Below, one piece after another: positions 1 through 64,000 of a stretch of 64,000 bases of DNA. Source of the stretch: Candidatus Mediterraneibacter faecavium. GTDB taxonomy: Bacteria > Bacillota > Clostridia > Lachnospirales > Lachnospiraceae. The DNA lies in NCBI GenBank assembly GCA_019119995.1, contig DWVY01000065.1, forward strand, positions 1-64,000. Reading direction: 5' to 3'. A model generated the notes under the pieces. That model saw only the letters and a program-made list of their open reading frames with translations, had not been told where the DNA came from and searched no databases. Every line of letters starts with the position of its first letter. Position 1 is the first letter of the stretch. The position numbers and the translations under genes were made by a program.

Positions 1-95
1 TCCCCGCCCGTCCCGAAAGGTGCATCAAAAGGGCTGTATCCGACTGATTTTCTGCACTCATCCAATCAGAAGTATCTCACCCGACAATCACGAAG
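1..95. repeat. Copy of the right arm of a long palindromic intergenic element
   Basis: This stretch matches 26211-26300 almost base for base (shared blocks include TCCCCGCCCGTCCCG, GATTTTCTGCA and TCATCCAATC), with about one difference in five. At 26211 the same sequence is the right arm of a near-complete palindrome (25937-26305). The window therefore probably opens inside a second copy, with its left arm off the edge. Similarity stops near base 95. Confidence 0.75.
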
Positions 96-253
96 TTTAC
101 ATAAACCGGTCGAGATGATAAACGTAGTCAACGAAGTGCCGATTTCTTCTGGTTTATATGAGTGTTTGTTGAAAGATGACGCTGTGGTGGAAGAAAAGCC
201 TACCGACCGGATGCACCAGCAGAAACAGAGGAGACTGCATAAGCTGTGCATCG

Positions 254-355
254 ACATGGAGCGTTCCGAATACACCTCGTTCTCCATGTTAGCGATATTA
301 AAATGCGAGTCCCACTGGACGAGCATTTTAATATCGCGTTACATGGATTCGAGGG
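254..355. other. Long hairpin with an alternative upstream pairing
   Basis: Bases 292-306 pair perfectly with 323-337 (15 bp, GCGATATTAAAATGC and its complement) around a 16-nt loop. The stem continues outward through TCCATGT 283-289 with ACATGGA 341-347 and a weaker CCTCG/CGAGG match. The arm CTCCATGT (282-289) can instead pair with ACATGGAG at 254-261, so two structures exclude each other. No long T tract follows, so a simple terminator is unlikely. The rest of 96-524 shows no gene I can support. Confidence 0.5.
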
Positions 356-524
356 GATGAGGTAAAGCGGGTCGGCACAGCGTTGCAGTGTCGTCTGTTT
401 CTGCGTCCATTATTCGATTAATATATTTTTGCTATCACAGCGGCATTGTTCAAGAAACACGAATTGACATATTTGAGGGGAGGGTTTCATATGATATAGG
501 GAAAAATGCTGCGGGGACAGGGAA

Positions 525-944
525 ATGAAGCGTCTGAGTGCATCCTGCATCATCTGGATCCTGACGCTCCTCATTGCCGGGCTGGCTGCCGGTTGTGTCA
601 GCAGATATGACGAGGAGCAGAAGCTGAGGGATCTTGACTTTACTGTGGTGGACAGGGAAGATGAACCGGAAGAGTTGAGCACGATGATCGAAGAGGAAAA
701 GGAACATCCATTCCAGATACTCTATGCGGATCAGGGGCAGCTATATCTTGCGGAGGGGTACGGAGAACAGCCGACCACCGGATACAGTGTAGCGGTCCGG
801 GAACTGTATGAGACGGAAAATACCATCCATATCCGCACAGATCTTCTGGGGCCGGAGAAAGGGGAGGATATAAAGGAGATCACTACATTTCCCTATGTGG
901 TCGTGCAGCTTGGATATATTGAAAAAGATGTATTGTTTGATTGA
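525..944 (+). CDS. PrcB-domain lipoprotein
   Basis: A 139-residue protein with an N-terminal hydrophobic segment (about residues 8-23) ending in a lipobox-like AAGC, so Cys24 is the likely lipidated residue. After a charged linker rich in Glu and Asp, residues about 70-135 resemble the PrcB C-terminal domain, with the pattern GEQPTTGYSV followed by a TFPYVVVQL strand. Such proteins sit outside the membrane; their role in Clostridia is unclear. The gene lies 11 nt upstream of the SipL-like gene and is probably co-transcribed with it. The ATG follows GGGGA at a reasonable distance. The family assignment is fair; the function is not known. Confidence 0.7.
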   Translation: MKRLSASCIIWILTLLIAGLAAGCVSRYDEEQKLRDLDFTVVDREDEPEELSTMIEEEKEHPFQILYADQGQLYLAEGYGEQPTTGYSVAVRELYETENTIHIRTDLLGPEKGEDIKEITTFPYVVVQLGYIEKDVLFD

Positions 945-955
945 GGAGGAGAGAT

Positions 956-2515
956 ATGGAGCTGATCAGAAAACCGATCCATTATACACAGGAGGGGAAG
1001 AGCATCTACGACCAGTTTTATCTGGACGAGGATTATAATGTGCCGGACCAGAAAGAGGATGTGCAGAGGATCATCCAGGGAAAGGCTGAACTTCGGACAG
1101 AGGATATCCGGCCGGTGGAAAATTATGTAAAGATCTCAGGAAAAGTGTACTTTACGATCCTCTATATGACAGCCTCGGGAGATCCCAAACCTGCCGTTCT
1201 GGAAGGGAAGCTGCCGTTTGAGGAGATGGTGTATGCGGAGAGCGACGGGAACGAGTCGTTTTATCTGAGAAATGTAAGGACAGAATTCACGGCGTCCGTT
1301 GTTCATTCGCGGAAGCTGGGGCTGAAGATCATGGCAGAGATCGAGATCGGCAGGGAGTGGATCAGGGACGAGGAGCTGACCGAAAATATTGACAGTGATA
1401 TCCCGGTCTACCGGAAGACACGGAAAATGAACCTGCTCCGCCTGGCAGTCTCGAAGAAAGATACATACCGGATCAAGGAAGAGGTCACACTGCCGGGAAC
1501 AAAGGAGAGCATCGGGCAGCTTCTGCTCACGGATATCAGTGTGAGGAAACTGGATATCCGGACAGGACAGGACGAGATCCTGCTCAGAGGCGAGATGCTC
1601 GTATTCTGCATGTATCTGTCTGCCGAGGAGAAAGCAGACTGGATCGAGCAGAGCGTGCCTTTTGAGGGACGGGTCCTGTGCGATGGAGTATCCGAGGATA
1701 TGTACTATCATATCCAGCATTCTCTGGAAGACACGCTGGCTGATATCCGTCTGGATGAAGACGGGGAAATGCGCGTCCTGGGAATCGAGGCTACACTTGC
1801 GCTTAGGATGAACATTTATGAAGAGGAAGAAGCGGAGATACTGAGCGATATGTATTCACTGGAACAGCAGTGTGTATTCGACACGCAGGATACTGTCCTT
1901 GAGGAACTTCTGATGCAGAATCAGTCCAAATGTAAAATAGCGGAACGGCTGTCACTGCCAGAGTTAAAAGAAGACGTCCTTCAGATCCTCCACAGCAGGG
2001 GCAGTATCCAGGTGGAGAGCGAACAACATACGGCGGAAGGGATACAGATCGAGGGTATCCTGCATCTGTCTTTTCTTTACCTGCGGGGCGATGATGCACA
2101 GCCTTATGGAAGCTGGCAGGGGATGATCCCGTTTTCCTGGCTGATCGAGTATCCCGATATGCCGGAGAAAGTAAGCAGCAGTCTTTCCTATCATGTAGAA
2201 CAGCTTGCCATAACATTGGCGGGAAGCGAGGCAGTCGAAGTCAAAGCCATATTGTCATTTGATGTATTCCTGCGCAGACTAATGCCTGTCGGGATGATCA
2301 CGGAAGTCCGGATGGAACCTCTTGATATGGAAGAACTGTCAGAACGTCCGGGGATTGTCGGACATATCGTGCAAAATGGCGAAGATCTCTGGAGTCTGGC
2401 AAAAAAATATATGACGACAATCGACGGGATCAGGGAAATAAACGGGCTAAGTGATGAAAAAGTTTCATCAGGGGATAAGCTATTGATTTTTAAGGAAAAT
2501 GTGAGTATACTGTAA
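956..2515 (+). CDS. sipL: SipL-like spore morphogenesis protein (DUF3794 + LysM)
   Basis: A 519-residue protein with DUF3794-type repeats across most of its length and a C-terminal LysM domain (about residues 470-515, GEDLWSLAKKY...INGLSDEKVSSGDKL). This architecture and length match Clostridioides difficile SipL, which binds SpoIVA through its LysM domain and links coat assembly to the forespore surface. I chose ATG 956 because GGAGGA lies 6 nt before it; an in-frame TTG at 941 would leave no room for a ribosome site. The presence of spoIIR 1.8 kb downstream fits a spore-former. The function is inferred from family architecture. Confidence 0.85.
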   Translation: MELIRKPIHYTQEGKSIYDQFYLDEDYNVPDQKEDVQRIIQGKAELRTEDIRPVENYVKISGKVYFTILYMTASGDPKPAVLEGKLPFEEMVYAESDGNESFYLRNVRTEFTASVVHSRKLGLKIMAEIEIGREWIRDEELTENIDSDIPVYRKTRKMNLLRLAVSKKDTYRIKEEVTLPGTKESIGQLLLTDISVRKLDIRTGQDEILLRGEMLVFCMYLSAEEKADWIEQSVPFEGRVLCDGVSEDMYYHIQHSLEDTLADIRLDEDGEMRVLGIEATLALRMNIYEEEEAEILSDMYSLEQQCVFDTQDTVLEELLMQNQSKCKIAERLSLPELKEDVLQILHSRGSIQVESEQHTAEGIQIEGILHLSFLYLRGDDAQPYGSWQGMIPFSWLIEYPDMPEKVSSSLSYHVEQLAITLAGSEAVEVKAILSFDVFLRRLMPVGMITEVRMEPLDMEELSERPGIVGHIVQNGEDLWSLAKKYMTTIDGIREINGLSDEKVSSGDKLLIFKENVSIL

Positions 2516-2593
2516 GCACACTGTATACAAGATACAGAACACAGTATGTGAGTAAGGAGCGGCGCTTCTGCGGTAAGTGCAGGAGCATGTCTC

Positions 2594-2620
2594 TGCGGAC
2601 ACCGCGGGCTGAACAGTTAG
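2594..2620 (+). repeat. Short dispersed repeat copy (GCGGACA..GCGGGCTGAACAGTT)
   Basis: GCGGACACCGCGGGCTGAAC here and GCGGACAGCGCGGGCTGAAC at 51207-51226 differ at one base in 20. Related sequences occur at 32898-32966, 47791-47830 and 54924-54983. It lies just upstream of the ispE ribosome site. It may mark a mobile palindrome or a bound site. Confidence 0.5.
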
Positions 2621-2646
2621 TTAGTTTTATTCATGGAGGACACAGG

Positions 2647-3534
2647 ATGAATCAGATCGAATTGAAGGCACTTGCCAAGATCAATCTGGGATTGGATGTA
2701 CTTGGAAGAAGGGAGAACGGTTACCACGATGTGCGTATGATCATGCAGTCGATCTATCTATATGATGAAGTTAAGATAGAGAAGATAGATACACCGGGGA
2801 TCGAGGTGGCGACAAACCTGAAATATCTTCCCGTTAATGAAGATAACATTGCATACAAGGCGGCAGAACTGCTGAAAGAGGAATTTCATATCAGCGATGG
2901 AGTAAAGATTACGTTGAAAAAGCACATTCCCGTGGCAGCAGGGCTCGCAGGGGGAAGCTCCAATGCAGCCGCGGTGCTGTTCGGGATGAACCGGATGTTC
3001 CGGCTTGGTCTTTCACAGAAGGACCTGATGGAGCGCGGGGTGAAGCTGGGCGCAGACGTCCCGTACTGCATCATGCGCGGGACAGTTCTGGCAGAGGGAA
3101 TCGGTGAGGAACTGAAGGTACTTCCTGCTATGCCGAAATGTACGGTCCTGATCGCGAAGCCGCCGATCAGTGTGTCTACAAAGACGGTTTACGAGGCGCT
3201 GGATTCAAAAGAGATCACAGAACATCCGGATATCGACGGGATCATAGAAGGGCTGGAGCAGCAGGATCTGAGGAAGATCGCGGGCTGTATGGGAAATGTC
3301 CTTGAGGATGTCACCATCCCGATGCATCCGGTCATTGATGAGATCAAGCAGGTAATGAAAGATGCCGGGGCGCTGGGCGCAATGATGAGCGGCAGCGGAC
3401 CGACTGTATTCGGGCTGTTTGAGAGCCGGGCAGGAGCACGTGAAGCTCAGAGACGCATCAGGGAAAAAGCACTGACCAGGCAGGTCTATGTGACGAATAT
3501 ACACAGTGTGAGGAGGAATCACAATGCCGATTGA
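2647..3534 (+). CDS. ispE: 4-diphosphocytidyl-2-C-methyl-D-erythritol kinase
   Basis: A 295-residue GHMP-family kinase that phosphorylates CDP-methylerythritol at the 2-hydroxyl in the MEP pathway of isoprenoid synthesis. Visible motifs are the N-terminal KINLGLDVLGRRENGYHDV, the phosphate-binding PVAAGLAGGSSNAAA at about residue 95, and GAMMSGSGPTVFG near the C-terminus. ATG 2647 is preceded by GGAGGA with a 6-nt gap; the frame is open further upstream but without a site. The 3' end overlaps the GntR gene by 11 nt, implying coupled translation. The length is normal for the family. Confidence 0.95.
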   Translation: MNQIELKALAKINLGLDVLGRRENGYHDVRMIMQSIYLYDEVKIEKIDTPGIEVATNLKYLPVNEDNIAYKAAELLKEEFHISDGVKITLKKHIPVAAGLAGGSSNAAAVLFGMNRMFRLGLSQKDLMERGVKLGADVPYCIMRGTVLAEGIGEELKVLPAMPKCTVLIAKPPISVSTKTVYEALDSKEITEHPDIDGIIEGLEQQDLRKIAGCMGNVLEDVTIPMHPVIDEIKQVMKDAGALGAMMSGSGPTVFGLFESRAGAREAQRRIREKALTRQVYVTNIHSVRRNHNAD

Positions 3535-4195
3535 TTTTGAAGTTACGATGAATGAATATCTTCCGCTGCGGGATGTAGTATTCAATACTCTGCGGAGGGC
3601 GATCCTGCGCGGAGAATTAAAGCCGGGCGAGCGTCTGATGGAAATCCAGCTCGCCAACAAACTGGGAGTGAGCCGCACGCCGATCCGGGAGGCAATCCGC
3701 AAGCTGGAGCTGGAGGGGCTTGTACTCATGATCCCCAGGAAAGGTGCGGAAGTAGCTGAGATCACGGAGAAAAATCTGCGGGATGTGCTCGAGGTCCGGG
3801 GGGCTCTGGAAGAGCTGGCAGTCCAGCTCGCATGCGAGAGGATGGACAAAGAGAAACTGAAAGAGCTCCATGCTGCCGCGGATCATTTCCGCGAGATACT
3901 GGACAGCGATGACATCACAGCGATCGGTGAAGCAGACGAGGCATTTCATGACGTGATCTTCGCTGCCACGGACAATACCCGTCTGGTCCAGCTTTTGAAC
4001 AACTTAAGAGAGCAGATGTACCGTTACCGCATTGAGTATCTGAAGAAAAAAGAGTGCCATCCCCAGCTGCTGGAAGAACATGCGGCGATCATGAAAGCAA
4101 TCGAGGAACATGATAAAGAAAAGGCGACACAGATCACGATCCAGCACATTGCCAATCAGGCGGATACTGTGGGGGATACACTGCGGCACCGCTAA
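3524..4195 (+). CDS. GntR-family regulator, FCD (FadR-like) subfamily
   Basis: A 223-residue DNA-binding protein. Residues about 10-75 form a winged helix-turn-helix (LANKLGVSRTPIREAIRKLE), followed by an all-helical FCD ligand-binding domain with metal-binding-type His and Asp residues (DEAFHDVIF, EEHAAIMKAI). AGGAGG precedes the ATG, which lies inside the last codons of ispE. FCD regulators usually sense organic acids or sugar acids; the ligand here cannot be read from the sequence. Its position next to ispE suggests co-expression rather than a pathway link. Confidence 0.88.
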   Translation: MPIDFEVTMNEYLPLRDVVFNTLRRAILRGELKPGERLMEIQLANKLGVSRTPIREAIRKLELEGLVLMIPRKGAEVAEITEKNLRDVLEVRGALEELAVQLACERMDKEKLKELHAAADHFREILDSDDITAIGEADEAFHDVIFAATDNTRLVQLLNNLREQMYRYRIEYLKKKECHPQLLEEHAAIMKAIEEHDKEKATQITIQHIANQADTVGDTLRHR

Positions 4196-4247
4196 AGGTT
4201 TCTGCGGATCTGCAGGCAGCATAACAGAAAAAGTTACAGGCCTTTTC

Positions 4248-4277
4248 GTATATTTTCCCACGATTTGTCCATACTCT
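4248..4277 (+). promoter_or_regulatory. Possible sigma-F/G type promoter of spoIIR
   Basis: GTATA at 4248-4252 is followed after about 14 nt by GTCCATACTC, a partial match to the sigma-F -10 pattern GGnnAnAWTR. spoIIR is a known sigma-F target in Firmicutes. The match is imperfect, so this is tentative. Confidence 0.3.
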
Positions 4278-4311
4278 CCATATCAGGTGAAAAGATATGG
4301 AGGAATTACAT

Positions 4312-4956
4312 ATGGATATGTCAGAGAGAATTTATAGAGGGATTGAGAAACACGCCGTAAAGATTTGTTTTGTACTCGCAGTCATTCTGGCAGCGCTGAT
4401 CACAACAGGAGTATATTTCAGAGTGGATGCAGCGTCGCAGGAAAAGCTTCAGGAGCATCTGGCGCAGGAAGTGCTGCGGTTCCATGTGCTGGCTAACAGC
4501 GACAGTGACGAAGATCAGGAGCTGAAGCTGCAGGTGAGGGATGCAGTCCTTAAGTATATGGAAGAAAATATGCCTGAGGAAGACAGCGCCGATGCAGTAA
4601 AAGACTGGGCGCGGGCGCATATCGGCGAGATAGAGGATGTGAGCCGGGGGATCATTGCAGATGCCGGGGCAGAGTATCCGGTGAGTGCGGCGGTGACGAC
4701 CTGCTGGTTCCCGGACAAAAGCTACGGCGACGTTACATTTCCGGCAGGAAACTATGAGGCGCTGCGCATTGAGATCGGTGCGGCAGAGGGACACAATTGG
4801 TGGTGTGTGCTCTACCCGGGACTGTGCTTTATGGACACCGTAAATGCAGTCGTGCCGGACGAGGGCAAAGAAAAATTAAAAAATATTTTGACGGAAGAGG
4901 AGTATTCCAGAGTTACGGCTGATACAGATTTTAAGATCAGCTGGTTCTTCTGGTAA
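4312..4956 (+). CDS. spoIIR: Stage II sporulation protein R
   Basis: A 214-residue secreted signalling protein made in the forespore; it triggers SpoIIGA to process pro-sigma-E in the mother cell. An N-terminal membrane or signal segment (about residues 14-36) precedes a region with FHVLANSDSDEDQELKLQVRDAVL, a SpoIIR hallmark, and a C-terminal NWWCVLYPGLCF motif. I chose ATG 4312 because GGAGGA lies 7 nt before it; the in-frame ATG 4297 would itself overlap that site. It is an independent unit with its own upstream region of about 115 nt. Confidence 0.93.
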   Translation: MDMSERIYRGIEKHAVKICFVLAVILAALITTGVYFRVDAASQEKLQEHLAQEVLRFHVLANSDSDEDQELKLQVRDAVLKYMEENMPEEDSADAVKDWARAHIGEIEDVSRGIIADAGAEYPVSAAVTTCWFPDKSYGDVTFPAGNYEALRIEIGAAEGHNWWCVLYPGLCFMDTVNAVVPDEGKEKLKNILTEEEYSRVTADTDFKISWFFW

Positions 4957-4965
4957 AGACAGAAA

Positions 4966-6159
4966 ATGACAGAATTTTTGATCAGACATTTTATAAAAGA
5001 TTATAAAGATGTGGAGAAGATATCCGTGCGGACCGCATATGGAGTGCTGGCCAGCATTGTGGGTATCTTCTGCAATGTTTTTTTATTTGCGGTAAAATTC
5101 GTGGTAGGACTTGTACTCCACAGTGTGTCCGTTACGGCGGACGCATTTAACAACTTATCAGACGCAGGTTCGTCCATTATCAGTTTTGTCGGTGTGAAGA
5201 TGGCGGAGAAGCCTGCGGACAAGGATCATCCTTTCGGCCACGGGAGGATCGAGTACATAGCGGCGCTGGTCGTATCATTCCTTGTACTTGAAGTAGGGTT
5301 TACATTCCTGAAAGATTCTTTCGGGAAGATACTGCATCCGGAGACAATGAATTTCCAGATTGTTTCAGTTGTTATCCTGATCTTTTCCATCGCTGTAAAG
5401 CTGTGGCTCGGTCTGTTTAACCGGAGGCTGGGCGAGAAGATCGACTCCAAAGTGATGATGGCTGTATTTACGGATTCCATGGGTGATGTGATCACCACGT
5501 CGGCTACAATCCTGTCGCTGATTTTCTTTGCGGTTACGGACATCAATATCGACGGAATCGTAGGCGTGGGCGTGGCGCTTGTGGTCATGTGGGCCGGTGT
5601 GGGAATTGCGAAAGACACGCTGGAGCCGCTGATCGGGCAGGCTATCGATCCGGAAGTGTACGGGGAGATAAAACACTTTGTGGAAAAATATGACGGTATT
5701 GAAGGAACCCATGATCTGATCGTACATAACTACGGGCCGGGACGCAGTATGGCGTCGATCCATGCAGAGGTGCCCAATGACGTGGACATCGAACAGTCCC
5801 ATGAGATTATCGACCGTATCGAAAGGGATGCGGCGAAAGAGCTGGGGATTTTCCTTGTGATCCATATGGATCCGGTGGAGATGAAAGATAAGAGTGTACT
5901 GAAGATCCGTGATAAGATAGTACAGCTCCTGTATGATCTGGATCCTGCATGTACGATCCACGATTTCCGTATGGTGCCGGGAGAAAACCAGACGAATCTT
6001 ATCTTTGATATGGTCGTTCCTATCGATTATGATGAGAAAAAGAAAAATGAACTTCCCTTACAGCTGATGGAGCGGATCAAAGCTGTAGATCCCCGTTATG
6101 AATGCGTTATAACAGTGGAGTCTGATTATGTGGCGCAGAGCAGTCCAGAGGATAAATGA
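4966..6159 (+). CDS. Cation diffusion facilitator (CDF) family metal transporter
   Basis: A 397-residue inner-membrane antiporter, probably for Zn, Mn, Fe or a similar divalent ion driven by protons. It has several hydrophobic helices in residues about 20-220, the CDF metal-site pattern ADAFNNLSDAGSS in helix 2, DHPFGHGRIEYIAAL before helix 3, and DSMGDVITT in helix 5. The cytoplasmic C-terminal domain (about residues 225-300) is extended by roughly 90 residues with a second IHDFRMVPG-like unit, making it longer than E. coli FieF (about 300). The gene starts 9 nt after spoIIR with only a weak ribosome site, so it may depend on read-through. Confidence 0.9.
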   Translation: MTEFLIRHFIKDYKDVEKISVRTAYGVLASIVGIFCNVFLFAVKFVVGLVLHSVSVTADAFNNLSDAGSSIISFVGVKMAEKPADKDHPFGHGRIEYIAALVVSFLVLEVGFTFLKDSFGKILHPETMNFQIVSVVILIFSIAVKLWLGLFNRRLGEKIDSKVMMAVFTDSMGDVITTSATILSLIFFAVTDINIDGIVGVGVALVVMWAGVGIAKDTLEPLIGQAIDPEVYGEIKHFVEKYDGIEGTHDLIVHNYGPGRSMASIHAEVPNDVDIEQSHEIIDRIERDAAKELGIFLVIHMDPVEMKDKSVLKIRDKIVQLLYDLDPACTIHDFRMVPGENQTNLIFDMVVPIDYDEKKKNELPLQLMERIKAVDPRYECVITVESDYVAQSSPEDK

Positions 6160-6188
6160 CAGAAAAGTATAACAAGGAGTGACGGAAG

Positions 6189-6932
6189 ATGACAGAGAGC
6201 ACGAAGATTCAGCAAAAGAACGGTAATACAGGATATGAATTTGACGGGAGAGTGCGCTACAGTGAGATAGACCACAGAGGGACGATGACACTTCCTGCCC
6301 TGATCAATTATTTTCAGGACTGCAGTACATTTCATTCAGAAGCGGTCGGCCTCGGCATGGAAAGACTGAAGCATGACAGAAAAGCGTGGGTGCTCTCCTA
6401 CTGGCAGGTTATCGTAGACCGTTATCCCAAACTGGGAGAGAAGATCACGACAGGGACATTTGCTACAGAGTTTAAAGGGCTCTATGGAAACCGTAACTTC
6501 TATATGAAAGACGGATCGGGTGAAATGATCGCCCGCGCCAATTCTATATGGGTGTTTATGGATCTGGAGAAAGGCAGACCGGCACGCCCGACAGCGGAGC
6601 ATATCGAACCGTATGGCACATGCGAGTCTCTGGACATGCCTTATGAGGGGAGAAAGATCGTACTGCCGGAGCACGCAGAGAAGGAAGAGCCCTTCCCGGT
6701 GCGGAAATATCACATTGATACGAACGAGCATGTGAATAACTGTCAGTATGTGCAAATGGCGCTGGAAATGCTGGCCGGTGATATCAGCGTGCGCCAGCTC
6801 CGTGTAGACTACAAGAAGTCGGCTGTGCTGGGAGATATGATCTTCCCTAAGGTCTCGGAAGAGCAGGACAGGACGGTGGTGGAACTGTGCGATGAGGTCG
6901 GGAAAGCGTATGCGGTCGTGGAGATGAGGTGA
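6189..6932 (+). CDS. Acyl-ACP thioesterase
   Basis: A 247-residue double hot-dog-fold enzyme that releases free fatty acids from acyl-ACP. The N-terminal domain carries YSEIDHRGTMTLPALINYFQD. The C-terminal domain carries the catalytic block HIDTNEHVNNCQYV, typical of the FatA/FatB-like Acyl-ACP_TE family. The length agrees with bacterial members. AAGGAG lies 9 nt before the ATG. It ends 32 nt from the convergent AraC gene with no obvious terminator between them. Confidence 0.92.
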   Translation: MTESTKIQQKNGNTGYEFDGRVRYSEIDHRGTMTLPALINYFQDCSTFHSEAVGLGMERLKHDRKAWVLSYWQVIVDRYPKLGEKITTGTFATEFKGLYGNRNFYMKDGSGEMIARANSIWVFMDLEKGRPARPTAEHIEPYGTCESLDMPYEGRKIVLPEHAEKEEPFPVRKYHIDTNEHVNNCQYVQMALEMLAGDISVRQLRVDYKKSAVLGDMIFPKVSEEQDRTVVELCDEVGKAYAVVEMR

Positions 6933-6964
6933 CTGCTGGAGAAAGGTATCCGCTTATTTATGCT

Positions 6965-7732
6965 CTATGTTTTTTGCTTTTCAGGCGGAAGAAGACGATA
7001 CGCATGAGGTGTAAACCCAGTCAGCGACCGGAATATCCTGTGAAAGTGAGAAACCGAGGAAAAACAGAGATTTTCACTGATCTCAGCAATGGAATAGTTA
7101 GTAAAGTGCAGCATATCCTTAGCCTCTGTGATCTTGCTCTCAAGAATATACTGATGTATAGTCTTCCCTGTTTCTGCCTTGAAAAGGCGGCATAAATATT
7201 CTTTACTGTACCCCATGCGGTCTGCGATATCGGATAAAGACAGCGGTGAGTACAGGTAAGTAGAAACGATGTTTACAATCTCCATGACAAGCGGGTGGGT
7301 GCTCACTACTGATTTCAGCTTTGCAATTCTGGAGGCATAGTCCATCATCATCTGAAATATAAAAATATAGATTTCATCGGGATTTTTACAGGATGTAAGT
7401 CTTTCTATATAGGCTTCGTATACCGCGCTGGCAAGCTGCAGGTTCAGCCCTGCCTCGACAGAAATGTGCCGGGTAATGCTCGCGGCGGATATGAAAGTCA
7501 GTCTGGCTTCCTGTAAAGTCCCGCTTTTTGTCTGCAGCAGGTCTGTATCCTCATCTTCAAATAATAAAACATATTTCGCAATTTTCCGCGGTTCTCCCTT
7601 TTTTATAAATTCAGTAAGCCGGGATTCAATAAAAAGCGAGGTCTCTTCCCGGCTTTTTTCCTGGATGCTTTCATATAAGGAGTTAGCTAATTCTCCTCCT
7701 AAAAATGTTTCATGGCCATAGGCTTGTTTCAT
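6965..7732 (-). CDS. AraC-family transcriptional regulator
   Basis: A 255-residue regulator with a C-terminal AraC/XylS DNA-binding domain (about residues 150-250: LSDIADRMGYSKEYLCRLFK, then ISENLCFSSVSHFHRIFRS and FTPHAYR). The N-terminal part has no recognised cupin motif. I chose the ATG at 7732 because GGGAGAAG precedes it; the open frame extends 20 residues upstream. It is transcribed away from the GH2-GPH-esterase operon and is its likely activator. Direct repeats at 7761-7795 in the shared promoter region are candidate binding sites. Confidence 0.88.
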   Translation of the reverse strand: MKQAYGHETFLGGELANSLYESIQEKSREETSLFIESRLTEFIKKGEPRKIAKYVLLFEDEDTDLLQTKSGTLQEARLTFISAASITRHISVEAGLNLQLASAVYEAYIERLTSCKNPDEIYIFIFQMMMDYASRIAKLKSVVSTHPLVMEIVNIVSTYLYSPLSLSDIADRMGYSKEYLCRLFKAETGKTIHQYILESKITEAKDMLHFTNYSIAEISENLCFSSVSHFHRIFRSLTGFTPHAYRLLPPEKQKT

Positions 7733-7760
7733 TTTATCTTCTCCCGCTTCATAAGATATC

Positions 7761-7795
7761 AATATTATATAATTAAAATTAATATTATACAATTA
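7761..7795. promoter_or_regulatory. Direct repeat, candidate AraC-type binding site
   Basis: AATATTATAYAATTA occurs at 7761-7775 and again at 7781-7795, a 20-bp period close to two helical turns, which is typical of paired AraC half-sites. A TATAAT hexamer for the GH2 gene lies at 7813-7818 without a good -35, consistent with activator dependence. The whole divergent region is very AT-rich, which lowers confidence. Confidence 0.4.
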
Positions 7796-7855
7796 TTAAA
7801 ATGAAAAAATATTATAATGTGTCACATAACAAGTTACAGTTTTCAGGAGGGTGAG

Positions 7856-10270
7856 ATGATCCAGCAAAATTTTAACGCAAATTGGAGATTCTGTAAGGAC
7901 GAAGGTAAGTTCGACGATATTACCCTTCCGCATGACGCAATGCTTGAGGAAGATCGTATACCGGATCTGATCGCCGGTGAAAATTCCGCTTATTTCCCAG
8001 GCGGTAAGTACGTCTACGAGAAGAATTTTGATATACCTGAGGAAACAGAATGTGTGCAGATCTATTTCGACGGGATTTATCAGAAAGCAAAAATTGAATT
8101 AAACGGGGAACAGATTGGGGAGCAGATAAACGGATACACGGGATTCTTTGTAGATCTGACGGAACACATGCTCCACGGCAGCACAAACCGGCTGCGTGTG
8201 ACAGCAGATAATACTCAGATCCCAAATTCCCGCTGGTATACGGGAAGCGGCATCTACCGTGACGTCACATTATTTACGGGAAACCGGCTGCATATCAGGC
8301 CGAAAGGGATCGAGGTCCGCACGATTGATGAAAAAGAGGCGGAAATTGAGATCCATATCTGTGTAGAGGGAATGTCAGAAGAAGACCGGAATGGGATTTC
8401 TTTTGAATTTAAAATATCAGATATGAGTCACAGACCGCAGGATTTTGAGATTGCGGACCAGAGGTGGACAGAACGTGATTATACGGTCCGTATGAAACAG
8501 AGCGCGGCGCAGGCATGGAGCTGTGAAGATCCGGTCTGCTATGTACTTGAGGTGAAGATGATAAAAGGCATTACAGCAGATGTTCAGACTGTGCGGTATG
8601 GCTTAAGAAAGCTGACATGGGATCCGGAAAAAGGAATGGCGGTCAACGGGAAAGAAATAAAACTGCGTGGGGCCTGTATCCATCATGACAACGGGATCCT
8701 GGGCGCGAAAGAGTATGAAGACGCGGAACTCAGGAGAATCCGGATCCTGAAAGAATGCGGATATAATGCAGTCAGAACAGCGCACAATGAGCCTTCAGAA
8801 GCACTCCTGGATGCATGCGATCAGATGGGAATGTATGTGATGGCTGAGTTTTCCGATGTGTGGAAAGCCGCGAAGAATCCTTATGATTATTCTCTGTATT
8901 TCAGAGAACATGCCGGGCAGGATCTCACGGCCATGGTACAGAAGTGCAAGAGACATCCTTCCGTTGTGATGTATTCCATTGGCAATGAAGTGTATGACAC
9001 CAAATGGACGAACAGCATCCGCACATGTGAGTACCTGACGCAGATAATCCGCTCCATTGATGATACGAGACCGGTAACCATGGGGTTCAATATCCTGGGC
9101 GCAATGTCCCCGCCGAAGGATAAGGAAATCCCGCTGGCAAAAGAGACGGAACAAGATGTGGTAGACCCGAAACGGAAAGGGAAAGAAGCTTCTCTTGTGA
9201 GCAGCAAACTGATGAATACAGTTGTGATGTATCTGCCGCAGATCATGCAGATGGTGAAGCCGGAAACGCTGGAAAAAAACACAGCGCCGCTCTTTGACAG
9301 CCTGGATATCGTGGGATTGAATTACGGGACCCATCTGTACGGCATCCATGAGATCAATCCGAAAAGGCTGATCGTCAACACGGAAACCTTTCCCAGCCAG
9401 ATTGGAAAGACATGGCCGGTTACAAAAAAAACGGCATATGTTGCAGGAGACTTTATGTGGACCGGCTGGGACCATCTGGGAGAATGCGGCGTCGGCGTTG
9501 TGGAATACGGGAAAACGCCGCGGCGTCTGAATAAACCCTATCCATGTATCGCCGGGGGCGTGGGATCTGTGAATCTTGTAGGAGAGATCGAGGCGCAGGG
9601 CTGGTATACAAAGGCTGTCTTCGGAATGCTGGACCAGCCGTACATCGGCGTCCGGCCGCTGCCCCATGCAGGAGAAAAAAGGAAGATGAGCAACTGGCGC
9701 GGAACAGACGCGGTAAACAGCTGGGCATGGGGAGAACAGTATTACGGCAAACAGGCGAAAGTTGAAATCTACTGTTCCGGATATGAGGTTGAGCTTATCC
9801 AGAATGGAAAGAGTCTGGGACGGTCGCTGCTTAAGGAGTGCAGGTCAGAGTTTGACGTGATGTACAAGGCCGGGGAATTAGAGGCTGTTTCTTACGATGA
9901 GCAGGGGAAAGAGCTGGGACGTAGCTCCCTCAAAAGCGCCGGGGATCAGTCGCGGCTGATCCTGAGGGCGGAGAAGCAGCACATCCCGTCAGGCGGGATC
10001 GTATATGTTTTTGCCGAGATTACAGATGAGCAGGGAATACGCAAAGTAAATGAGGACACAGACGTTGTCTTTACGGTGTGCGGTAATGGAGAATTGCTGG
10101 CGGCAGGTTCCGGTTCGCCATGGGCGGAGTATCCGTATACAGGAAATAAGGCAAAAACATGGTATGGTACAGCAGCTGCGGTGGTCCGGGCAGGAGAGAA
10201 AGGGACGATCACGGTCACTGCTGAGGCGGGGGATAGAAAAGCGGATGCAATTATTCTGTCCGCAGTTTAA
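7856..10270 (+). CDS. Glycoside hydrolase family 2 enzyme (beta-galactosidase type)
   Basis: An 804-residue retaining beta-glycosidase without a signal peptide, hence cytoplasmic. The order is an N-terminal sugar-binding jelly roll (YEKNFDIPE, RWYTGSGIYRDV), an immunoglobulin-like domain, a TIM barrel from about residue 265, and C-terminal DUF4982 and Ig-like domains. The acid/base is probably Glu378 in SIGNEVYDT and the nucleophile Glu510 in NTETF. I chose ATG 7856, 4 nt after AGGAGGG. It leads an operon with a GPH symporter and an esterase. The exact sugar (galactoside, glucuronide or other) cannot be settled from sequence. Confidence 0.87.
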   Translation: MIQQNFNANWRFCKDEGKFDDITLPHDAMLEEDRIPDLIAGENSAYFPGGKYVYEKNFDIPEETECVQIYFDGIYQKAKIELNGEQIGEQINGYTGFFVDLTEHMLHGSTNRLRVTADNTQIPNSRWYTGSGIYRDVTLFTGNRLHIRPKGIEVRTIDEKEAEIEIHICVEGMSEEDRNGISFEFKISDMSHRPQDFEIADQRWTERDYTVRMKQSAAQAWSCEDPVCYVLEVKMIKGITADVQTVRYGLRKLTWDPEKGMAVNGKEIKLRGACIHHDNGILGAKEYEDAELRRIRILKECGYNAVRTAHNEPSEALLDACDQMGMYVMAEFSDVWKAAKNPYDYSLYFREHAGQDLTAMVQKCKRHPSVVMYSIGNEVYDTKWTNSIRTCEYLTQIIRSIDDTRPVTMGFNILGAMSPPKDKEIPLAKETEQDVVDPKRKGKEASLVSSKLMNTVVMYLPQIMQMVKPETLEKNTAPLFDSLDIVGLNYGTHLYGIHEINPKRLIVNTETFPSQIGKTWPVTKKTAYVAGDFMWTGWDHLGECGVGVVEYGKTPRRLNKPYPCIAGGVGSVNLVGEIEAQGWYTKAVFGMLDQPYIGVRPLPHAGEKRKMSNWRGTDAVNSWAWGEQYYGKQAKVEIYCSGYEVELIQNGKSLGRSLLKECRSEFDVMYKAGELEAVSYDEQGKELGRSSLKSAGDQSRLILRAEKQHIPSGGIVYVFAEITDEQGIRKVNEDTDVVFTVCGNGELLAAGSGSPWAEYPYTGNKAKTWYGTAAAVVRAGEKGTITVTAEAGDRKADAIILSAV

Positions 10271-10287
10271 AACAACGGAGAGAGACT

Positions 10288-11616
10288 ATGGAATCAAAAA
10301 TGAAGTTCGGAAAAAAATTCGCATTTGGTCTGGGGGATTTTGGCGGGAATTTCTGCTTCTCATTCATTTCATCATTTGCCCTGATCTATTTTACAGATAT
10401 TGCGGGAGCAAACGTCCTGGCAATATCAACGTTACTGCTGATCGCAAAGGCGTTGGACGGTATTACGGACCTGATCACAGGCCACCTGATCGACAAGACC
10501 CATTCAAAAATGGGTAAGGCGAGACCGTGGCTGTTCTGGAGCGCGTTTCCCCTGGCGATTGCGATGATCCTGCTTTTCAGCGTGCCGGGCGACATCGGGC
10601 AGCAAGCAAAAAGTGCATATATCTTTATCTTTTATGTCCTTGTGTGTGCATTCTTTTATACCGCGAATAATATTTCGTATAATGCACTGACAGCCCTGAT
10701 AACAAATAATGAGGAAGACAGGGTATCCATGGGAAGTATCCGGTTTATGCTGACTGCGGTAGCCGGGATCATCATCGGTACACTGACCACTGTCCTGGTG
10801 CAGATTTTCGGGACCGGACAGAAAGGCTGGACAGCTGTTGCCGCGCTGTATGCAGTTATATTTCTTATCTGTACAATGATTACTGTATTTTCTGTGAAGG
10901 AAGTAAATAATTCGTCTGTTGAAGGACAGCGCAAGAATGAAGTGGGCTGGGTGCAGAGCGTTAAGATCCTGCTGACAAACCGGTATTTCATACTTGTATT
11001 TATTATTTTCCTTGTAATGTATATTTTTACAGGACTTATCGGAACGGCCGGTACATATTATGCAAAATATATCCTCGGCAATGAGAATATGTACGGATTA
11101 TTGAGCATTGCCATGATGATCCCCATGTTTCTGTCATTGTTATTTACACCTGCTCTGACAAAGAAGTTCGGAATGCAGAAAACAGGTATCGGTGCAGGAA
11201 TGTTATTTATTATCGGTTCACTGGCAGGAGTGATCGGAGGAAACTCTCTTCCAATCCTGCTGAGCGGTATCGTGATCCGTTCATTTGGAATGGGACCGAT
11301 CAGTGCGATTATTGTAACGCTTTCAGCATCAGTATCGGATAATATTATTCTGAAAAAGAAAGTCAATATCGAAGGGATGACATTCAGTTGTTCTTCCGTC
11401 GGCATCAAGATCGGATCGGGCGTCGGGACAGCCCTTGTCGGCTGGCTGCTGGCCGCTGTAGGCTATAACGGGAAAGACATTACGGACGGTGCGATAACAA
11501 TGATACAGATATCCTATCTTTTTATTCCCGTAATACTTGGAATTTTAGTGATCGTATGTTTCCTGTTTATGAATATTGAGGAAGAAAATAAAAGATTAAG
11601 GAGTGGATCAAGGTGA
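10288..11616 (+). CDS. GPH-family sugar:cation symporter (MFS)
   Basis: A 442-residue membrane protein with about 12 hydrophobic segments, of the glycoside-pentoside-hexuronide:cation symporter family. Family features visible are FGLGDFGGNF at the N-terminus, the loop LDGITDLITGHLIDKTHSKMGKARPW after helix 2, and YNALTALITNNEEDRVSMGS. It should import the glycoside that the upstream GH2 enzyme cleaves. It starts 17 nt after the GH2 stop and overlaps the next gene by 4 nt, so the three genes form one operon. Confidence 0.92.
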   Translation: MESKMKFGKKFAFGLGDFGGNFCFSFISSFALIYFTDIAGANVLAISTLLLIAKALDGITDLITGHLIDKTHSKMGKARPWLFWSAFPLAIAMILLFSVPGDIGQQAKSAYIFIFYVLVCAFFYTANNISYNALTALITNNEEDRVSMGSIRFMLTAVAGIIIGTLTTVLVQIFGTGQKGWTAVAALYAVIFLICTMITVFSVKEVNNSSVEGQRKNEVGWVQSVKILLTNRYFILVFIIFLVMYIFTGLIGTAGTYYAKYILGNENMYGLLSIAMMIPMFLSLLFTPALTKKFGMQKTGIGAGMLFIIGSLAGVIGGNSLPILLSGIVIRSFGMGPISAIIVTLSASVSDNIILKKKVNIEGMTFSCSSVGIKIGSGVGTALVGWLLAAVGYNGKDITDGAITMIQISYLFIPVILGILVIVCFLFMNIEEENKRLRSGSR

Positions 11617-12596
11617 AAAGGTTAGAAATATGGGGAGCATCGATCCCGGGCAATTCCGCCAGAAAGAAAATCATGGATATGGATATCGGGAAAAATCCTT
11701 TTTACCTGATTCAGATGTTCCGGATGCTGGCAGCGCTTAACGGGAGCAAATATAAAAAATGTAAGAAAGAATTAGATACTTTTACCTATCTTGCCGGGAT
11801 AAAAAAAGGCATAACGAAAGAGACTTATGAAGATGTGCCGACACTGACTTATTATCCGGCTCCGGGCGCAGAGCAGGCCGTGATCGTTGTGCCGGGCGGC
11901 GCCTATGCTTATCAGTGTGTTGAGATGGAAGGGACCAATGTGGCAAATGCGCTAAATAAACAGGGTATCGCGGCCTTTGTGCTGGACTACCGGTTAAATC
12001 CGTACCGGATGCCGATTCCGCTTCTGGACATGCAGAGAGCAGTAAGGTATGTACGTGCGCACAGTGAAGAATTTGGGATTGATGAGAATAAGATCAGTCT
12101 GCTGGGATTCAGCGCCGGAGGATATCAGGTGGGCGGTTTTCTCAATCTTCTGCAGGGAAAAAACAGATTTCCGGACGGATATGAAATGGATGAGATCGAT
12201 AAAGCGGATGACTCTGTGGATACAGCAGGTCTGCTCTATCCCTGCCTGACCCTGAAGTATAACCTGCCTATCCTGTATATCCTCTTTCCGGAGAAAGCGG
12301 TTCAGAATGAAGAAACAAAGAACCGGCTGCTGAAAGAATACGACTGCATAGAGAATATGAACAGTGCGGGAACGAGACAGTTCGTATGCTACGGGAAAAA
12401 AGATCACGTAGTAAATTATGAGCAGTCCCGGATGTACGTTGAGACACTTCGGAAAATACATGGGGATGTAACACTCGTGGAGTTGGAGGATGCCGACCAT
12501 GGTTTTGGCGTATCGAAGGATATGAACCGAAAAACGGATCGCTGGTTTCAGTCCTATATAAAGTGGCTGAAAACGTCGGATACGGGAAAAATCTAA
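11613..12596 (+). CDS. Alpha/beta hydrolase, acetyl-xylan-esterase-like (BD-FAE type)
   Basis: A 327-residue cytoplasmic serine esterase. It has an oxyanion-hole VVPGGAYAYQ, the nucleophile elbow GFSAGG (Ser about residue 169), and a C-terminal DADHGF carrying the catalytic His. The usual role of such proteins is removing acetyl or related groups from imported oligosaccharides. The GTG start overlaps the symporter stop (GTGA), with AAGGAG upstream, giving tight coupling. A strong hairpin terminator follows, ending the operon. Confidence 0.85.
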   Translation: MKRLEIWGASIPGNSARKKIMDMDIGKNPFYLIQMFRMLAALNGSKYKKCKKELDTFTYLAGIKKGITKETYEDVPTLTYYPAPGAEQAVIVVPGGAYAYQCVEMEGTNVANALNKQGIAAFVLDYRLNPYRMPIPLLDMQRAVRYVRAHSEEFGIDENKISLLGFSAGGYQVGGFLNLLQGKNRFPDGYEMDEIDKADDSVDTAGLLYPCLTLKYNLPILYILFPEKAVQNEETKNRLLKEYDCIENMNSAGTRQFVCYGKKDHVVNYEQSRMYVETLRKIHGDVTLVELEDADHGFGVSKDMNRKTDRWFQSYIKWLKTSDTGKI

Positions 12597-12655
12597 AGGA
12601 CCTTACAGCGCAGATGTAAAAATCAGATTTCTAAATCAGAAAAAGATATGCAGAA

Positions 12656-12690
12656 GCAGCTTTTGGCTTAAGTCCAAAGGCTGTTTTTCT
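12656..12690 (+). terminator. Rho-independent terminator of the GH2-GPH-esterase operon
   Basis: The arms CAGCTTTTGG and CCAAAGGCTG pair around CTTAAGT and are followed by TTTTTCTTT. It lies about 60 nt after the esterase stop codon. Confidence 0.85.
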
Positions 12691-12732
12691 TTATATTCTG
12701 TTGACAGCTGAAATCTTTCGGCATGATTCAAG

Positions 12733-12780
12733 AAAAACGTCGCAAAAAAATTAAAATAGTATGGAAAAACGTCGCAAAAA
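12733..12780. repeat. Two exact 16-bp direct repeats, 32-bp period
   Basis: AAAAACGTCGCAAAAA occurs at 12733-12748 and 12765-12780. Thirty-two bp is close to three helical turns, so a protein could bind both on one face. It lies between two convergent genes (12597-12922), where only the terminator and these repeats were found. Confidence 0.45.
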
Positions 12781-12922
12781 TTCAGCGAAAATCTTATTGT
12801 AAGTGTCCTTTTATAAAAAAAGTGGAAGAAAATCTGGACAAATTTACAGTTTTAAAAATGCATTTCTCTATTTTTTTGGTGTTCAGAAAAGTACTATGAA
12901 GACAGGCGCAGATGACAAACGA

Positions 12923-13762
12923 TCATTCCCGTTCTGCCTGAAATATCTCACGGTATTTTTTTGCCGGATAGCCAACCGTCTTTTTGAAAAAGCGGCAGAA
13001 ATAGTTATAGTCGTCAAACCCGACGTCAGAAGCGATTTCCGTGATCTTTTTATCGGTAGTACGCAGCAGTTCTTTGGCCTTGTCGATGCGCAGTTCACGG
13101 ATATATTCCGCGATCCCCATTCCGAGGTATTTGCTGCATTCCAGATAGAGTCGGCTGCGGCTGATCCCGAGATCGGCGGCAATTGTATTGACATCAAGAG
13201 AATCAGATAAGTGAGAGAGAAGATAAGAGCGTAAGTTGTTTGTGAAGTTCTGGCTCCGGAATGCGACCGTTTCGTTAGACAGGGTATAAAATGTGAAAGC
13301 CTGCATGACCGTGCCGGCTGCGCGGATCTGGCGGATCGATTTCAGCGGGATATCATCAACTGTGACAACCGGGTCGTCTTCATATCCTGTCAGATACTGC
13401 CGGAGCTTTGCAAGAAGTCCGGTGTACGAATCGGACACACCGATCTGTCCGAACATCAGATAGCCGATGATGATATGGCTGGAGATCAGCGGAACGGCAG
13501 CCTCGATCAGTCCTGCATGGCATTGATAGATGGTTATATCTTTCCGGTCATCGCACTGCTGAAACGAATGGATATCACTTTCCATGCATTTCCGGCGGAG
13601 CTCGGGATGACTTTTGACTCTTGTGCAAAATGCGCAGTCCTTTTCCGGCCAGGACAGAAGCTGGTGATATTCATCATCGTACAGGACGACGCGGATGCCG
13701 GTCAGTATATAGAAGTCTTTCATTAATTTTAACAGCTGGTCTTTATCAAATTCAAGTTTCAT
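12923..13762 (-). CDS. PocR-domain AraC-family regulator
   Basis: A 279-residue regulator. Residues about 8-165 form a PocR-type ligand-binding domain, with the Cys-containing pattern CAFCTRVKSHPELRRKC and YQCHAGLIEAAVPL. Residues about 180-275 form an AraC DNA-binding domain (AADLGISRSRLYLECSKYLG, VGFDDYNYFCRFFKK). PocR domains are linked to sensing small hydroxylated compounds or sugars. It is divergent from the isomerase-kinase-aldolase operon and is its likely regulator. Confidence 0.9.
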   Translation of the reverse strand: MKLEFDKDQLLKLMKDFYILTGIRVVLYDDEYHQLLSWPEKDCAFCTRVKSHPELRRKCMESDIHSFQQCDDRKDITIYQCHAGLIEAAVPLISSHIIIGYLMFGQIGVSDSYTGLLAKLRQYLTGYEDDPVVTVDDIPLKSIRQIRAAGTVMQAFTFYTLSNETVAFRSQNFTNNLRSYLLSHLSDSLDVNTIAADLGISRSRLYLECSKYLGMGIAEYIRELRIDKAKELLRTTDKKITEIASDVGFDDYNYFCRFFKKTVGYPAKKYREIFQAERE

Positions 13763-13942
13763 GGGATCTTACCTCTCTTGAACGGCCCACTGCCGCAATA
13801 AATGCCGACAGGAAGCCTCTATTGTAAGAAAGAGTAACATACATGGATAAAAAAGTAAATTAAGCTGTACGGATTTACGAATGGCGCGTGCTGAACGGTT
13901 ACGTTTAATCATAAAAATATAAGAATTAGGAGGAAACACAAA

Positions 13943-15346
13943 ATGAAGAAAATGACATTTGCACTTTGCTTCTGCAACAGAGGATTCATGCCGGGAGAGC
14001 TGATCTACGGCGCACGGGAAGATATGATCAAAGCCGTGACAGATGCGGGGTATGATTATATTGCTATGGATGCGGAACTGACACGCTACGGCGGAGTGGA
14101 AACAAGGGATGAAGGACTGCTGTACGCAAAGTGGCTGAAAGAGCACGAGGGACAGTATGACGGCGTGATCTTCTCCATGCCGATCTTTGCAGACGAGAAC
14201 GGAGCGATCACAGCCCTTCAGGATGCAGGTGTGCCGATCCTGATGCAGGCTTATCCTGATGAGATCGGGAAAATGGATTTCGCACACCGCCGCGATGCGT
14301 TCTGCGGTAAATTCTCTGTCACAGATGTATTTACTCAGTATCAGGTACCGTTTACTGTCTTAAAACCTCACGTGGTACATCCGCTTTCTGAGAAATTCCA
14401 GGAGAACCTGCGTGACTTCGCTGCGATCTGCCGTGTGGTAAACGGGATGAAGCGTTTCACGATCGGATGCATCGGAGCAAGGACGACAGCGTTCAAGACG
14501 ACCCGTTTTGATGAAGTCGGCCTCCAGAAAAACGGCATTACGGTAGAGGCGTTCGACCTTTCTGAGCTTGTATATAAAGTCGGCCAGAAGGCGGATGATG
14601 ATCCGGCAGTTACGGAGAAGATCAAAGTTCTTGAGAATTACTCAGATTTTACGAAAGTTCCGGATACGAACAAGCTGACGCTTGCCAAGATCTCGGTTGT
14701 GATCGATGAATATATTGAAGAGTATCATCTGGACGCCCTTGCGATCCGCTGCTGGAATGAGATGGAGACGATCATGAGAGTATGTCCGTGCGTACTCCTC
14801 TCCGAGCTGAATGACCGTGGGATCGTTACATCCTGCGAGATCGATCTGACATCTGCGATCTCCATGCGCGCGATGGCGCTTGCAAGCGAGCAGCCGACAG
14901 CAGTTCTTGACTGGAACAACAATTACGGAGACGAAGAGAATAAGGTGATCCTGTTCCACTGCGGATCAACGGCGCAGAGCCTGATGACAGAGAAAGGAAC
15001 CGTGACGGAGCACAAGATGTTTGCCAAAGGTGATCCGGGCTCAGGCTGGGGTACAAATGAAGGCCGGATCCGTCCGATGAAGACCACGCTGTCCAACTGC
15101 CTGACGGTAGACGGAAAGGTTGTTGTATACGCAACAGAGGCAGAATTTACAGATGATCCGATCGAGGATGCATACTTCGGATGCGCAGGCGTATGCGAGA
15201 TCCCGGATATGGAAGACAAGATGATCCGGCTGGCAAGAGGCGGGTTCAAACACCACACTTGTATCGGGGTCGGACATATGAAAGACATCCTGAAAGAAGC
15301 GTTTACTACATATCTCGGATACGAGTGGGTAGACATTGACAGATAA
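13943..15346 (+). CDS. L-fucose/L-arabinose isomerase-family protein
   Basis: A 467-residue protein of the L-fucose isomerase-like superfamily (COG2407-type), which converts aldoses to ketoses with a bound divalent metal. The conserved block GARTTAFKTTRFDE at about residue 175 and the C-terminal segment with CWNEMET and SCEIDLTSAISMRA support this. It is shorter than classical FucI (about 590). It opens an operon with an FGGY kinase, a DUF4432 protein and a class II aldolase, so the product ketose is probably phosphorylated and cleaved. AGGAGG lies 8 nt before the ATG. The sugar is unknown. Confidence 0.85.
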   Translation: MKKMTFALCFCNRGFMPGELIYGAREDMIKAVTDAGYDYIAMDAELTRYGGVETRDEGLLYAKWLKEHEGQYDGVIFSMPIFADENGAITALQDAGVPILMQAYPDEIGKMDFAHRRDAFCGKFSVTDVFTQYQVPFTVLKPHVVHPLSEKFQENLRDFAAICRVVNGMKRFTIGCIGARTTAFKTTRFDEVGLQKNGITVEAFDLSELVYKVGQKADDDPAVTEKIKVLENYSDFTKVPDTNKLTLAKISVVIDEYIEEYHLDALAIRCWNEMETIMRVCPCVLLSELNDRGIVTSCEIDLTSAISMRAMALASEQPTAVLDWNNNYGDEENKVILFHCGSTAQSLMTEKGTVTEHKMFAKGDPGSGWGTNEGRIRPMKTTLSNCLTVDGKVVVYATEAEFTDDPIEDAYFGCAGVCEIPDMEDKMIRLARGGFKHHTCIGVGHMKDILKEAFTTYLGYEWVDIDR

Positions 15347-15367
15347 GGAAATAACAAGGGGAAAACG

Positions 15368-15409
15368 ATGGAAAACAACATGCAGTATGTTGAGGTGGAT
15401 TTGAGATGA
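15368..15409 (+). CDS. Possible 13-residue leader peptide overlapping the kinase start
   Basis: An ATG after AAGGGG begins a 13-codon frame (MENNMQYVEVDLR) whose TGA stop overlaps the kinase ATG (ATGA). Termination would deliver ribosomes straight to the kinase start, whose own site GAGGTGG lies inside this frame. It could be a coupling peptide or a chance frame. Confidence 0.3.
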   Translation: MENNMQYVEVDLR

Positions 15410-16890
15410 AGATTGCAGGATTAGATATCGGGACAACCGGATGTAAACTGACGGTGTTTGACCCGGATGGAAAGAACCTGGGACATTCTTACAGGGATTA
15501 TCCGGTAAAGAGAGGAAAGAGTGAGCACGAGGTCGATGCGCAAGCGATCATGGGCAGTGTTATGGAAGTGATCCGGGATATGGCGGAGAAATATCCTGAT
15601 ATCGCCGGCATCGGCGTGACGAGCTTTGGCGAGACATTTGTAATGACAGATGAGAACGGGACTCCGCTCCACAGGGCGATGCTCTATACCGACCCGCGGG
15701 GAAAGGAAGAGTGCAGCGGACTGTTGGAGAAGATGGACGGAAAGTCGATCGCATCCATCACAGGTCTGAAGCCTCATGAAATGTACAGCTTCTGCAAGAT
15801 CATGTGGATCAAGAAGAACCGGCCGGAGATTTACGGAAAAGCGAAGCACATTTTCCTGATGCAGGATTATGTGGTATTTGCGCTTACAGGCAGGGCACAG
15901 ATCGATTATTCCCTTGCCACGCGGACGATGGCGTTTGATATCACATCATTAAAGTGGAGCAGGGAAATGTTTGATCTGGCAGGCATAGATATGGATCTGA
16001 TGTCCGAGCCGGTGCCGACCGGGACATCGGCAGGCCCGGTCCGTTTGGAGATCTCTTCCGCTACAGGTCTGGCGCCGGACACGCAGATTGTGTCGGTCAG
16101 CCATGACCAGATCGCGGCAGCCGTAGGCGCAGGCGTATTTGATTCTGACAAGGCAGTGGACGGGGCAGGCACGGTGGAATGTCTGACGCCCATTTACGAC
16201 CAGATCCCGGAACTGGAAGTCATGTATGACGGGAACTATGCCGTCGTGCCCTATGTGATCCCGGGGAAATATGTCTGCTATGCATTTTCCTATACCGGCG
16301 GCGCGCTGATCCAGTGGTGTGTGGATACACTGGCGAAGAAAGAAAAAGAACTGGCGAAGGAGCAGGGCATTTCTGTCAATTCTCTGCTTGAAGGAGATGC
16401 GGACGAACCCACCGGCCTGCTTGTCCTTCCGCATTTTGCCGGGGCGGCCACGCCGTATATGGACACCGGCTCGAAAGGTGTGATCGTTGGATTGACCACG
16501 GATACAACCGTAAGTGAGATCTACCGCGCCTGCATGGAAGGCGTAGTGTATGAAATGATGCTCAATATGGAATGCCTGGAAGATTCCGGGCTGCACTTTG
16601 AAATGCTCCATGCGACCGGCGGCGGGGCTCATTCGAAGGTGTGGATGCAGATGAAAGCGGATATGCTCAATGTTCCGATCACGGCATTGAATACTGTAGA
16701 TGCGGGAACGGTCGGGAGCGCGATGCTGACCGGTATTGCGGTGGGATGTTTCCGTAATCTGGAAGACGCGGCGGCGCATATGGTAGAGAAAAAAGAAGTC
16801 TATCGTCCGCGGCAGCAGATGCATGAAAAGTATGAGGAAATCTATAAAAGATACCGCAAGCTGTACAAGGCGGTCCGCCCGCTTATGTAA
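15406..16890 (+). CDS. FGGY-family carbohydrate kinase
   Basis: A 494-residue sugar kinase. The N-terminal ATPase-fold motif GLDIGTTGCKLTVFD and the C-terminal HATGGGAHSKVWMQMKADML block are typical of the xylulokinase/gluconokinase group; DGAGTVECL in the middle is characteristic too. It should phosphorylate the ketose made by the upstream isomerase, giving a ketose phosphate for the class II aldolase. Translation may be coupled to a tiny upstream frame. The substrate cannot be deduced from motifs. Confidence 0.92.
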   Translation: MKIAGLDIGTTGCKLTVFDPDGKNLGHSYRDYPVKRGKSEHEVDAQAIMGSVMEVIRDMAEKYPDIAGIGVTSFGETFVMTDENGTPLHRAMLYTDPRGKEECSGLLEKMDGKSIASITGLKPHEMYSFCKIMWIKKNRPEIYGKAKHIFLMQDYVVFALTGRAQIDYSLATRTMAFDITSLKWSREMFDLAGIDMDLMSEPVPTGTSAGPVRLEISSATGLAPDTQIVSVSHDQIAAAVGAGVFDSDKAVDGAGTVECLTPIYDQIPELEVMYDGNYAVVPYVIPGKYVCYAFSYTGGALIQWCVDTLAKKEKELAKEQGISVNSLLEGDADEPTGLLVLPHFAGAATPYMDTGSKGVIVGLTTDTTVSEIYRACMEGVVYEMMLNMECLEDSGLHFEMLHATGGGAHSKVWMQMKADMLNVPITALNTVDAGTVGSAMLTGIAVGCFRNLEDAAAHMVEKKEVYRPRQQMHEKYEEIYKRYRKLYKAVRPLM

Positions 16891-16953
16891 AATGGGTTTT
16901 TCGGCGGAAAAGTTACGGGAAAAGGATTGACCGGGAGACAAAGGAGGCAGGAT

Positions 16954-17940
16954 ATGAATCCATACATAGGACACGATTCACAATTATACCGGATGGAAGA
17001 ACACAGGCTGATCGGCGGAAAGGGAGACGGGATGCGCCTTCTGGAGATCAGCAACGGGAAAGGCATGGAGCTGACCGTGTCCCCAGACCGGTGCGCGGAT
17101 ATATCGCGGCTGAGCTTCAGGGGGATCAATATGTCGTATTTTTCACCCTGCGGCTATGTGGCTCCGGCTTATTATGATGATAAAGAGGACGGCTGGCTGA
17201 AATCATTTACGGCAGGTTATCTGACGACATGCGGCCTGCGGGCAGTCGGGACGCCCAGTACGGACGAGGGGGTGCGGTATCCGCTCCACGGTACGATCGC
17301 CAATACACCTGCGGAGCAGTGCCGGTGGTATGAAGAGGAGACGGAAGACGGGACATTCCTTGTCGTGCGGGCACTGATCAAAGATGAGAACATCTTCGGC
17401 CCGAAACTCCGGCTGTACCGGGAACTGCGGATCAGCACAGAGAGGAATGAATTCCTTATCAATGATACGATCGAGAATACCGGAGATAAGGAAGAGGGCG
17501 TAGAGATCCTGTATCACATGAATATGGGGTATCCTCTGCTGGATGAGGACAGCGTGGTCGAGATCCCGTCCGTGGAAGTGACGCCGCGGGACGAACATGC
17601 GGCAGAAGATCTTGCGAACTGGAAACAGATGATCACGCCTCAGGCGGGATACGTAGAGCGGTGCTATTACCACAGATTCGAAGGGAAAGAAGGCAGGGCG
17701 TCCATCTGGCAGCCAAAACTCGGCCAGGGCCTTGAGATCACATTTGACGCGGAGCAGTTGGATGGCTTTGTGGAATGGAAGATGATGGGCGTGCGGGATT
17801 ACGTGCTCGGACTGGAGTGCGGGAACTGCTATCCGGACGGACGCGATGTGATGCGCAAAAAAGGAATGCTCAAATCCGTTGCGCCGGGCCAGAAGAAGAC
17901 ATATCAGGTCCGCGTGAGGATGTTGGATGCGCAGCTCTGA
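16954..17940 (+). CDS. DUF4432 aldose-epimerase-like protein
   Basis: A 328-residue beta-rich protein of the galactose-mutarotase-like fold, DUF4432 type. Visible are the N-terminal SNGKGMELTVSPDRCADISRL, the family pattern YPLHGTIANTPAE, and HMNMGYPLLDED near the middle. The family is thought to interconvert sugar anomers, but few members have been tested. ATG 16954 follows AAGGAGG by 6 nt; the frame is open from a TTG at 16927 without a site. It sits within the sugar operon between the kinase and the aldolase. Confidence 0.85.
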   Translation: MNPYIGHDSQLYRMEEHRLIGGKGDGMRLLEISNGKGMELTVSPDRCADISRLSFRGINMSYFSPCGYVAPAYYDDKEDGWLKSFTAGYLTTCGLRAVGTPSTDEGVRYPLHGTIANTPAEQCRWYEEETEDGTFLVVRALIKDENIFGPKLRLYRELRISTERNEFLINDTIENTGDKEEGVEILYHMNMGYPLLDEDSVVEIPSVEVTPRDEHAAEDLANWKQMITPQAGYVERCYYHRFEGKEGRASIWQPKLGQGLEITFDAEQLDGFVEWKMMGVRDYVLGLECGNCYPDGRDVMRKKGMLKSVAPGQKKTYQVRVRMLDAQL

Positions 17941-18006
17941 CAACCTTGAGACACTGCGGGGTGTCAGAAGAAATCCAGAGAAATCAGTATGCCAGGAGGT
18001 AGAAAA

Positions 18007-18927
18007 ATGCTTGTAACATTAAAACAGATCTTGAATCTATGCGAGGCGAAAAAATGCGCAGTGGGGTCATTTAACACCCCGAATCTTGAAGCAGTCATGG
18101 CGGTCATCGGCGCGGCGGAAGAGCTGGATGTACCGGTGATCATCCAGCATGCCCAGGCACACGAGGAGATCATGCCGATGGATGTGATCGTGCCGATCAT
18201 GCTCGAGATGGCAAAGAAAGCCAAAGTACCGGTGTGCGTGCACCTGGATCACGGCGAGACGCTGGAATATGTATGCAGGGCGCTTGACCTGGGCGTGACT
18301 TCTGTTATGTATGACGGTTCCGTGCTCCCGTTTGAAGAGAATCTTGCAAACACGCAGATGGTTGTCTCTTTTGCAAAACAGACCGGCGCTTCCGTGGAAG
18401 CCGAGATCAGCTGCATGGGGAAGCGTGAGACGGGAAGCGGGTCGGCAGGTATGGGCAAAGATCCGGAAAAGATCTATACAGATCCGGATCAGGCGAAGAT
18501 CTTTGTCGATGCAACAGGGATCGATGCGCTGGCTTGTTCCTTCGGAACAACACACGGCGTATATTTAAGCGCGCCGAAGCTTGATTTTTCGGTAGTGGAG
18601 AGAGTAAGGCAGAAAGCAGATATCCCGGTCGTCATGCACGGCGGTTCCGGCGTCAGCGATGAGGATTTCCGTAAGGCGATAAGAAGCGGAGTCCGCAAGG
18701 TAAACTACTATACATATATGGCGCTTGCAGGCGGAAAAGAGATTGCAGATCAGTTCCAGATGGGGTGCATCCCGGTAGAGAAAAACGGGAAAAAGTATAA
18801 GTACTGCTATTCGCTGGTGGAGAGCGACAAAGATACTCCGATCATGTACCATGAGATCGTGCAGTGGGGTACAAAAGCCATGAAAGAAAACTGCAAAAAG
18901 GCGATGAAAGTGTTTGCGATGCAGTAA
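18007..18927 (+). CDS. Class II (zinc) ketose-bisphosphate aldolase
   Basis: A 306-residue TIM-barrel aldolase. Zinc-binding HLDHGET (about residue 80), the active-site loop GKRETGSG, and VMHGGSGVSDEDF near residue 210 define the class II fructose-bisphosphate/tagatose/ketose aldolases. Position as the last gene of the isomerase-kinase-mutarotase set suggests it cleaves that ketose phosphate to dihydroxyacetone phosphate plus an aldehyde. It differs clearly from the housekeeping fba at 46759. AGGAGGT lies 7 nt before ATG 18007; an in-frame ATG at 17989 lies upstream of that site. Confidence 0.9.
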   Translation: MLVTLKQILNLCEAKKCAVGSFNTPNLEAVMAVIGAAEELDVPVIIQHAQAHEEIMPMDVIVPIMLEMAKKAKVPVCVHLDHGETLEYVCRALDLGVTSVMYDGSVLPFEENLANTQMVVSFAKQTGASVEAEISCMGKRETGSGSAGMGKDPEKIYTDPDQAKIFVDATGIDALACSFGTTHGVYLSAPKLDFSVVERVRQKADIPVVMHGGSGVSDEDFRKAIRSGVRKVNYYTYMALAGGKEIADQFQMGCIPVEKNGKKYKYCYSLVESDKDTPIMYHEIVQWGTKAMKENCKKAMKVFAMQ

Positions 18928-18957
18928 AGACATCGTAAAAAGCAGAGGCTTTTCTTG

Positions 18958-19007
18958 CGCCTCCTTTTCGGACGTAGTAAAATGGAACTACATCTGGGAA
19001 GGAGGCG
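18958..19007 (+). promoter_or_regulatory. Hairpin that would hide the ribosome site of the AAA-ATPase gene
   Basis: CGCCTCCTT at 18958-18966 is the exact complement of AAGGAGGCG at 18999-19007, which is the ribosome site for ATG 19014. An inner stem GTAGT/ACTAC (18974-18978, 18987-18991) stabilises it. It could limit translation of read-through transcripts, or partly act as a terminator. Confidence 0.5.
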
Positions 19008-19013
19008 TTTTGC

Positions 19014-20717
19014 ATGGAATGGATACCTCTGCCGATCGGCGTGGAAAACTTTGAAGATCTGCGGGAGCACGGTTATTATTTTGTAGATAAGACCCTGTTC
19101 ATTAAAGAGCTGTTGGATATGAAAGGGAAAGTCAATCTCTTTACCCGTCCCCGGAGATTTGGAAAAACATTGAATATGAGTATTCTCCGGTATTTTTTTG
19201 AAAAAGGGGAAAAGGATAACAGCGGTCTGTTTCAGAGATTGAAGATCATGGATGCGGGAGAAAAATATCTCTCGCATATGGGGAAATATCCGGTGATCAG
19301 CGTTTCCCTGAAATCCATGAAGCAGTATTCGTATGATCTTGCTTACGATATGCTGAAAAAGGCAGTGCGAGAAGAATATCGAAGACACTGGGAACAGGTA
19401 AAGAACAGCGGGAAACTGGGAGAAGCTGAAGTACAGCGTTATGAAAGGATCCGCGACCTGAACGGAACGGAGAGTGATTACGCGGACTCGTTAAAATTTC
19501 TGTCGGAATGTCTGTATGCCTGTACAGGACAGCGCTCTGTTATTTTGATCGACGAATATGACGTCCCGCTGGAAAACGCCTATTTCAGCGGATTTTATGA
19601 CAGGATGGTGAACCTGATCCGATCACTGTTCGAGTCCGCATTGAAGACCAATGACAATCTGGAATTTGCCGTTGTGACCGGGTGTCTGCGGATCAGCAAA
19701 GAATCAATTTTTACCGGACTAAACAATTTGAAAATAATGTCCATAACATCAAAAACTTATGCGGAGCATTTCGGTTTTACGCCGGAAGAAGTTGAACAGA
19801 TGCTGCAGGATTACGGACTTGAAGAAAATCTGGAAACAGTAAAGAAGTGGTATGACGGTTACAGGTTCGGAGAAGCGGAAGTCTATAATCCATGGAGCGT
19901 GATCAATTATGTGGATTCATGCTATAAGAATAAGAATGCATTTGCAAAGCCCTACTGGTCTAATACAAGCTCTAACAGTATCGTGAAAAACCTGGTCGAA
20001 CACGCGGATCTCTCGGTGCGGCAGGAAATCGAGGGCCTGATCGAAGGCGGCACGATCACAAAGCCGATCCATGAGGACATCACATACGACGACATGAATT
20101 CCACACAGGATAATCTCTGGAACTTTCTGTTCTTTACCGGGTATCTGAAAAAGATACGGGAGGAGCAGGAGGATGAGACGGTGCGGATGGAAATGGCGAT
20201 CCCTAACAGCGAGGTGCGCTATGTCTATAAGAACGCGGTTCTCCAGTGGTTTGAGAAGAAGACGGAGAAGAAAGAACTCACGCCTCTCTACGAAAGCCTG
20301 CTGAACGGAGATTGTGATAAAATGGCGGAGATCCTCTCGGAGAATCTGATGGAGACGATCAGCTTCTACGATTATCAGGAGAGCTATTATCACGGGTTCC
20401 TTGCCGGGATGCTGAAAAATATCGGGAATTACATCGTACAGTCGAACCGCGAGTCCGGGAACGGCAGACCGGATATCCTTGTGAGATATCCGAGCGTCCG
20501 GGGAAAAGCCGTGATCATAGAGATCAAGGTGTCGAAGAGCTATCAGGGACTGGAGGCGAAGTGTGATGAAGCGCTCGAGCAGATCGAAGATCAGAAGTAT
20601 GAAGAAACGCTTCGGCAGGAGGGGTATCAGAATATCATGAAATACGGCGTTGCATTTTACCGAAAAGAATGTATGGTAAAAGCCGCAGAAAAGGATATCA
20701 GAAGAGAAAATGAATAA
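19014..20717 (+). CDS. AAA-ATPase-like protein with PDDEXK nuclease-like C-terminus
   Basis: A 567-residue protein combining an AAA-ATPase_like domain and a C-terminal PDDEXK_9 domain (DUF1703 group). The P-loop variant RPRRFGKTLNMS is near residue 47, the Walker B-like VILIDEYDVPL near residue 180, and the nuclease-type NGRPDILV...AVIIEIKVSKSY near residue 500. Such genes occur in many copies in Lachnospiraceae and Bacteroidales; mobile-element or conflict roles have been proposed but not shown. It overlaps the next gene by 8 nt, so despite its odd function it heads an operon with two lipid/ester enzymes. Confidence 0.9.
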   Translation: MEWIPLPIGVENFEDLREHGYYFVDKTLFIKELLDMKGKVNLFTRPRRFGKTLNMSILRYFFEKGEKDNSGLFQRLKIMDAGEKYLSHMGKYPVISVSLKSMKQYSYDLAYDMLKKAVREEYRRHWEQVKNSGKLGEAEVQRYERIRDLNGTESDYADSLKFLSECLYACTGQRSVILIDEYDVPLENAYFSGFYDRMVNLIRSLFESALKTNDNLEFAVVTGCLRISKESIFTGLNNLKIMSITSKTYAEHFGFTPEEVEQMLQDYGLEENLETVKKWYDGYRFGEAEVYNPWSVINYVDSCYKNKNAFAKPYWSNTSSNSIVKNLVEHADLSVRQEIEGLIEGGTITKPIHEDITYDDMNSTQDNLWNFLFFTGYLKKIREEQEDETVRMEMAIPNSEVRYVYKNAVLQWFEKKTEKKELTPLYESLLNGDCDKMAEILSENLMETISFYDYQESYYHGFLAGMLKNIGNYIVQSNRESGNGRPDILVRYPSVRGKAVIIEIKVSKSYQGLEAKCDEALEQIEDQKYEETLRQEGYQNIMKYGVAFYRKECMVKAAEKDIRRENE

Positions 20718-21663
20718 GACAGTGCAGGCGATCCTTCAGGTGCTCTCCTACGGCGGTATTGAAGTAGAGGCCGCCCGGCGGGTCGCGGATCTGAAAAAAC
20801 TGGATCCCATGAGGATTTTTGTGAAGAAACTGGATATCGAGATATATAATAAGGAATATAAAGTACCGGTGCGTCTGTATTTCGCTGACGAGGCGTCCAT
20901 GGAATCCGGAAATGAAAACGTGCCCGTGATCTTGTTCTTCCACGGAGGGGGCTGGACGACGGAGAGCGTGGAGACTTATGACCGGGTGTGCTCGCGCATG
21001 GCGCAGTCCATCGGGCAGCTGGTGGTATCCGTGGAGTACAGGCTTGCGCCGGAACACAGGTTCCCGGTGGGCTTTGAGGACTGCTATGCAGCGGCAAAAG
21101 CGCTGTTTGCCGGCGGGATCCTGCCGGAAATACGCCCGGAGCAGATCACGGTCATGGGCGACAGTGCGGGGGGCAATCTCGCCGCGGCTGTATGCATGAA
21201 AGCAAGAGATACGGGAGATTTCAGACCACAGCGCCAGATCCTGATCTATCCGGCTCTCAGCAACTGTTACACGGAGGATTCGCCCTATGAGTCCGTTCGG
21301 ACGAACGGGACAGGGTATCTGTTGACAAGCGAAAAGATGGTAGATTATCTTGACTTATATGAGAGCAGGCCTGAAGACCGGGAAAATCCTTATTTTGCTC
21401 CGCTGTGCGCAGAGGATTATACAGATCTTCCGGACACGCTGATCCTGACGGCTGAGTTTGACCCTTTAAGAGACGAGGGGGAAGAATACGGGCGGCGGAT
21501 GCGGCAGGCGGGATGCAGGGTGCATATCGAGCGGATCAAAGGGGCGCTGCACGGATATTTCGCGCTAGGGATCCAGCACTTATATGTGCAGGAGAGCTTC
21601 CGGCATATTAACCGTTTCCTGAGTGTGGAACGGGCAATAGATGAAAGGGGACAGGCAAGGTGA
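20710..21663 (+). CDS. HSL-family alpha/beta hydrolase (esterase)
   Basis: A 317-residue carboxylesterase of the hormone-sensitive-lipase group. It shows the oxyanion HGGGW near residue 77, the nucleophile motif GDSAGGNLAAA (Ser about residue 154), a DPLRDEG segment carrying the acid, and HGYFAL carrying the catalytic His. There is no signal peptide, so it is cytoplasmic. It overlaps both neighbours (8 nt and 4 nt), and so is coupled to an acyltransferase-like gene that could supply or remove the same acyl group. The substrate is unknown. Confidence 0.9.
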   Translation: MNKTVQAILQVLSYGGIEVEAARRVADLKKLDPMRIFVKKLDIEIYNKEYKVPVRLYFADEASMESGNENVPVILFFHGGGWTTESVETYDRVCSRMAQSIGQLVVSVEYRLAPEHRFPVGFEDCYAAAKALFAGGILPEIRPEQITVMGDSAGGNLAAAVCMKARDTGDFRPQRQILIYPALSNCYTEDSPYESVRTNGTGYLLTSEKMVDYLDLYESRPEDRENPYFAPLCAEDYTDLPDTLILTAEFDPLRDEGEEYGRRMRQAGCRVHIERIKGALHGYFALGIQHLYVQESFRHINRFLSVERAIDERGQAR

Positions 21664-23471
21664 AAAAGAAACGGCAGAGCCGGTGGAGAAAACTTGACAA
21701 TGCGGCACAGGCATTTCCGGCGGCCACCGGAAAGAAAGACTCCAGAGTATTCCGATTCTACTGTGTCCTGAAAGAAGCGGTAGACGGGGATACTCTGCAG
21801 AGCGCTCTGGATCTGACGATGGAGAAATACCCTCTCTTCCGGTCTGTGCTACGCAAAGGTCTGTTTTGGTTTTATATGGAGCCGCGGGAACTGCCTGCGC
21901 TGGTCAGGGAGGAAGACAGGCCGCCGTGCAGTCGGCTCTATGTCCCCGACCAGAAAAGGCTTCTCTTTGAAGTTACCTATTATAAGAACAGGATCAATCT
22001 GGAGGTATTTCACGGTCTGACGGACGGGACCGGAGCGATGCAGTTCCTGAAAGAGCTTGTAAGAAACTACCTGACACTTACATATAAGGACACAGTTTTT
22101 CCGGAAATAGACGAAGGACAAGTATTTACAGAGAGCGATTATGAGGAGGACAGCTTCTCCCAGTATTATACAGGAAGAAAGAGCAAAGGCGGGAAATCGA
22201 GAAAGGCATATCAGCTGAAAGGGGAACGTCTGGAACAGTCGGAGATGCAGATCACGGAACTCATACTTTCAGCATCGGAGGTCCACAGAAAAGCGAAGGA
22301 GTACGGAGTTTCGGTGACAGCTTATCTGGCGGCGGCATTTCTCTATGCGATCTATGAGGAAGTGCCCAAAAGCGGTCTGAAACGCCCGGTGTCACTGATG
22401 ATCCCTGTTAATCTGAGAAACTTCTTCCCGTCCGGTTCTATGACGAATTTCTGGAGCTGGATCGAGACAGCCTTTGACCTTAATGAAAATACAAAGTTGG
22501 AAGATGTTATCGGAAAAATGAAAGAGAGGTTCGGAAAAGACTCTGTGGAAAAGGAAATTTCCGGACGGATGAATGATCTGGTGCGGTTGGAAAAGAATCC
22601 GTTCCTGCGCGCTGTCCCGCTGGAGATCAAGAACCTGTTCCTGTTGGCGGGGACTACACTCGGCGGCCGCAGCGTAACCGCTGTATATTCTAATATGGGG
22701 CGTATCCAGATGGCGGATGAATACAAGGATCATATCGAAAGGTTCGGTTTCTTTGCGAGTACAGACAAGATGCAGATGTGTTCCTGCTCATATGGGGATA
22801 CGATGGTGTTGGGAATCACTTCAAAGATCATAGACCCTAACATATGCAGAAATTTTATCAGTATCCTGAAACGGGACGGGATCGAGTGCCGCGTACAGGA
22901 GAATGATTTCCCGGGATATCATGAAAAACCGTCCCGGAGAGCTCTTATGGGGCTTAAGATCTTCTCCTTTACATGTACCGTCGCAGTGGTGATCTGTTGG
23001 ATGCTGAACTATCTCCTGACGTTCGGGCGCTGGTGGGCAGGCTATGTGACCGCAGGAGTATTCTGTACCTGGCTGCTCATCATGGTCGGTTACCGCAAGC
23101 GGAAGAATCCTCTGAAAAACGGGATGTGGCAGCTGATCATCGTGACGGCGGGCTCTCTTTTGTGGGATGTGTTTACCGGATGGCAGGGGTGGTCTGTGGA
23201 TTATGTCATCCCGCTGGCGATCCTTGTAAATATGCTGTCTATGGTGATCATCTCGGCTGCGGGGAAGATGGAAGTGTCGGAATATCTTTTCTATCTGGTA
23301 CAGGCAGGCGCGTGCGGACTGATCCCGTTTATCCTGCTTGCTGCCGGAGCGGCTTCTGTGCCGTATCCGTCTGTGATCTGCTCCGGCGTCAGTCTGCTGT
23401 TCCTGATCGGACTGGTGACCTTTAAATGGAAAGACTTTGTCAGAGAAGTACAGAAAAAATTCCGCGTCTGA
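21660..23471 (+). CDS. Condensation-type acyltransferase fused to a membrane domain (DUF6320-like)
   Basis: A 603-residue protein. Residues 1-430 resemble a chloramphenicol-acetyltransferase/condensation fold, with the catalytic HxxxDG motif at His118-Asp122-Gly123 (HGLTDGTG) and a later PVSLMIPVNLRNFFP segment like alcohol acetyltransferases. Residues about 435-595 hold five or six hydrophobic helices. The GTG start overlaps the esterase stop. It may join an acyl group to a lipid or alcohol at the membrane. The exact reaction is unknown; the two-domain call is firm. Confidence 0.8.
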   Translation: MKKKRQSRWRKLDNAAQAFPAATGKKDSRVFRFYCVLKEAVDGDTLQSALDLTMEKYPLFRSVLRKGLFWFYMEPRELPALVREEDRPPCSRLYVPDQKRLLFEVTYYKNRINLEVFHGLTDGTGAMQFLKELVRNYLTLTYKDTVFPEIDEGQVFTESDYEEDSFSQYYTGRKSKGGKSRKAYQLKGERLEQSEMQITELILSASEVHRKAKEYGVSVTAYLAAAFLYAIYEEVPKSGLKRPVSLMIPVNLRNFFPSGSMTNFWSWIETAFDLNENTKLEDVIGKMKERFGKDSVEKEISGRMNDLVRLEKNPFLRAVPLEIKNLFLLAGTTLGGRSVTAVYSNMGRIQMADEYKDHIERFGFFASTDKMQMCSCSYGDTMVLGITSKIIDPNICRNFISILKRDGIECRVQENDFPGYHEKPSRRALMGLKIFSFTCTVAVVICWMLNYLLTFGRWWAGYVTAGVFCTWLLIMVGYRKRKNPLKNGMWQLIIVTAGSLLWDVFTGWQGWSVDYVIPLAILVNMLSMVIISAAGKMEVSEYLFYLVQAGACGLIPFILLAAGAASVPYPSVICSGVSLLFLIGLVTFKWKDFVREVQKKFRV

Positions 23472-23479
23472 ATGCGGGA

Positions 23480-24265
23480 CTATAGTCCCGCCAGCACATC
23501 CTCCAGCACTTCTTCGACGGAGGCTGTCACATATTTGGCGTGGCCTGCGATGCCGGGCGCAGCGTTTGACATGGCATAGCCGTATCCGGCAAGCTCCAGC
23601 ATCTCCACGTCATTGTACTGGTCGCCAAAGGCCATACACTCTTCCGGCTTTACGCCAAAAAGCTCCATCATTTTCTGAAGACCGGTGCCCTTATTGTACC
23701 CAGGCACGATGAAATCGATCCAGATATTTCCCGATGTGACGACTTTGACAGCAGGGGAAAACATTTCCTGAAGATGCTTCAGGTATGGGCCGAGATCGTG
23801 GGATCTCATGTTTGCGATGGCAAGCTTGAGAAATGGTCCCTCGACTTTCGTGATGTCATCGACGATCTGCGTCGTATTGTGCATTACATTTACAATGTGG
23901 TTGACAAATGCAGGATCATTGCCTTCAATCAGACAGGTATCCTCGCGGGATGCAACGATCTCGTAGCCGGGTTCTTTCTTTATCTCATTCATGATCCGGT
24001 AAGCCAGATCGTCCGGGATAATACCCCGGGAGATGACCTTCCCCTGATGGATACAGATGGAACCGTTCTCTGCAATATAGGAAATCTCATCTTTGATATC
24101 GGCAAAGAGCCGGCGCTCATTGTCATACTGCCGTCCGCTCGCCGCAACAAAATGGATCCCTTTTTCCGTGATCCTGTGTATCAGATCTATCGTGTAAGAC
24201 GACAATTCCTGCGCTCCGTTGTGGAGCAGGGTGCCGTCCAGATCGCTTGCGATAAGTTTGATCAT
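23480..24265 (-). CDS. Cof-type HAD-superfamily phosphatase
   Basis: A 261-residue cytoplasmic phosphatase, probably acting on sugar phosphates or pyridoxal phosphate. Motif I is DLDGTLL with the nucleophile Asp, motif II AASGRQY, and motif IV FGDQYNDVEML near residue 210, with the C2-type cap in between. The start chosen is ATG 24265, which has GGAGGA upstream; an ATG at 24280 would overlap that site. It is convergent with the acyltransferase gene (8 nt apart) and divergent from glmM. Confidence 0.92.
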   Translation of the reverse strand: MIKLIASDLDGTLLHNGAQELSSYTIDLIHRITEKGIHFVAASGRQYDNERRLFADIKDEISYIAENGSICIHQGKVISRGIIPDDLAYRIMNEIKKEPGYEIVASREDTCLIEGNDPAFVNHIVNVMHNTTQIVDDITKVEGPFLKLAIANMRSHDLGPYLKHLQEMFSPAVKVVTSGNIWIDFIVPGYNKGTGLQKMMELFGVKPEECMAFGDQYNDVEMLELAGYGYAMSNAAPGIAGHAKYVTASVEEVLEDVLAGL

Positions 24266-24380
24266 AGCGAATTCCTCCATGGAAAATATGTCTGCGGAAA
24301 AAAAGATATAAGCAGAAGATCATACTCCGCATACAGCTTCCGCACCAGATTCAAGTATAACTGAAAAAAATCCCGGCGTA

Positions 24381-24435
24381 AAGAGAGAACTGGATGGAGC
24401 TTTGGCAAGAGAGAACCAAGAGAGAACTGGATGGA
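24381..24435. repeat. 18-bp direct repeat upstream of glmM
   Basis: AAGAGAGAACTGGATGGA occurs at 24381-24398 and 24418-24435 (37-bp period), with a partial third unit between them. It lies in the 24266-24594 gap, which otherwise holds only the glmM promoter. Confidence 0.5.
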
Positions 24436-24490
24436 TCTCCGACAGGCGTGTACAGGTGCCCGGCAAGCGGATGTAACAGAAAAGAAATAC

Positions 24491-24519
24491 TTGTAACTGT
24501 TTTGTAATAGTAATATAAT
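24491..24519 (+). promoter_or_regulatory. Sigma-A promoter of glmM
   Basis: TTGTAA at 24491-24496 and TATAAT at 24514-24519 are separated by 17 nt, giving a near-consensus promoter about 75 nt before the glmM start. Confidence 0.7.
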
Positions 24520-24594
24520 GGAAACGTGACGGGATGTGAGATGAAATTTTCTGTTCCGGCATAAATATAATTGAAAAGCAAGAGGACTTTGATT

Positions 24595-25938
24595 ATGGGA
24601 AAATATTTTGGAACCGACGGCTTTCGCGGAGAGGCAAATGTAGTACTGACAGTAGAACATGCATTTAAGGTCGGCCGTTATCTCGGCTGGTATTTCGGAC
24701 AGGATCACAAGGCAAGAGTCGTGATCGGAAAGGATACAAGAAGGAGCAGCTATATGTTTGAATATGCTCTGGCAGCAGGGATCACTGCGTCAGGAGCGGA
24801 TGCATATCTTCTTCACGTGACGACGACTCCGAGCGTATCCTATGTGGTGAGAACAGAAGATTTTGACTGCGGTATCATGATCTCTGCAAGCCATAATCCG
24901 TTCTACGACAACGGGATCAAAGTGATCAACAGTGCAGGGCATAAGATGGAAGCAGAAGTGGAAGATAAGATCGAGGCATATATCGACGGCGAGATCGGGG
25001 AACTCCCGCTTGCAACCAAAGAAAATATCGGCCGCACGATCGATTATTCTGCAGGAAGGAACCGCTATATCGGGCATCTTATTTCTATCGCGACACGTTC
25101 CTTTAAAGATATGCGCATCGGACTTGACTGTGCGAACGGAAGCTCCTTTGCCATCGCAAAGAGCGTCTTCGATGCACTCGGGGCAAAGACATATGTGATC
25201 AACAATGAGCCTGACGGAACAAATATCAATACGAACTGCGGTTCCACTCACATCAATGTGCTTCAGGAATTTGTAAAAGAGAAGAAACTGGACGTGGGAT
25301 TTGCATATGACGGAGACGCCGACAGATGCATCGCTGTAGATGAGAACGGCAATGTAGTGGACGGAGACCGTATCATGTATGTGTGCGGCAAGTACCTGAT
25401 GGAGCAGGGTCGCCTGGAAGGAAATACGATCGTAACGACGATCATGTCCAATCTGGGACTTTATAAAGCGTGCGACAAGATCGGCATGAAATACGAGCAG
25501 ACAGCAGTAGGCGACAAGTACGTCTATGAAAATATGATGAAGAACGGATTCGTGCTCGGAGGCGAGCAGTCCGGACATATCATATTCAGCAAGCATGCAA
25601 GGACCGGCGACGGTATCCTTACATCATTGATGATCATGGAAGTCATGCTTGAGAAGAAACAGACCCTTGGCAAGCTGGCGGATGAAGTCAAGATCTTCCC
25701 GCAGGTACTGAAAAATGTCCGCGTGAAAGACAAGAAAACTGCAAGAGAGAATCCGGCAGTCGTAGAAGCAGTCCAGAAAGCGGCAGACGCCCTGGGAACA
25801 GACGGACGTATCCTCGTCCGCGAGAGCGGAACAGAGCCGGTGATCCGCGTCATGGTAGAGGCGGCATCCGACGAGATCTGCGAGAAATACGTGGACAGTG
25901 TCGTAGATGTCATCAAAGCGGAGGGATTGGCAGAGTGA
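24595..25938 (+). CDS. glmM: Phosphoglucosamine mutase
   Basis: A 447-residue alpha-D-phosphohexomutase that converts glucosamine-6-phosphate to glucosamine-1-phosphate for UDP-GlcNAc and wall synthesis. It shows GTDGFRG at the N-terminus, the phosphoserine loop ISASHNPF (Ser about residue 102), the metal-binding DGDADRC, and the C-terminal phosphate-binding RESGTEPVIRVMVE. ATG 24595 is preceded by AAGAGG. The stop codon touches the left end of the long palindrome that fills the gap to the convergent amidase gene. Confidence 0.95.
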   Translation: MGKYFGTDGFRGEANVVLTVEHAFKVGRYLGWYFGQDHKARVVIGKDTRRSSYMFEYALAAGITASGADAYLLHVTTTPSVSYVVRTEDFDCGIMISASHNPFYDNGIKVINSAGHKMEAEVEDKIEAYIDGEIGELPLATKENIGRTIDYSAGRNRYIGHLISIATRSFKDMRIGLDCANGSSFAIAKSVFDALGAKTYVINNEPDGTNINTNCGSTHINVLQEFVKEKKLDVGFAYDGDADRCIAVDENGNVVDGDRIMYVCGKYLMEQGRLEGNTIVTTIMSNLGLYKACDKIGMKYEQTAVGDKYVYENMMKNGFVLGGEQSGHIIFSKHARTGDGILTSLMIMEVMLEKKQTLGKLADEVKIFPQVLKNVRVKDKKTARENPAVVEAVQKAADALGTDGRILVRESGTEPVIRVMVEAASDEICEKYVDSVVDVIKAEGLAE

Positions 25939-26305
25939 TCCGTGTTTGTCGGCGAGATATCCTGCAATAAATCATCCGAAAATCACTCGGATACAGTGGA
26001 TTGAATTACGTATCCGGAACGGACGGGGAGGGAATGCTTCCGGCTCCGGTTACAGGGTATAAGTCATAGTAACAAGCCTGCGATACGGCTAAAAGCAATC
26101 AGTGGAAGGAAGAACTCACTTCGTTCAGACAACATCCTTCCACTGATTAACGCCGCATCACAGGCTTTAACTATGACTAACACCCTTCCACAGTCACCGT
26201 CCGCATTCCCTCCCCGCCCGTCCCGGAAGGTTCATCAAAGGGGCTGCATCCGTCTGATTTTCTGCATTCATCCAATCGGGTGTATCTCCCCGGCAAACAC
26301 GGATC
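25937..26305. repeat. About 370-nt nearly complete palindrome between convergent genes
   Basis: The whole gap between the glmM stop and the amidase stop folds back on itself. The outer ends are GATCCGTGTTTG and CAAACACGGATC. Further in, GGACGGGGAGGGAATGC (26021) pairs with its near complement at 26202-26223, GTCATAGT pairs with ACTATGAC, and AATCAGTGGAAGGA (26097-26110) pairs exactly with 26135-26148. The loop is about 24 nt. The arms agree at roughly 70 percent or more, with many differences that keep pairing. The right arm recurs at 1-95. It may be a double terminator, a miniature mobile element or a structured RNA. Confidence 0.85.
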
Positions 26306-27075
26306 TACCCGCTTACGACCACTGTCTGATATCCGGCGCGTTTGAGCCGTCTTTCCATAGCTGCCGCTTCATCCAGCGTGGGATATGTGCCGACTGTAAC
26401 GCGGTACAATCCGTTATCCTGGCTGGTCACGGCGGGAAAGTCCTGGTCCAGGAGTTCCTGTTGGAGGCGGTCAGCATACGTACCGTTGCGGAACGCGCCG
26501 GCCTGTACGGTGTAAGAACCGGGGGAGGCAGGCACTTCACCGGTCATCTGGAGCGTGTCGAGGATGCCTTCCGCGATCCCGAGCGCGATATCGTCGAAGT
26601 TGTTGTCAAAGAGCATATTGTCTGTGTCTGAATTGATGAAGCCGACTTCGACAAGGACAGCCGGCATGCGTGTACGCCTGAGGACGACCAGTCCCGGGCG
26701 TTCTTTTACGCCCAGATTGACAAATCCGACGGCCTCGAGCTGATCATTTATGTTCTCTGCCATTTCCAGTTTGATCCCGGATCTGTTGTAGACGAGAGAT
26801 TCTACACCGGAATAGGTGTTGGCTTCCGGGCTGGAGTTGCGGTGGATGGAGATAAAGAAATCAGCGTCAGCAGCGTTTGCCTCCATTGCTTTCTGATAGG
26901 GGGATTCGTAGACGTCGGTAGTACGTGTATAGAGAACGTCGATCCCGCGCTCCTGAATGAGTTCGCCGACTGCGAGCGTAAGGGCGAGGGAGTCGTCTTT
27001 TTCCTGCCGTCCGTTGTATACTGCACCGGGATCGCGTCCGCCGTGTCCGGCATCCAGCATGATAGTATAAGGCAT
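26305..27075 (-). CDS. N-acetylmuramoyl-L-alanine amidase with SPOR domain
   Basis: A 256-residue zinc amidase (Amidase_3). The zinc ligands are in LDAGHGG (His11), a Glu near residue 25, and SIHRNSS; the catalytic Glu is in VEVGFINS. Residues about 185-256 form a SPOR peptidoglycan-binding domain with YTVQAGAF and LYRVTVGTYPTLDEA. It cuts the bond between MurNAc and L-Ala. No signal peptide is visible, so export must use another route or occur on mother-cell lysis, as for some sporulation amidases. Its stop codon abuts the long palindrome. Confidence 0.93.
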   Translation of the reverse strand: MPYTIMLDAGHGGRDPGAVYNGRQEKDDSLALTLAVGELIQERGIDVLYTRTTDVYESPYQKAMEANAADADFFISIHRNSSPEANTYSGVESLVYNRSGIKLEMAENINDQLEAVGFVNLGVKERPGLVVLRRTRMPAVLVEVGFINSDTDNMLFDNNFDDIALGIAEGILDTLQMTGEVPASPGSYTVQAGAFRNGTYADRLQQELLDQDFPAVTSQDNGLYRVTVGTYPTLDEAAAMERRLKRAGYQTVVVSG

Positions 27076-27120
27076 AGTTCTAATTCCTTTTCCGATTTAC
27101 TCTATAACAGAATATGCGGC

Positions 27121-27157
27121 AAAAGAAAAATGGTGACTGCCATTTGGCAGACACCAT
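27121..27157 (-). terminator. Terminator of the CorC-type gene
   Basis: On the minus strand ATGGTGTCTGCCA pairs with TGGCAGTCACCAT with one A-A mismatch and a tiny loop, followed by TTTTTCTTTT. Confidence 0.9.
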
Positions 27158-27210
27158 CTGAAACACGATTGGAACACGATATAAATAATGTCCATGTCAT
27201 AGAGTACCGG

Positions 27211-28587
27211 CTATGCGCCCGCCGGATCAACAACGTTTCCATCGGAGATGTTTTCGGACCTGCTGTCATCACCGGAGCCTTTTGAAGACGGATCAGCGGC
27301 GTCAGCCTGAACGCTTTCGCTTTCTTCGTCTCCGGCTTTTTCCGGAAGATATACGTGCACACTCTCGATCCGGTTCTTGTCCAGGGTTTCTACGACCAGA
27401 CGTGTGCCGTCTTCTGTCACGACTTCATCATTTAATTCAGGCATCCTGTCGAGGCGCTCGATAATGAAGCCGCCCAGTGAATCATAATCCTCTGAAGCGA
27501 ATCCGGTCTGGAGCCGTTCATTTACATCATCAAGATTCATAGCGCCTTCGACCACATACTCGCGGTCAGACAACTGGTAGAACTGGTCTTCCTGTTCGTC
27601 GTACTCGTCGTGGATCTCGCCCACGATCTCTTCCAGGATGTCCTCAAGCGTGATCAGGCCGGCCATCTCCCCGTATTCGTCCAGCACGATCGCGATATTG
27701 AAAGTTGATTCCCTCATTTCCACAAGCAGTTCGGAGATGCTCTTATATTCATATGTGAAATGCGGTTTCCTCATGATATCGCGGATGCTAAAAGATTCAT
27801 CCCGGTTGCACAGGAGAAGATCTTTCATGTTGATGATGCCGACGATATTATCCTGCGAATCTTCATAGACAGGAAGACGGGTGAATTTGTCCTCGCGGAA
27901 GATATCGATGAGTTCATCATATGTGCTGTTGACATCGGCAAAGGTCACATGCACCCTCGGGACCATGATGTCTTTTGCATCGGCGTCGCCGAGATCGAAT
28001 ACATTGTTGATCATTTCCTTTTCATCCGATTCGATCACGCCTCTCTCATGGCTTACGTCTACAATGGTCCTGAGCTCCTCTTCTGTCATGACTTTCTTGG
28101 CAGCGGAAGGGTCTACCCGCAGCAGGAACATGATCCCCCGGGAGAACAGGTTGATGATGAAGATCACCGGCGTCATCACGGTCATAAAGAATTTAATGAT
28201 CCGGATATATCTCAGCGATATTTTTTCCGCATTTATAGTGGCATAATTTTTCGGCGTGATCTCTCCGAAAACAAGGATCGCGACTGTAAGTACTGCCGTA
28301 GCGATGCTGACCATATATCCGCCGAATGCATATGCAAGTGTGGCTGAAAGGGAAGATGCAGAGATGTTGACGATATTGTTGCCGATCAATATGGCACTCA
28401 GCATCTTGGATGTGTGATTCTCGGTGATATCGAGCACCATCGCCGCCTTTTTGTCCCCGTCATCCGCCAGAGCGCGCAGCCGGATCTTATTAACGGTCGT
28501 AAGCGCAGTCTCGTTCGACGAGAAAAATGCTGAGAGCATAAGTAGAATGATCAATATGATAAATTGAAAGGTGTCACCAGAGTCCAC
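27211..28587 (-). CDS. CNNM/CorC-family protein with CBS domains
   Basis: A 458-residue membrane protein. Residues about 5-185 form the DUF21 (CNNM) transmembrane domain with the SSNETALTTVNKIRLR motif. Two CBS domains follow (about 205-330, IMVPRVHVTF and DILEEIVGEI), then the C-terminal CorC_HlyC domain (YVVEGAMNLDDVNERL). Related proteins affect magnesium or cobalt resistance and export. It is a single-gene unit with its own terminator and is divergent from murB. Confidence 0.92.
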   Translation of the reverse strand: MDSGDTFQFIILIILLMLSAFFSSNETALTTVNKIRLRALADDGDKKAAMVLDITENHTSKMLSAILIGNNIVNISASSLSATLAYAFGGYMVSIATAVLTVAILVFGEITPKNYATINAEKISLRYIRIIKFFMTVMTPVIFIINLFSRGIMFLLRVDPSAAKKVMTEEELRTIVDVSHERGVIESDEKEMINNVFDLGDADAKDIMVPRVHVTFADVNSTYDELIDIFREDKFTRLPVYEDSQDNIVGIINMKDLLLCNRDESFSIRDIMRKPHFTYEYKSISELLVEMRESTFNIAIVLDEYGEMAGLITLEDILEEIVGEIHDEYDEQEDQFYQLSDREYVVEGAMNLDDVNERLQTGFASEDYDSLGGFIIERLDRMPELNDEVVTEDGTRLVVETLDKNRIESVHVYLPEKAGDEESESVQADAADPSSKGSGDDSRSENISDGNVVDPAGA

Positions 28588-28699
28588 TGTATTATTTTCA
28601 CTCCTTTTATCTGTTACAGTGCGTCTGAACTGACGCTGAAAAACTCAGAGATACTGCTCCATTATACACTGGATCCGGCGGATTTGCAAGAAATGATGG

Positions 28700-28728
28700 T
28701 TTACATCCCTCTAAGCATGGATTATAAT
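28700..28728 (+). promoter_or_regulatory. Sigma-A promoter of the murB operon
   Basis: TTTACA (28700-28705) and TATAAT (28723-28728) with a 17-nt spacer, about 40 nt upstream of murB. Confidence 0.75.
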
Positions 28729-28770
28729 AATGTGGCGAATAAGCATAAAATTGAGAAATGGAGTATATTT

Positions 28771-29676
28771 ATGAACCTGTATAATGAACTTTGTTCTATT
28801 ACCGGAGAGAAAAATGTCCTGAGAGATGAGCCGATGTCGGGCCATACGACTTTCCGCATCGGAGGACCGGCGGATTATCTTGTCATGCCGTCATCTGCTG
28901 GAGAGATCAGAAAGATAACGGCTCTGTGTGCGGAGCGGGAGATCCCATATTATATAATAGGAAATGGAAGCAATCTTCTCGTAGGCGACAAAGGGTACCG
29001 GGGCGTCATCATACAGGTCTTTAAGAATATGAGAGACATCGAGACGGACGGAGAGGTCATCCGGGCACAGGCGGGAGCGCTGCTGTCAAAAGTGGCTGCT
29101 GCGGCATACGAGGCTGGCCTGGAGGGATTTGAGTTCGCCTCCGGTATCCCGGGGACTCTGGGCGGTGCAGTCCGCATGAATGCAGGAGCATACGGCGGCG
29201 AGATCCGGCAGGTGCTCAAAAGTGCGGAAGTCCTTACTCCTGAGGGCGAAGTGCTGACACTGCCCGTAGAAGAGATGAAAATGGGATATCGGACCAGTAT
29301 TGTCTCGAAGATGGATTATGTCGTGCTGGGAGCTGAACTTGCCCTCAGAAAAGGAGAGAAAGAGAAGATCCGCGCGAAGATGGATGAGCTGAAAGAAAAA
29401 CGGGTGTCAAAGCAGCCGCTTGAATTCGGCAGCGCGGGAAGCACATTCAAGAGACCGGAAGGATATTTTGCGGGCAAGCTGATCGAGGATGCCGGGTTGA
29501 GAGGGTTCCGCGTGGGAAATGCCCAGGTGTCGGAGAAGCACTGCGGCTTCGTGATCAACCGCGGGGGAGCGACCGCGCAGGAAGTAATGGAACTGATGGA
29601 GACGATCGTGCGCCGGGTGGAGGAGAACTCGGGGGTAAGATTAGAGCCGGAAGTAAAACGGATAGGAGAGTTTTGA
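28771..29676 (+). CDS. murB: UDP-N-acetylenolpyruvoylglucosamine reductase
   Basis: A 301-residue FAD-dependent enzyme that makes UDP-MurNAc in wall synthesis. It contains TTFRIGGPADYLV, the FAD-binding GNGSNLLV, the SGIPGTLGGAVRMNAGAYGGE block and a C-terminal GSAGSTFKRPEG with the catalytic Ser. I chose ATG 28771 with GGAG 7 nt before it; the frame is open upstream to 28564 but that part overlaps the divergent promoter. It heads murB-rapZ-whiA-HPr, a gene order widely kept in Clostridia. Confidence 0.95.
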   Translation: MNLYNELCSITGEKNVLRDEPMSGHTTFRIGGPADYLVMPSSAGEIRKITALCAEREIPYYIIGNGSNLLVGDKGYRGVIIQVFKNMRDIETDGEVIRAQAGALLSKVAAAAYEAGLEGFEFASGIPGTLGGAVRMNAGAYGGEIRQVLKSAEVLTPEGEVLTLPVEEMKMGYRTSIVSKMDYVVLGAELALRKGEKEKIRAKMDELKEKRVSKQPLEFGSAGSTFKRPEGYFAGKLIEDAGLRGFRVGNAQVSEKHCGFVINRGGATAQEVMELMETIVRRVEENSGVRLEPEVKRIGEF

Positions 29677-29679
29677 CAG

Positions 29680-30561
29680 ATGCGTTTGGTGATCGTAACA
29701 GGAATGTCGGGAGCAGGCAAGACGACTGCACTGAAGATGTTGGAGGATATGGGGTATTTTTGCGTGGATAATCTACCGATCCCGCTGCTCACCCGCTTCG
29801 TAGAGCTGTTCAGTGAGCCGGAAGAAGAGATAAAGAATATCGCCCTTGGGATCGACGTCCGCGGCGGACAGGACTTCAGCGGCCTGCAGGAAGTGCTTGA
29901 CGAGATGGATGTAAAGCAGGTCAGCTATGAGATCCTGTTCCTGGATGCGCAGGACGACGTGCTCATTAAGAGATATAAGGAGACGAGGAGGCAGCATCCT
30001 CTGAGCGGGTCCGGCAGAGTGGATACAGGGATCGCGAAAGAACGTGAGAAGATCATGTTCCTGAAGATGCGTGCCACGTATATCCTGGACACGAGCAAGA
30101 TGCTTACCAGGGAACTGAAGCTGGAACTGGAGAAGATCTTTGTAAAAGGGGAGAGCTTCTGTAACCTGTATATAACGGTCATGTCCTTCGGATTCAAATA
30201 TGGTATACCGCAGGACGCGGATCTTGTATTTGACGTCCGTTTCCTGCCGAATCCGTATTATATCGACGAACTGAAAGAAAAGACCGGAAATGACCCGGAA
30301 GTCCAGGACTATGTCATGGAGAATGAAAAGGCGCAGGTATTTCTCGATAAACTGACGGATATGGTCGATTTCCTGATCCCGAACTATATCCTGGAAGGGA
30401 AAAACCAGCTGATCATCGCGATCGGATGCACCGGCGGCAAACACAGATCCGTGACACTTGCCAATGCGCTCTACCAGAAACTGGACAAACAGGAAAACTA
30501 CGGAGTCCGCATCGAGCACCGCGATATCGGAAAAGATGCGATCACAAAAAGGAAAGAGTGA
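29680..30561 (+). CDS. rapZ: RNase adapter protein RapZ (nucleotide-binding)
   Basis: A 293-residue P-loop protein (YvcJ/YhbJ family). Walker A is GMSGAGKTT at residues 8-16; the C-terminal domain carries GCTGGKHRSVTLANAL. In E. coli RapZ controls GlmS through small RNAs and RNase E; in Gram-positives the role is less clear. It follows murB by 3 nt and precedes whiA by 4 nt. Confidence 0.95.
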   Translation: MRLVIVTGMSGAGKTTALKMLEDMGYFCVDNLPIPLLTRFVELFSEPEEEIKNIALGIDVRGGQDFSGLQEVLDEMDVKQVSYEILFLDAQDDVLIKRYKETRRQHPLSGSGRVDTGIAKEREKIMFLKMRATYILDTSKMLTRELKLELEKIFVKGESFCNLYITVMSFGFKYGIPQDADLVFDVRFLPNPYYIDELKEKTGNDPEVQDYVMENEKAQVFLDKLTDMVDFLIPNYILEGKNQLIIAIGCTGGKHRSVTLANALYQKLDKQENYGVRIEHRDIGKDAITKRKE

Positions 30562-30565
30562 GAGT

Positions 30566-31525
30566 ATGTCTTTTTCTGGAAATGTAAGAGAGGAACTATC
30601 TGGCAACATCAGTCCGGCAAGACACTGCCAGATAGCAGAACTGGCGGCTTTCATCGGATTGTGCGGAACGATCGTGTTTAACCGGTTCGACCGCTGTAGT
30701 ATAAAAATCCATTCGGAAAACTTTCTAGTTGCAAGAAAAGTCTTTACATTGATAAAAAAAACATTTAATATTAGAACTGATATCTCGGTGAGGAGAAATA
30801 TTGCGAAACAAAGTGTGTCATATGCGGTTGCCGTGCGGCGGCATGAAGACGCGTTTCGCATCCTTCAGGCAACGAAGATGATCGGCGAGCATAAAGGGAC
30901 TGCCGATGAGATCCAGCCGTTCAGTCCTCTTGTGATCCAACAGACCTGCTGTAAAAGGGCATTTCTGCGGGGCGCATATCAGGCGGCGGGGTCTATGAGC
31001 GATCCGAAGAAAGCGTATCATTTTGAGATCGTCTGTTCCCTGCCCGAGGCAGCGGAGAAGATCCGGGAGGTGATCTGCAGCTTCGGCCTGGACGCCAAGA
31101 TCGTGAGGCGAAAGAACTCATACGTCGTATACCTGAAAGAAGGGTCTCAGATAGTAGATATCCTTAATGTGATGGAAGCGCATGTGGCTCTGATGGAACT
31201 TGAGAATGTCAGGATCCTGAAAGAGATGCGTAATTCTGTAAACCGGAAGGTGAACTGCGAGACTGCCAACATTAATAAAACTGTGTCAGCAGCGGTGAAA
31301 CAGATCGAGGACATTACATATCTCAGAGATAACGTGGGATTTGACCATTTGCCGGATAATCTGGTGGAGGCGGCTGTCGCCCGTCTTGATCATCCTGACG
31401 CCACTCTGAAAGAATTAGGTGAAGCTCTTGATCCGCCGGTGGGAAAGTCCGGGATCAACCACAGGCTGCGCAGGCTCAGCGAGATGGCAGACAAGGTAAG
31501 GCAGGAACAAGGAGGATTATTATGA
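30566..31525 (+). CDS. whiA: DNA-binding protein WhiA
   Basis: A 319-residue regulator with an N-terminal LAGLIDADG-like domain (QTCCKRAFLRGAYQAAGSMSD) and a C-terminal helix-turn-helix (EAVARLDHPDATLKELGEA). WhiA affects division and chromosome segregation in Bacillus and sporulation in Streptomyces. ATG 30566 follows GGAAAGAG; the frame is open upstream inside rapZ. The stop overlaps the next start (ATGA). Confidence 0.95.
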   Translation: MSFSGNVREELSGNISPARHCQIAELAAFIGLCGTIVFNRFDRCSIKIHSENFLVARKVFTLIKKTFNIRTDISVRRNIAKQSVSYAVAVRRHEDAFRILQATKMIGEHKGTADEIQPFSPLVIQQTCCKRAFLRGAYQAAGSMSDPKKAYHFEIVCSLPEAAEKIREVICSFGLDAKIVRRKNSYVVYLKEGSQIVDILNVMEAHVALMELENVRILKEMRNSVNRKVNCETANINKTVSAAVKQIEDITYLRDNVGFDHLPDNLVEAAVARLDHPDATLKELGEALDPPVGKSGINHRLRRLSEMADKVRQEQGGLL

Positions 31526-31782
31526 TTAAAACACCTGTTGTAGTTAAGACAGAAGACGGATTCGACGGCAGACCGATCGCTCTGCTCGTACAGAAAGCAA
31601 GCCAGTATGCGAGCAAAGTGTACATTCAGATCGGAGAGAAGAATATCAACGCAAAAAGTATTATGGGAATGATGAGCCTGAGTCTTGCAGATGGTGAGAA
31701 AATTACCGTAGTTACTGACGGTGAGGATGAGAAGAAAGCGGCGGAAGGGATCAGGACATTTTTTGCAGATAAAGTAAAATAA
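31522..31782 (+). CDS. HPr-like protein lacking the phospho-histidine
   Basis: An 86-residue HPr-fold protein. The usual active-site sequence GxHARP reads GFDGRP here, so the phosphorylated His15 is replaced by Asp. The regulatory Ser region is kept (KSIMGMMSLSL). This recalls Bacillus Crh, which has Gln at that place and only a signalling role with CcpA. The protein therefore cannot carry PTS phosphate on His and probably acts in regulation. It is the last gene of the murB-rapZ-whiA operon and overlaps whiA by 4 nt. Confidence 0.88.
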   Translation: MIKTPVVVKTEDGFDGRPIALLVQKASQYASKVYIQIGEKNINAKSIMGMMSLSLADGEKITVVTDGEDEKKAAEGIRTFFADKVK

Positions 31783-31811
31783 CGGATCATTGATCTGTTT
31801 TGGAAAGGGAG

Positions 31812-31836
31812 GGCTGTGCGTAGGTACAGCCTTTTG
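31812..31836 (+). terminator. Terminator of the murB-HPr operon
   Basis: GGCTGT and ACAGCC pair around an 8-nt loop and are followed by TTTT. It is short, so some read-through into the lipid kinase gene is likely. Confidence 0.55.
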
Positions 31837-31923
31837 CTGACTATAAGGGGGGCATATCAGAAAGACGCAGCCTTCTGCGCTGACAGAGGGCAGGCGGGTC
31901 TTGCAGAACGGGAGGGTATGATC

Positions 31924-32883
31924 GTGAAAAAGATGTTGTTCATTTATAATCCAAATGCAGGCACAGGGACACTGAAGCCCAGACTTTCAGATGTAATCGA
32001 TATTTTTACAAAGGCCGGGTATGAGGTGACGGCGTATCCGACGCAGAAATATCATGACGGTACAGAGAAGATGGAAACTTGTTCTGACGGATATGACCTG
32101 ATCGTGTGCAGCGGCGGCGACGGTACGCTCGATGAGGTCGTGACAGGGATGCGGATGCGGGCGTATAAGGCTCCGCTTGGATACATTCCGGCCGGCACTA
32201 CAAATGACTTCGCCTCCAGTCTTGGGATACCGAAAGACATCCTTGCAGCTGCTGATACAGCGGTCAATGGCGTGCCGTTTCCATGCGACGTGGGAACATT
32301 TAATAATGATTATTTTATCTATATCGCAGCATTCGGCCTTTTTACAGATGTTTCCTATGAGACAAAGCAGAGCATGAAGAATATCCTCGGCCATCTGGCG
32401 TATGTGCTGGAGGGGGCGAAAAGGATATTTAATATACCATCCTACAAGATCAGGGTGATCCATGACGGCGAAGAGATCGAGGATGAATTCATTTATGGCA
32501 TGGTGACAAATTCCAGATCAGTGGGAGGCTTTACCGGGATCATCGGAACGGATGTGGTATTTGATGACGGTGAGTTTGAAGTGACGCTTATCAAGACCCC
32601 GAAGAATCCGCTTGAATTAAACGAACTGCTCGGGGCCATCATGCTCAGACAGATCAACCCGGAGCGGATGTATTCCTTTAAGTCGGGCTGTATACAGTTT
32701 GAGTCCATGGAGGCGATCCCGTGGACGCTTGACGGCGAATACGGAGGCAGCCACGAGGAGGTTACTGTCCGCAATAACAGGCAGGCGCTCCAGATCATGG
32801 TGCGCCAGGAAGTGGCGGCAGGACTCGCGGCGGAAAAGATGGCAGAGGAAGCGGCTGAAATCGACGGAGCGGCCGAGGGGTGA
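31924..32883 (+). CDS. Diacylglycerol/lipid kinase family protein (YegS/DgkB type)
   Basis: A roughly 319-residue cytoplasmic kinase. It has IYNPNAGTG at the N-terminus, the catalytic-domain signature CSGGDGTLDEVVTGM near residue 60, and PAGTTNDFA. Family members phosphorylate diacylglycerol or related lipids to recycle them into phospholipid. GTG 31924 has GGAGG 8 nt upstream; ATG 31918, in the same frame, is too near that site but remains possible. The C-terminal tail is Ala/Glu rich. Confidence 0.9.
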   Translation: MKKMLFIYNPNAGTGTLKPRLSDVIDIFTKAGYEVTAYPTQKYHDGTEKMETCSDGYDLIVCSGGDGTLDEVVTGMRMRAYKAPLGYIPAGTTNDFASSLGIPKDILAAADTAVNGVPFPCDVGTFNNDYFIYIAAFGLFTDVSYETKQSMKNILGHLAYVLEGAKRIFNIPSYKIRVIHDGEEIEDEFIYGMVTNSRSVGGFTGIIGTDVVFDDGEFEVTLIKTPKNPLELNELLGAIMLRQINPERMYSFKSGCIQFESMEAIPWTLDGEYGGSHEEVTVRNNRQALQIMVRQEVAAGLAAEKMAEEAAEIDGAAEG

Positions 32884-32897
32884 TGCGGGGCGAGAAT

Positions 32898-32966
32898 ATA
32901 ACAGTTCAGCCCGCTTCTTATGCGAGCATAAATCCGTTCACTGACATCAGAAGGCTGAACTGTTAT
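32898..32966. repeat. Palindromic dispersed repeat (full copy)
   Basis: ATAACAGTTCAGCC (32898-32911) and GGCTGAACTGTTAT (32953-32966) are exact complements 14 bp long, with a 41-nt loop. The arms match the repeat seen singly at 2594, 51204 and in palindromic form at 47791 and 54924. Confidence 0.7.
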
Positions 32967-32996
32967 CAAAAAAATGTAAAAAAATGAAAAAAGTAC

Positions 32997-33025
32997 TTGC
33001 ATCTCGTCAATCTATATGATATAGT
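32997..33025 (+). promoter_or_regulatory. Promoter of tRNA-Glu
   Basis: TTGCAT (32997-33002) and TATAGT (33020-33025) with a 17-nt spacer, about 43 nt before the tRNA. Confidence 0.7.
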
Positions 33026-33067
33026 AATATTCGCTGTGAGGGACAACCGAACAGCGGATATGAATAA

Positions 33068-33139
33068 GGCTCCGTGGTCAAGCGGTCAAGACGCTAGCCT
33101 CTCACGCTGGAATCAGGGGTTCGATTCCCCTCGGAGTCA
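33068..33139 (+). tRNA. tRNA-Glu (anticodon CTC)
   Basis: A 72-nt cloverleaf. The acceptor GGCTCCG pairs with CGGAGTC (one G-U), the anticodon loop is CCTCTCAC with CTC, and the T arm is AGGGGTTCGATTCCCCT. CCA is not encoded. It is a single tRNA with its own promoter and terminator. Confidence 0.95.
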
Positions 33140-33143
33140 CTTG

Positions 33144-33170
33144 AAAAGCCCGTTTTTACGGGCTTTTTTC
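33144..33170 (+). terminator. Terminator after tRNA-Glu
   Basis: AAAAGCCCG pairs with CGGGCTTTT across a TTTTTA loop, followed by more T, 4 nt after the tRNA. Confidence 0.9.
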
Positions 33171-33339
33171 GTGTCTGGAAAACAAAAGTGTATCAAATCT
33201 TGGACGTATTTTTATCCCGATGTTGGAAATCTTATAGCGGTGCCGAGGCAGGATGTGATAAAATAAAAATGTATAAATCGGAGCAATGTTTATTCTGGAA
33301 AGATTTTATTACAGACCTGTGTTTGGAAAGGGGAAATTT

Positions 33340-34131
33340 ATGAAAAAGACGAAATTGCTGTATGCTGTAGTTGTGGCTTTGCTTCTTTTGTCCGGATGTG
33401 CAGGGCGGGAAGAAATCGAATTTCCGTTTGCCGTATCAGATGTGGATTACATAGAAATGTATCGCTACACTGTGCCTGCGGATGCGCAGGAGAAGGTTGT
33501 GACAGAAATGGAAGATGTTGAAAAGCTTTATGATTCGTTTTCGGGACGGGTGATTAGCCCGAAAGAGACGGAAGATGACACGGCGGGAGGGACGACAACC
33601 AGTTTTCGGTTTAATCTTTCGGATGGCACGGATTATGAGATTTTATATACATGCGGAGAAGGAAGAACAGGAACGATTCGTTTCCTGACAGGCGAAAAGG
33701 AGTATACTACTTCGGCGGATATAGCAGCCCTTTGGGAAGAGTGTGAATGTGAACCCAGGGATGTGCATGAAAGCAGACTGCCGGGAGACCCGTGCGGACT
33801 GGAAGCGAAGCCGATCGAGGGAACCGAGTTGATGCCGGGGCGCTATATAGCACAGGGGTATGATGAGTATTTGGAACCGACGATCGATCTGTATGCGGAT
33901 AAGACGGCGACATTGTTTTACTCATCTTTGTCCAGCGATCTCCCAATGGGAACGTTTACGATAGAAGACGGAGCGCTTATCTTGCTGGATGAGGTGTTTG
34001 ATAAAAAATATACCTTTATGATCGATGGACAAGAATTGATATTCGAAGCGGAGAAATCCGCGGAGATACCTCAGCTTGATGAGAATACTCTCAGAGACGG
34101 GACAAGGTTTGTGTATCAGGAAGATAATTGA
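33340..34131 (+). CDS. Putative lipoprotein of unknown function
   Basis: A 263-residue protein with a signal segment (residues 5-19) and the lipobox LSGC, so Cys20 is the likely lipid anchor. The body is acidic and has no motif I recognise. The C-terminal part contains YIAQGYDEYLEPTIDLYADKTATLFYSS and a FTIEDGALILLD unit, reminiscent of small beta-sheet domains found in many clostridial lipoproteins. ATG 33340 follows GGAAAGGGG; an earlier in-frame ATG at 33286 would destroy the signal sequence. Confidence 0.8.
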   Translation: MKKTKLLYAVVVALLLLSGCAGREEIEFPFAVSDVDYIEMYRYTVPADAQEKVVTEMEDVEKLYDSFSGRVISPKETEDDTAGGTTTSFRFNLSDGTDYEILYTCGEGRTGTIRFLTGEKEYTTSADIAALWEECECEPRDVHESRLPGDPCGLEAKPIEGTELMPGRYIAQGYDEYLEPTIDLYADKTATLFYSSLSSDLPMGTFTIEDGALILLDEVFDKKYTFMIDGQELIFEAEKSAEIPQLDENTLRDGTRFVYQEDN

Positions 34132-34207
34132 TAAAAGTGGGACATAATGTGCCTGTAAAAGAGGCATACTATAAAATGCTGCAAATGACAGTTCTGGAGG
34201 ATGAAAT

Positions 34208-34741
34208 ATGGCGAATATACTTTTTCTGATCATAGACATGCAGAATGGATTTATCAATAAATTTACAGAGGATCTGGTGGAAAAGATACGCGGTTTCCAG
34301 ACAAGTGTTGCGGGGCGTGTGATCACGGCAGGAACCCGCTATGTGAATCACGAGCACACAGCTTGCTATGTGTTTGAGGGCTGGAAGAGCTGTATGGCAG
34401 GATCGGAAGAGGCGGAGATCGTGCCGGAACTTCGCGGCTGCATGGAGCGGGTATTTGACAAAGACAAGTACAGCTGCTGGAATGAAGAGATGAGGGCGTT
34501 TGTCCGGGATAATGATATTGAGAAGATATATTTTGCAGGTGTGAATACGGGATGCTGTGTCCTTCACAGTGCATTTGACTGCTACAATGATCTCGTTGAC
34601 TGTGCGGTGATAGAAGACCTGTGCGGCTCTACGTCGGGGGTAGAAGAACATGAGGCGGCGCTTGTTGTCCTGCGAAGCTGTATTACGAAAGAACGTGTGA
34701 TCACGGCGGAGAGGGCATATGCGGAAATCTGTGGCTGCTGA
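34208..34741 (+). CDS. Cysteine hydrolase of the isochorismatase/nicotinamidase superfamily
   Basis: A 177-residue hydrolase. The probable catalytic triad is Asp10 (LIIDMQNGF), Lys87 (DKDKYSCW) and Cys117 in GVNTGCCV. The superfamily includes nicotinamidases, ureidoacrylate and carbamoyl hydrolases; the substrate here is open. TGGAGGATG provides a ribosome site. It stands alone between the lipoprotein and the two-component locus. Confidence 0.88.
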   Translation: MANILFLIIDMQNGFINKFTEDLVEKIRGFQTSVAGRVITAGTRYVNHEHTACYVFEGWKSCMAGSEEAEIVPELRGCMERVFDKDKYSCWNEEMRAFVRDNDIEKIYFAGVNTGCCVLHSAFDCYNDLVDCAVIEDLCGSTSGVEEHEAALVVLRSCITKERVITAERAYAEICGC

Positions 34742-34846
34742 AGCGGCGTTTAACTGATTCAGATGAAATGATCCCTCCGAAAAGAGTCAGATATTATGAA
34801 TATTTTAAGAGAATGGGGTATATAAAATAAGTTTAAGAGAGATGGT

Positions 34847-34903
34847 TAAAAGCCTTCTGTATGGATTTGATATGAACCAGATCCAGGCAGAAGGCTTTTT
34901 TAC
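34847..34903 (+). terminator. Branched terminator downstream of the cysteine hydrolase
   Basis: AAAAGCCTTCTG pairs with CAGAAGGCTTTTTT, with an inner TGGAT/ATCCA stem. In the 34742-35042 gap I see only this and a short MerR-like remnant. Confidence 0.8.
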
Positions 34904-35042
34904 ATTATGAATAATAAATGACCTGGAGAAGTGTAAAATCTCCCGAATTTAAAAGTATTCCCCTTCTTTTTTAATGTAAGAAATGCACCGGGTGCTGTAT
35001 TATATGATAGGGGGATAAGAATCGAACGGAAGGGCGGAATTT

Positions 35043-36794
35043 ATGGAAAAGAAATCTTCGGTCAGAAAAGCGGTCATCTTGATGGGGGTGCATTTTCTTC
35101 TTTTGATGATCGTCTTTTTCTCTTATCTGATATTTTCTTACCGCACGGCGGCGGAGGATCTGACGACCAGCATGGAGAATCTGATCCAGATCTACGGAAG
35201 AGAGCTTGGAAACAAGATTGAAAACGCGGATATGCTCCTGGAACGTCTGATTTATAATAATGCGGATTATGACCAGATGCAGAGTGAAGACGAATCCACA
35301 AGATATTACGCGTCTGTAAGGCTGAAAAAACTTGTGGAAGAGCAGACGGCATACGGCGATTATGTGGACGCGGTCGTGATCGCGGACAGCATGTACGGGA
35401 TCGGGTTGGATTATGAGAACAACTTCATTACATATGAGGACAAAGCGGCTCTGAGAAACTTTGTATTCGAGGGCGCCAGACAGTGGCATGCGAAAGCGGA
35501 GTGGTCGGTAGATATGATCGGCTCGGACCGCTATGTATATAAGATGTATATCTGGCAGGGGAGGGCTGTGGGAGTCTTTCTCTCTGTGGAGCAGTTTATG
35601 AAGACGGTCCAGGAAAGTGATCTGAACCAGATGAGCATACTGCTTCTGGACCATGACGGGCGGATCTGGGGCGCCTACGGCGAAACTCTTTCCGGCGTGG
35701 AGACAGGGGCGCTCCTGGAGGAAGGAAGCGTCAGCACGGCGGGGAGTATGGAGCGCTCTGCGGGATATGCTCTGGGGGAGGGGCGTTTTGAGGTGCGCGC
35801 ATGCGCAGGAACTTCTGCTGTGTTCGGGCAGATCCGGCTGAATATGGTACTGATACTGATCGTGATCACGAGCCTTGTGATCTACTCTGTCCTGATGCTG
35901 AAGTTCGTGCGCCGGGAACTGCTCTTCCCGGTCAGCGCCATGCAGAAGACGATGACGTCCATGAGAGACGGGGACTATACGCTCCGCATCCGGGATGAAT
36001 TTAAAGGCTCGGAATTCACGCTGCTCAAAGAGACGTTCAATAAGCTGATGGATGAGATCGTCAATCTGCGGATCCAGAGCTATGAGAAGCAGATCGATCT
36101 GCAGGAGACGGAGCTGCGGTGCGTCAGGCTGCAGATCCGGCCGCATTTCTTCCTGAATGCCATGGCGACGATCTCAAGTCTGAGCCAGAGGGCGAAGAAC
36201 CGGGAAATCCAGGCATATATCGCGGCGCTCTCGAAAAACATCCGGTATATGTTCCGGTCAGGGCTTCATACTGTTGCACTGGGGGAAGAGATCCGGCACA
36301 TAGAGAACTATTTTGAGATGCAGGAGCTGAATTATCCGAACTGCGTCTTCTATTATATCGATATCCCGGAGGAACTGGAAGAGTGGAGGATCCCGCAGAT
36401 GCTGATCCACACGGTGATCGAGAACGAATATAAGTATGCGGTGGCGATGGACCAGACGCTCACGATCCTGATCCGGGCGGAGGAACGCACGGAGAAAGGG
36501 GAGAGGATGCTTTATCTGCAGATCGAGGATGACGGCGGCGGATATCCCAGGGAAGTGCTGGATTCCTTTGCCGGGGAAGAGGCGGAAAACCGTGGAGATC
36601 CGGAGAAGCGGGCCGCGCGCAGGAGCGGAGAGCGGATCGGGCTGAGGAGCATCCGGAGGATGCTGGAGCTGATGTATGAGCGGAAGGATCTGTTTGAGAT
36701 CAGCAATATTATGCCTCATGGCTGTCGGAATGTGTTCCGGATCCCGGAGCATCCGGTGCAGGAGATAAAAGAGATGGAAGAAGCGGACCGGTGA
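35043..36794 (+). CDS. YesM-type sensor histidine kinase
   Basis: A 583-residue membrane kinase. Helix 1 is at residues about 10-32 and helix 2 near 265-285; they flank an extracellular sensor region. A HAMP-like segment follows (FPVSAMQKTMTSMRDGDYTLRI). The His_kinase domain has LQIRPHFFLNAM with the phospho-accepting His near residue 366, and the ATPase region has EDDGGGYP and GIGLRSIRRML-type glycines (GERIGLRSI). It pairs with the adjacent YesN-like regulator and probably senses the ligand of the downstream ABC importer. Confidence 0.93.
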   Translation: MEKKSSVRKAVILMGVHFLLLMIVFFSYLIFSYRTAAEDLTTSMENLIQIYGRELGNKIENADMLLERLIYNNADYDQMQSEDESTRYYASVRLKKLVEEQTAYGDYVDAVVIADSMYGIGLDYENNFITYEDKAALRNFVFEGARQWHAKAEWSVDMIGSDRYVYKMYIWQGRAVGVFLSVEQFMKTVQESDLNQMSILLLDHDGRIWGAYGETLSGVETGALLEEGSVSTAGSMERSAGYALGEGRFEVRACAGTSAVFGQIRLNMVLILIVITSLVIYSVLMLKFVRRELLFPVSAMQKTMTSMRDGDYTLRIRDEFKGSEFTLLKETFNKLMDEIVNLRIQSYEKQIDLQETELRCVRLQIRPHFFLNAMATISSLSQRAKNREIQAYIAALSKNIRYMFRSGLHTVALGEEIRHIENYFEMQELNYPNCVFYYIDIPEELEEWRIPQMLIHTVIENEYKYAVAMDQTLTILIRAEERTEKGERMLYLQIEDDGGGYPREVLDSFAGEEAENRGDPEKRAARRSGERIGLRSIRRMLELMYERKDLFEISNIMPHGCRNVFRIPEHPVQEIKEMEEADR

Positions 36795-36856
36795 CAGCCG
36801 CGTGAAAAAGGCAGGCGGCTGTGAGGGAAGAGAAAGTATGAAAGGAATGACGGGGA

Positions 36857-38440
36857 ATGCATGTATTGATCGTGGATGACGATATTGCCACAGTGGATGT
36901 GGTGCAGAATTCTGTGGACTGGGAGCGGCTTGGGATCACGCAGACGTTTTCTGCCTATAATATCAACTGTGCGAAAAAGATCCTGTTGGAAGAAAAAATC
37001 GATATTATTATCAGCGATATCGAGATGCCGCAGGGATCGGGAATTGAACTTTTGGAATGGATGCGGGAGGAGGGCATACCGGGGGAGTTTCTCCTCCTTA
37101 CATGTCACGAAAGATTTGACTATGCGGCAAAAGCGCTGAAGAACCAGGCGTCGGAGTATCTGCTCAAACCGTTTGACGTCAACATCATGGAGGCTGCGCT
37201 GAAAAAGATCATCCTGAAGATACGGGAGAAAAGGCAGCTTCGGGCAGAGGGGGAATACGGGAAATGGGCGATGCAGAACCAGCGGCAGATGAAGCTGGGG
37301 TTTTGGAACCGGGTGCTCTCGGGGCACCTGGTGGGGAGCGGGGCCGCGGACTCGATCGAAGAAAAACGGCTGCATATCGATCCGGATGCGGAATACCGTC
37401 TTGTTGTCTCCAGGATCGCCCGGCCGGACGAGGATAAGATGAACTCCGGGCTGATGCTCTTTATTATGGAAAATATCCACTCAGAGGTTTTATGCGGAAA
37501 ACCGGATAATGAATCGGTGCTCTCCAGGGTCGAGCAGGGCGGTTATATCCTGATCACGGTATATCCGGAACTGAAAGGGGAAAATGTGGACAGAAAGTGC
37601 CGGGAGCTGCGGCGGGATATCCGGGAGATATTCGGAACGGAGATCACGACCTGCATCAGCGGAAAGCGCTCTCTGACAGAGCTCTATGACGCGGGGCAGA
37701 GAGTTCTGCGGCTCCTCGCGGAAAATGTGGGATACCGGGGGGTGCTGTTCCATGAGGAGGAAGTAAGCCAGGAGCAGAAGATCACAACCAGCCTGTTTGA
37801 ACTGGAGCAGATGGAGCGCCTTCTCGAGGAAGGGCAGAAAGTAAAGTTCCTGAGCTACTTAAAAAGCCGGCTTATGCCCGGAGACTGCGGGCGCCGGCTG
37901 CAGGCAGGAGTTTTAAAAAGAGGGAGGGAAGAGATCCTTCAGGCGGTATATACGTATCTCGGAAAAAAAGGGATCTCGGCGTCCGGACTCTTCCTGGACG
38001 AGGATCTGCGCGCCCTGGAGCAAAAGGCGTCCCAGTCTGCGGCGGATCTGATCCGGTGGGCCAGTTTTCTTTTAGACTGTACGCGTAATTATGAAGAAGA
38101 AAAGAAGAAGCAGTATACGTTGAGCGAGCAGGTCAACCGGTATATCATGGAGCATTACAGGGAGAATATCGGGCGCAGCGAGGTGGCGCAGCAGTTCCAT
38201 CTTTCTCCGGAATATCTCTCCAAGGTTTATAAACAGGAAACCGGAAAGCGGCTGAAAGATTTCATCATGGAGTGCAGGATCGAGGAGGCGAAGCGGCGGA
38301 TGGATCAGGGAGAGCGGGTCAGCGAAGCGGCGGAAGCCGCCGGATTTGACAACTTCACCTATTTCTCAACGGTCTTTAAAAAATATACCGGGATATCGCC
38401 GAACCAGTACAGGCGGAGGGATGAGGATTTATTATCATAG
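36857..38440 (+). CDS. YesN-type response regulator with AraC domain
   Basis: A 527-residue regulator. The receiver domain (residues 1-120) has the acidic DDD at 7-9, the phospho-acceptor Asp54 in ISDIEMP, and Lys near residue 105. A long middle region follows, then an AraC DNA-binding domain (about 420-525: VAQQFHLSPEYLSKVYKQ, AAGFDNFTYFSTVFKKYTG). It lies 62 nt after the kinase and should activate the ABC operon starting at 38566. Confidence 0.93.
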   Translation: MHVLIVDDDIATVDVVQNSVDWERLGITQTFSAYNINCAKKILLEEKIDIIISDIEMPQGSGIELLEWMREEGIPGEFLLLTCHERFDYAAKALKNQASEYLLKPFDVNIMEAALKKIILKIREKRQLRAEGEYGKWAMQNQRQMKLGFWNRVLSGHLVGSGAADSIEEKRLHIDPDAEYRLVVSRIARPDEDKMNSGLMLFIMENIHSEVLCGKPDNESVLSRVEQGGYILITVYPELKGENVDRKCRELRRDIREIFGTEITTCISGKRSLTELYDAGQRVLRLLAENVGYRGVLFHEEEVSQEQKITTSLFELEQMERLLEEGQKVKFLSYLKSRLMPGDCGRRLQAGVLKRGREEILQAVYTYLGKKGISASGLFLDEDLRALEQKASQSAADLIRWASFLLDCTRNYEEEKKKQYTLSEQVNRYIMEHYRENIGRSEVAQQFHLSPEYLSKVYKQETGKRLKDFIMECRIEEAKRRMDQGERVSEAAEAAGFDNFTYFSTVFKKYTGISPNQYRRRDEDLLS

Positions 38441-38565
38441 CAACGCCGGGCTTTTACAGAAAGTTCTCTTCTTTTTGAAAATATCCGTCCTTTTTTTAAA
38501 AGAAATTGAACGTGCGTTTTGATAAATTGAAACTACCAGAAAAACGTAAGAGGAGGTAAAAGATT

Positions 38566-40083
38566 ATGAAGAAAAAGAGAATTCTGGCGCTTCTGCTGGC
38601 TTCTGCGATGACAGTAAGCCTTGCAGCCTGCGGAGGAGGAGAATCCGAGTCCGGAAGTTCAGAGGGAGAGGGTGGATATGATCAGGTGACATATGCGTAC
38701 GCCACCTTCAACAATATCCCCGCAGAGGAAGACCTGGATACCGTGGAGGAAGCGATCAACGAGATCACAAGAGAGAAGATCAACGTAGAGGTGACCCTGC
38801 AGCCGTACAGTATTGCGGACTATCCGAGCAAGATCCCGCTTGCGCTCCAGGGAGGAGAGAAGGTTGACATCTATCAGTCTCTCGGAGATTTCAACAACTA
38901 TGTATCCACAGATATGGCTTATGATATTACAGAGCTGCTCAACGAGTGCGGACAGGGGATCGTTGACACAGTCGGCGAAGAGTGGCTGAACGCATGCTCC
39001 AAAGACGGCAGCATCTATGGTGTTCCGACCATGAAGCCGGTTGCACTGACTCCGATGGTGATCTACCGTCAGGATATCGTGGACGAGCTTGGGATCGACA
39101 TGTCCACTGTTTCTTCCATGGAAGATGTGACTCCGATCCTGGAACAGGTGAAGGAAGCATATCCGGATATGATCCCGGTAGCGCCGGTGCAGACAGGAGA
39201 GATCGGTGTTTCTGTAAACTATGGAGAAGTGGACTTCCTGACAGACGACAGATATTCACCGGTAGGCGTCCTGGTAGGGGACAGCCTGGAAGTGACGGAT
39301 CTGTATTCTACTGACATGTTCCGCGAGAAATGCGAGCTGGTGAGAAGCTGGTATGAGGAAGGACTGGTAATGCAGGATGCGGCGACGACCACAACAGCGG
39401 CTGCAGAGGCTATGAGCTCAGGCAATTACTTCTGCTACATCGCGGCGTACAGCTATCCGGAGGCGGACACTGCGGCTTCTCTGCAGGCACAGTGCGGCAC
39501 GAATCCGATCGGCGCGAAGATCATCGGGGACGCATACCTTTCCACAGCAGACCTGAACGCGGTGAGCTGGCTGATCGCTTCTACGACAGACGTACCGGAA
39601 GCAGCGATGAAATTCCTTGAGCTTACATATACAGACGCAGATGTGATCAATCTCCTGATCTATGGGATCGAGGGGCGTGATTATGTGATGAACGATGACG
39701 GGACCGTTTCCTACCCGGAGGGCGAGGACGCTTCTACCGTACCGTATACAGCACAGTTAAGCTGCGGAACATTAGGAAACTTCTTCCTGATGTACCCGAC
39801 AGCCGGAACGAATCCGGATTCTCTTGACTGGGAGTTGGAGCAGAACAAGACGGCAAAGACCTCCCCGGCGATGGGATTCACCTTTGATCCTGACAGTGTG
39901 AAGACACAGTACACGGCGGTGAAGAACGTAGTTTCCCAGTATCTGCCGGGCCTGATCTGCGGAAGCCTGGATCCGGATACTGAGATCGACAACTTCGTGC
40001 AGGCGTTAAATGACGCGGGCTATCAGGATATCCTTGACGCAAAACAGGAGCAGCTCGACGCCTGGGCAGAAGGACAGAAATAG
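38566..40083 (+). CDS. ABC importer solute-binding lipoprotein (LplA type)
   Basis: A 505-residue binding protein anchored by Cys22 (LAAC lipobox after a 21-residue signal peptide). A Ser/Gly/Glu linker leads to a cluster-D/F type extracellular solute-binding fold similar to LplA/YtcQ proteins that bind large or modified oligosaccharides. AGGAGG lies 9 nt before the ATG. It begins an operon with two permeases; the ATPase is not encoded here and is presumably a shared MsmX-like subunit. Confidence 0.92.
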   Translation: MKKKRILALLLASAMTVSLAACGGGESESGSSEGEGGYDQVTYAYATFNNIPAEEDLDTVEEAINEITREKINVEVTLQPYSIADYPSKIPLALQGGEKVDIYQSLGDFNNYVSTDMAYDITELLNECGQGIVDTVGEEWLNACSKDGSIYGVPTMKPVALTPMVIYRQDIVDELGIDMSTVSSMEDVTPILEQVKEAYPDMIPVAPVQTGEIGVSVNYGEVDFLTDDRYSPVGVLVGDSLEVTDLYSTDMFREKCELVRSWYEEGLVMQDAATTTTAAAEAMSSGNYFCYIAAYSYPEADTAASLQAQCGTNPIGAKIIGDAYLSTADLNAVSWLIASTTDVPEAAMKFLELTYTDADVINLLIYGIEGRDYVMNDDGTVSYPEGEDASTVPYTAQLSCGTLGNFFLMYPTAGTNPDSLDWELEQNKTAKTSPAMGFTFDPDSVKTQYTAVKNVVSQYLPGLICGSLDPDTEIDNFVQALNDAGYQDILDAKQEQLDAWAEGQK

Positions 40084-40102
40084 ATTCATATGAGGAGGCA
40101 GT

Positions 40103-41032
40103 ATGAAAAAAGCGGCTATGGTCAAAAAGAAAACAAGATTTAAAAGCCTGCCCCTGCTGCTGATCGCGCTGCCGGGAATTGTCTACCTGATCATCAATAA
40201 CTATATGCCAATGTTCGGTATATTCCTGGCTTTCAAAGATTACAGTCTGATGAAGGGCATCTTCGGCAGCGAATGGTGCGGATTTGAGAATTTTGAGTTC
40301 TTGTTTAAGACAAAGGACGCCTGGATCATGACGAGAAATACACTTCTGTATAACCTGGCGTTTATTATTATCGGAACGATCGTGGCGATCGCGATCGCGA
40401 TCATGATGTGTGAACTGGGAAAGAAGAAACGCGTGAAATTCTTCCAGGCGGCGCTGCTGCTGCCGAACCTTCTCTCCTGGGTCGTTATCGGATTCGTGGC
40501 ATATGCGTTCTTAAACGCGGATACCGGATTTATCAACAAGACCATCCTGGCGGGAATGGGAGTTGACCCTGTGTCATGGTATTCCTACACGGGGGCATGG
40601 CCTGTGATCCTGGTGATCGTAAATCTGTGGAAAAACATGGGGTATCAGTCCATCGTCTATATGGCGAGCATCTCCGGGATCGACAAGTCGATCTACGAGG
40701 CGGCGGCGATCGACGGGGCGACGAAGATGAAGCAGATCTTCTATGTCACCCTGCCGATGCTGAAACCGACGGTGATCACTCTGACACTGATGTCCATCGG
40801 AAGGATCTTCTATTCCGACTTCGGACTGTTCTACCAGGTGCCGCAGAATGCGGGAGCGCTGTTCAGCGTGACGCAGACCATCGATACCTATGTGTACCGC
40901 GGCCTGATGGAACTGAACGATGTGGGTATGTCCGCTGCGGCAGGATTGTATCAGTCACTGGTTGGATTTATCCTCGTGCTGATCGCGAATGGGATCGTAC
41001 GTAAGATAGATTCAGACAATGCATTATTCTAG
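40103..41032 (+). CDS. Sugar ABC transporter permease (LplB type)
   Basis: A 309-residue inner-membrane subunit with about six helices and the cytoplasmic EAA loop EAAAIDGATKMKQIFYVTLP that docks the ATPase. It starts 19 nt after the binding protein and forms a pair with the permease at 41045. Confidence 0.93.
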   Translation: MKKAAMVKKKTRFKSLPLLLIALPGIVYLIINNYMPMFGIFLAFKDYSLMKGIFGSEWCGFENFEFLFKTKDAWIMTRNTLLYNLAFIIIGTIVAIAIAIMMCELGKKKRVKFFQAALLLPNLLSWVVIGFVAYAFLNADTGFINKTILAGMGVDPVSWYSYTGAWPVILVIVNLWKNMGYQSIVYMASISGIDKSIYEAAAIDGATKMKQIFYVTLPMLKPTVITLTLMSIGRIFYSDFGLFYQVPQNAGALFSVTQTIDTYVYRGLMELNDVGMSAAAGLYQSLVGFILVLIANGIVRKIDSDNALF

Positions 41033-41044
41033 GAGGGGAAGGAA

Positions 41045-41929
41045 ATGACAGAGAGCAAAAGTTTTAACCGGGTGTCGACAGTCGTCCTTACGCTGTTGGT
41101 TATCCTGGCGATGCTGCCGATCATCCTGATCGTGATCGCGTCCTTCTCCGGAGAGGATGCGCTGATCCGGGACGGGTATACCTACTTCCCGGCGGAGTGG
41201 AGTCTGGACTCCTACTATTACATGGTGAAGCAGGGAGTTATGATCCTGCGGGCCTATGGGGTCTCTTTCTTTGTGACATTTTTCGGGACCGCGCTCAGTG
41301 TGCTCCTGACCACGATGCTGGCTTACCCGATGGCAAGGAAATCCTTCCGCGGAAGGAACGTGCTGGCGTTCTTCGTGTTCTTCACTATGCTGTTTAACGG
41401 AGGTATCGTACCTTCCTATATCATGTGGACACAGATCTTCGGCATCAAGGATACGATTTGGGCGCTGATCATCCCGAACTATCTGGTGACAGCTTTCAAC
41501 GTGATCCTGGTAAAGAACTATTATCAGAACAGCGTGCCGGATTCACTGATCGAGGCAGCTCAGCTGGACGGAGCTTCCGAGCTCAAGATCTTCTTCCGGG
41601 TGATGCTCCCGCTGTCCAAGCCAACCGTGGCGACCATCGGGCTGTTCACCGGAATTACATACTGGAACGACTGGACCAACGGTCTGTACTATATCAACAA
41701 TGAAAAGCTCTACAGCATCCAGCAGCTGCTGATGAAGATCATGGATAATATCCAGGCTCTGAGATCAAACTCGACAGCGTCCCTTCTGGGCACCGGAGCG
41801 GTAGATCTGCCGGGCACGTCGATCCGAATGGCGATGGCTGTGATCGGCATCCTGCCGATCCTGTTCATCTATCCGTTCGTGCAGAAGTACCTGATAAAAG
41901 GTGTTGTAGTCGGGGCGGTCAAAGGCTGA
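41045..41929 (+). CDS. Sugar ABC transporter permease (LplC type)
   Basis: A 294-residue membrane subunit with six helices and the EAA loop EAAQLDGASELKIFFRVMLP. GGAGGGG lies upstream of the ATG. It is the partner of the LplB-like permease. Confidence 0.93.
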   Translation: MTESKSFNRVSTVVLTLLVILAMLPIILIVIASFSGEDALIRDGYTYFPAEWSLDSYYYMVKQGVMILRAYGVSFFVTFFGTALSVLLTTMLAYPMARKSFRGRNVLAFFVFFTMLFNGGIVPSYIMWTQIFGIKDTIWALIIPNYLVTAFNVILVKNYYQNSVPDSLIEAAQLDGASELKIFFRVMLPLSKPTVATIGLFTGITYWNDWTNGLYYINNEKLYSIQQLLMKIMDNIQALRSNSTASLLGTGAVDLPGTSIRMAMAVIGILPILFIYPFVQKYLIKGVVVGAVKG

Positions 41930-41941
41930 AAGGAGATTGAG

Positions 41942-42808
41942 ATGAAGATAAGTGATGTAATCGGAAAGATCCTGGACTATCATCCGAAATTTCCGGATGA
42001 TTACGCCGGATGCGACGGATATAAATCCGGAGATCCTGACGCAGAGTGCACGGGCGTCGTATGCGCGCTTGTCCCGACAGTGGAAGTGATCAGAAAGACA
42101 AAAGAGCTCGGATGCAACCTGTTGTACGTGCATGAGCCGACATTCTACTGTTCGCCGGATTATCCGGACTGGAGAGCCGGGTTTGAAAACAGGGTGTATG
42201 AGGAGAAAAAAGCGCTTCTTGACGAGGCGGGGATCGCCATCTGGAGAGATCACGACCACGCGCACGCGCATAACCCGGACAGTATCTTTACAGGTGTGAT
42301 CAAGTACCTGGGCTGGGAGGAACACCAGACGGGAGAGGAACTCATACCGAACACTTTCGCATCGAGATTCTTCGAGTTCGAAGACATGACCGTGGGGAAG
42401 ATGAACGAGATGCTCAAAGAGAGACTGTCCCTGAACGGCATCCGCTATATCGGAAGACCGGAGGACACGATCCGGAAAGTTGCCCTTGTCGGACATCTGT
42501 TTCCGATGTCCGGCAGTGAGCCGGTGACGGTGAACGGCTATTGCCCGGAGTATTCTACCGGCATTATAAAGGATATGGAAGAAAAGGGCGTGGACGCCAT
42601 CATTCCGGGCGAGGTGATCGACTGGACGGTGATGTCCTATATCCGGGACGCGGTACAGCTCGGCAAAGTGAAGGCGGCTTTCAATGTGGGCCACTTCAAC
42701 TTGGAGGAACTGGGAATGAAGTACGCGGCGGACTGGATTTCGGATCTGATCGGAAATGAACTTCCGGTACATTATGTGCCGTCGGGAGATATTTATCGCT
42801 TTGCATAG
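41942..42808 (+). CDS. Nif3-like dinuclear metal-centre protein
   Basis: A 288-residue protein of the Nif3/YbgI family (PF01784), which forms ring-shaped hexamers with two metals per subunit. Metal-type motifs are LLYVHEPTFY, WRDHDHAHAHNPD and NVGHFNLEELGMKYAA. The biochemical role is unknown for the family; GTP cyclohydrolase-like annotations are unreliable. It is divergent in detail from the housekeeping Nif3. It sits 12 nt after the permease and so belongs to the transport operon. Confidence 0.82.
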   Translation: MKISDVIGKILDYHPKFPDDYAGCDGYKSGDPDAECTGVVCALVPTVEVIRKTKELGCNLLYVHEPTFYCSPDYPDWRAGFENRVYEEKKALLDEAGIAIWRDHDHAHAHNPDSIFTGVIKYLGWEEHQTGEELIPNTFASRFFEFEDMTVGKMNEMLKERLSLNGIRYIGRPEDTIRKVALVGHLFPMSGSEPVTVNGYCPEYSTGIIKDMEEKGVDAIIPGEVIDWTVMSYIRDAVQLGKVKAAFNVGHFNLEELGMKYAADWISDLIGNELPVHYVPSGDIYRFA

Positions 42809-42816
42809 CGGAAAAC

Positions 42817-42885
42817 ACAGGCGGCGGACCGCGGAAATCAGGTAACAGTGAACAGAATTGTTACGAAACGCGGTCCGCCGCCTGT
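42817..42885. other. Two-tier GC-rich hairpin inside the transport/esterase operon
   Basis: ACAGGCGGCGGACCGCG (42817-42833) is the exact complement of 42869-42885 (17 bp). Inside, GTAACA pairs with TGTTAC (42842-42847, 42859-42864). No T tract follows, so a processing or stabilising element is more likely than a terminator. The inner part resembles the dispersed GAACTGTTAC repeats. Confidence 0.7.
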
Positions 42886-42913
42886 CTGATTACAAGAAAG
42901 GGGATAACAAATT

Positions 42914-43756
42914 ATGTCAATCTTACAGGTGAATAAATATTCCATGGCGCTCAGCCGTTTTATTACATTTCATGTGATCCTGCCGGACGACGCGCCGCCG
43001 GCTATGCTGGAAGGCAATCAGAATTATGAGAGAAAGCCAAAGACGCTCTATCTGCTCCACGGATTTTCCGGAAATACGACAGACTGGCTCTACGGAAGCT
43101 CTATTCAGGCGCTTTCCCTAAAGTACAATCTGGCTGTGGTGCTGCCCTCCGGGGAGAACAGCTTCTACCTGAACGGAAAAGGAGTCGGCCGTGCATATGA
43201 GACATTTACCGGAGTGGAGCTCCCGGAGTATATCTCGAAGACATTCGGGCTTTCCGGCCGGGCAGAGGATAACTTCATCGGCGGCCTCTCCATGGGAGGA
43301 TTCGGAGCGATCCACACAGCTCTGAAATATCCGGAGCGGTTCGGGCGGATGTTCGGCCTTTCTTCCGCTATGCTCCAGAATGACATCGCGGGCATGAAGC
43401 CGGGAGAGAAGAACGATATCGCGGATTATGACTATTATTATCAGGTGTTCGGCGATCTGGATCACCTGGACATGAGTGAGAATAATCCGGAGTACCTGAT
43501 CCGGATGAAGAAGGAGAAGGGCGAAGAGATCCAGCCCATCTTCATGGCATGCGGCACAGAAGACTTTATCGTAAAAAATAACCGCGAGTTCCGGGACTTC
43601 CTGATCAGCCAGGGGATCGAGCCGGTCTACTATGAGAGCCCGGGCATCCATGACTGGACATTCTGGAACCAGTACCTGGAGCCGGCGATCCGCTGGGGAC
43701 TTGGCCTGGGCGAAGGGAAAGAACAGGCGATTCCTGGAGTGATCCTCCCGGAATAG
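42914..43756 (+). CDS. Esterase of the PF00756 (esterase D/CE1-like) family
   Basis: A 280-residue serine esterase without a signal peptide. The nucleophile elbow is GLSMGGFGA (Ser about residue 128), the oxyanion region LLHGFSGNTTDW, and the catalytic His in SPGIHDWTFWNQYL. The CE1 group includes acetyl-xylan and feruloyl esterases. It is the first of three consecutive esterases behind an oligosaccharide importer, so intracellular deacylation of an imported sugar is plausible. Confidence 0.87.
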   Translation: MSILQVNKYSMALSRFITFHVILPDDAPPAMLEGNQNYERKPKTLYLLHGFSGNTTDWLYGSSIQALSLKYNLAVVLPSGENSFYLNGKGVGRAYETFTGVELPEYISKTFGLSGRAEDNFIGGLSMGGFGAIHTALKYPERFGRMFGLSSAMLQNDIAGMKPGEKNDIADYDYYYQVFGDLDHLDMSENNPEYLIRMKKEKGEEIQPIFMACGTEDFIVKNNREFRDFLISQGIEPVYYESPGIHDWTFWNQYLEPAIRWGLGLGEGKEQAIPGVILPE

Positions 43757-43773
43757 AAAAGGAGACGCAAGGT

Positions 43774-44886
43774 ATGGAAAACTATAATCTGAATGAACAG
43801 CTGCTGGCGTTTGACCGGGTGCTTCCATGGGAGGGGCAGGTTCCCGCCTTTGTCAGGGAGGGTGGAAACTATTATCTGCAGATCGCCGCGCCGGGAGCGC
43901 AGAGCGTATCGTTTCTCATTGAAGAGAAGGAACACCCGTGCGAAAAAGATGAAGCAGGCGTCTGGCGGACGGAATATCCGGTGCGCAAGGGGATCCATCT
44001 CGTGCAGCTGCTGATCGACAGTGTTCCTGTGCTCACGCCCCTGCTTCCGGTCACATATGGCTACAGCCGTCCGTATAATTATGTGGCAATGCAGATGGAA
44101 GACGAGGAATTTTACAGGATCAAAGACGTTCCCCACGGAAGCGTGCGCAGGGAGTACTTTTATTCTGAAGTGACCGGAGAGTGGGAGAGCTGTATGGTAT
44201 ACACGCCGTACTGCTACGAAGAGGAGACAGAGAAAATATTTCCGGTGCTCTACCTACAGCACGGACACGGAGAGAACGAGACAGGATGGACCGCTTCCGG
44301 TAAGGTGAATTTCATACTTGACAATCTGATCGCTGAAGGAAAGGCGGCTCCGATGGCAGTCGTCATGAGCAACGGGATGGTGCAGACTGTGGATGAGGAC
44401 GGGAAGCGGATCGTGGATTTCCGGCTGTTTGAAGAGCAGCTTCTGACGGATATCATCCCCTATGTGGAGAAGAAATTCCGGATCGGCGGGAAGAAAGAAC
44501 TCCGGGCTATGGCGGGACTATCCATGGGATCTCTGCAGACGAGCATCACAGGTTTTCAACATCCGGAGTATTTCACTGCGCTGGGCATATTCAGCGGTTT
44601 CGTGACGGATATCATCCAGGGGGGCGCGTTGGATCAGGTAAAGCGTGAAAAGAGCGGCAATGAGCATATGAAGATCCTGGACGATGCGGAAACGTTCTCG
44701 GAGAGCTTCGAAGTATTCTTCCGTGCCATGGGAGACGAGGATCCGTTCTGGGAGGACTTTGTCCATGACGACCGGATCCTGGAGGAAAAAGGGATCCGCC
44801 AGATCCGGAAAGTATATCCGGGAACCCATGACTGGAATGTGTGGAGGATGTGCATCCGGGACTTCGCGCAGCTGATCTTCCGGTGA
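43774..44886 (+). CDS. PF00756 esterase with N-terminal beta domain
   Basis: A 370-residue esterase. Residues about 1-100 look like an immunoglobulin/CBM48-like early-set domain (VPAFVREGGNYYLQIAAPGAQSV). The hydrolase domain has LYLQHGHGENETGW, nucleophile GLSMGSLQT (Ser near residue 251) and a C-terminal PGTHDWNVWR with the His. Similar two-domain proteins are XynZ-like or cinnamoyl esterases. It is cytoplasmic, 17 nt after the previous esterase. Confidence 0.87.
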   Translation: MENYNLNEQLLAFDRVLPWEGQVPAFVREGGNYYLQIAAPGAQSVSFLIEEKEHPCEKDEAGVWRTEYPVRKGIHLVQLLIDSVPVLTPLLPVTYGYSRPYNYVAMQMEDEEFYRIKDVPHGSVRREYFYSEVTGEWESCMVYTPYCYEEETEKIFPVLYLQHGHGENETGWTASGKVNFILDNLIAEGKAAPMAVVMSNGMVQTVDEDGKRIVDFRLFEEQLLTDIIPYVEKKFRIGGKKELRAMAGLSMGSLQTSITGFQHPEYFTALGIFSGFVTDIIQGGALDQVKREKSGNEHMKILDDAETFSESFEVFFRAMGDEDPFWEDFVHDDRILEEKGIRQIRKVYPGTHDWNVWRMCIRDFAQLIFR

Positions 44887-44960
44887 CACCGGGACTATAC
44901 GTGAATATTTATGGCAGACAGCTGTTTTCTCGTAATTGAAGAATGAAGGAGAAAGAAAAG

Positions 44961-45761
44961 ATGGCATTTATACAGACGGAATACAAATCAAACGCACTTT
45001 TGCGGGGGACGTCCGTGAAGGTGATCCTTCCGACGGACGGCATGGCCGGAGGCGTCGAGCCGCCGTTTCGGACTGTGTATTTCCTCCCCGGGTACAGCAC
45101 CACGGCGACCGAGCTGATCACATACTTAAGTATGCGGAATCAGGCGGAATTAAAAGGGCTGGCGATCGTGCTGCCGGACGGAGAGAACCTGTTTTACCAG
45201 GATCTCCCGGAGCGCATGACTCTTTACAGCACCTACGTGGGGGAAGAGCTGGTGGAAGTGACAAGAAAGCTGTTCCCGCTCTCGGACAAGAGGGAAGACA
45301 CCTATATCGCCGGAATCTCCATGGGCGGCTACGGCGCGCTCTATAACGGCATGAAGTACCGGGATACGTTTTCCAAGGTGGCGGCTTTCTCGCCGGCTGT
45401 GGATCCCGGGCTCCTGCTCAGGGACGGCGCTCCCGGTTTCTCGGACGAGCAGTTTCAGGGATTGTTCGGGAACAGGGAAAGATTCTACGGGAGCAGCAGG
45501 GATATGACTACAGTCTGGACAGACCGGACGATCGAGAACCGTCCGGAACTCTTCCTGTGCTGCGGCAGGGAAGACCGGGCGGTCTGGAATGCAGTGGAAC
45601 CCTTTGAAAAAGCGCTCCGGGAGGCGGGTATCCCTCATGAATGCCGGGAGGGGCACGGCGACCATGAACTGTACTACTGGGAGCAGATGATGGATCCGGC
45701 GTTCTCCTTCCTGGCGGGGATCGAAGAGGGAACGAAGGATAAGCTGGTGATCCCTGGCTGA
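44961..45761 (+). CDS. PF00756 esterase (third of three)
   Basis: A 266-residue esterase with the nucleophile motif GISMGGYGA (Ser about residue 120), VYFLPGYSTTA at the oxyanion position and EGHGDHELYYWEQMM with the catalytic His. It is related to the 42914 esterase but clearly divergent. I chose ATG 44961 because AAGGAG lies 9 nt before it; ATG 44943 overlaps that site. A GC-rich hairpin follows the stop codon. Confidence 0.86.
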   Translation: MAFIQTEYKSNALLRGTSVKVILPTDGMAGGVEPPFRTVYFLPGYSTTATELITYLSMRNQAELKGLAIVLPDGENLFYQDLPERMTLYSTYVGEELVEVTRKLFPLSDKREDTYIAGISMGGYGALYNGMKYRDTFSKVAAFSPAVDPGLLLRDGAPGFSDEQFQGLFGNRERFYGSSRDMTTVWTDRTIENRPELFLCCGREDRAVWNAVEPFEKALREAGIPHECREGHGDHELYYWEQMMDPAFSFLAGIEEGTKDKLVIPG

Positions 45762-45777
45762 GAGGTTATGTTCAACG

Positions 45778-45818
45778 CCCGGATCCTGCGGGTTTCGGCG
45801 CGGGATCCGGGTTAGTTT
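45778..45818 (+). terminator. Hairpin terminator after the esterase cluster
   Basis: CCCGGATCC (45778-45786) pairs with GGATCCGGG around a 16-nt loop and is followed by TTAGTTTTC. Confidence 0.65.
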
Positions 45819-45858
45819 TCGTTGATATGGATCTTAAGAAGAAGGAGCGGGAAAAGCA

Positions 45859-46608
45859 ATGCAGTACAGGACAGAACAGTTGGATCAGCATACGTGGCTG
45901 ATCGAAGAATATAATGAGACGAGCAGCGTCTATATGTACCTTCTGGAGGGAGAAAGAGAGGCGCTTCTGATCGATACCGGGAACGGGACGATCCCGCTGG
46001 AAGAGATCTGCCGGGAGCTGACCGGCCTGCCGGTGACAGTAGCGCTGACCCACGGGCATGCCGACCACATCGGCGGTACCGGGCACTTTGAGAATGTATG
46101 GATCGCCAGGGCAGATGAGCCTCTGTACAGGCTGCACAGCACCGATGAACTCCGGAGGATATTCGCAGGGGCGGAATATGCTCCTGCGAAAGCCGCGGAG
46201 GAGCTTCAGTTTTTTGAGGAAGGCAGAGTTTTTGATCTGGGAGGGCGCACAGTGGAAGTGATCGCGACGCCCGGACATTCAGTGGGCTCGGTCTGCTTCC
46301 TGGACCGGGAGCGGCGGCAGATGTTTACAGGGGACACCTGCTGTAAGGCGCATGTGCTCCTGCAGCTTGATCACGCCGCGCCTATTGAGATCTTCCTCGA
46401 TTCGATCCGGAAACTTCTGGATCTGCAGGATTATTACGACATCACCTGGCCGGGACATCACGAAAAGCCGGTGGGAAAGGACGTGATCAGGCAGTTCCTC
46501 GCCGCCGCGGAGGGACTCCTTTCCGGGATGATGGAGGGCCGGGAGATGGAGCATCCGGCGGGGAAGTGCAGATTGTTGGAATACAGAGATATCGGGATTG
46601 AGTATTAA
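45859..46608 (+). CDS. MBL-fold metallo-hydrolase
   Basis: A 249-residue beta-lactamase-fold hydrolase. The metal motif THGHADHIGG, then TPGHSVGSVCF, TGDTCC and the late WPGHHEKP are all present, so a two-metal site is likely. Glyoxalase-II-like or lactonase functions are common in the family; no specific substrate can be read. AAGGAGCGGGAAAAGC precedes the ATG. It sits just after the esterase cluster, behind a likely terminator. Confidence 0.88.
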   Translation: MQYRTEQLDQHTWLIEEYNETSSVYMYLLEGEREALLIDTGNGTIPLEEICRELTGLPVTVALTHGHADHIGGTGHFENVWIARADEPLYRLHSTDELRRIFAGAEYAPAKAAEELQFFEEGRVFDLGGRTVEVIATPGHSVGSVCFLDRERRQMFTGDTCCKAHVLLQLDHAAPIEIFLDSIRKLLDLQDYYDITWPGHHEKPVGKDVIRQFLAAAEGLLSGMMEGREMEHPAGKCRLLEYRDIGIEY

Positions 46609-46641
46609 AGGGCCGCAGAGCAGACCATATAGAAAATTAGA

Positions 46642-46670
46642 TTGTATTTTCCCCTCTGTTACGCTATAAT
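46642..46670 (+). promoter_or_regulatory. Promoter of fba
   Basis: TTGTAT (46642-46647) and TATAAT (46665-46670) with a 17-nt spacer, giving a leader of about 80 nt. Confidence 0.65.
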
Positions 46671-46758
46671 AAGAAAGGATTTATAAAACCAGACAAATCC
46701 CTGACAGCGCCGTATTTCACCGGCCGCAGCGGGGAGGGAGAATTGGAGGAGAAGAAAA

Positions 46759-47622
46759 ATGTTAGTATCAGCAACAGAAATGCTTCAGAAAGCAAAAGCA
46801 GGTCACTACGCAGTAGGACAGTTCAACATCAACAACCTTGAGTGGACAAAGGCGATCCTTTTAACAGCACAGGAGTGCAATTCACCGGTTATCCTTGGTG
46901 TATCTGAGGGCGCAGGAAAATATATGGCAGGCTACAAGACAGTTGTAGGTATGGTAAACGGGATGCTCGAAGAGCTGAACATCACGGTTCCGGTAGCGCT
47001 TCACCTGGATCACGGCAGCTATGACGGATGCCTGAAATGTGTAGAGGCAGGATTCTCCTCTATCATGTTCGACGGATCACACTATCCGATCGATGAGAAC
47101 GTAGCTAAGACAACAGAGCTTGTTAAGATCGCACATGAGCACGGCATGTCTCTCGAGGCAGAGGTCGGAGCGATCGGCGGCGAGGAAGACGGCGTTGTCG
47201 GCAAGGGCGAGTGCGCTGATCCGAACGAGTGCAAGATGATCGCAGATCTCGGCATTGATTTCCTGGCAGCAGGTATCGGAAACATCCACGGCGTATATCC
47301 GGACAACTGGGAAGGCTTAAGCTTCGAGACTCTGGATGCGATCCAGCAGAAGACAGGCGATATGCCGCTCGTGCTTCACGGCGGTACAGGTATCCCGGAT
47401 GATATGATCAAGAAAGCGATCGACCTCGGCGTTGCCAAGATCAACGTGAATACAGAGTGCCAGATCGTATTCGCAGAGGCGACACGCGAGTACATCGAGG
47501 CTGGAAAAGACAAACAGGGCAAAGGCTTCGATCCGCGTAAACTCCTGAAACCGGGCGCAGAAGCGATCATGGCTAAAGTAAAAGAGAAAATGGAGCTGTT
47601 CGGTTCTGTAGGACAGGCCTAA
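46759..47622 (+). CDS. fba: Class II fructose-1,6-bisphosphate aldolase
   Basis: A 287-residue zinc-dependent aldolase that cleaves fructose-1,6-bisphosphate to DHAP and glyceraldehyde-3-phosphate in glycolysis. Zinc ligands are in HLDHGSYD (about residue 80), EAEVGAIGGEEDGV, GIGNIHGVYP and VLHGGTGIPDD. GGAGGAG lies before the ATG. Codon use is strongly biased, as expected of a highly expressed gene. It is a single-gene unit. Confidence 0.96.
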   Translation: MLVSATEMLQKAKAGHYAVGQFNINNLEWTKAILLTAQECNSPVILGVSEGAGKYMAGYKTVVGMVNGMLEELNITVPVALHLDHGSYDGCLKCVEAGFSSIMFDGSHYPIDENVAKTTELVKIAHEHGMSLEAEVGAIGGEEDGVVGKGECADPNECKMIADLGIDFLAAGIGNIHGVYPDNWEGLSFETLDAIQQKTGDMPLVLHGGTGIPDDMIKKAIDLGVAKINVNTECQIVFAEATREYIEAGKDKQGKGFDPRKLLKPGAEAIMAKVKEKMELFGSVGQA

Positions 47623-47665
47623 AAAATATTTAGGAAAACCTGAATAACTTTTTTGAAAATTTTAC

Positions 47666-47694
47666 TTGCCTTTTTGGAGTGATTGAGGTATACT
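47666..47694 (+). promoter_or_regulatory. Promoter upstream of glutamine synthetase
   Basis: TTGCCT (47666-47671) and TATACT (47689-47694) with a 17-nt spacer. Transcription would start near 47701, shortly before a terminator. Confidence 0.6.
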
Positions 47695-47713
47695 GTCACA
47701 CGTAGACAAGAAC

Positions 47714-47750
47714 AAGGGCGTTCCAAGATAGCTTGGAGTGCCCTTTTTTC
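47714..47750 (+). terminator. Terminator in the glutamine synthetase leader (possible attenuator)
   Basis: AAGGGCGTTCCAAG (47714-47727) pairs with 47732-47745 over 14 bp, with two G-U pairs, followed by TTTTTT. It lies after the 47666 promoter and before the gene. It might end fba transcripts, release a short RNA, or control glutamine synthetase by termination. Confidence 0.8.
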
Positions 47751-47790
47751 GTAGGAGCCTTTTTGCGGAGCCTGCGGAACGCTATAAGAG

Positions 47791-47830
47791 GACAGTTCAG
47801 TCCACGCCATTCGCAAAGCAGAACTGTTAC
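47791..47830. repeat. Dispersed palindromic repeat copy
   Basis: GACAGTTCAGTCC and GCAGAACTGTTAC face each other around a short loop, just before the glutamine synthetase ribosome site. It belongs to the family described at 32898. Confidence 0.5.
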
Positions 47831-47852
47831 AACAAAAAGGAAGGGATCAAAT

Positions 47853-49967
47853 ATGAGCACAGAAAAGATCAATGTAGCCGAAATTTTCGGGGAAAATGTT
47901 TTTAACGACACTGTAATGCAGGAGCGTCTCCCGAAAAAGGTTTATAAAAATCTGAAGAAAACAATTGAGGAAGGAAAAGAGCTGGACCTGGAGACAGCCG
48001 ATGTCATCGCGCATGAGATGAAAGAGTGGGCGATCGAGAAAGGCGCGACCCACTATACTCACTGGTTCCTGCCGCTGACAGGAGTTACGGCGGAGAAACA
48101 TGACTCCTTTATCTCCGCACCGCAGCCGAGCGGAAAGGTGCTGATGAGTTTCTCCGGTAAAGAGCTGATCAAGGGCGAGCCGGATGCTTCCTCATTCCCG
48201 TCAGGAGGCTTAAGAGCTACATTCGAGGCGAGAGGATATACGGCATGGGACTGCACGTCTCCGGCATTCGTAAGAGAGGATGCGGCGGGAGCGACACTGT
48301 GCATCCCGACAGCATTCTGCTCCTACACAGGAGAGGCGTTGGATCAGAAGACGCCGCTTCTTCGTTCCATGGAAGCGATCAACAAACAGGCGCTGCGTCT
48401 GTTAAGGCTCTTTGGAAATACAACATCTAAGAAAGTGACCCCGTCTGTAGGACCGGAGCAGGAATATTTCCTTGTAGACGCCGAGAAGTTCGAGCAGAGA
48501 AAAGACCTGATCTATACGGGACGTACTCTGTTCGGAGCTATGCCGCCGAAAGGGCAGGAGCTTGACGACCACTACTTCGGAACGATCCGTCAGAGGATCG
48601 CGGCATTTATGAAAGACGTCAATGAAGAGCTGTGGAAAGTGGGCGTTACGGCGAAGACACAGCACAACGAGGTGGCTCCGGCACAGCACGAGCTGGCTCC
48701 GATCTATGCAGAGGCTAATATCGCGGTTGACCACAACCAGATCGTAATGCAGACCTTGAAGAGAGTTGCCTGCCAGCACGGCATGAAGTGCCTGCTCCAT
48801 GAGAAACCGTTCGCAGGCGTCAACGGTTCCGGTAAGCACAATAACTGGTCTATCACAACAGACGACGGCATCAACATGCTTGACCCGGGCAAGACCCCTC
48901 ATGAGAATACACAGTTCCTGCTTGTGCTGACCTGTATCTTAAAAGCGGTTAATATGCATGCAGATCTCTTGAGAGAATCCGCGGCAGATCCGGGAAATGA
49001 CCACAGACTCGGGGCGAACGAGGCGCCGCCGGCGATCATCTCCATCTTCCTGGGCGAGCAGCTTGAGGATGTGTTGGAACAGCTGATCAGCACAGGCGAG
49101 GCTACACATAGTATCAAAGGCGGCAAGCTTGAGACAGGAGTCCGCACACTTCCGGAGCTGTCCAAAGACGCGACAGACAGGAACCGTACTTCACCGTTCG
49201 CATTTACAGGAAACAAGTTCGAGTTCCGTATGGTCGGATCCCGTGATTCCATCGCTTCCCCGAACATCGTCCTGAACACGATCGTGGCGGAGGCGTTTGC
49301 GGATGCCTGCGATGTCCTTGAGAAGGCGGACGATTTCGACCTGGCAGTGCATGACCTGATCAAGAAATATGCGACAGAGAACCAGAGGATCGTATTCAAC
49401 GGCGACGGATACTCAGAAGCATGGGTAGAAGAGGCAGCAAGAAGAGGTCTTCCGAACATCCGCTCCATGGTAGAGGCGATCCCGGCTATGGTAACGGATA
49501 AAGCTGTGGACCTGTTCGAGAGATTCGGCGTGTTCACGAAAGCAGAGCTTGAGTCCCGCGCAGAAATCCAGTACGAGACATATGCGAAAGCGATCAACAT
49601 CGAAGCGCGTACCATGATCGATATGGCGAGCAAACAGTTCATGCCGGCGTTCATCAAATATACCAAGACGCTTGCCGATACTGTAAATGCAGTGACAGCA
49701 GCAGGGGCGGACGCATCCGTGCAGAAAGCATCTCTTGATGAAGTGACAGCGCTCATGTGCGAGACGAAGAAAGCGCTCGACGCGCTGATCAAAGTGACAG
49801 ACGAGGCCGCTGCCAAAGAGGAGGGAGCCGTGCAGGCGAACTTCTATCACTCAGATGTCTTCCCAGCTATGGAAGCGCTGCGCGCACCGGTTGACAAACT
49901 GGAGATGATCGTAGACAAAGAGGCATGGCCGATGCCGTCTTATGGAGATCTGATCTTTGAAGTATAA
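47853..49967 (+). CDS. glnN: Glutamine synthetase type III
   Basis: A 704-residue GSIII enzyme, which forms glutamine from glutamate, ammonia and ATP. Motifs include [49 protein letters not shown] and [16 protein letters not shown]. The length agrees with the family (about 700, far larger than types I and II). I chose ATG 47853 with AAGGAAGGGA upstream; the open frame extends to 47733 through the leader terminator. It is monocistronic, with a strong terminator downstream. Confidence 0.96.
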
Positions 49968-50037
49968 GCTGCTGGCGGATTGAACAGAACAGCAAAACAG
50001 GGTGATCAGACCTATAATTTCATACAGATACCTGTCT

Positions 50038-50090
50038 CCCGGCAGGGAAAGTTTTACCTCTCTCTTTACTTTCCCTGCCGGGAATTTTTT
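50038..50090 (+). terminator. Strong terminator after glutamine synthetase
   Basis: CCCGGCAGGGAAAGT (50038-50052) pairs exactly with 50068-50082 and is followed by AATTTTTT. Confidence 0.95.
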
Positions 50091-50096
50091 ACGTAA

Positions 50097-50136
50097 TGCG
50101 CAAATGATTGACAGTTTGCTCATAAGAGCGCATACT
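50097..50136 (+). promoter_or_regulatory. Promoter and possible operator of the LacI gene
   Basis: TTGACA (50108-50113) and CATACT (50131-50136) have a 17-nt spacer. TGCGCAA (50097-50103) lies just upstream and matches the putative operators at 51290 and 51409, suggesting autoregulation. Confidence 0.55.
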
Positions 50137-50175
50137 AGAGAAAAGTGACCGTGAAATGAAGGAGGGGGCGGTGTG

Positions 50176-51189
50176 GTGAAAGAGAATAGCGAAAAAGGTA
50201 AGAAAATGACCATCAACGATGTGGCGGAACAGCTGGGAGTGTCGATCAGTACGGTTTCGCGCGCAATCTCCGGAAAAGGCCGTATCGGAAGCGAGACGCG
50301 CAGAAAAGTACTGGAGTTTATCGAGGAACATGATTATCACCCGAACAGCAGCGCAAAGAGTCTTGCGCAGGCGAAGACAGAAAATATTGCGCTCCTTATT
50401 CCGGAGGTAAAAACTCTGGTGGCGCAGCCTTTCTTCTATATGTGTATGTGCGGTGTGAATGAGGTCGCTCAGGCGCGGGGGTATGATATGTTCGTTGTTA
50501 CTACAAACGGAGTGGATACAACAAGGCTGAAGCGTCTTCTGGATAATGACAAGGTAGACGGCGTGATCCTGGGAAATACCCACCGGGATGATGTGTTTGC
50601 AAAATTTCTAAAATCCCGGGGATGCCCCTTTGTGGCGATCGGATCCCTGAATGATGACACGGTCGTGCAGGTGGATCATGACAACATGGGAGCCTGCCGG
50701 GACCTGACGGCGATACTCCTGTCGCGCAAACTGCGGAGGATCGCATATATGGGGCAGTCGGGGAATCTGATCGTGAATGAAGAACGGTACAGAGGGTATG
50801 TCCAGGCGCACAGGGATATCGGGGCGGATGTGGATCCGGAACTGGTATACAGGGATAATATGACAGAGACGATCGTGCGCAAAAATACGGATGAGCTTGT
50901 GCGCAGAAGAGTAGACTGTATCCTCTGCCAGGATGATGCCATATGCAATATCGTGCTGCAGGAGCTTTACAGTCAGAATATCAGGATCCCGGAGGAGATG
51001 CGTGTAGCGTCCTGCCATAACAGTAAGACGCTGGACAGCTATCCTGTCACGGTGACTTCTCTGAAGTTTGACAATACGGAGATCGGGCGTGTTGCCTGCG
51101 ACGTGTTGATCAACATGCTTGAAGGAAAAGAGGTGCAGAAGAAGACGCTGCTTGATTATGAAGTGGTGCTGAAAGAATCGACAAAATGA
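50176..51189 (+). CDS. LacI-family regulator of the galactan locus
   Basis: A 337-residue repressor-type protein. The helix-turn-helix is INDVAEQLGVSISTVSRAI near residue 15, followed by the hinge HPNSSAKSLAQ and a periplasmic-binding-like sugar domain (IALLIPEV, DGVILGNT, ASCHNSKTL). By position it matches GanR. GTG 50176 is 7 nt from GGAGGGGG; GTG 50173 and ATG 50206 are alternatives. Its likely operators are TTGCGCAA palindromes upstream of the transporter operon. Confidence 0.9.
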   Translation: MKENSEKGKKMTINDVAEQLGVSISTVSRAISGKGRIGSETRRKVLEFIEEHDYHPNSSAKSLAQAKTENIALLIPEVKTLVAQPFFYMCMCGVNEVAQARGYDMFVVTTNGVDTTRLKRLLDNDKVDGVILGNTHRDDVFAKFLKSRGCPFVAIGSLNDDTVVQVDHDNMGACRDLTAILLSRKLRRIAYMGQSGNLIVNEERYRGYVQAHRDIGADVDPELVYRDNMTETIVRKNTDELVRRRVDCILCQDDAICNIVLQELYSQNIRIPEEMRVASCHNSKTLDSYPVTVTSLKFDNTEIGRVACDVLINMLEGKEVQKKTLLDYEVVLKESTK

Positions 51190-51203
51190 CAGGGATCCGC
51201 GGC

Positions 51204-51230
51204 CTGGCGGACAGCGCGGGCTGAACGTTT
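51204..51230 (+). repeat. Short dispersed repeat copy
   Basis: GCGGACAGCGCGGGCTGAAC here differs by one base from the copy at 2596-2615. It lies just after the LacI stop codon. Confidence 0.5.
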
Positions 51231-51285
51231 CCCCGGGCGGATATGATGAGAGCGTGAAAACAAGTGGACAGCGGTTTTAGATGCG

Positions 51286-51440
51286 CAAATTGCGCAAATA
51301 AAACCGCTATTTTTATGCATTTTTTCTAAAAAATACGCCAGACGAATAGTAAACGTGCATATTATATAAATCTATAACTGGTGTTATAATCTATCGTAGA
51401 GCAAGCGATTGCGCAACATAAACTGCGCAGGAGCGCAAAT
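51286..51440 (+). promoter_or_regulatory. Transporter-operon promoter with LacI-type operators
   Basis: Palindromes TTGCGCAA at 51290-51297 and 51409-51416 and CTGCGCAG at 51423-51430 have the central CG usual for LacI-family operators. TGTTATAAT at 51382-51390 is an extended -10. The two downstream operators lie after the start point and would block elongation; the upstream one could allow looping. Confidence 0.6.
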
Positions 51441-51475
51441 AAAAATTCCGACAGTGATTTGGGAAGGAGAGAAAT

Positions 51476-52922
51476 ATGGAAAAATCGAAGGGGAAAGTCG
51501 CAGGATTTTTCGGCGGCATCGGAAGATTTTTTCGGGGTTTCGGAGAGGCGGTCGCAAAAGGCGACCTGTTTGTTAAACTCCCCCTGATCTGGATGGGCGC
51601 GGGATATTTCCGCAGGAAACAGTATGTCAAATCCATCCTGATCACTATTTTTGAAGCACTGGTCATCGTATTCAGCGTAGTGTGTTCATCTCAGTATATC
51701 CCGAAGTTCGGGACGCTGGGAACGGTAAAAAGGGCGTCTGAGTTCAATCCGGTGACCATGAAAAATGAGATCAACGATTATGACAATTCATTTATGATCC
51801 TCTTGTTCTCTGTAGTGAGCATCGTTATCTGGGCGGTATTCCTTGTTGTGTGGATCTCAAATGTGAAACATGCATACGAACTGCAGAAGATGGCGGAGAG
51901 AGGAGAACATATTAATACGTTCCGTGAGGATCTCAATACGTACCGGAACGAGAATTTTTATAAGACGTTGCTGGCGCTTCCTGTTGCGGGAGTCGTAGTA
52001 TTTACGGTTGTGCCGCTTCTGATCCTGATCCTGGTGGCGTTTACGAACTATGACCAGCAGCATATGCCGCCGTCAGAACTTTTTTACCTGGGTAGGGCTT
52101 GACAACTTCTTCAGCCTGTTCGGAGGCGGAGGGCTTACGATCACGTTCGGTTACTCGTTCGTTCGCGTCCTGATCTGGACGCTCGTATGGGCGCTGTTCT
52201 CCACGTTTACGACTTATATCGGCGGTATCCTTTTATCGCTGCTGATCAACCATAAGCGCGTGAAACTGAAAAAAATGTGGCGTACACTGTTCATGGTGAC
52301 GATCGAAGTGCCGCAGTTCGTGTCGCTGCTTCTGGTAAGGAACTTCTTCGCGGACGGAGGTATCGTCAACACGATCTGCGCGGGCATCGGCCTGACTGAT
52401 TTTCTGAGAGACATCGGCCTGATCAGTACATCTTACATCCCGTTCCTTACATCGCCGGGATGGGCTCATGTGATGATCATTATCATTAATATATGGGTCG
52501 GTGTGCCATATCAGATGCTGATCGCAACCGGCGTTCTTATGAGCCTTCCGACAGACCAGGTCGAAAGTGCGCGCATCGACGGGGCGACTCCGGTACAGAT
52601 CTTCCGTCATATTACCATGCCGTACGTGCTCTTTATCACAGGGCCGGCGCTGGTAACGGATTTTGTAAAGAATATCAATAACTTTAATGTAATCTACCTG
52701 CTGACGCAGGATGTGTATACAACGACGAATCAGGCGCTGGCCAACTCGCAGGCGAAGGAAGTAGACCTGCTTGTCACATGGCTGTTCCGCCTGACGCAGG
52801 AGTACTACAACTATAAGATGGCTGCCGTCATCGGTATCGTGGTATTCGTGATCTGCGCGGCGTTTACACTGATCGCCTTCGGCCGTATGACCAGAGGAGA
52901 CCGGGAGGAGGTATATCAATAA
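51476..52922 (+). pseudogene. MalF/GanP-type ABC permease interrupted by one extra T
   Basis: The first frame (51476-52102) encodes the N-terminus and helices up to ELFYLGRA and a stop. The rest of the protein continues in the +1 frame from FTWVGLDNFF to 52922, including the EAA loop ESARIDGATPVQIFRHITMP. The break is in the T6 run at 52080-52085; with five T the sequence reads ELFTWVGLDNF, which is the expected MalF-family sequence, and gives an intact 481-residue permease. This is either a true mutation, a switchable homopolymer, slippage-corrected expression, or a sequencing error. The start has GGGAAGGAG. Confidence 0.88.
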
Positions 52923-53764
52923 TGAAGATCAAAGTTTCAGATATTGTAAGACATGTACTTCTGGCGTTTCTCGCGGTGGTGTGGCTGATCCCGATCGTAT
53001 GGCTGCTTGCTACGTCATTCAGTAAATATACAGGTATGAACTCCTCTACGTTCTTCCCGGAGGAATGGGCGGTCGACAGTTATAAGAACCTGCTCTTCGG
53101 GGCGGATTCAGTGGCACAGTTCCCGCAGTGGTTCTGGAATACATTCATCATCGCCTGCTTTACCTGCATCATTTCCACGGCTTTCGTGTTGATGGTGGCG
53201 TATGCAACGTCCTGTATGCGTTTCCGTGGAAGGAAGACGCTGATGAACATTGCGGTTATCATGAATCTGTTCCCGGGCGTGCTGGCGATGATCGCCGTGT
53301 ATTTTATCTTAAAAAGCATCGGACTTACGAACAGCCATCTGGGGTTGATCTTTGTCTACTCGGCGTCTTCCGGACTCGGCTATCTGATCGCAAAGGGATT
53401 CCTGGACACGGTTCCGGTCTCTCTGCGCGAAGCTGCCTATCTTGACGGTGCAAGTGAGGCGAGGGTGTTCTGGAGAGTGGTCATGCCGATGAGTAAGCCG
53501 ATCATCGTGTACACGGTCATCAGCTCTTTCCTCGTGCCGTGGATGGATTTCGTATATGCGAAGATGATGCTCAACTCGGGTGTCGCGTCCCAGTGGACCG
53601 TGGCGATCGGACTTTACAATATGCTTGAGAAGAGCCTGATTAATACATACTTCACACAGTTCTGCGCCGGCGGCGTGATCGTATCGATCCCGATCTCGAT
53701 CCTGTTCATCATTATGCAGAAGTTCTATGTAGAAGGAGTTACAGGCGGAGCCGTCAAAGGTTAA
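52922..53764 (+). CDS. Sugar ABC transporter permease (MalG/GanQ type)
   Basis: A 280-residue membrane subunit with six helices and the EAA loop EAAYLDGASEARVFWRVVMP. Its ATG overlaps the stop of the broken permease by one base, with GGAGG 11 nt upstream. It is intact, and its partner is the frameshifted permease. A hairpin terminator follows. Confidence 0.93.
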   Translation: MKIKVSDIVRHVLLAFLAVVWLIPIVWLLATSFSKYTGMNSSTFFPEEWAVDSYKNLLFGADSVAQFPQWFWNTFIIACFTCIISTAFVLMVAYATSCMRFRGRKTLMNIAVIMNLFPGVLAMIAVYFILKSIGLTNSHLGLIFVYSASSGLGYLIAKGFLDTVPVSLREAAYLDGASEARVFWRVVMPMSKPIIVYTVISSFLVPWMDFVYAKMMLNSGVASQWTVAIGLYNMLEKSLINTYFTQFCAGGVIVSIPISILFIIMQKFYVEGVTGGAVKG

Positions 53765-53775
53765 AGAAACAGTAT

Positions 53776-53812
53776 AAAGCTGCCGGTGTGAAACCGCTCC
53801 GGCAGCTTTTTG
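53776..53812 (+). terminator. Hairpin terminator between the permease and GH53 genes
   Basis: AAAGCTGCCGG pairs with CCGGCAGCTTTTT around a 12-nt loop. It may set a lower level of the downstream enzymes or be partly read through. Confidence 0.8.
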
Positions 53813-53828
53813 ACAGAAAGGACATTAT

Positions 53829-54941
53829 ATGGAATCGTTTATCAAGGGCATGGATGTCTCCTCGCTGAAAGAACTGGAAGAGCTGGGAGCAAAATACTAC
53901 AAAGGCGGACAGGAGAAGGAGCTTCTGGAAATATTGAAAGAATATGGTGTGAACTCGATCCGTTTAAGATTATGGAATGATCCGTACAGCGGGTCGGGGG
54001 TTCCGTACGGTGCGGGCACCAATGACCTTAAGACGACGACAGAGCTTGCGAAGCGGGTTCTTGCTAAAGGAATGGGATTTCTGCTCGATCTGCATTACAG
54101 TGATTTCTGGGCGGATCCGGGCAAGCAGCGTATCCCGAAAGCATGGCGCGGCATGGATGTGCCGCAGCTTGAGCAGACTGTATATGATTACACCAGGCAG
54201 GTGCTTGTCTCGCTGAAGGAGCAGGATGCGTTCCCGACGATGATACAGGTCGGAAATGAGCTCTCAAACGGTCTGCTCTGGCCTTACGGGAAAGTGCCGC
54301 AGTACGATAATATCGCGCGGTTTATAAACGCCGGGATCCGGGCGGTCAGAAGCGTGGATCCGGATCTTCCGGTCATGCTGCACCTGGATAACGGCGGCAA
54401 TAATGCCCTCTACAGAGAGTGGTTTGACGAGTTTATGAAGCGGGGAGAGGAGTTCGAGGTGATCGGACTGTCCTATTATCCGTTCTGGCACGGAACTCTG
54501 CAGGATCTTGAGGACAATATGCATGACATTTCCGACAGGTACAGAAAAGAACTGATCGTGGCGGAAGTGTCCATGGGGCATACGATGGAAGAATATGCAT
54601 CTTACGAACAGCTCGGAGAGAACGAGCGCAAAGGCATGGCGACGAAGCCGGAACTTGCCGCGAAGGTGGAGTATCCGATGACGCCGGAAGGCCAGAGTGA
54701 CTTCATGCAGGATTTCCTCACAAGGATCTCGAGAGTGAAAGGAACCCGTGGATTTTATTACTGGGAGCCGGGCTGGCTTCCGGTGCCCGGCAGCGGCTGG
54801 GCGAATGAAGCGGCGCTCGCCTACATTGAGGAGAAAGGCCCGGGCGGAAACGAGTGGGCCAATCAGGCGCTCTTTAACTACAGGGGAAATGCCCTGAAAG
54901 CGCTTGATACGGTCCGGGATTTTGTGACAGTTCAGTCTTAA
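53829..54941 (+). CDS. ganB: GH53 endo-beta-1,4-galactanase
   Basis: A 370-residue TIM-barrel arabinogalactan endo-galactanase. The acid/base is probably Glu144 in QVGNELSNG and the nucleophile Glu246 in IVAEVSMGH; FIKGMDVSSL and NSIRLRLWNDPY are family hallmarks. There is no signal peptide, so it should act in the cytoplasm on imported galacto-oligosaccharides, unlike the secreted Bacillus GanB. A ribosome site AGAAAGGA precedes the ATG. It is the family-defining gene for this locus. Confidence 0.93.
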   Translation: MESFIKGMDVSSLKELEELGAKYYKGGQEKELLEILKEYGVNSIRLRLWNDPYSGSGVPYGAGTNDLKTTTELAKRVLAKGMGFLLDLHYSDFWADPGKQRIPKAWRGMDVPQLEQTVYDYTRQVLVSLKEQDAFPTMIQVGNELSNGLLWPYGKVPQYDNIARFINAGIRAVRSVDPDLPVMLHLDNGGNNALYREWFDEFMKRGEEFEVIGLSYYPFWHGTLQDLEDNMHDISDRYRKELIVAEVSMGHTMEEYASYEQLGENERKGMATKPELAAKVEYPMTPEGQSDFMQDFLTRISRVKGTRGFYYWEPGWLPVPGSGWANEAALAYIEEKGPGGNEWANQALFNYRGNALKALDTVRDFVTVQS

Positions 54942-54983
54942 GGCTGCAGTGCGGTTTGCGGATAGCGCGGACAGGACTGTTAC
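54924..54983. repeat. Dispersed palindromic repeat copy overlapping the GH53 stop
   Basis: GTGACAGTTCAGTC (54924-54937) faces GGACAGGACTGTTAC near 54969-54983. The central GCGGATAGCGCGG matches copies at 2594 and 51204. The repeat covers the end of the GH53 coding sequence. Confidence 0.45.
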
Positions 54984-55020
54984 GAGAGTTTTACAGAAAC
55001 AGAAAGGTTTGGTACATAAC

Positions 55021-56874
55021 ATGGACAAGTTTGTTGTAAATATAATTCATCGTCCCGAGATGGTGCCGGAGTACGCTGAGAAGGTGACCGGCCACGGGAA
55101 AGAGGAGGATATCGGAAGGAAGTCTCTTCTCACAGAGTCTCTCGATATCTTTAAATTCCAGCAGGAGACTGCGCATAAGAACGGACTCAAGACGACGATC
55201 CAGATGACATACGCTTCTCTCTTCAATGAAGAGGCGATCCAGATCGCGAAGGAAGACCACGAGAAATACGGCGATGAGATCGCATTGTCGCTCCTCGGAC
55301 TGCCGTGTACGGAGTTCCGTGAGAAATATAAGACGAAAGATTTCTGTATCTGGATGTTCTCTATGGAGGATAAGAAATCGATCGTGGATGACGTGTTCGG
55401 GAAATTTTATGACACATTCGGCTTCTATCCGGAGTCAACAGGCTCCTACTATATGGACGCAGAGCTGACAAACTATATTAAGGAGAAATACCCGTCCGTA
55501 AAATGTGCGATTGCCACATGCTGGGAAGAGGGACCGAAGGCATACCATACGTGCAACAATTCGTGGTACACGCTGTTTGACGGCGGCCCGTGGAATCCGT
55601 GGATCCCGTCAAAGCAGAATACTCATGCTCCGGCGGCAAATGAGGCGGAGGACAGCGGTATTGTCGCGATCCCGCATCTCTCCCGTGACCTGCTTGCATG
55701 CTATGATGGAAACGGCTCCAACTTCGGTACCCATCCCCAGAATGTGCTGCGCGGAATGATCTATGACACAAAGACATGGGAATACCCGTATCTGTACAAC
55801 CTCATCGATCAGTACCGTGCACTTGAGAAATACAACAATGGCTATGCCTACAATATGATGTTTGTAGGGCCGGGCTGGCTCAACAAGATGGGACGCTGGG
55901 AGGCTCCCTACGAACTGCTCAAGAAATCTTATGAGGATGGAATGGCATACTACGGGCAGCTCAAAAAAGAAGGAAAACTCGACGATATGACAATGGCTGA
56001 GTTCGCGGACTATTACCGTGAGAAGAAGACTTATACTGAGCCGGAGTGCGCATTGTGGAGAGATATCCTTTACGGCTCCGACAAGCAGATCTTCTGGTAC
56101 TGCGACCCGTATATGAGAGCCTGCGTCAATATGGATCAGGGAGGCGCGATCGTAGATCTGCGTCCGTATGCGGCGAAACTTAAATGGGAAGTGGGAATCG
56201 GGACAAAACATGTGCAGGATGCGTCCTATCCGTTCCTGATCCAGGAGAAATACAGAGCCGGATACTTCACACATTACGCAGGAGAGGGAACCGTGCGCAG
56301 CGCGAAACTCACCTACAAAGGCGAAGAAGTTGATCTGTGCCTGTGCCGGACAAAAGCCCATTTCTCTGAAGAAGAGATGGAAGACGGTAAGAAAAAGAGA
56401 ACCCTCACCCTTGATCCGGTGGACATTGAGTTTGCAGATCTGACTGTGAAGCTGCAGACACGGGTGATCTTCGCAGAGGGCGAGTCAGATATACAGATTG
56501 AGAGAAGTATCCTCGAGATGAGCGATCCGTCCGCAAAAGTCGAGCTCAACGAGTACATGGTGGCATGCTACGGCACGACGGAATACCCGGAGGATATGAC
56601 GGGCATCACACTTGCCTGTGCGAAAGCAGGAGAAGAGAAGACCATCAACTATGAATATAAGTGCAGGGAAGCGGATCTGGATGGCGCGGACAGCGTCAGC
56701 GCGGTGATCCCCGCGATCGAGACAAAAGTATCCATGAGCATGGATAAAAAAGAGGCGAAAGGCTATGTCCGCGAGGGATATGCATTCTCTCCGATGTTCA
56801 CGCTGGGATATACGACAGAAGTTTCAGATAAGGAGGTAGTGTCCACATGGCTCAGGCTGGAAAAGGCAGATTAA
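55021..56874 (+). CDS. Unrecognised 617-residue protein of the galactan locus
   Basis: I do not recognise the family with certainty. The N-terminal half has alternating strands and helices resembling a NodB/GH57-like deacetylase barrel (TTIQMTYASL, ALSLLGLP, GFYPESTGSYYMDAELT, CAIATCWEEG). It has many Trp, Tyr and Cys residues (NNSWYTLFDGGPWNPWIP), typical of carbohydrate-active proteins. The C-terminal half looks beta-rich. There is no signal peptide, so it is cytoplasmic. It sits between GH53 and two beta-galactosidases, so a role on galactan-derived sugars is likely by context only. ATG 55021 has AGAAAGG upstream. Confidence 0.6.
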   Translation: MDKFVVNIIHRPEMVPEYAEKVTGHGKEEDIGRKSLLTESLDIFKFQQETAHKNGLKTTIQMTYASLFNEEAIQIAKEDHEKYGDEIALSLLGLPCTEFREKYKTKDFCIWMFSMEDKKSIVDDVFGKFYDTFGFYPESTGSYYMDAELTNYIKEKYPSVKCAIATCWEEGPKAYHTCNNSWYTLFDGGPWNPWIPSKQNTHAPAANEAEDSGIVAIPHLSRDLLACYDGNGSNFGTHPQNVLRGMIYDTKTWEYPYLYNLIDQYRALEKYNNGYAYNMMFVGPGWLNKMGRWEAPYELLKKSYEDGMAYYGQLKKEGKLDDMTMAEFADYYREKKTYTEPECALWRDILYGSDKQIFWYCDPYMRACVNMDQGGAIVDLRPYAAKLKWEVGIGTKHVQDASYPFLIQEKYRAGYFTHYAGEGTVRSAKLTYKGEEVDLCLCRTKAHFSEEEMEDGKKKRTLTLDPVDIEFADLTVKLQTRVIFAEGESDIQIERSILEMSDPSAKVELNEYMVACYGTTEYPEDMTGITLACAKAGEEKTINYEYKCREADLDGADSVSAVIPAIETKVSMSMDKKEAKGYVREGYAFSPMFTLGYTTEVSDKEVVSTWLRLEKAD

Positions 56875-57062
56875 ATTACCGCTGCCCGATGTGTTTTATG
56901 AGAGATCTTGACATCGATATGTTCTATGATAAGGACAAAGACGAATATTACTGCATCCGCTGCCAGTATGTCGGCAATGAGGAGGATGTGCTTAAGAGAA
57001 ATGAAGTCGTCCGGATGAAATACGGTTCGATGATGAAACGATATAAGATGGAAGATTTCTAA
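56847..57062 (+). CDS. Small zinc-ribbon protein
   Basis: A 71-residue protein with CPMC (Cys13, Cys16) and CIRC (Cys36, Cys39), a four-cysteine zinc ribbon, and a basic C-terminal tail. It overlaps the end of the 617-residue gene by 28 nt in another frame. GGAGGT at 56832 supports the ATG 56847 start. Small zinc ribbons often bind nucleic acid or proteins; no function is known here. It could be a regulator or an accessory to the upstream protein. Confidence 0.8.
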   Translation: MAQAGKGRLNYRCPMCFMRDLDIDMFYDKDKDEYYCIRCQYVGNEEDVLKRNEVVRMKYGSMMKRYKMEDF

Positions 57063-57082
57063 ATCTGTAATTTTATGAAAGA

Positions 57083-57131
57083 AAAGTGCGTCACAGGTAT
57101 CTTGGAAAAAATACCCGGGGCGCACTTTTTG
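57083..57131. terminator. Bidirectional terminator between the galactan operon and AraC gene
   Basis: AAAAGTGCG pairs with CGCACTTTTT, with an inner GGTAT/ATACC. A and T runs on both sides suit both the plus-strand operon and the convergent AraC gene. Confidence 0.85.
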
Positions 57132-57155
57132 TGACCGCATTTTGAACAAAAGAAT

Positions 57156-57962
57156 TCAGTTCATCCGCCGGAAGTCCAGCGGCGTGGTCCCGACCGCCTT
57201 TTTAAATACAGCGATGAAATGGCTGGGATCAGTAAAACCGGTTCGTCTGGCGATATCCTGTATCTCCAGGCGGGGGCTGGTGATCAGCAGCTCTTTTGCT
57301 TTGCCAAGCCGGTATGAGGTCAGGTATTCGTAAGCAGAGCAGTTGAGATATCGGCGAAAGAGACGGGTCAGATACTGAGGGGTGATGAATACTTTACGGC
57401 TTAAATCTGTGATAGTGAGCGGAAGGGAGTAATCTCTTTCGATTTCTTTTATTACGGGAAGTACATAATTCTGATACAGAGGTTCGACGGCCGGGCTTCC
57501 CGCATGTGCGGTGTCTGCGATATTTAACAGAACGGCATAACAGTTCACGGAGAGCTGCTTGCTGTCAAGGGGGCAGTGATCGTACAGGAACAGGCTGTCA
57601 TCGATCAGCCGGGCGATCTGTATGCCCTGCATGGCACTTACGGGAATGACCTGGCGGTTCCCCATGATCTGGGGGATGCTCCGCTCGGCCGTGCCGGTAA
57701 AAGTTGCAAATCTTACGCGCCAGACAGCCTCGGATCTGCCGTAAGAATGGCGGATAAACGGAGCGATCAGCAGCCCTTCGTCCTTCTTCAGGATGTAGGT
57801 GCCGGCGGCAGTTTCAATCTTTCCGGCTCCCTGCTCTGTCTGCAGATAATGATAGAATGGATAACCAGACGGGCGCGAGACCCGATCCTGCTCCCATCCG
57901 TTCCCGAGAGACTCAAATGTATAAGGGGCGGTCACGGGGGAACTGCGGAAAACAACATTCAT
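57156..57962 (-). CDS. AraC-family regulator with cupin sensor
   Basis: A 268-residue regulator. Residues about 10-140 form an AraC-type cupin (SGYPFYHYLQTEQGAGKIE, GLLIAPFIRHSY). Residues about 170-268 form the DNA-binding domain (LSRKVFITPQYLTRLFRRYL, ARRTGFTDPSHFIAVFKKAVG). It is divergent from the GH2 gene, with 153 nt between, and probably activates GH2 and GH42. The start has GGAGGCGC upstream on its strand. Confidence 0.9.
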   Translation of the reverse strand: MNVVFRSSPVTAPYTFESLGNGWEQDRVSRPSGYPFYHYLQTEQGAGKIETAAGTYILKKDEGLLIAPFIRHSYGRSEAVWRVRFATFTGTAERSIPQIMGNRQVIPVSAMQGIQIARLIDDSLFLYDHCPLDSKQLSVNCYAVLLNIADTAHAGSPAVEPLYQNYVLPVIKEIERDYSLPLTITDLSRKVFITPQYLTRLFRRYLNCSAYEYLTSYRLGKAKELLITSPRLEIQDIARRTGFTDPSHFIAVFKKAVGTTPLDFRRMN

Positions 57963-58082
57963 AAAGCGCCTCCTGTATGATCAGTTTCAAAATATTATAT
58001 TTTCAGTTTAGCATATCATACACCGAGACGTCCAGAGTCGTTATAATAAAAGAAAATGTAACAGGATGATCGGCTGAAGTGA

Positions 58083-61193
<3,111 letters not shown>

Positions 61194-61280
61194 TGCGTGC
61201 TTTCCACAAACTATGATTTCTAAAAATACGCGGACATCATATCATACATAAAAATGCGGACGATGGAAAGGAGAACGATC

Positions 61281-63341
61281 ATGTTAGGAGGACATTTACT
61301 CCATGGCGGAGATTACAATCCGGAACAGTGGCTGGACTGCCCGGAGATTTTAGAGGAAGACATCAGACTTATGAAAGAAGCGGGCGTCAACTGTGTGACG
61401 CTGGGCGTGTTCTCGTGGGCGGTACTGGAACCGGAAGAAGGTGTATATGATTTTGACTGGCTGGAAGAGATCATTGATAATCTGGGAAAAGCGGGGATTC
61501 AGGTAATCCTTGCAACGCCGTCAGGCGCCATGCCGCACTGGCTGACACAGAAATATCCGGAGGTGATGCAGGTGCGCGCCGACGGGCAGAGGAACCTGCC
61601 GGGGAAACGGCATAATTTCTGTTATACATCGCCGGTAATGCGCGCGAAGATCACCGCTCTTGACGAAGCGCTTTCGGAGAGATTCGGGAAAAAGGAAAAT
61701 GTGATCCTCTGGCATCTGTCCAACGAGCTGGCGGGGAATTTCGGCGACGGAGCCTGTCACTGCGACTTGTGCCAGAGTGCTTTCAGAGAGTGGCTGAAAG
61801 AGAAATACGGCACGCTGGATGCGCTGAACCACGCGTGGTGGGGGCGTTTCTGGAGCCATGTATATACGGACTGGGAGCAGATCCACAGCCCGGCGCCCCA
61901 CGGGGAGACGACAGTGACCGGGCTGGAGCTTGACTGGCGCAGATTTGTCACAGACCAGATCAGCGGTTTCTGCGGCATGGAGCGGCGCGCGGTGGCAAAA
62001 TATTCAGATCTTCCTGCTACAACGAATTTTATGGACACATTCAAGAATATCGATTACAACAAACTGCAGAAAGAACTGGATATCATCTCATGGGACAGCT
62101 ATCCGTTCTGGCATGAGAGGAAGGATGAAGTGCCTACGGCGGTCCGGGCGGCTTTTAACCACAGCATGATGCGCACGATGAAGAAGAAGCCGTTCCTCCT
62201 CATGGAGAGTGTTCCGTCTGCTGTCAACTGGCGGAACAATAATCCGCTGAAACGCCCGGGGATGCATATGCTCTCCTCCATGCAGGCGGTTGCCCACGGG
62301 TCGGATTCCGTGCAGTATTTCCAGTGGAGGAAAGGCCGCGGGTCTTTTGAGAAATTCCACGGCGCGGTACTGGATCACAAGAACGGGAGTAATACACGTA
62401 CATTCCGGGATGTTGCAGAGGTTGGGAAGCGGCTGCCCGGGCTGGACCAGATCCTTGACGGAACAGTAAACCGTCCGAAGGCTGCTGTCCTCTTTGACTG
62501 GGCAAACTGGTGGGCTGTTGAAGATATCACAGGACCGAGGCTGGACTTTGACTATCCGGCCTGCGTGATCGCCCATTACCGTGCGTTCTGGGAGAAAGGC
62601 ATCGAGGCGGATATCATAGATATGGATGCGGATATCAGCGGGTATCAGCTCGTTTCTGCGCCCCTTAATTATATGTATAAATCCGGATGGGCAGAAAAAG
62701 TAAAGGTGTTCGTCGAGAACGGCGGGACTTTCGTTACTACATATTTCAGCGGTATGGCAGATGAGACAGACCTTTGCTTTACCGGACATCATCCTCTGGA
62801 GGATGTGCTGGGCGTTATGCAGGAGGAGGTCGACGCTCCGTCCGAAGAGTTTGAAAATCAGTTTGCATATAACGGTACAGAGTATCCGGCGCGGCGGATG
62901 TGCGAGATTAATCATGCGAAAGAAGGCGCAGAGGTGATTTCTTCCTACGAGCGGGATTTCTACGAAGGCTGCCCGGCGGTAACGTGCAATGCGTTCGGAA
63001 AAGGGGAGGCGTACTATCTGGCGGCAGAGTCGGATCTTGCATTCCTGCGGGCATTTTACGGAGATGTATTTCAGAGCATCGGACTGAAGAATGCGCTGGA
63101 TACGGAACTGCCTTACGGCGTGACGGTGACGGAGCGGACCGGCACTTATCCGGCTTTGGCAGATGGAGACGCGGAGACAGAAAAACACAAGGGTGTTGTG
63201 TTCGTGATGAACTTCAGGAATGAGCCAGTCTGCGTGGACGGCATCGGAAGGTGGACAGATGCAGAAAGCGGTGCGGTTTATGAGGGGAAACTGGAACTGG
63301 GAGCGTTTCAGTGCGCGGTGCTTGAGAGACAGGCCGACTGA
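61281..63341 (+). CDS. ganA: GH42 beta-galactosidase
   Basis: A 686-residue enzyme of the GanA type. The acid/base is Glu149 in WHLSNELAG and the nucleophile Glu309 in LLMESVPS. The family start GGDYNPEQW, the zinc-type Cys cluster GACHCDLC, and the trimerisation and beta domains are visible. Cytoplasmic; it removes galactose from short beta-1,4-galactosides produced by GH53. AAGGAG lies 7 nt before ATG 61281. It ends the galactan locus and is followed by a terminator. Confidence 0.94.
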   Translation: MLGGHLLHGGDYNPEQWLDCPEILEEDIRLMKEAGVNCVTLGVFSWAVLEPEEGVYDFDWLEEIIDNLGKAGIQVILATPSGAMPHWLTQKYPEVMQVRADGQRNLPGKRHNFCYTSPVMRAKITALDEALSERFGKKENVILWHLSNELAGNFGDGACHCDLCQSAFREWLKEKYGTLDALNHAWWGRFWSHVYTDWEQIHSPAPHGETTVTGLELDWRRFVTDQISGFCGMERRAVAKYSDLPATTNFMDTFKNIDYNKLQKELDIISWDSYPFWHERKDEVPTAVRAAFNHSMMRTMKKKPFLLMESVPSAVNWRNNNPLKRPGMHMLSSMQAVAHGSDSVQYFQWRKGRGSFEKFHGAVLDHKNGSNTRTFRDVAEVGKRLPGLDQILDGTVNRPKAAVLFDWANWWAVEDITGPRLDFDYPACVIAHYRAFWEKGIEADIIDMDADISGYQLVSAPLNYMYKSGWAEKVKVFVENGGTFVTTYFSGMADETDLCFTGHHPLEDVLGVMQEEVDAPSEEFENQFAYNGTEYPARRMCEINHAKEGAEVISSYERDFYEGCPAVTCNAFGKGEAYYLAAESDLAFLRAFYGDVFQSIGLKNALDTELPYGVTVTERTGTYPALADGDAETEKHKGVVFVMNFRNEPVCVDGIGRWTDAESGAVYEGKLELGAFQCAVLERQAD

Positions 63342-63372
63342 CAGAGTGAAGAATATGATAATAGAATGAGAT

Positions 63373-63406
63373 AAAAGCCGATCATCAGAAGATGGTTGGC
63401 TTTTAT
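63373..63406 (+). terminator. Terminator of the GH2-GH42 unit
   Basis: AAAAGCCGATCAT pairs with ATGGTTGGCTTTT (two G-U pairs) around CAGAAG, followed by AT-rich sequence. Confidence 0.8.
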
Positions 63407-63495
63407 ATTGACTTAATTGCCGGCGGATACTAAGATATGTTCTGAAGACGCACAGATCATGAGCAAAGTTTTTACGATAGAAAGGAAACATCACT

Positions 63496-64000
63496 ATGCA
63501 GTCATCAACAGAACTTAGAAGCCTGTTAAACCGGATCGACCACCGTGGCTATCCGGCTTACAAAGATACAAGGGGCGCCTACCAGTTCCCCGGTTATATA
63601 TTGTCTATCGACCATGTGCAGGGCGATCCGTTCGCCTCGCCGTCAAAGGTGAGCGTCCGTGTGACTGGACGTACGGCGGGATTCCCGCAGGAGCTTTATG
63701 CGGGAGATCATCAGAGGACCGCTCTTCAGGACGAGCTGACGAGGCAGTTCGGCAGTCGGGCGGAGCAGTTTGCATTTAAGGCGAAAGGTTCGGGAAAGAG
63801 CGGCCTGATCTCTGTGAGCCGCTGCTGTCAGGAAGTGCTGGAGCGCACGGCGTGCCGCATCGACCCGAAGAGCGGAGATATCGTGCTGCGCATGGAGATC
63901 GGATTCCCGGCAAACGGGCGGACGATCAATGCAAGAGAGCTGGAGAAGATCCTCTTTGACTTCGTGCCGGAGTGCGTGAAACACGCGCTCTTCTATAAAA
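63496..64000 (+). CDS. ABC-class ATPase (COG3044 type), truncated by the window
   Basis: The first 168 residues of a predicted ABC-class ATPase (PF09818), normally about 560 long. The N-terminal pattern IDHRGYPAYKDTRGAYQF, SIDHVQGDPFASPSKV and the GSGKSG P-loop-like stretch are family hallmarks. The function of the family is unknown. The ATG follows AAAGGA. The rest lies beyond the window. Confidence 0.85.
   Translation, partial: MQSSTELRSLLNRIDHRGYPAYKDTRGAYQFPGYILSIDHVQGDPFASPSKVSVRVTGRTAGFPQELYAGDHQRTALQDELTRQFGSRAEQFAFKAKGSGKSGLISVSRCCQEVLERTACRIDPKSGDIVLRMEIGFPANGRTINARELEKILFDFVPECVKHALFYK

Follow-up and report, generated by a model that had tools for sequence, protein, structure and literature searches.

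By analogy, the nearest known kind of sequence to the element reported here would be the pneumococcal BOX, which in the consulted part of its published account is described as an interspersed, modular and folded repeat of 67-637 bp that is over-represented between convergent genes and in 36 cases constitutes the extreme 3' end of a gene, supplying its stop codon (PMC3049150). RUP and SPRITE are likewise described there as over-represented between convergent genes, and all three repeats were judged parasitic by the authors (PMC3049150). Prokaryotic MITEs are characterised in the available sections of a further source as short, non-coding, intergenic sequences with terminal inverted repeats and a stable folded transcript (PMC10969869), and the REP/BIME sequences, in the excerpt at hand, as repeated extragenic palindromes, the REPs measuring 20-40 bp (PMC3733652). 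Palindromes were also reported among candidate RNAs of the human microbiome: the accessible portion of that survey gives 250 of 3161 candidates as palindromic and 230 as predicted to contain terminators, and the palindromic examples named in it are 80-132 bp long and mostly from Bacteroidetes (PMC8040213).

The palindrome analysed here belongs to Candidatus Mediterraneibacter faecavium (GCA_019119995.1, genome G000, hereafter the own genome). The window, that is, the whole stretch of DNA that was analysed, comprises positions 1 to 64,000 of contig DWVY01000065.1 and holds the following features:

24571..25938, plus strand: glmM, its stop codon overlapped by the left palindrome end
25937..26305, no strand assigned: module A in its short form, a 369-nt imperfect palindrome with the ends GATCCGTGTTTG and CAAACACGGATC, recognised by its fold and by 40 places in the own genome
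26059..26182, minus strand as modelled: 124-nt core hairpin, matched by covariance model R1 (G000:C34:26059-26182:-, E 1.1e-34, the window core copy being itself part of the alignment that built R1)
26113..26131, minus strand: apex motif TGTCTGAACGAAGTGAGTT at the hairpin tip, the sole window match at no more than one mismatch and found in 0 of 100 shuffles
26305..27075, minus strand: gene with Amidase_3 and SPOR domains, its stop codon overlapped by the right palindrome end
1..465, plus strand: second, cut copy, composed of the right part of module A (1-92), a linker and module B, with the end CACGAATT

The name GlmM is backed by NCBIfam TIGR01455 (556 bits, above the cut-off), and the domains of the amidase-gene product were assigned by an NCBIfam/Pfam search. 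With ORF ends at 25938 for glmM and, on the minus strand, at 26305 for the amidase, the palindrome stretches from one stop codon to the other and overlaps both, with 366 nt between the stops. It folds into a single end-to-end hairpin of -179.8 kcal/mol (z -16), a value as low as which was reached by 0 of 100 dinucleotide shuffles (mean -99.0, sd 5.0), and its arms are about 67% identical at the DNA level. Fold and ORF ends thereby confirm the original prediction that a palindrome of nearly 370 nt fills the whole gap between these convergent genes. A second copy of the right arm, announced for positions 1-95, proved real: positions 1-92 match element positions 275-365 at 87%, and the copy extends to about 465 and is what remains of a longer one, cut off by the contig start at window base 1. 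In another convergent pair of the window the genes stand just 8 nt apart (23472-23479) with no element between them; not every convergent gap, then, contains the repeat.

Such a palindrome might have been made by chance or by fold-back during assembly. Palindromes can arise in the latter way, and at one element of genome G036 (contig C84, loci L069 and L161) the two flanks mirror each other and have the look of a fold-back error in the assembly. The window copy, however, lies inside its contig between two different genes, elements of the same family occupy the same locus in G002 and G036, and the z value is that given above; for the window copy this explanation is refuted, and practically no weight is left to it.

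Further copies, for which a check of the genome had been proposed, are present by the dozen. Searching the own genome (2.84 Mb, 66 contigs) with the palindrome at the DNA level yielded 55 match rows in 40 distinct places, the remaining 15 rows being reverse-strand self-matches of palindromes or second pieces of copies already listed, and the covariance model of the 124-nt core gave 58 matches. The exact end motif ATTCGTGTTTG occurs 38 times, its reversed control not once. As 14 of the 40 places are found within 50 nt of a contig end, the repeat is a plausible cause of breaks in these assemblies.

The palindrome of the window represents the short form of a usually longer, modular element. Many copies reach about 740 nt and consist of module A and a second hairpin module, B; in L010 (753 nt), for example, about 370 nt belong to module A and about 325 nt to module B, joined by a linker of about 50 nt, and module B ends in CAAACACGAATT, the inverted form of the left end. 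Terminal inverted repeats are formed by the left end AATTCGTGTTTG and this right end in many copies, and the ends, carrying the motif searched for above, point outward. Modules are combined as A-B, A-A (L015, L022) and B-B (12 loci of G004), and A also stands alone (window, L104, L128). In being interspersed, folded and placed between convergent genes the element resembles BOX, RUP and SPRITE, and in its modularity BOX, as far as these are described in the part consulted (PMC3049150); unlike BOX, its modules are large palindromes and its length extends to about 800 nt, in L015 to 1.3 kb. Another end type, with GTCCGCCGGGAGGTATG near the end, was seen after stop codons at L260, L178 and L244 (G020, G013) and probably represents a further module family.

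Pairing within the core is conserved through matched mutations. From 66 full-length extractions of module A an alignment of 52 rows was retained, 14 having been dropped for cut or divergent ends or, in one case, as a duplicate, and 51 of the 52 cores (L121 with its short core was left out) entered the first analysis, where two-sided changes were found in 27 of 46 pairs and 97.2% of cells were paired, compared with 83.2% after shuffling and 36-40% with slid partners. A second set, 48 matches from other subfamilies and other genera (three of them on the reverse strand, one place present twice), displayed two-sided changes in 44 of the 46 core pairs and pairing in 94.5% of cells, against 57.5% shuffled and 38-46% slid, in an alignment that was fitted to the model. 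This covariation, above both kinds of control, supports one of the three options that had been offered for the palindrome, namely a structured element. Two of the outcomes named beforehand as refutations, a lack of further copies and a lack of covariation, did not occur. Constant parts are the loops, i.e., the apex TGTYTGAGYGNARYGAGTT, an internal loop GCGTTAA/TTTTAGC and TTAG/CTTA steps; the stem sequence varies freely while layout and loops stay fixed. The apex flanks UGA...GAG are near-invariant and may form tandem G-A pairs, loosely in the manner of a kink-turn. In 22 disjoint comparisons of close copies the difference amounted to 8.0% at paired and 13.6% at unpaired sites, 'unpaired' meaning outside the consensus structure with the outer arms included, and 46 two-sided Watson-Crick exchanges were counted; between L001 and L041, in contrast, one-sided changes predominate, of which 18 break a pair. 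The idea that the loops keep helices below RNase III length was rejected, the longest helices reaching 26 bp and once 32 bp.

Which strand is folded was approached by energy and by the type of mismatch. The minus strand gave the better fold in 59 of 60 module-A copies (60 of the 66 extractions), copies which share ancestry, and the plus strand in module B of the five long copies tested. When 12 more distant copies were folded together with their flanks, the modelled strand was better in five and the other strand in seven. At pairs common to both strand models GU outnumbered AC by 97:42 in cells and 27:12 in pairs (p 0.024), and by 52:35 in disjoint comparisons (p 0.086); the ratio depends on the source of the pairs (116:39 with the minus model, 60:56 with the plus model) and was 65:20 in 29 distant rows fitted to the model. 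Taken strand-neutrally, the indication of an RNA-type bias is weak. These observations bear on the possibility that a recombinase or transposase uses the element as folded single-stranded DNA, much as with integron attC or REP, with selection acting on the DNA hairpin and not on a transcript. A free stem with fixed layout and loops would suit such a substrate, as would the inconsistent strand preference of the distant copies. REP/BIME palindromes go with RAYT, and the element is like them a repeated extragenic palindrome; it differs from the REPs with their 20-40 bp in size, and unlike in their case Y1 transposases (PF01797), the recombinase type searched, do not track copy number: none was found in G036, G072, G074 and G078, which have 17-36 core matches, and 8 of 10 genus genomes without core matches do have them. 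A Y1 transposase as the partner of the repeat was therefore rejected, and the substrate explanation is considered very unlikely. Many genus genomes encode, mostly once, a protein (about 260-285 aa; G000:C41:3301-3630 and relatives) that matches Y1_Tnp weakly and shows no link to element number.

The borders of the element mostly coincide with or adjoin stop codons, often those of convergent genes, and the neighbours tested by name are housekeeping genes (glmM, amidase, glyA, rubrerythrin, dnaJ). After filtering of 292 motif matches for mismatches and for the inner ends of module A, 148 ends remained. Of these, 81 overlap a long-ORF stop codon or touch it (distance -2 to 0; TAA 57, TGA 16, TAG 8), compared with 107 of 4000 random positions; 27 lie 1-6 nt from a stop, 10 farther away, and for 30 no stop was found by the heuristic. 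Among 81 loci with a pair of ends, stops were located at both ends in 34, at one end in 37 and at neither in 10, proportions which give no clean rate because end pairs were chosen in favour of stop codons and contig ends truncate some loci. Short target duplications, another proposed check, were absent from the flanks of the 34 loci with both ends at stops, where matches of at least 4 nt numbered 0 and the shuffled mean was 0.7 for 4 nt. Nor was an autonomous or coding parent detected between exact ends in the own genome, whose 38 exact ends face each other at distances up to about 1.3 kb; a hidden transposase was rejected for this interval, and a search of this design would miss a parent whose ends have diverged or which lies in an assembly gap. 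The element is like MITEs, as outlined in the sections available, in being short, non-coding, intergenic, folded and bounded by terminal inverted repeats (PMC10969869), and differs from them in the missing target duplication, in that no related IS was found and in its covariation over genera; it departs from BOX in that both borders are often at stops, the whole gap is filled and no target duplication was seen.

A purely selfish repeat of MITE or BOX type, for which convergent gaps are the safest landing sites and folding serves only movement, without any role for the host, would account for dispersed copies with terminal inverted repeats and for close copies that differ mostly by one-sided changes, some of them pair-breaking, and it has a precedent in the convergent-gap preference of BOX, RUP and SPRITE and in the parasitic nature ascribed to them in the part of the account consulted (PMC3049150). 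However, 81 of 148 borders at -2 to 0 of a stop go far beyond a preference for safe sites, close copies conserve their paired sites better than their unpaired ones, and neither target duplication nor parent was found, so that this explanation appears possible, if rather doubtful.

The same gap was inspected in relatives. GlmM is encoded in all 24 same-genus genomes searched, and with the own genome, G002 and G036 a total of 27 glmM loci was read. In 13 of them an amidase match follows downstream, which in two cases is only partial and lies at a distance of more than 1 kb. Plain gaps between glmM and amidase measure 53 nt in G021, 107 in G009, 110 in G013 and 146 in both G016 and G034. The gap is occupied by the short form (366 nt) in G002 and by a long form (735 nt) in G036, by 687 nt with ends of module-B type in G004, and by a 353-nt relative with different ends (AATCTGAGTTTGTC) in G026. 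In G029 (L182) a gap of 224 nt contains inverted repeats by eye, with a sequence unlike module A, and is possibly another palindromic repeat in the same position. At rubrerythrin, gaps with differing ends were recorded in G000 (621 nt), G020 (624), G002 (815), G004 (650) and G026 (216), and one of 114 nt in G009; the glyA and dnaJ loci say little because the partner gene was seldom found adjacent. Sites common to at least two species numbered 13, and in a module-A tree of 64 copies (of the 66 extractions) the copies were sisters in two of these 13 orthologous-site groups, the aspS site (support 100) and the L102/L150 site (support 99), and not in the other 11. Across these sequences the site persists and its content changes.

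A second option, a bidirectional terminator of a new type, gained no clear support. Module A contains one weak terminator-like site, compared with 0.5 in shuffles, and no clear U-tract, so that a canonical terminator is not supported; a long copy contains two sites, compared with 0.7, and the stem of module B has A5/T5 ends by eye. The copies could be host elements kept one by one as terminators or stabilisers of mRNA, with a spread that is old or due to gene conversion. Borders at stop codons, the pairing constraint in close copies and the 13 shared sites would fit; against them stand the sister relationship of same-site copies in only 2 of 13 groups, the different types in different species at one site, the five relatives that manage with 53-146 nt between glmM and amidase, and the lack of a U-tract in module A. 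Such piecemeal retention by the host is regarded as unlikely. The third option, a mobile element now serving as a 3' end, was upheld in large part: 40 dispersed places, terminal inverted repeats, borders at stops and differences of type at the same site agree with it, and target duplications, a coding parent between exact ends and movement itself were not seen.

The reading preferred here, with a probability of roughly 0.5, is that of a non-autonomous, modular, BOX-like repeat of Mediterraneibacter which spreads, is selected in its folded form and acts as a shared 3' end of convergent genes. The element, with modules A (about 370 nt) and B (about 325 nt) alone or paired and its ends outward, would spread through the chromosome, settle between convergent genes and replace the intergenic gap, after which the stop codon would be followed directly by the element end. 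There it would provide the common 3' end of both facing genes; a transcript from either gene would form a hairpin of great stability that most likely impedes transcription running on into the opposite gene and protects the 3' end of the mRNA against exonucleases. What the sequences show is the copy number, the modular forms, the borders at stop codons, the differing types at one site and a fold kept through paired changes; active spread, the mode of gap replacement, the function as barrier and 3' end, and selection on a folded single strand, RNA or DNA, are what we infer. Against this account speak the missing target duplication, the missing parent with exact ends, the lack of a clear terminator in module A, the pair-breaking changes between L001 and L041, the looser fit to convergent stops outside the genus and the weak indication of an RNA-type bias. 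If it holds, the 3' ends of numerous convergent pairs in a gut genus now belong to a mobile repeat, and two questions become testable: how facing genes stay apart, and how a repeat replaces a gap exactly between two stops.

On a wider scale the core was detected by the covariance model in 48 of 58 genus genomes, the own included, in 27 of 298 further genomes sampled from the family and, with weak matches, in 7 of 390 others sampled from the class; the apex pattern was seen in 25 of the 28 loci retrieved from other genera and in each of the seven class-level genomes. Named carriers of the module-A pattern were 33 stretches of metagenome genomes labelled Mediterraneibacter, Lachnoclostridium, Ruminococcus or Eubacteriales, several of which would be of chicken-gut origin to judge by their record names. 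Away from the genus, elements fit less tightly to convergent stops: since 15 of 43 core matches scanned outside the main set (same-genus ones included) were convergent on both sides, the exact fit is not established beyond the genus. No match to the element was obtained in plasmids.

Rfam gave no match to the element at gathering score in 16 sources (the window and 15 loci with relatives or the apex motif), the matches obtained at that score being one tRNA elsewhere in the window and an rRNA in the loci; for L010 a lax threshold added nothing but matches to microRNA and THF-riboswitch families, all scoring far under the gathering level. The open-access literature searched held no paper with the apex sequence strings, and a description of the element was not recognised among its titles and the beginnings of abstracts. 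The core may accordingly be named a candidate structured family in many Lachnospiraceae genomes, and part of a wider hairpin family unmatched in Rfam at gathering score, one which could be among the palindromic candidates of the survey cited above, of which a portion was accessible (PMC8040213). Tentatively, and with somewhat less than even confidence, we propose an uncatalogued element of Lachnospiraceae and other Clostridia with a long hairpin, a free stem and a fixed layout, internal loops and apex TGTYTGAGCGNAGCGAGTT, which would be recognised in folded state and whose modular forms in Mediterraneibacter would replace convergent gaps from stop to stop through some form of insertion or exchange, reformatting the 3' ends of dozens of genes.

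The same apex motif was also observed in 87 stretches of a viral collection (IMG/VR contigs), 80 of which were listed (L389-L468). Stems of nine or more were counted in 23 of 79 instances examined, compared with six in one partner shuffle, the sequences being redundant, and at least five viral stretches, among the matches listed, carry a compact hairpin of the order GGCGTTAA-stem-motif-stem-TTTAGC.
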